A stretch of DNA of 13,225 nt, taken from contig JAITDQ010000012.1 of NCBI GenBank assembly GCA_031282485.1, forward strand, positions 1-13,225. The letters are read 5' to 3'. The DNA comes from Tannerella sp. Its GTDB lineage: Bacteria; Bacteroidota; Bacteroidia; Bacteroidales; Tannerellaceae. The notes beneath the pieces were generated by a model. That model did no database searches and was not told the origin of the DNA. It saw nothing but the letters and a program-made list of their open reading frames with translations. The translations under genes were made by a program, and so were the position numbers. Shown here in pieces: positions 1-13,225 of the stretch. Numbering within the stretch: the stretch's first letter is position 1; the number at the start of each line of letters is the position of its first letter.

Positions 1-59
1 TTAAAATCCGAATTGCCATAAGGCAAACGCTTGTATTTTCCTGTTTCCATAACCGTCAT
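1..59 (-). CDS. AAA-ATPase-like / PD-(D/E)XK family protein, N-terminal fragment
   Basis: Only the first 19 codons are in the window; the reading frame is open to the left edge. The visible peptide contains KRLPYGNSDF, which matches the conserved start (RLPxGxxDFxxIRxxNYxYVDKT) of the PF09820 AAA-ATPase-like family. Members usually pair an ATPase-like domain with a C-terminal PD-(D/E)XK nuclease-like domain and occur in many copies in Bacteroidales; their function is not settled. The ATG at 59 is used here; a second in-frame ATG at 50 is equally possible. A well-formed promoter lies directly upstream, so the gene is probably transcribed on its own rather than by read-through from waaA. The family call rests on a short but distinctive motif. 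Confidence 0.65.
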   Translation of the reverse strand, partial: MTVMETGKYKRLPYGNSDF

Positions 60-75
60 TTTTTGTTTATGGGTA

Positions 76-106
76 CAAACTTACATGAAAAATCTTGGTT
101 TTCCAA
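76..106 (-). promoter_or_regulatory. Bacteroidota-type promoter for the left-edge gene
   Basis: On the minus strand a -33 TTG (106-104) is followed after 20 bp by a -7 box TAAGTTTG (83-76), matching the Bacteroidota consensus TAnnTTTG. The expected transcript start is about 8-10 bases before the ATG at 59, giving a very short leader; starting at the ATG at 50 would give a more usual one. Confidence 0.7.
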
Positions 107-107
107 G
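87..107 (-). terminator. Weak hairpin with U-run after waaA
   Basis: Read on the minus strand, a 5-bp stem CTTGG/CCAAG with an AAAA loop is followed by ATTTTT. It could end waaA transcription, but the stem is short and it overlaps the -33 element of the next promoter, so it may be coincidental. Confidence 0.3.
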
Positions 108-211
108 TGCGAGAGAATAAAAATCTTTTTATCACTACGGAATGTGAAAACATAGAAACGCCCGAATTGAGTGTCTCTACAAAACCGTTACATGTTATAA
201 GTTTTTTATCT

Positions 212-1441
212 CTAAACAGGGAAGAACGACAGGATTTTTTCCGTAGCTCCTGCGTTTTTATCAACAAAATCGCCTGCGGCAGCTCCTGCTATACGGCGCG
301 ATTCGGGGTCGGAGATGAAATTATTCATGCAGTCGACAAATGCCGTTTCATTGTCGACGGAAAAGCCTCCTCCGCAGCTTATCAGATTTTTAGCTTCTTT
401 GAATTTATGGTATTTGGGGCCGAAAACGACCGGAATACCATAAACGGCGGCCTCCAGCGTATTGTGTATCCCGCCGCCGAAACCGCCGCCGATATAGGCC
501 ACATCTCCGTAACGGTATATCGACGAAAGCAAACCGAAACTGTCAATTATCAGGCAGTCATTCGTCCGCAAAGCGTCTTCGTTCGCTTCCGACATGCGAA
601 TGGACGGGCGGTTAAGCAGCGACTGTATGTATAAAAGATGCTCGCGGTGAATCTCATGAGGCGCAATAATCAGTTTTATTTCGAGGTGCGTGTTGAAATA
701 CGGGATAATAATTTCTTCGTCTTCGGGCCAGGAACTTCCGGCAATCAGCATCAGCTTGCCCGCTTCCGCAAATGCTTCTATCTCCGGCAAAAGACGTGCA
801 TTTTGCTGTATTTCAAGTACACGGTCAAAACGTGTATCGCCGCAAACGTCTACATTGTCAATGCCATATTCGGCCAGCAGTTTCCGGGAATCCTCATCCT
901 GGACAAATAAACGCTCATAACATAACAGCGCTTTACGGTACCACGCGCCGTACCATTTGAAAAACAGTTGGCCGGGACGAAACACGGCGGATATAAGGTA
1001 TGTTTTTATATTGCGCCGCTTCAGTTCGGTAAGGTAATTGAGCCAGAACTCGTATTTGATAAAAACCGCCACAGCCGGGTTTGCCAGATTCAGGAATTTG
1101 CGCACCTTGTAAGGCGTGTCGAAAGGCAGGTAACAAATCACATCCGCCCCTTCGTAGTTTTTACGCACCTCATACCCGGAAGGGGAAAAAAACGTCAGCA
1201 GGATTTTATACTGCGGATAACGCTTCCGGATTGTTTCAATCATCGGCCGTCCCTGTTCAAATTCCCCCAGCGATGCGGCATGAAACCAGATGTATTGGGC
1301 TTTGCGGTCAATATTTTTCCGCAGGATTCCGTTCGTAAACCATTGCCCTATGCGCGTCATACGCGCTTTTCTGTTGAAAAAAGAGGCTATCTCAACCGAT
1401 AATGAGTATAAATGTAACGCGAAAGTATATAGATAATGCAC
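212..1441 (-). CDS. waaA: 3-deoxy-D-manno-octulosonic acid (Kdo) transferase
   Basis: This enzyme transfers Kdo from CMP-Kdo to lipid IVA at the inner face of the inner membrane, an essential early step in building the lipopolysaccharide core. The product of about 409 residues is close to the usual length. An N-terminal hydrophobic stretch (residues 2-20) probably anchors it to the membrane. The catalytic glutamate is E60 in HAASLGEFEQG. The second GT-B domain carries the nucleotide-sugar site, IGGGFGGGIHNTLEAAVYG (about 317-335). I chose a GTG start at 1441, which gives the family's usual MxYLY-like opening; a TTG at 1450 is also in frame, and the first ATG at about 1360 would cut off the anchor. 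The gene begins 36 bp after the gltX stop on the same strand, with no promoter recognised in the gap, so co-transcription is likely. The number of Kdo residues added cannot be read from the sequence. Confidence 0.93.
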   Translation of the reverse strand: MHYLYTFALHLYSLSVEIASFFNRKARMTRIGQWFTNGILRKNIDRKAQYIWFHAASLGEFEQGRPMIETIRKRYPQYKILLTFFSPSGYEVRKNYEGADVICYLPFDTPYKVRKFLNLANPAVAVFIKYEFWLNYLTELKRRNIKTYLISAVFRPGQLFFKWYGAWYRKALLCYERLFVQDEDSRKLLAEYGIDNVDVCGDTRFDRVLEIQQNARLLPEIEAFAEAGKLMLIAGSSWPEDEEIIIPYFNTHLEIKLIIAPHEIHREHLLYIQSLLNRPSIRMSEANEDALRTNDCLIIDSFGLLSSIYRYGDVAYIGGGFGGGIHNTLEAAVYGIPVVFGPKYHKFKEAKNLISCGGGFSVDNETAFVDCMNNFISDPESRRIAGAAAGDFVDKNAGATEKILSFFPV

Positions 1442-1477
1442 GATAATCAAGGGATTAATGATTAGTATTCATGATTG

Positions 1478-2998
1478 TCAACCTAATATTTCAACAGCCC
1501 GACGCAGTCGCCGAAGCGTTTCCTCTTTACCGACAGCTTCGGTAATATGAAATATCTGCGGGCCGATGCCCTGTCCCACAAGGGCTAACCGTACGGCGTT
1601 CATGATATTGCCGAGATGATATCCTTTCCGTTCGATCCAGGCTTTAACGTATTCCTCCGTCCCTTCCACATCAAAAGGTTCGCGTTTGCTCAATATTTCG
1701 GCCAGCTCCGCAAGCTGCGCCGCACTGTCTTCCTTCCAGCGTTTACGGCGCGTTTTTTCATCATATTCGCCGGGAGCGATGAAAAAATAATACGTCTGTT
1801 CCCACAGTTCGGAAACAAAATTCACGCGTTCCTTCATCATACCGGCCACTTTTTCCACATAAGCCGGATCCGCATCGTGAACGCCATGACTTTCAAGCAC
1901 GGGAATGAACATTTCCGCAATATCTCGGTCGCTCCGTTTCTGAATATACCGGTGATTGAACCACTTTCCTTTCTCGTAATCAAATTTGGCGCCGCCCTTA
2001 CTGCAATGGTTTAAATCAAAAAGTTTTATCAATTCATCCATCGTCATCAATTCCTGATCATTACCGGGATTCCAGCCGAGCAAAGCCAGAAAATTAACAA
2101 CAGCTTCGGGCAGGTATCCGCTTTCACGATAACCGGTCGAGACATCTCCGCTCTTGGGATCATGCCATTCGAGCGGGAAAACCGGAAATCCGAGACGGTC
2201 GCCGTCCCGTTTACTCAGTTTGCCGCCGCCTTCCGGTTTAAGCAGTAACGGAAGATGCGCAAACGCCGGCATCGTATCCGTCCAGCCCAAACAGCGATAG
2301 AGCAACACATGCAACGGCGCACTCGACAGCCATTCTTCTCCCCGTATCACATGGGTAATCTTCATTAAATGGTCGTCTACAATGTTGGCAAGATGATACG
2401 TCGGCAGGTTATCGGCAGATTTAAACAAAACTTTATCGTCAATGACGGAAGAGTTTATGACAACATCGCCCCGTATGAGATCCCGGACAAGAACGTCTTC
2501 GTCCGGCTCGATTTTTATACGCACCACGTAACGCTCACCGGCGTCGATGAGCGATGTCACCTCGCCGGACGACAATGTCAGGGAATTACGCATCAACATT
2601 CTTGTCGAAGCGTCGTACTGGAAATTAGGTATCTCCAGTCTTTTCGCCTCCAGTTCTTCCGGTGTATCAAACGCGATGTAGGCCAACCCGGCGTCAAGCA
2701 GCCGGTCTACATATTCTCTGTATATCTCTTTCCTTTCACTCTGGCGATACGGCCCGTAATCGCCACCGTATCCCACTCCTTCATCAAACTTGATACCAAG
2801 CCATTTGAACGACTCTATGATGTATTCTTCCGCGCCCGGCACAAAACGCTGGGAATCCGTATCTTCAATGCGAAGAATCATTTCCCCGCCCTGCTGTTTT
2901 GCAAACAAATAATTATACAAAGCCGTACGTACACCTCCTATATGGAGAGGCCCCGTTGGACTTGGAGCAAAACGCACTCTTACTTTCCGTTCCGACAT
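1478..2998 (-). CDS. gltX: Glutamyl-tRNA synthetase
   Basis: This cytoplasmic class I synthetase charges tRNA-Glu with glutamate. From the ATG at 2998 the protein has 506 residues. The first ATP-binding signature is HIGG at 19-22, within [14 protein letters not shown]. The second, equivalent to KMSKS, is KLSKR at 260-264, preceded by a glycine-rich loop. The Rossmann-fold catalytic domain with its connective insertion is followed by the C-terminal anticodon-binding region. The cysteines of the zinc-binding motif known in E. coli GluRS are not visible in the matching stretch (YIAFDTPEE), as in many other bacterial GluRS. An in-frame GTG at 3010 would add four residues; the ATG is preferred because [16 protein letters not shown] is the usual family opening. 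The gene is divergent from the 7TM-HD gene and lies upstream of waaA in the same direction. Confidence 0.97.
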
Positions 2999-3030
2999 AT
3001 ATTTTTCCACTTACAATATTAAGAATTGCG

Positions 3031-3061
3031 CAAAAGTAGCGTTTTTTTTTCTCATACTAAA
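3031..3061 (-). promoter_or_regulatory. Promoter of gltX (and probably waaA)
   Basis: On the minus strand the -7 box TACTTTTG (3038-3031) matches TAnnTTTG exactly. Twenty bp upstream is TTT (3061-3059), a partial -33 match. The leader to the ATG at 2998 is about 25 bases. The 20-bp spacer contains a run of nine A (nine T on the plus strand, 3042-3050). The 12 bases TACTTTTGCGCA also occur at the tetR promoter. Confidence 0.6.
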
Positions 3062-3078
3062 TTTTTTGTGTATTTTCG
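3048..3078 (+). promoter_or_regulatory. Possible promoter of the 7TM-HD gene
   Basis: TATTTTCG at 3071-3078 differs from TAnnTTTG at one position and has a T-rich block 20 bp upstream instead of a clear TTTG. It is the best plus-strand candidate in the divergent gap and would give a leader of roughly 40 bases. Confidence 0.3.
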
Positions 3079-3125
3079 CCATAAAAAAATTACATTTTCA
3101 GTCAATCATTAATACGATAATACTT

Positions 3126-5195
3126 ATGAATACAAAAAGATCCGTTATTCTGTCAGTCTTTTACATCGTTCTGAGCGCTATTGTCATTGCGCTGTTTTTT
3201 CCGCGTGAAGGGAAATTCCGCTATCAGTTTAATGAAGGCAAGCCATGGAGATACGGCTTGCTGACGGCGCCGAACGACTTCCCGATCTATAAGGAAACAA
3301 GTGAAATTGATGCGGCAAAAGACAGCATCCGTAAAAAATTCGAACCTTATTTTCGCTTCAACCCCGGCGAGGAGAAAAAGAAACTCGAAGCTTGGCACGA
3401 ACGCATGAGCGCTTTGCAACATGCGGGTGTCCCTTACTCTACATTATTATATATAGATAAAAGTCTCCGCCGGATATACGATAAAGGGATTATTTCGAGC
3501 AGCGAGCTGGCCTTGATGAACACCGAAAACCGAACCCGCATAACGGCGCTCACAAACAGTGTGGCGGACGTCAGGCCGCTGACGGATTTCCATTCGGTAA
3601 AATCGGCTTATGAAGAAATCATAAACAATGCGCCGGAACACATTGACAGGGAGATTCTTATGGAATGTAATATCAATGAATACCTGACCGAAAATGTTTT
3701 TTACGATCCCGAAACATCGAACAAAATACTGGATGATTTAATCCAAAATGTCCCGCTGTCCAGCGGCATGGTGCAGGCCGGCGAACGTATCGTCGACCGC
3801 GGGGAGGTGATTGACAGTCGCACATACAGCGTACTGCGTTCGTTGAAAATCGTACATGAAACAAAATCCGGGGGAGCGCAACGTCAAAATGTAATATTTA
3901 CAGGACAGCTTGTTCTTATATTCGGAATAATGGCCTGTTTCGGGCTTTATATAGCGACGTTCAATTCGAGGATATTTCTCAAGCGCAAAGATTTAATTTT
4001 CATCCTGTTATGCATCCTTGTATCATGTATTTTGTCGGAAATGTGCGTTAAATACAACTTTATGAATATTTACATCATTCCTTTTGCAATCATTCCCATT
4101 GTTATACGCACGTTTTTCGATTCACATACGGCGCTGTTTACTCACCTGATAACCGTAGCGATCTGTTCGCTGACGGCGCTGTTCCCGTACGAATTTCTGC
4201 TGTTGCAGATACTGACATGTATTGTTGTAATATTCAGCCTGAAAGATCTGTCACAGCGTTCGCAGTTGATTAAATGCGCCATATTTGTTTTCCTTTCGTA
4301 TGTTGTATTTTATTTAAGCCTCGTGGTTTATCAGGAAGGCGATTTCAGTAAGATAAACTGGATGATGATGCTGTATTTCAGTATCAATTTCATACTGTTA
4401 TCGTTCTCATACATGCTTATTTATGTGCTGGAAAAACTTTTCGGATATTTGTCCCCCATTACACTGATAGAGCTTTCGAACCTGAACAATCCTCTCCTCA
4501 AAAAACTTTCGGAAACGGCGCCCGGCACGTTCCAGCACACGCTTCAGGTATCCATATTAGCCTCCAAAGCCGGCGAAAAGGTAGGCGCGGACACACAACT
4601 CATACGTACCGGCACATTATATCACGATATCGGAAAAGTGAACAACCCCGCATTTTTCACGGAGAACCAGAAAGGATTTAATCCGCACGAAAAACTGTCT
4701 TTCGAACAAAGCGCCCAGATCATTATCGCCCATGTTACGGACGGCATAGCCATGGCGGAAAAAGCCGGAATACCTAAAAAAATCATTGATTTTATAAGTA
4801 CGCACCATGGTAAAGGCGTTGCCAAGTTTTTTTACAATTCTTTCCGTAACGAGTTCCCGGACAGGCCGGTTAATGAAGCTTTATTCACCTATCCGGGGCC
4901 TAACCCGTCTACCCGGGAAACGGCCATACTGATGATGGCCGATTCCGTAGAGGCCGCATCCCGCAGCCTGAAAGATTACTCGGACGAGAGCATTAAAAGT
5001 CTGATAAACAAAATTATTGACAGCAAAATAGCGGACGGACTGTTAAAAAATGCTCCGTTGACATTCGATAATATTGAAGTGATAAAAAGCGTGTTTTTGG
5101 AAAGATTGAAAACCATGTATCATACGCGCATAAGTTATCCCGAACTGAACGAAGAAAAAACGTCCGTCACAGAGGATCAACATCATAATGCATAA
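3126..5195 (+). CDS. 7TM-HD family phosphohydrolase (PgpH-like, likely c-di-AMP phosphodiesterase)
   Basis: The 689-residue membrane protein has the full PgpH/YqfF layout: one N-terminal membrane segment (about 7-25), a large extracytoplasmic 7TMR-HDED domain (about 26-255, with ERIVDRGEVID near 220-230), a seven-helix membrane block (about 258-437) and a cytoplasmic HD domain (about 455-665). The expected metal ligands are present: H471, the H500-D501 pair in YHDIGK, H536, H560-H561 and D606. In Listeria PgpH this family hydrolyses c-di-AMP, so turnover of that messenger in response to an outside ligand is the likely role; the substrate here is inferred. I chose the ATG at 3126, which directly precedes the first membrane helix; an in-frame TTG at 3066 would add 20 residues of unlikely leader. 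It is divergent from gltX, and its last 29 bp overlap the end of priA. The overlapping tail is a non-conserved polar extension. Confidence 0.92.
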   Translation: MNTKRSVILSVFYIVLSAIVIALFFPREGKFRYQFNEGKPWRYGLLTAPNDFPIYKETSEIDAAKDSIRKKFEPYFRFNPGEEKKKLEAWHERMSALQHAGVPYSTLLYIDKSLRRIYDKGIISSSELALMNTENRTRITALTNSVADVRPLTDFHSVKSAYEEIINNAPEHIDREILMECNINEYLTENVFYDPETSNKILDDLIQNVPLSSGMVQAGERIVDRGEVIDSRTYSVLRSLKIVHETKSGGAQRQNVIFTGQLVLIFGIMACFGLYIATFNSRIFLKRKDLIFILLCILVSCILSEMCVKYNFMNIYIIPFAIIPIVIRTFFDSHTALFTHLITVAICSLTALFPYEFLLLQILTCIVVIFSLKDLSQRSQLIKCAIFVFLSYVVFYLSLVVYQEGDFSKINWMMMLYFSINFILLSFSYMLIYVLEKLFGYLSPITLIELSNLNNPLLKKLSETAPGTFQHTLQVSILASKAGEKVGADTQLIRTGTLYHDIGKVNNPAFFTENQKGFNPHEKLSFEQSAQIIIAHVTDGIAMAEKAGIPKKIIDFISTHHGKGVAKFFYNSFRNEFPDRPVNEALFTYPGPNPSTRETAILMMADSVEAASRSLKDYSDESIKSLINKIIDSKIADGLLKNAPLTFDNIEVIKSVFLERLKTMYHTRISYPELNEEKTSVTEDQHHNA

Positions 5196-7617
5196 TAATC
5201 TGCTTGAAAAGAGGATATTCCTGCATTTCCCGGTGCACGGCTTCCAGCGCTTTACGTGTCTCGGAAACCGACACGGATAAATCCATTTTCAGCATGATTT
5301 TACGTACAAACAATGTCTGGACGCGGGCTACGGGAGGATACAGCGGGTTTGATACACAATCTCCGAGAATGGCTCTTAATTTTGCGGAATAGCGGTCGGC
5401 CATATCGTCCAGAACATCTTCCCTGCGACAACGCAGGACAATCATTATGAGGCGTGTATAGGGCGGATAATGAAAGGCATAACGCTCTTTCAACTGCATC
5501 TGCGCCATGCCGGGATAATCGAAATCCCGTATCATTTTCAGCAGCGGATTATCGGATTGGGACGTCTGCAAAATAACAGCGCCCTTTCCGTCGCTGCGCC
5601 CTGCATGTCCGCTTACCTGATACATCATCTGAAAAGCTCTTTCGCAGGCGCGGAAATCGGGAATATTCAGCAGACCGTCCGCATTCATAATCCCTACAAC
5701 GCTGACATTCTCAAAATTAAATCCTTTTGTAATCATCTGCGTACCTGTCAGGATTTGCGTTTTCCCTTCTTCAAATTCGGTCAGAATACGCCTGTAAGCG
5801 TTTTGCGTACCTGCGGCATCCGTATCTAACCGGGCTGTCTTTGCAGAGGGAAACAGCGCAACAATCTCTTCTTCCACTTTCTCCGTACCGAAGCCCTGCA
5901 TTTTAAGTTCCGCGCTGCCGCATGACGGACATTTCGAAGGTAACGGCGCCGAATAACCGCAATAATGACACACTAAGCGGCATAACCGCTTATGATACGT
6001 AAGGCTGACGTCGCAGTTGACACAGTGCGGTATCTTGCCACATGCCTGACATATCATCATCGGAGCAAAGCCGCGACGGTTCTGAAACAGGACAATCTGC
6101 TCGCCTTTTGATAGGGCAGCTTCTATTTTTTCACGAAGTAAGGGCGAAAACAGGGTATTGTTCATGCGTTTCTTGCGACGCAAATCCCTGACGTCAACAA
6201 TGTCTATTTTCGGAAGCCGTTCCTTTTCCTGCCGGCTGCCCGGTTTTACCAACCCATATTTTCCGCTCAACGCCCATAAATACGATTCTAAGGACGGCGT
6301 TGCCGATTCCAGCAATACCTTGGCGCCATGTTCGAGAGCCAGCATCATCGCCGTATTTCTGGCATGATAACGCGGCGCCGGATCCTGCTGCTTGTAGGAG
6401 GGATCGTGTTCCTCATCAACAATAATCAATCCCAGACGTGCAAACGGCAAAAAAACGGATGAACGGATACCTAATACGACTACCGGCTCTTCCGTTTGCA
6501 GCAGGCGATTCCATATCTCAACCCTTTCGTTATCGGAAAATGCGGAATGATACACCAAAAGCCGGCGGCCGAAAACCTGTCGCAGACGATCCGTTATATG
6601 CGTGGTAATCGCTATCTCCGGCAATAAATATAGCGCCTGCCGGCCTTTCGACAGGGTATCGTGTATTATATGAATATATATTTCCGCCTTATCACCCGGC
6701 GTAACACCGTACAACAGCGTGATATTCTTCGTTTCAAAAGATTTTTTCACGTCTTCATATACTTTCTTCCGGACGTCCGATAAAATGGGCAATATACCGG
6801 CGCCGGCAGCCGAAGATGTGATGCGACTTACCGTTCTTTCTTCGGAAATAAAAATTCCCCGCTTTACCAGCGTGTTCAGCACGGGCGGTTTTACGCCCGA
6901 ATATGCTAACAGCTTTTTCTTTATAATATATTCGGGTTTGGTTCCGCTAAGATCAAGATAATCCAGAAATAATTTCTCCTGCTGCTTCGACCTTTTAAGC
7001 ATGGCCAAAACAAGATTTATATCTTTTTCACTGCGTATATTCCCGGCTAAGCAAATATACGTTTCCGTTTTATCTTTAAATCGCTGTTTCAAGGATTCTT
7101 TTATCGCTATTGCGCCTTTTTCCAGTAAGGAATTAACGGAAGGGAAAACGTTTTTCAGACCGGAAATGCGCTCCAGTTCCGAAACCGATAAAACGCCGGA
7201 CGACGAAAATGCGTCCATGATTTTTTGCTCGTTGGGTTTAAGCGGCTCCTCCGCTTCATATTCGGGGTCTATCGTAACAATCGTTTCGCTCTCAAGCTTT
7301 AAGCCGGAAGGCAACGCCACCCGGAAAACCTCCCCTGTCGAGCATAAATAATAAGAAGATATCCATTGCCAGAAACGTAACTGATAAAAACGTATTACCG
7401 GATTTTCATCCGGTAATACGAAAATATCTTTGATTATCATATCATTTTCGGGGGCTTCATCCTGTATCCCGGCAACAATTCCCGTATAATAATGCTTTTT
7501 GCCGAAAGGCACAACCACACGACAACACACGGAAACAGCCTTTTCCATCATATCCGGTATACGATATGTAAAAGTGCCGGACAGAGGCAGCGGGACTATT
7601 ACTTGTGCATACTTCAT
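5167..7617 (-). CDS. priA: Primosomal protein N' (PriA) with altered ATPase motifs
   Basis: PriA recognises stalled forks and D-loops and starts reloading of the replicative helicase. The 816 residues include an N-terminal DNA-binding region (1-110), the SF2 helicase core, the zinc module and the family ending DVDPL. Eight zinc cysteines are intact as four CxxC pairs (C523/C526, C532/C535, C550/C553, C563/C566), as are DEEH (401-404) and the NRRGFAP stretch. Several ATP-site positions differ from what I know of the family: R283 where the Q-motif glutamine is expected (LSDVRKKVY), GVTPGDKAE (304-312) instead of GVTxSGKTE, LLESATP instead of LLGSATP (E437), and QVSGHAGR instead of QVSGRAGR (H671). 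The P-loop lysine K310 is kept. The frame is unbroken. The identity is certain; helicase activity is doubtful. The gene starts 42 bp after the upstream OMP gene and may be co-transcribed with it. Confidence 0.95.
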   Translation of the reverse strand: MKYAQVIVPLPLSGTFTYRIPDMMEKAVSVCCRVVVPFGKKHYYTGIVAGIQDEAPENDMIIKDIFVLPDENPVIRFYQLRFWQWISSYYLCSTGEVFRVALPSGLKLESETIVTIDPEYEAEEPLKPNEQKIMDAFSSSGVLSVSELERISGLKNVFPSVNSLLEKGAIAIKESLKQRFKDKTETYICLAGNIRSEKDINLVLAMLKRSKQQEKLFLDYLDLSGTKPEYIIKKKLLAYSGVKPPVLNTLVKRGIFISEERTVSRITSSAAGAGILPILSDVRKKVYEDVKKSFETKNITLLYGVTPGDKAEIYIHIIHDTLSKGRQALYLLPEIAITTHITDRLRQVFGRRLLVYHSAFSDNERVEIWNRLLQTEEPVVVLGIRSSVFLPFARLGLIIVDEEHDPSYKQQDPAPRYHARNTAMMLALEHGAKVLLESATPSLESYLWALSGKYGLVKPGSRQEKERLPKIDIVDVRDLRRKKRMNNTLFSPLLREKIEAALSKGEQIVLFQNRRGFAPMMICQACGKIPHCVNCDVSLTYHKRLCRLVCHYCGYSAPLPSKCPSCGSAELKMQGFGTEKVEEEIVALFPSAKTARLDTDAAGTQNAYRRILTEFEEGKTQILTGTQMITKGFNFENVSVVGIMNADGLLNIPDFRACERAFQMMYQVSGHAGRSDGKGAVILQTSQSDNPLLKMIRDFDYPGMAQMQLKERYAFHYPPYTRLIMIVLRCRREDVLDDMADRYSAKLRAILGDCVSNPLYPPVARVQTLFVRKIMLKMDLSVSVSETRKALEAVHREMQEYPLFKQIIMHYDVDPL

Positions 7618-7659
7618 TATTTCCCGCGTAATATTCCGTGATACGAACTTTCCCGAAAA

Positions 7660-8262
7660 TTAAAAGAACACAGTAGCGCTGACAGACCAGGTATGATCCT
7701 TACCTTTATAACCGTCTATATTTTTCGGGTCAAAAGTTTCATAATTATCCGTCAGACCAAGACTGTATGTGACGCCTAACTGTAATATATTGAACACTTC
7801 CGCCCCTGCGCTGAAATTCAGTCCGGCGCCAAAATCTTTTGTCTTTATCCGGTGCACTATTCCTCCGGCTGTTTTCGCTACATCCCATACCTTATTTCCC
7901 GCAATACGGATATCAGCATACGGACCTGCAGCCACATACGGATTTATGAGTGGTAATCCCAATTTAAACTTAACGTTAACGGGTATTTCCAGAAATGCAT
8001 TTTTGACCTTTTTTTCTTCCGCATTAAACCCTTTCTGGGAATATAAAACAGCCGCATCGAAACCGATGCCGCCTTGTCCAACCATCCCTTCTAACGTAGG
8101 GCCTACATGGAATCCCGTAACATTATCCGACTTTAAAGCGTTTTTGTCAAACTTCACCTTGGCAACATTAACGCCGCCTTTTACACCAAAACGAATCTGA
8201 GCATCCATCGTCGACACGACGAACAATGCTGCTATAATCAATAATAAATTCACCTTTTTCAT
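7660..8262 (-). CDS. Outer-membrane beta-barrel protein (PF13568-like)
   Basis: The 200-residue product begins with a clear signal peptide, MKKVNLLLIIAALFVVSTMDA, probably cut before QIRFG. The rest is alternating short strands rich in glycine and aromatics, for example FGVKGGVN, GFHVGPTLEG, FLEIPVNVKFKL and PYVAAGPYADI. It ends in VSATVFF; a terminal phenylalanine is typical of proteins inserted by the BAM complex. This fits the small eight-stranded OMP_b-brl_2/PorT-like barrels common in Bacteroidota. The cargo or role is unknown. I used the ATG at 8262 because it opens the signal peptide; an in-frame GTG at 8295 would add 11 residues read through the leader repeat. The gene has its own promoter (8332-8362) and sits upstream of priA in the same direction with no clear terminator between them. 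Confidence 0.85.
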   Translation of the reverse strand: MKKVNLLLIIAALFVVSTMDAQIRFGVKGGVNVAKVKFDKNALKSDNVTGFHVGPTLEGMVGQGGIGFDAAVLYSQKGFNAEEKKVKNAFLEIPVNVKFKLGLPLINPYVAAGPYADIRIAGNKVWDVAKTAGGIVHRIKTKDFGAGLNFSAGAEVFNILQLGVTYSLGLTDNYETFDPKNIDGYKGKDHTWSVSATVFF

Positions 8263-8320
8263 AATCTCACAATTTAATAATAAGTATAATCTCACATTTT
8301 AGTAATAAGTATAATCTCTA
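8261..8320. repeat. 25-bp tandem repeat in the OMP leader
   Basis: Two adjacent 25-bp units (8261-8285 and 8286-8310) differ at two positions, and a third partial unit starting ATAATCTC begins at 8311. On the minus strand the unit contains GTGAGATTAT, which in the first copy runs into the start codon of the OMP gene. The array occupies most of the predicted 5' untranslated region. Confidence 0.9.
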
Positions 8321-8331
8321 TTTACAGGGTA

Positions 8332-8362
8332 CAAACATAATACAAAAATCCAGCCGCTGCAA
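8332..8362 (-). promoter_or_regulatory. Promoter of the OMP gene
   Basis: On the minus strand TTG (8362-8360), a 20-bp spacer and TATGTTTG (8339-8332) match the Bacteroidota promoter consensus. The predicted leader of about 60 bases includes the 25-bp tandem repeat. The bases after the -7 box, TTTGTACCC, are the same as at the promoter of the left-edge gene. Confidence 0.75.
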
Positions 8363-8398
8363 TACCTTCCCGGAAAGATTATTTTTATTTAAGGAGTA

Positions 8399-8457
8399 GT
8401 CAGAAAATAAGTGTTGCATTTTCCCATTATCGGCATTTCCGGATTATATTTTCTGAC
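8399..8457. repeat. 11-bp perfect inverted repeat with a 37-bp spacer
   Basis: GTCAGAAAATA at 8399-8409 is exactly complementary to TATTTTCTGAC at 8447-8457. The spacer has no strong internal pairing beyond short matches. It could form a long stem-loop, be the remains of a small mobile element, or be chance; no U-run follows on either strand, so it does not look like a terminator. Confidence 0.55.
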
Positions 8458-8710
8458 AATTCCTAAATATTCGGTATTCCCTATATAAATAAAGAAGGTG
8501 TTATTTTAAAAATATCTTTCGGATTTATCTTCAGCAGCTCATCGCAGGGAATTCAGCCGGTTCCGACTCGTAACATTTTTTTAGGATGAAATTTTTCTGC
8601 GAATATTCCCATATCTCTTACAATGCTTTGTCGAAAGAAGAACAGAGGAAAATACGCTGATGATACTATTTTCCATTGCGAATGGCAAAAAGGAAGGGAA
8701 AAGACGTTAA

Positions 8711-8752
8711 TAGTCCCTGTTTTAGTCCCTAAGATTGATAAAATATTGATAA
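8711..8752. repeat. Two pairs of 8-bp direct repeats beside tRNA-Arg
   Basis: TAGTCCCT occurs at 8711-8718 and 8723-8730 (12-bp period), followed by ATTGATAA at 8734-8741 and 8745-8752 (11-bp period). The block lies 14-55 bp beyond the 3' end of tRNA-Arg. The spacing of about one helical turn would suit a protein binding one face of the DNA, but no such protein can be named. Confidence 0.5.
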
Positions 8753-8765
8753 TAAGCCTTTGAAG

Positions 8766-8837
8766 TAGTCTCGCCGGGAATCGAACCCGGATCTAAAGTT
8801 TAGGAAACTTCCATTCTATCCATTGAACTACAAGACC
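8766..8837 (-). tRNA. tRNA-Arg (anticodon CCT)
   Basis: The 72-base cloverleaf folds completely: acceptor GGTCTTG/CGAGACT (with G-U at 1-72), D stem GTTC/GAAT, anticodon stem GAAGT/ACTTT with loop TTCCTAA, a four-base variable loop, T stem CCGGG/CCCGG with loop TTCGATT, and discriminator A. The anticodon CCT reads the AGG arginine codon. CCA is not encoded; the bases after A73 are CTTC. Confidence 0.97.
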
Positions 8838-8908
8838 GGCTTTATTTATACGGGCGCCGGATCGCTGTTTTAAAAAAGGTACAAACCGGAGCGCCTTCAA
8901 AGGGAGTG

Positions 8909-8940
8909 CAAAAATAAGCCCTTTTTCCGAGAATGACAAA
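8909..8940 (-). promoter_or_regulatory. Promoter of tRNA-Arg
   Basis: On the minus strand TTTG (8940-8937), 20 bp, then TATTTTTG (8916-8909) is a full match to the Bacteroidota consensus. The transcript would carry a leader of about 65 bases before the mature tRNA 5' end, to be removed by RNase P. Confidence 0.75.
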
Positions 8941-9010
8941 CAATAGAAACAAAAATCTCTTCCGAACAGCCGAATAAAAACGTATACCGGGCAAAAAAAA
9001 TCCGTATTTT

Positions 9011-9041
9011 CAAAATAAAAGCATCCGATTTACGGATGCTT
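9011..9041 (-). terminator. Intrinsic terminator after tRNA-fMet
   Basis: On the minus strand a perfect 9-bp stem AAGCATCCG/CGGATGCTT (9041-9033 and 9027-9019) with a 5-base loop is followed by TTATTTTG, giving the U-rich tail. It begins 8 bases beyond the 3' end of the tRNA, so it ends that transcript before tRNA-Arg and its own promoter. Confidence 0.85.
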
Positions 9042-9048
9042 CCCTTTG

Positions 9049-9120
<72 letters not shown>

Positions 9121-9130
9121 ATATTGTCTA

Positions 9131-9150
9131 CCGATACATTTCCGTATCGG
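9131..9150. repeat. 7-bp perfect inverted repeat at the tRNA-fMet transcript start
   Basis: CCGATAC, six bases, then GTATCGG lies between the -7 box of the fMet promoter and the mature tRNA. The predicted transcript start falls inside or at the edge of it. It could be a protein-binding palindrome or a leader hairpin removed with the 5' extension. Confidence 0.5.
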
Positions 9151-9154
9151 GCTG

Positions 9155-9185
9155 CAAAGATATGGATGTTTTTGAAAAAAACAAA
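9155..9185 (-). promoter_or_regulatory. Promoter of tRNA-fMet
   Basis: On the minus strand TTTG (9185-9182), a 19-bp spacer, then TATCTTTG (9162-9155) matches the Bacteroidota consensus. The leader before the tRNA is about 28 bases. Confidence 0.75.
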
Positions 9186-9211
9186 ATTATACCAAACTTT
9201 TTTGCCATATT

Positions 9212-9243
9212 CTTGGGGAATAGCATTTTTTTGAGTACTTTTG
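9212..9243 (+). promoter_or_regulatory. Promoter of the tetR-fabH-fabG-rlu operon
   Basis: CTTG (9212-9215), a 20-bp spacer, then TACTTTTG (9236-9243) is a good Bacteroidota promoter reading toward the TetR gene. The predicted start, near 9248-9250, leaves a leader of about 25 bases. No other convincing promoter was seen before the next three genes. Confidence 0.7.
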
Positions 9244-9244
9244 C

Positions 9245-9267
9245 GCACAAATATTAAATAAATGTGC
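9245..9267. promoter_or_regulatory. Candidate TetR operator: 23-bp imperfect palindrome
   Basis: The arms GCACA and TGTGC flank an A/T-rich core; 9 of 11 position pairs are complementary around the central base 9256. It starts 2 bp after the -7 box and covers the predicted transcription start of the TetR gene. Position, size and symmetry are what is expected of an autoregulatory operator for a TetR dimer, but binding is inferred. Confidence 0.5.
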
Positions 9268-9274
9268 ATTATCC

Positions 9275-9871
9275 ATGTCGGAAACAACTTCTAAAACGCG
9301 CGAAATACTGATTGATGCTGCAAGGCAAGTCTTTGCACGCAAGGGCATCGAACGTACAACGATGAACGATATTGCAGTGGCTTCACATAAGGGAAGACGT
9401 ACATTATATATGTACTTCAAAAACAAAGAGGAAATATCTGCCATTGTCATAAAAAATGAAATGGAACGGCTCTATGAAATGCTCGAGGCGGTAGAAAAAA
9501 AGAACCTGCCGGCCGACGAAAAACTCATAACGTTCATTTATATGCGTCTGGATGCTTTCAAAGCGGCCGTAACCCGGAACGGCACTCTCAGGGCTAACTT
9601 TTTTCACGACAGCTGGAACGTGGCTAAAGTGCGTAAAGGGTATAATCTCCAGGAAATGGCTTTAATCAGAAAAATTTTGAGCAACGGCATAAAAGAAGGC
9701 ATTTTCAACATTCCCGACATTGAAACCACAGCTCTTATTATCCATTATTCTCTTAAAGGAATAGAAGTTCCCTATATACGTGGATTACTCGGAGATACGC
9801 CCGAACGGGTAATGCAACGCAGAGAAAGTATTATGAACCTGATTTTCAAAGGAATAAAAATAAAAAAATAA
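9275..9871 (+). CDS. TetR/AcrR family transcriptional regulator
   Basis: The 198-residue protein has the TetR_N DNA-binding domain at residues 9-55: RQVFARKGIERTTM, then the helix-turn-helix NDIAVASHKGRRTLYMYFKNKEEI (about 31-54). The remaining all-helical region forms the ligand-binding and dimer half and shows no family-specific motif, so the ligand is unknown. Its stop codon shares one base with the ATG of the FabH-like gene (TAATG), which points to translational coupling and to control of the acyl-chain genes downstream. A fatty acyl-CoA, acyl-ACP or related lipid is a reasonable guess for the ligand. The ATG at 9275 is the only sensible start and lies 7 bp after the candidate operator. 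Confidence 0.9.
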   Translation: MSETTSKTREILIDAARQVFARKGIERTTMNDIAVASHKGRRTLYMYFKNKEEISAIVIKNEMERLYEMLEAVEKKNLPADEKLITFIYMRLDAFKAAVTRNGTLRANFFHDSWNVAKVRKGYNLQEMALIRKILSNGIKEGIFNIPDIETTALIIHYSLKGIEVPYIRGLLGDTPERVMQRRESIMNLIFKGIKIKK

Positions 9872-10815
9872 TGTATATAAACGCAACAGGATTTTATATC
9901 CCGGAAGAAAGAGTCCCTAATGAATATTACACTAAAAAAACGGGGTTAACAGACGAATGGATTGTTCAGCGTACAGGCATAAAGACCCGTTCCCGCGCGA
10001 GAGACGACGAGAACATCAATACAATGAGCGTCGAAGCTGTTCGAAACGCACTCCCGTCACTTCCATACGACATCAAAGAAGTAGATTTAATCATATCATC
10101 AACCTATTCGCCATTCGACACGGTTGGAACAGCCGCCCATGTCGTGCAGCATACTTTCGGCATCGAACACACGAAGGCGTTTACCCTGTCGTCCGCATGT
10201 TCGTCGTTCATCAACGCGGTGGAAATCATCGAAGGTTACTTTGCTACCGGGAAAGCGCGGAAAGCGTTAATCGTCGGAGGCGATAAAAATTCCGCTTATA
10301 ATAACGAGGATGATCCCAAATCCGGGCACCTCTGGGGGGATGCCGCCGTCGCATTTTTCATTTCCGCCGAACGCATAACCGGCAATGACTGCGAGATAAT
10401 GGATGTCTATACGGAAGCGCTGGGATGTCTCGGCAAAGGGCCGGAAGGAATACAGCTGCGTCCGCGTGACGGCGGAATCCGCATGCCGGAGGGGAAAGAC
10501 GTATTTGTACAGGCGTGTACCTATATGCCTAAAAACGCGCTCTACATCCTCGAAAAAAACGGGTATTCCTTCAATGATTTGTCATACTTCATCGGTCATC
10601 AGGCGAATATGCGCATACTTAAAAATATCGCGAACAATATTAATCTTGCCGAAGATAAAGTGTTGAGCAACATAGAAGAATTGGGAAATACCGGTTCGGC
10701 AAGCTGTGCGCTCGTATTTGCACAAAACAGGGCTAAATTTAAAAAAGGCGAACTGGTCTGTATCAGCGTTTTCGGAGGCGGATACTCTGCCGGCACCTGC
10801 CTTATCAGGTATTAA
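9871..10815 (+). CDS. FabH-like 3-oxoacyl-ACP synthase III
   Basis: This is a thiolase-fold condensing enzyme, expected to join a short acyl-CoA to malonyl-ACP as the first step of acyl-chain building in the cytoplasm. At 314 residues it has FabH length. The catalytic triad is complete: C110 (SSACSSF), H243 (GHQANMRI) and N273 (GNTGSAS). The HQAN motif and triad separate it from chalcone-synthase-like and FabB/F types. The nucleophile elbow reads ACSSF where housekeeping FabH usually has ACxGF, and the loop reads WGDAAVAF instead of the usual FGDGAGA, so it may be a specialised paralogue with different primer preference. The start overlaps the TetR stop by one base. It is followed by fabG after 97 bp. 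The symbol fabH is withheld because a housekeeping copy may exist elsewhere. Confidence 0.9.
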   Translation: MYINATGFYIPEERVPNEYYTKKTGLTDEWIVQRTGIKTRSRARDDENINTMSVEAVRNALPSLPYDIKEVDLIISSTYSPFDTVGTAAHVVQHTFGIEHTKAFTLSSACSSFINAVEIIEGYFATGKARKALIVGGDKNSAYNNEDDPKSGHLWGDAAVAFFISAERITGNDCEIMDVYTEALGCLGKGPEGIQLRPRDGGIRMPEGKDVFVQACTYMPKNALYILEKNGYSFNDLSYFIGHQANMRILKNIANNINLAEDKVLSNIEELGNTGSASCALVFAQNRAKFKKGELVCISVFGGGYSAGTCLIRY

Positions 10816-10832
10816 CGGCAGGATGACCGGCA

Positions 10833-10854
10833 GGGTCGGGGGTTATCCCGAACC
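10833..10854 (+). other. Hairpin in the fabH-fabG gap
   Basis: GGGTCGGG can pair with CCCGAACC over a 6-base loop (five base pairs, one mismatch, then two more). No U-run follows, so it is not a clear terminator. It may protect or process the message between the two genes, or have no role. Confidence 0.3.
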
Positions 10855-10912
10855 GGAGTTTGTCCTGGGTAATGAAATAATTTTAAATATCGAATCTTTA
10901 ATAAAAATTTAT

Positions 10913-11659
10913 ATGAAACTATTAGAAGGAAAGACGGCTCTTATAACGGGAGCCGCACGTGGCATCGGAAAAGCTATCGCATTAAAATTTGCATCGGAAG
11001 GAGCCAACATCGCATTTACCGACCTGGCGATCGACCAAAACGGCAAGGAAACGGAAGCCGAGATACGGCAGTTTGGGGTAAAGGTGAAAGGTTATGCCTC
11101 GAATGCGGCAAATTTTGAAGAAGCGCATCAAACAGTCGGGGAAATCGTGGCCGACTTCGGACGGATCGACATTCTGGTGAACAATGCCGGCATCACACGC
11201 GACGGGTTAATGATGAGAATGAGCGAACAGCAGTGGGATATGGTAATCAACGTAAACCTGAAATCCGCATTCAATTTCATCCATGCGGTTACTCCCGTAA
11301 TGATGAAGCAGAGAAACGGCAGCATCATTAATATGGCTTCGGTTGTCGGCGTCTCCGGCAACGCGGGACAGGCGAACTATTCCGCCTCAAAAGCCGGAAT
11401 GATCGGCCTGGCCAAATCGGTGGCCAAAGAATTAGGCTCGCGCGGGATACGTGCGAATGCGATCGCTCCCGGTTTTATCATTACCGAAATGACGGAAGCC
11501 CTCCCGGAAAAAGTTCGTGAAGAATGGGAAAAACAGATTCCATTGCGGCGCGGAGGCACAACCGAAGATGTGGCAAATGTTTCGCTGTTCCTTGCATCGG
11601 ATCTTTCTTCGTACGTTACCGGGCAGGTCATTCCGGTGTGCGGAGGCATGAATATGTAA
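10913..11659 (+). CDS. fabG: 3-oxoacyl-ACP reductase (FabG)
   Basis: The 248-residue short-chain dehydrogenase reduces 3-oxoacyl-ACP to 3-hydroxyacyl-ACP with NADPH, the step after the FabH or FabF condensation. The cofactor loop is TGAARGIG (12-19), the NNAG motif is at 90-93, and the catalytic set N115, S143, Y156 and K160 is intact (NVNL; MASVVGVSGNAGQANYSASK). The family ending VTGQVIPVCGGM is present. The ATG at 10913 gives the usual opening MKLLEGKTALITG; upstream in-frame codons overlap the FabH gene and are not used. The next gene's ATG follows the stop codon with no gap. The FabH-FabG pairing supports shared work on an acyl chain, though fabG can also be the housekeeping enzyme. No acp or fabF is in the window. 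Confidence 0.95.
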   Translation: MKLLEGKTALITGAARGIGKAIALKFASEGANIAFTDLAIDQNGKETEAEIRQFGVKVKGYASNAANFEEAHQTVGEIVADFGRIDILVNNAGITRDGLMMRMSEQQWDMVINVNLKSAFNFIHAVTPVMMKQRNGSIINMASVVGVSGNAGQANYSASKAGMIGLAKSVAKELGSRGIRANAIAPGFIITEMTEALPEKVREEWEKQIPLRRGGTTEDVANVSLFLASDLSSYVTGQVIPVCGGMNM

Positions 11660-12349
11660 ATGGAAATAATTTACGAAGACAATCATCTGATTGCAGTTAA
11701 TAAGAACTGTCATGAGATAGTACAGGGTGACAGGACGGGTGATACTCCTTTACCGGAACGGCTGAAATCTTATCTTAAAGAAAAATATGCAAAACCGGGT
11801 AATGTTTTTATCGGAGTGACACACCGTCTTGACCGGCCTGTCAGCGGCGTTGTGATATTCGCCAGGACAGGCAAGGCGCTGAAACGCATGAACGATATGT
11901 TTCGCAACGGTGAGGTAAAAAAAACATACCTGGCCATTACGAAAAACCGTCCGCCGCTGCACGAAGGCGAACTGACACACTGGCTGGTACGTAACGAGAA
12001 ACAGAACAAAAGCGTTGCGTACGACACCGAAAAACCAAATTCAAAAAAAGCGGTTCTGCACTATCGCCTCCTGGCTCAATCCGAAAGATACTGGCTGATA
12101 GAGATTGACCTCAAAACGGGACGTCATCACCAGATACGCTGTCAGTTTTCCAAAGCAGGCTGCCCGATAAAGGGCGATCTTAAATACGGCGCCGACCGTT
12201 CCAACCCGGACGGGGGGATAAGCCTTCATGCCTGCAGCGTGTCGTTCATCCATCCCGTATCGAAGGAAAAGATCGTCATCACGGCACATCCGCCTTCGGA
12301 CAGTTTGTGGAATACGTTTGAGGCGAATATCAAAATTGAAAAACGGTAG
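11660..12349 (+). CDS. RluA-family RNA pseudouridine synthase
   Basis: This enzyme turns specific uridines in rRNA or tRNA into pseudouridine. The 229-residue protein is a bare catalytic domain without an S4 domain. The catalytic aspartate is D58 in THRLDRPVSGVV. Other family marks are LKTGRHHQIR (151-160), KGDLKYGA (171-178) and SLHA (188-191). The length fits TruC/RluC-like single-domain members; which uridine is modified cannot be told from sequence. The ATG follows the fabG stop directly, so translation is probably coupled. Its link to fatty acid genes is likely one of operon layout rather than pathway. Its stop lies 3 bp from the stop of the convergent regulator gene. Confidence 0.92.
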   Translation: MEIIYEDNHLIAVNKNCHEIVQGDRTGDTPLPERLKSYLKEKYAKPGNVFIGVTHRLDRPVSGVVIFARTGKALKRMNDMFRNGEVKKTYLAITKNRPPLHEGELTHWLVRNEKQNKSVAYDTEKPNSKKAVLHYRLLAQSERYWLIEIDLKTGRHHQIRCQFSKAGCPIKGDLKYGADRSNPDGGISLHACSVSFIHPVSKEKIVITAHPPSDSLWNTFEANIKIEKR

Positions 12350-12352
12350 AAT

Positions 12353-13225
12353 CTACAGGGAAACATATTTCTGGAGAAACAGTCCCAGGTCGTCGTCGTT
12401 GCCCAGTCCGAATTTTTTCTTGAGGCGGTAACGTATCATGTGTACCGACGACGGCTCAATACAGAAACATTCGGCCACCTCGGCAATCCCTATCCCGACA
12501 GCAAAACAGATACAGTATTTCAGGTACGAAATGGAGAGCGTTTCATTGCTTTTCTCGCGAAGCGTTTCCACAAACGATTTATTTATATGTTCGATATTAC
12601 GGATATATTCATCACGCAACGGCGCCTCAAGCTGTTTTTTTATAAGATACTTCAAATCTTCCGTAATGACATTATGCGTATCATAATCACCTTCTTTCTC
12701 CGTATTCATCATCGATTCATACGCCTCGACCTTCTGACGGTACAGTTCAACCTGCCTGTCTAAAGCCTCCTTGTCCTGCCTCAGCTGGTCAAGATACCGG
12801 GACTTCCCGATAAGCTCCATTTCCTTGAGGTGGAAATCGGACAGGACTTCATATTTTTCCAGCTGCATTTTAACCGTCTGCTCCTCTTTCAGTTTCAGTT
12901 TCAGCTTGGCTTCCTCCTTTTCCGCATTGATAAGGGCTATCTGATTGTTCATGTCATGCCTTTTCAGCCGGATAAGAAGAATTACAAACATGATCGCCAC
13001 ACATAACAGGCAGCAAATCAAAACAAACTTTTTATAAAGGCTTTCCTGATATAACCTGTCCAGGTCAAGCCGTTTTATTTCCGATTCCTTCGATTCCACT
13101 TCATACCTGAGTTCCAGTTCCTTCACCTCATTTGCCCTTATTTCTTCATCTTTTTTTATCCACAGGTCACTGTATTCAATAGCCTTTTTATAGTCACCTT
13201 TAAGCGTATATATGTCGCGAATCAG
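12353..13225 (-). CDS. TPR / transmembrane / coiled-coil / LuxR-type HTH regulator, C-terminal part
   Basis: The frame is open to the right edge, so the start lies outside the window; 290 residues are visible. In order they show the end of a TPR unit (LIRDIYTLKGDYKKAIEYSDLWI, 1-23), one membrane helix (about 67-86), a long charged coiled coil (about 98-175) and a C-terminal LuxR-type helix-turn-helix (about 229-290) ending YRLKKKFGLGNDDDLGLFLQKY. This order is a known Bacteroidota design in which N-terminal TPRs, usually outside the membrane, are joined to a cytoplasmic DNA-binding domain. Signal and targets are unknown. A GTG at 13126 could be taken as a start, but the open frame and TPR sequence upstream argue against it. 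The HTH has unusual cysteines (CICF, CFCI). Confidence 0.85.
   Translation of the reverse strand: MIRDIYTLKGDYKKAIEYSDLWIKKDEEIRANEVKELELRYEVESKESEIKRLDLDRLYQESLYKKFVLICCLLCVAIMFVILLIRLKRHDMNNQIALINAEKEEAKLKLKLKEEQTVKMQLEKYEVLSDFHLKEMELIGKSRYLDQLRQDKEALDRQVELYRQKVEAYESMMNTEKEGDYDTHNVITEDLKYLIKKQLEAPLRDEYIRNIEHINKSFVETLREKSNETLSISYLKYCICFAVGIGIAEVAECFCIEPSSVHMIRYRLKKKFGLGNDDDLGLFLQKYVSL

Follow-up and report, generated by a model that had tools for sequence, protein, structure and literature searches.

The priA gene studied here raises the question of what becomes of a replication restart helicase when residues around its ATP site are altered in an otherwise intact gene: whether it is still a motor, is decaying or has been retained for work that needs no motor. 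According to the portions of PMC4504706 available, bacteria in general conserve the helicase motifs of PriA well, Deinococcus-Thermus being the notable exception, and the reason for that conservation is open, because E. coli is not strictly dependent on the activity.

The gene occupies positions 5167..7617 of the window (the whole 13,225-nucleotide stretch of Tannerella sp. DNA analysed here) on the minus strand, reading 7617 -> 5167, and encodes 816 amino acids from an ATG start with no internal stops; all protein features given below lie on the same strand. The product scored 514.1 bits against the PriA model TIGR00595 (NCBIfam; cut-off 230.35) and matched PF17764, PF00270, PF18319, PF00271 and PF18074 in the order typical of PriA, that is, 3′-DNA-binding domain (residues 5–103; 7309..7605), DEAD domain, cysteine-rich zinc region (5920..6051), helicase-C domain and C-terminal domain (residues 719–815; 5173..5463). 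All eight zinc cysteines (residues 523–566) are intact, while a ninth cysteine (546) is not conserved, and the protein keeps NRRG and an undamaged C-terminus ending in DVDPL. An AlphaFold2 model built from 51 sequences gave a mean pLDDT of 83.6 and a pTM of 0.79, and its nine best PDB matches were PriA chains. Best matches and trees place the protein among Tannerella-like and Parabacteroides sequences and, in trees that contained no Deinococcus sequence, gave no indication of descent from Deinococcus-Thermus PriA. The canonical PriA proteins of Bacteroidales, from Parabacteroides and from members of the genus with an intact protein, share its domain order, its eight zinc cysteines and about 50–75% identity, but keep the ATP-site motifs that are altered in the window.

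A convergent 7TM-HD hydrolase gene (3066–5195), which we take to be pgpH, shares 29 bases at its 3′ end with priA, a long way from the codons of the ATP site. The surrounding genome assembly comprises 2.56 Mb in 384 contigs and is 80% complete; the check for a second complete PriA proposed in the earlier note on this DNA found none in that 80%-complete assembly, so we dropped compensation by another copy as an explanation. We presume that such Tannerella sp. isolates are bacteria of termite or other insect guts.

Columns at least 97% identical among 163 canonical relatives were treated as near-invariant, and the window protein departs from nine of the 168 such columns: Q283R, G309D, T311A, Q340H, G437E, L459P, D634N, L644M and R671H. 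By alignment and codon reading, the Q-motif position carries arginine 283 (CGG; 6769..6771). Motif I, the P-loop, reads GVTPGDKAE (residues 304–312; 6682..6708), with G309D and T311A and with the Walker lysine K310 kept. Glutamate 437 (GAA; 6307..6309) stands directly before motif III SATP, motif V reads GTQMITKGFNF with D634N (5713..5745), and motif VI reads QVSGHAGR (5596..5619), with R671H (CAT) and the second arginine, R674, kept. Motif II is an intact DEEH (residues 401–404; 6406..6417). The earlier note had read the intact frame, the altered Q-motif, P-loop, pre-SATP and motif VI residues, the DEEH, the zinc cysteines and the DVDPL end from the letters alone, and translation and codons show each of them as described; the expected residues, which it had given as typical of the family rather than from an alignment, also hold in the alignment to the 163 canonical relatives. 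Solved PriA chains (E. coli and related) agree, with GSGKTE and QV[AS]GRAGR at the corresponding places.

As a separate observation, many PriA of the genus that are intact, P0008, P0014 and L005 among them, have DEEQ rather than DEEH as motif II. The histidine at residue 404 (6406–6408 in the window) varies, while glutamate 403 stays, being kept in 263/263 database proteins.

In place of the P-loop GK[TS] and motif VI QxxGRxGR of an ATP-driven helicase the window protein has GDKA and QVSGHAGR, and with its catalytic motif residues substituted and the remainder of PriA kept it has the make-up of a pseudohelicase. On general knowledge of superfamily 2 helicases, from which we also assigned columns to motifs, we assume that G309 and T311 bind nucleotide and that R671 senses it. 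We infer from these substitutions that the window PriA has lost its ATPase; residual nucleotide binding may persist, because K310, DEEH and R674 are kept. Those residues, the retained NRRG and the spread of purifying selection over both helicase lobes could be taken to mean that the protein is still an ATPase and a normal helicase, its changes being tolerated or compensated by neighbouring ones. We consider this very unlikely, since several ATP-site elements (Q283, G309, T311, G437 and R671) are altered together, further conserved helicase columns (Q340, D634 and L644) have changed, and the related protein P0003 carries K310R, a P-loop lysine-to-arginine change that abolishes the ATPase and helicase activities of E. 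coli PriA (PMC4504706, in the part available).

Both key changes are shared with relatives. G309D and R671H are common to the window protein and to P0002 (85% identity), P0003 (83%) and P0004 (81%), and P0003 (L003) has independently added K310R, the change found in E. coli priA300. The earlier note had allowed that active PriA might carry the same residues; among 263 database proteins G309D occurs with R671H in these four alone, with 0 of the 263 having the pair outside them, and the solved chains have the usual residues. In a tree from which the motif columns had been excluded, these four proteins grouped as one clade (SH-aLRT 100). Because three relatives at 81–85% identity carry both changes, the altered residues are not a sequencing slip. 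A sequencing, assembly or binning artefact, which a fragmented genome of 384 contigs at 80% completeness might invite, is scarcely credible given that these relatives come from separate assemblies, that eight of the nine further window genes match ordinary families, and that the convergent priA–pgpH arrangement is also present in another genome (G013, contig C26).

The codons for the two residues vary among clade members (GAT or GAC, CAT or CAC), so there has been time enough for silent change, and dS between the three members with DNA is 0.48–0.69. Recent loss or early decay, which the earlier note had held open, is therefore not supported for the window clade: all four lineages carry both changes, at that depth of synonymous divergence.

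Selection on the gene points the same way. Whole-PriA dN/dS (NG86) within the window clade was 0.161 (0.123–0.209), 0.153 and 0.133; canonical PriA pairs gave 0.112, 0.110, 0.133, 0.190 and 0.203 (five pairs), with two more at 0.102. The L029–L034 PriA pair gave no value, its synonymous sites being saturated. RecG from the same eroded genomes gave 0.106 (one pair) and pgpH 0.078–0.109 (three pairs), so PriA evolves somewhat faster than either there; in four of the five canonical pairs, too, it outpaces RecG. With 0.23 changes per site, 17.3–25.5 stops would be expected in priA under neutral drift, depending on transition bias, and none is observed. Calculated by domain, purifying selection extends over both helicase lobes; speaking against maintenance, residues 463–520 show dN/dS of 0.17–0.24 in the window clade versus 0.025–0.10 in canonical pairs.

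The changes that have accumulated in the clade at near-invariant columns fall in the helicase regions. With motifs I, II and VI set aside because they define the eroded set, 21/404 near-invariant cells of the helicase regions have changed, against 0/216 in the 3′-binding, winged-helix/linker, zinc and C-terminal regions taken together; as distinct substitutions, these are 9/101 helicase columns versus 0/54 non-motor columns. The 20 near-invariant columns in residues 1–105 are all kept (0/80 cells changed in the four-member clade), as are those in residues 701–816 (0/60 cells). The Fisher tests were post hoc, concern related sequences and serve as descriptions only.

A slow decay could nevertheless be imagined in which the genus no longer needs PriA and loses it stepwise, beginning with ATP-site residues, so that apparent maintenance reflects the short time since loss. 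We regard this as unlikely, given that dN/dS in the window clade is similar to that of intact PriA, with no stops against about 17–26 expected, and that no near-invariant column has changed in its four non-motor regions; for this clade the evidence favours maintenance over decay. The suggestion of the earlier note that a motor-poor PriA has been kept for a non-motor job is thus supported in part: retention is backed at the sequence level by clade sharing, purifying selection and near-invariant changes restricted to the helicase, while the loading job itself stays conjectural. We hold it probable that the window encodes a pseudohelicase PriA, kept as a platform for fork recognition and DnaB loading, in which loss of the ATPase and the loading role are both predicted.

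Erosion of the motor recurs across the genus, a point that the earlier note had missed. R671 is lost in 26/195 alignment rows and GK[TS] in 15/195, with 14 rows having both losses, fractions that are raised by uneven dereplication (intact rows were collapsed at 93% identity, but any comparison with an eroded row at 99.5%). The fewest changes on the tree are 8 for R671 and 9 for GK[TS], the tree being midpoint-rooted with many weak inner branches. Counted raw, R671 is lost in 23/263 database proteins, which do not form a random sample because the three queries that retrieved them (the window, L026 and P0050) were themselves eroded; with one genome a species, 8/34 genus genomes with PriA are eroded, among them G038, a poorly aligned fragment. 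All 26 losses of R671 lie among the 100 rows of two Tannerella-like clades (62 + 38), as against 0/95 in the neighbouring clade; there P0209 (G309E) and P0250 (E402Q with R674G) differ at other core residues. These two and L006 (R674C), added to the 26 rows without R671, make up the 29 eroded rows, every one of which (29/29), like every canonical row (163/163), retains the full set of eight zinc cysteines. The two G004 pieces L036 and L037 were left out of the large alignment, L038 was left out of the trees, and L031 (taken as the same gene as L002) and L033 (not PriA) were left out throughout.

The eroded groups are the window clade; P0007 with P0011, the latter carrying K310T; P0021; P0050 with L035/G029; P0134; L026/G028 (K310P); and L029/G011 with L034/G030. 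A group of 13 database proteins, beside which the intact P0056 sits at a poorly supported place, now has H, Y, S, C or F for R671; its members retain long open frames and the eight zinc cysteines while this residue has drifted, which again argues against slow decay.

Such repeated residue loss among relatives suggests that PriA is useful without its motor. It could also mean that motor loss is itself favoured, PriA unwinding being harmful in the niche (for example through unwanted restart) and motor-dead alleles being repeatedly selected with fork binding kept. The minimum of eight changes for R671, the 26/100 rows in the two Tannerella-like clades against 0/95 next to them, and the separate arrival of G028 and the window clade at G309D would all fit. 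Over the eroded rows, however, R671 has been replaced by H, C, S, L, Y, N or F, a variety that fits relaxed constraint at least as well, and we judge selection for motor loss distinctly improbable, if less so than continued ATPase activity. More broadly, that the PriA motor is unnecessary or even harmful in this genus, with about eight separate conversions to a motor-free recognition and loading platform, is a tentative proposal to which we give a little less than an even chance.

Constraint outside the motor is not uniform among the other eroded groups. Near-invariant cells have changed there in 4/258 and 5/239 cases in the 3′-binding region, 5/208 and 3/192 in the zinc region, and 0/195 and 7/165 in the C-terminal region. 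Their changed-cell rate in the 3′-binding and zinc regions is 0.016–0.024 versus 0.002–0.003 in canonical rows, which show 0.002–0.007 over the 3′-binding, zinc and C-terminal regions. Motif V, which was not used to choose rows, has 24/104 and 13/96 cells changed. Non-motor constraint in these groups is accordingly strong but somewhat eased, and the changed 3′-binding and zinc columns, like the many different kinds of erosion, speak for slow decay.

Some PriA of the genus are also shorter. L027 (G022), L028 (G032) and L030 (G024) have open frames of 674–696 amino acids and L029 (G011) one of 772; from about residue 108 to 264–278 (to 179 in L029) the winged-helix/linker is either absent or so diverged that it gives no match. 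Other contigs (G016:C279, G030:C48, G029:C401 and G015:C157) carry short additional matches to the C-terminal portion of PriA, in open frames of 72–172 amino acids, which could be contig-edge pieces, contamination or old fragments.

Two further observations favour slow decay. The first is that 7/41 genus genomes (G001, G006, G012, G025, G026, G031 and G040) have no PriA over the TIGR00595 cut-off, one of which, G001, is 99% complete. The absences may be assembly gaps, because the other six assemblies are 59–81% complete and because in G001 the neighbours of the G002 priA locus—an outer-membrane-protein gene and one that we take to be YihY-like—also lack a DNA-level match; for that reason we do not regard a true priA deletion in G001 as established. 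Next to priA in G002 (L083, about 8445–8630) lies a repeat of about 180 bases that is dispersed in dozens of copies through G001 and G005, where a 7 kb query gave 52 and 45 matches, respectively, most of them in the repeat stretch; the repeat was not found in the window.

The second is the heavily eroded but full-length PriA of G028, with dN/dS of 0.274 (0.224–0.336) against its relative G033, raised relative to RecG of the same genome, which gave 0.162, 0.171 and 0.179 with three relatives; partly relaxed selection would have this effect. Some lineages may be in the course of losing PriA. Genome reduction was rejected as a cause, eroded genomes (2.3–4.9 Mb; G038 1.7 Mb at 60% completeness) overlapping intact ones in size.

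RecG shows no parallel erosion. Motifs I, II and VI of RecG (GDVGSGKT, DEQHRFG and QLRGRVGR) are canonical in 32/32 full-length RecG, which come from the 32 of 41 genus genomes with a RecG over the cut-off. They include RecG from six genomes with eroded PriA (G000, which is the window's own, G019, G011, G028, G029 and G030), while G013 and G038 have no RecG over the cut-off. With RecG canonical and eight of nine other window genes matching ordinary families, general decay does not appear to be the explanation. DciA is present in G000 and in 38/41 genus genomes. A UvrD/PcrA-like match spanning model positions of about 2–724 is present in all eight eroded genomes (G000, G011, G013, G019, G028, G029, G030 and G038) and in 19/26 intact ones, with two more at 1–697 or 2–697, in counts made by eye of matches none of which exceeds the model's cut-off; it was dropped as a correlate of erosion.

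For the pseudohelicase reading, we propose that the ancestor of the window clade lost ATP binding or hydrolysis when the P-loop glycine became aspartate and the motif VI arginine became histidine, and that further ATP-site and translocation residues drifted afterwards. An abandoned fork would still be recognised by the 3′-binding and C-terminal domains, and the zinc-binding region and helicase lobes would hold the lagging-strand arm and recruit DnaB, with DciA as the likely DnaB loader. Where the lagging arm is double-stranded, it might be cleared by a different helicase, for which RecG, itself intact, and a UvrD/PcrA-type protein are candidates.

Published work on E. coli, so far as the available parts of PMC10175261 describe it, offers a template: the zinc region of PriA, together with its second helicase domain and its C-terminal domain, forms a pore that surrounds ssDNA of the lagging strand, the docking site for PriB becomes exposed when PriA binds a fork, and ATPase-inactive K230A PriA was used for DnaB loading in vitro, leaving DnaB as the sole active helicase. 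By analogy, the kept recognition and docking domains and the lost motor would match this published division of PriA work. The window protein also resembles E. coli priA300 (K230R), an ATPase- and helicase-deficient PriA that still serves the PriA/PriB route of restart while disabling the PriA/PriC route (PMC9713433, in part). However, priA300 is a single laboratory change, whereas the window PriA carries several natural ones, and PriC was found in 0/9 genomes searched, so that it was discarded as a partner.

The closest natural parallel lies in Deinococcus-Thermus, in which, from what is available of PMC4504706, a lysine-to-arginine change in the PriA P-loop is phylum-wide (17 members aligned), and the D. 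radiodurans protein has no ATPase, retains DNA binding and shows evidence of DnaB interaction. Like those proteins, the window PriA departs at ATP-site motifs with the rest kept, and the same lysine-to-arginine change recurs in P0003/L003. The differences are that in Deinococcus-Thermus motifs I and II are affected across a phylum, whereas the window protein has an unaltered motif II, motif VI is altered most often in the genus, and many losses fall within one genus of Bacteroidota; inactivity, moreover, was measured in D. radiodurans and is here read from sequence. No report of a pseudohelicase PriA in Bacteroidota appeared, by title or start of abstract, among the matches listed, most subscription journals falling outside their scope, and the main text of PMC12483993, which deals with a Tannerellaceae bacterium living in symbiosis with a termite flagellate, does not contain the term ‘priA’. 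Pseudohelicase PriA is already a known kind of protein; what would be new is its repeated evolution within one Bacteroidota genus.

An annotation of ‘replication restart helicase’ is no proof of helicase activity. With losses recurring in one genus that also has intact sister species, the question of why PriA motifs are retained can be tested by comparison, which could show which repair-gene, replication or lifestyle changes accompany motor loss and which surfaces are indispensable. If our reading is true, intact and dead PriA in sister species would separate the role of the motor from that of PriA itself.
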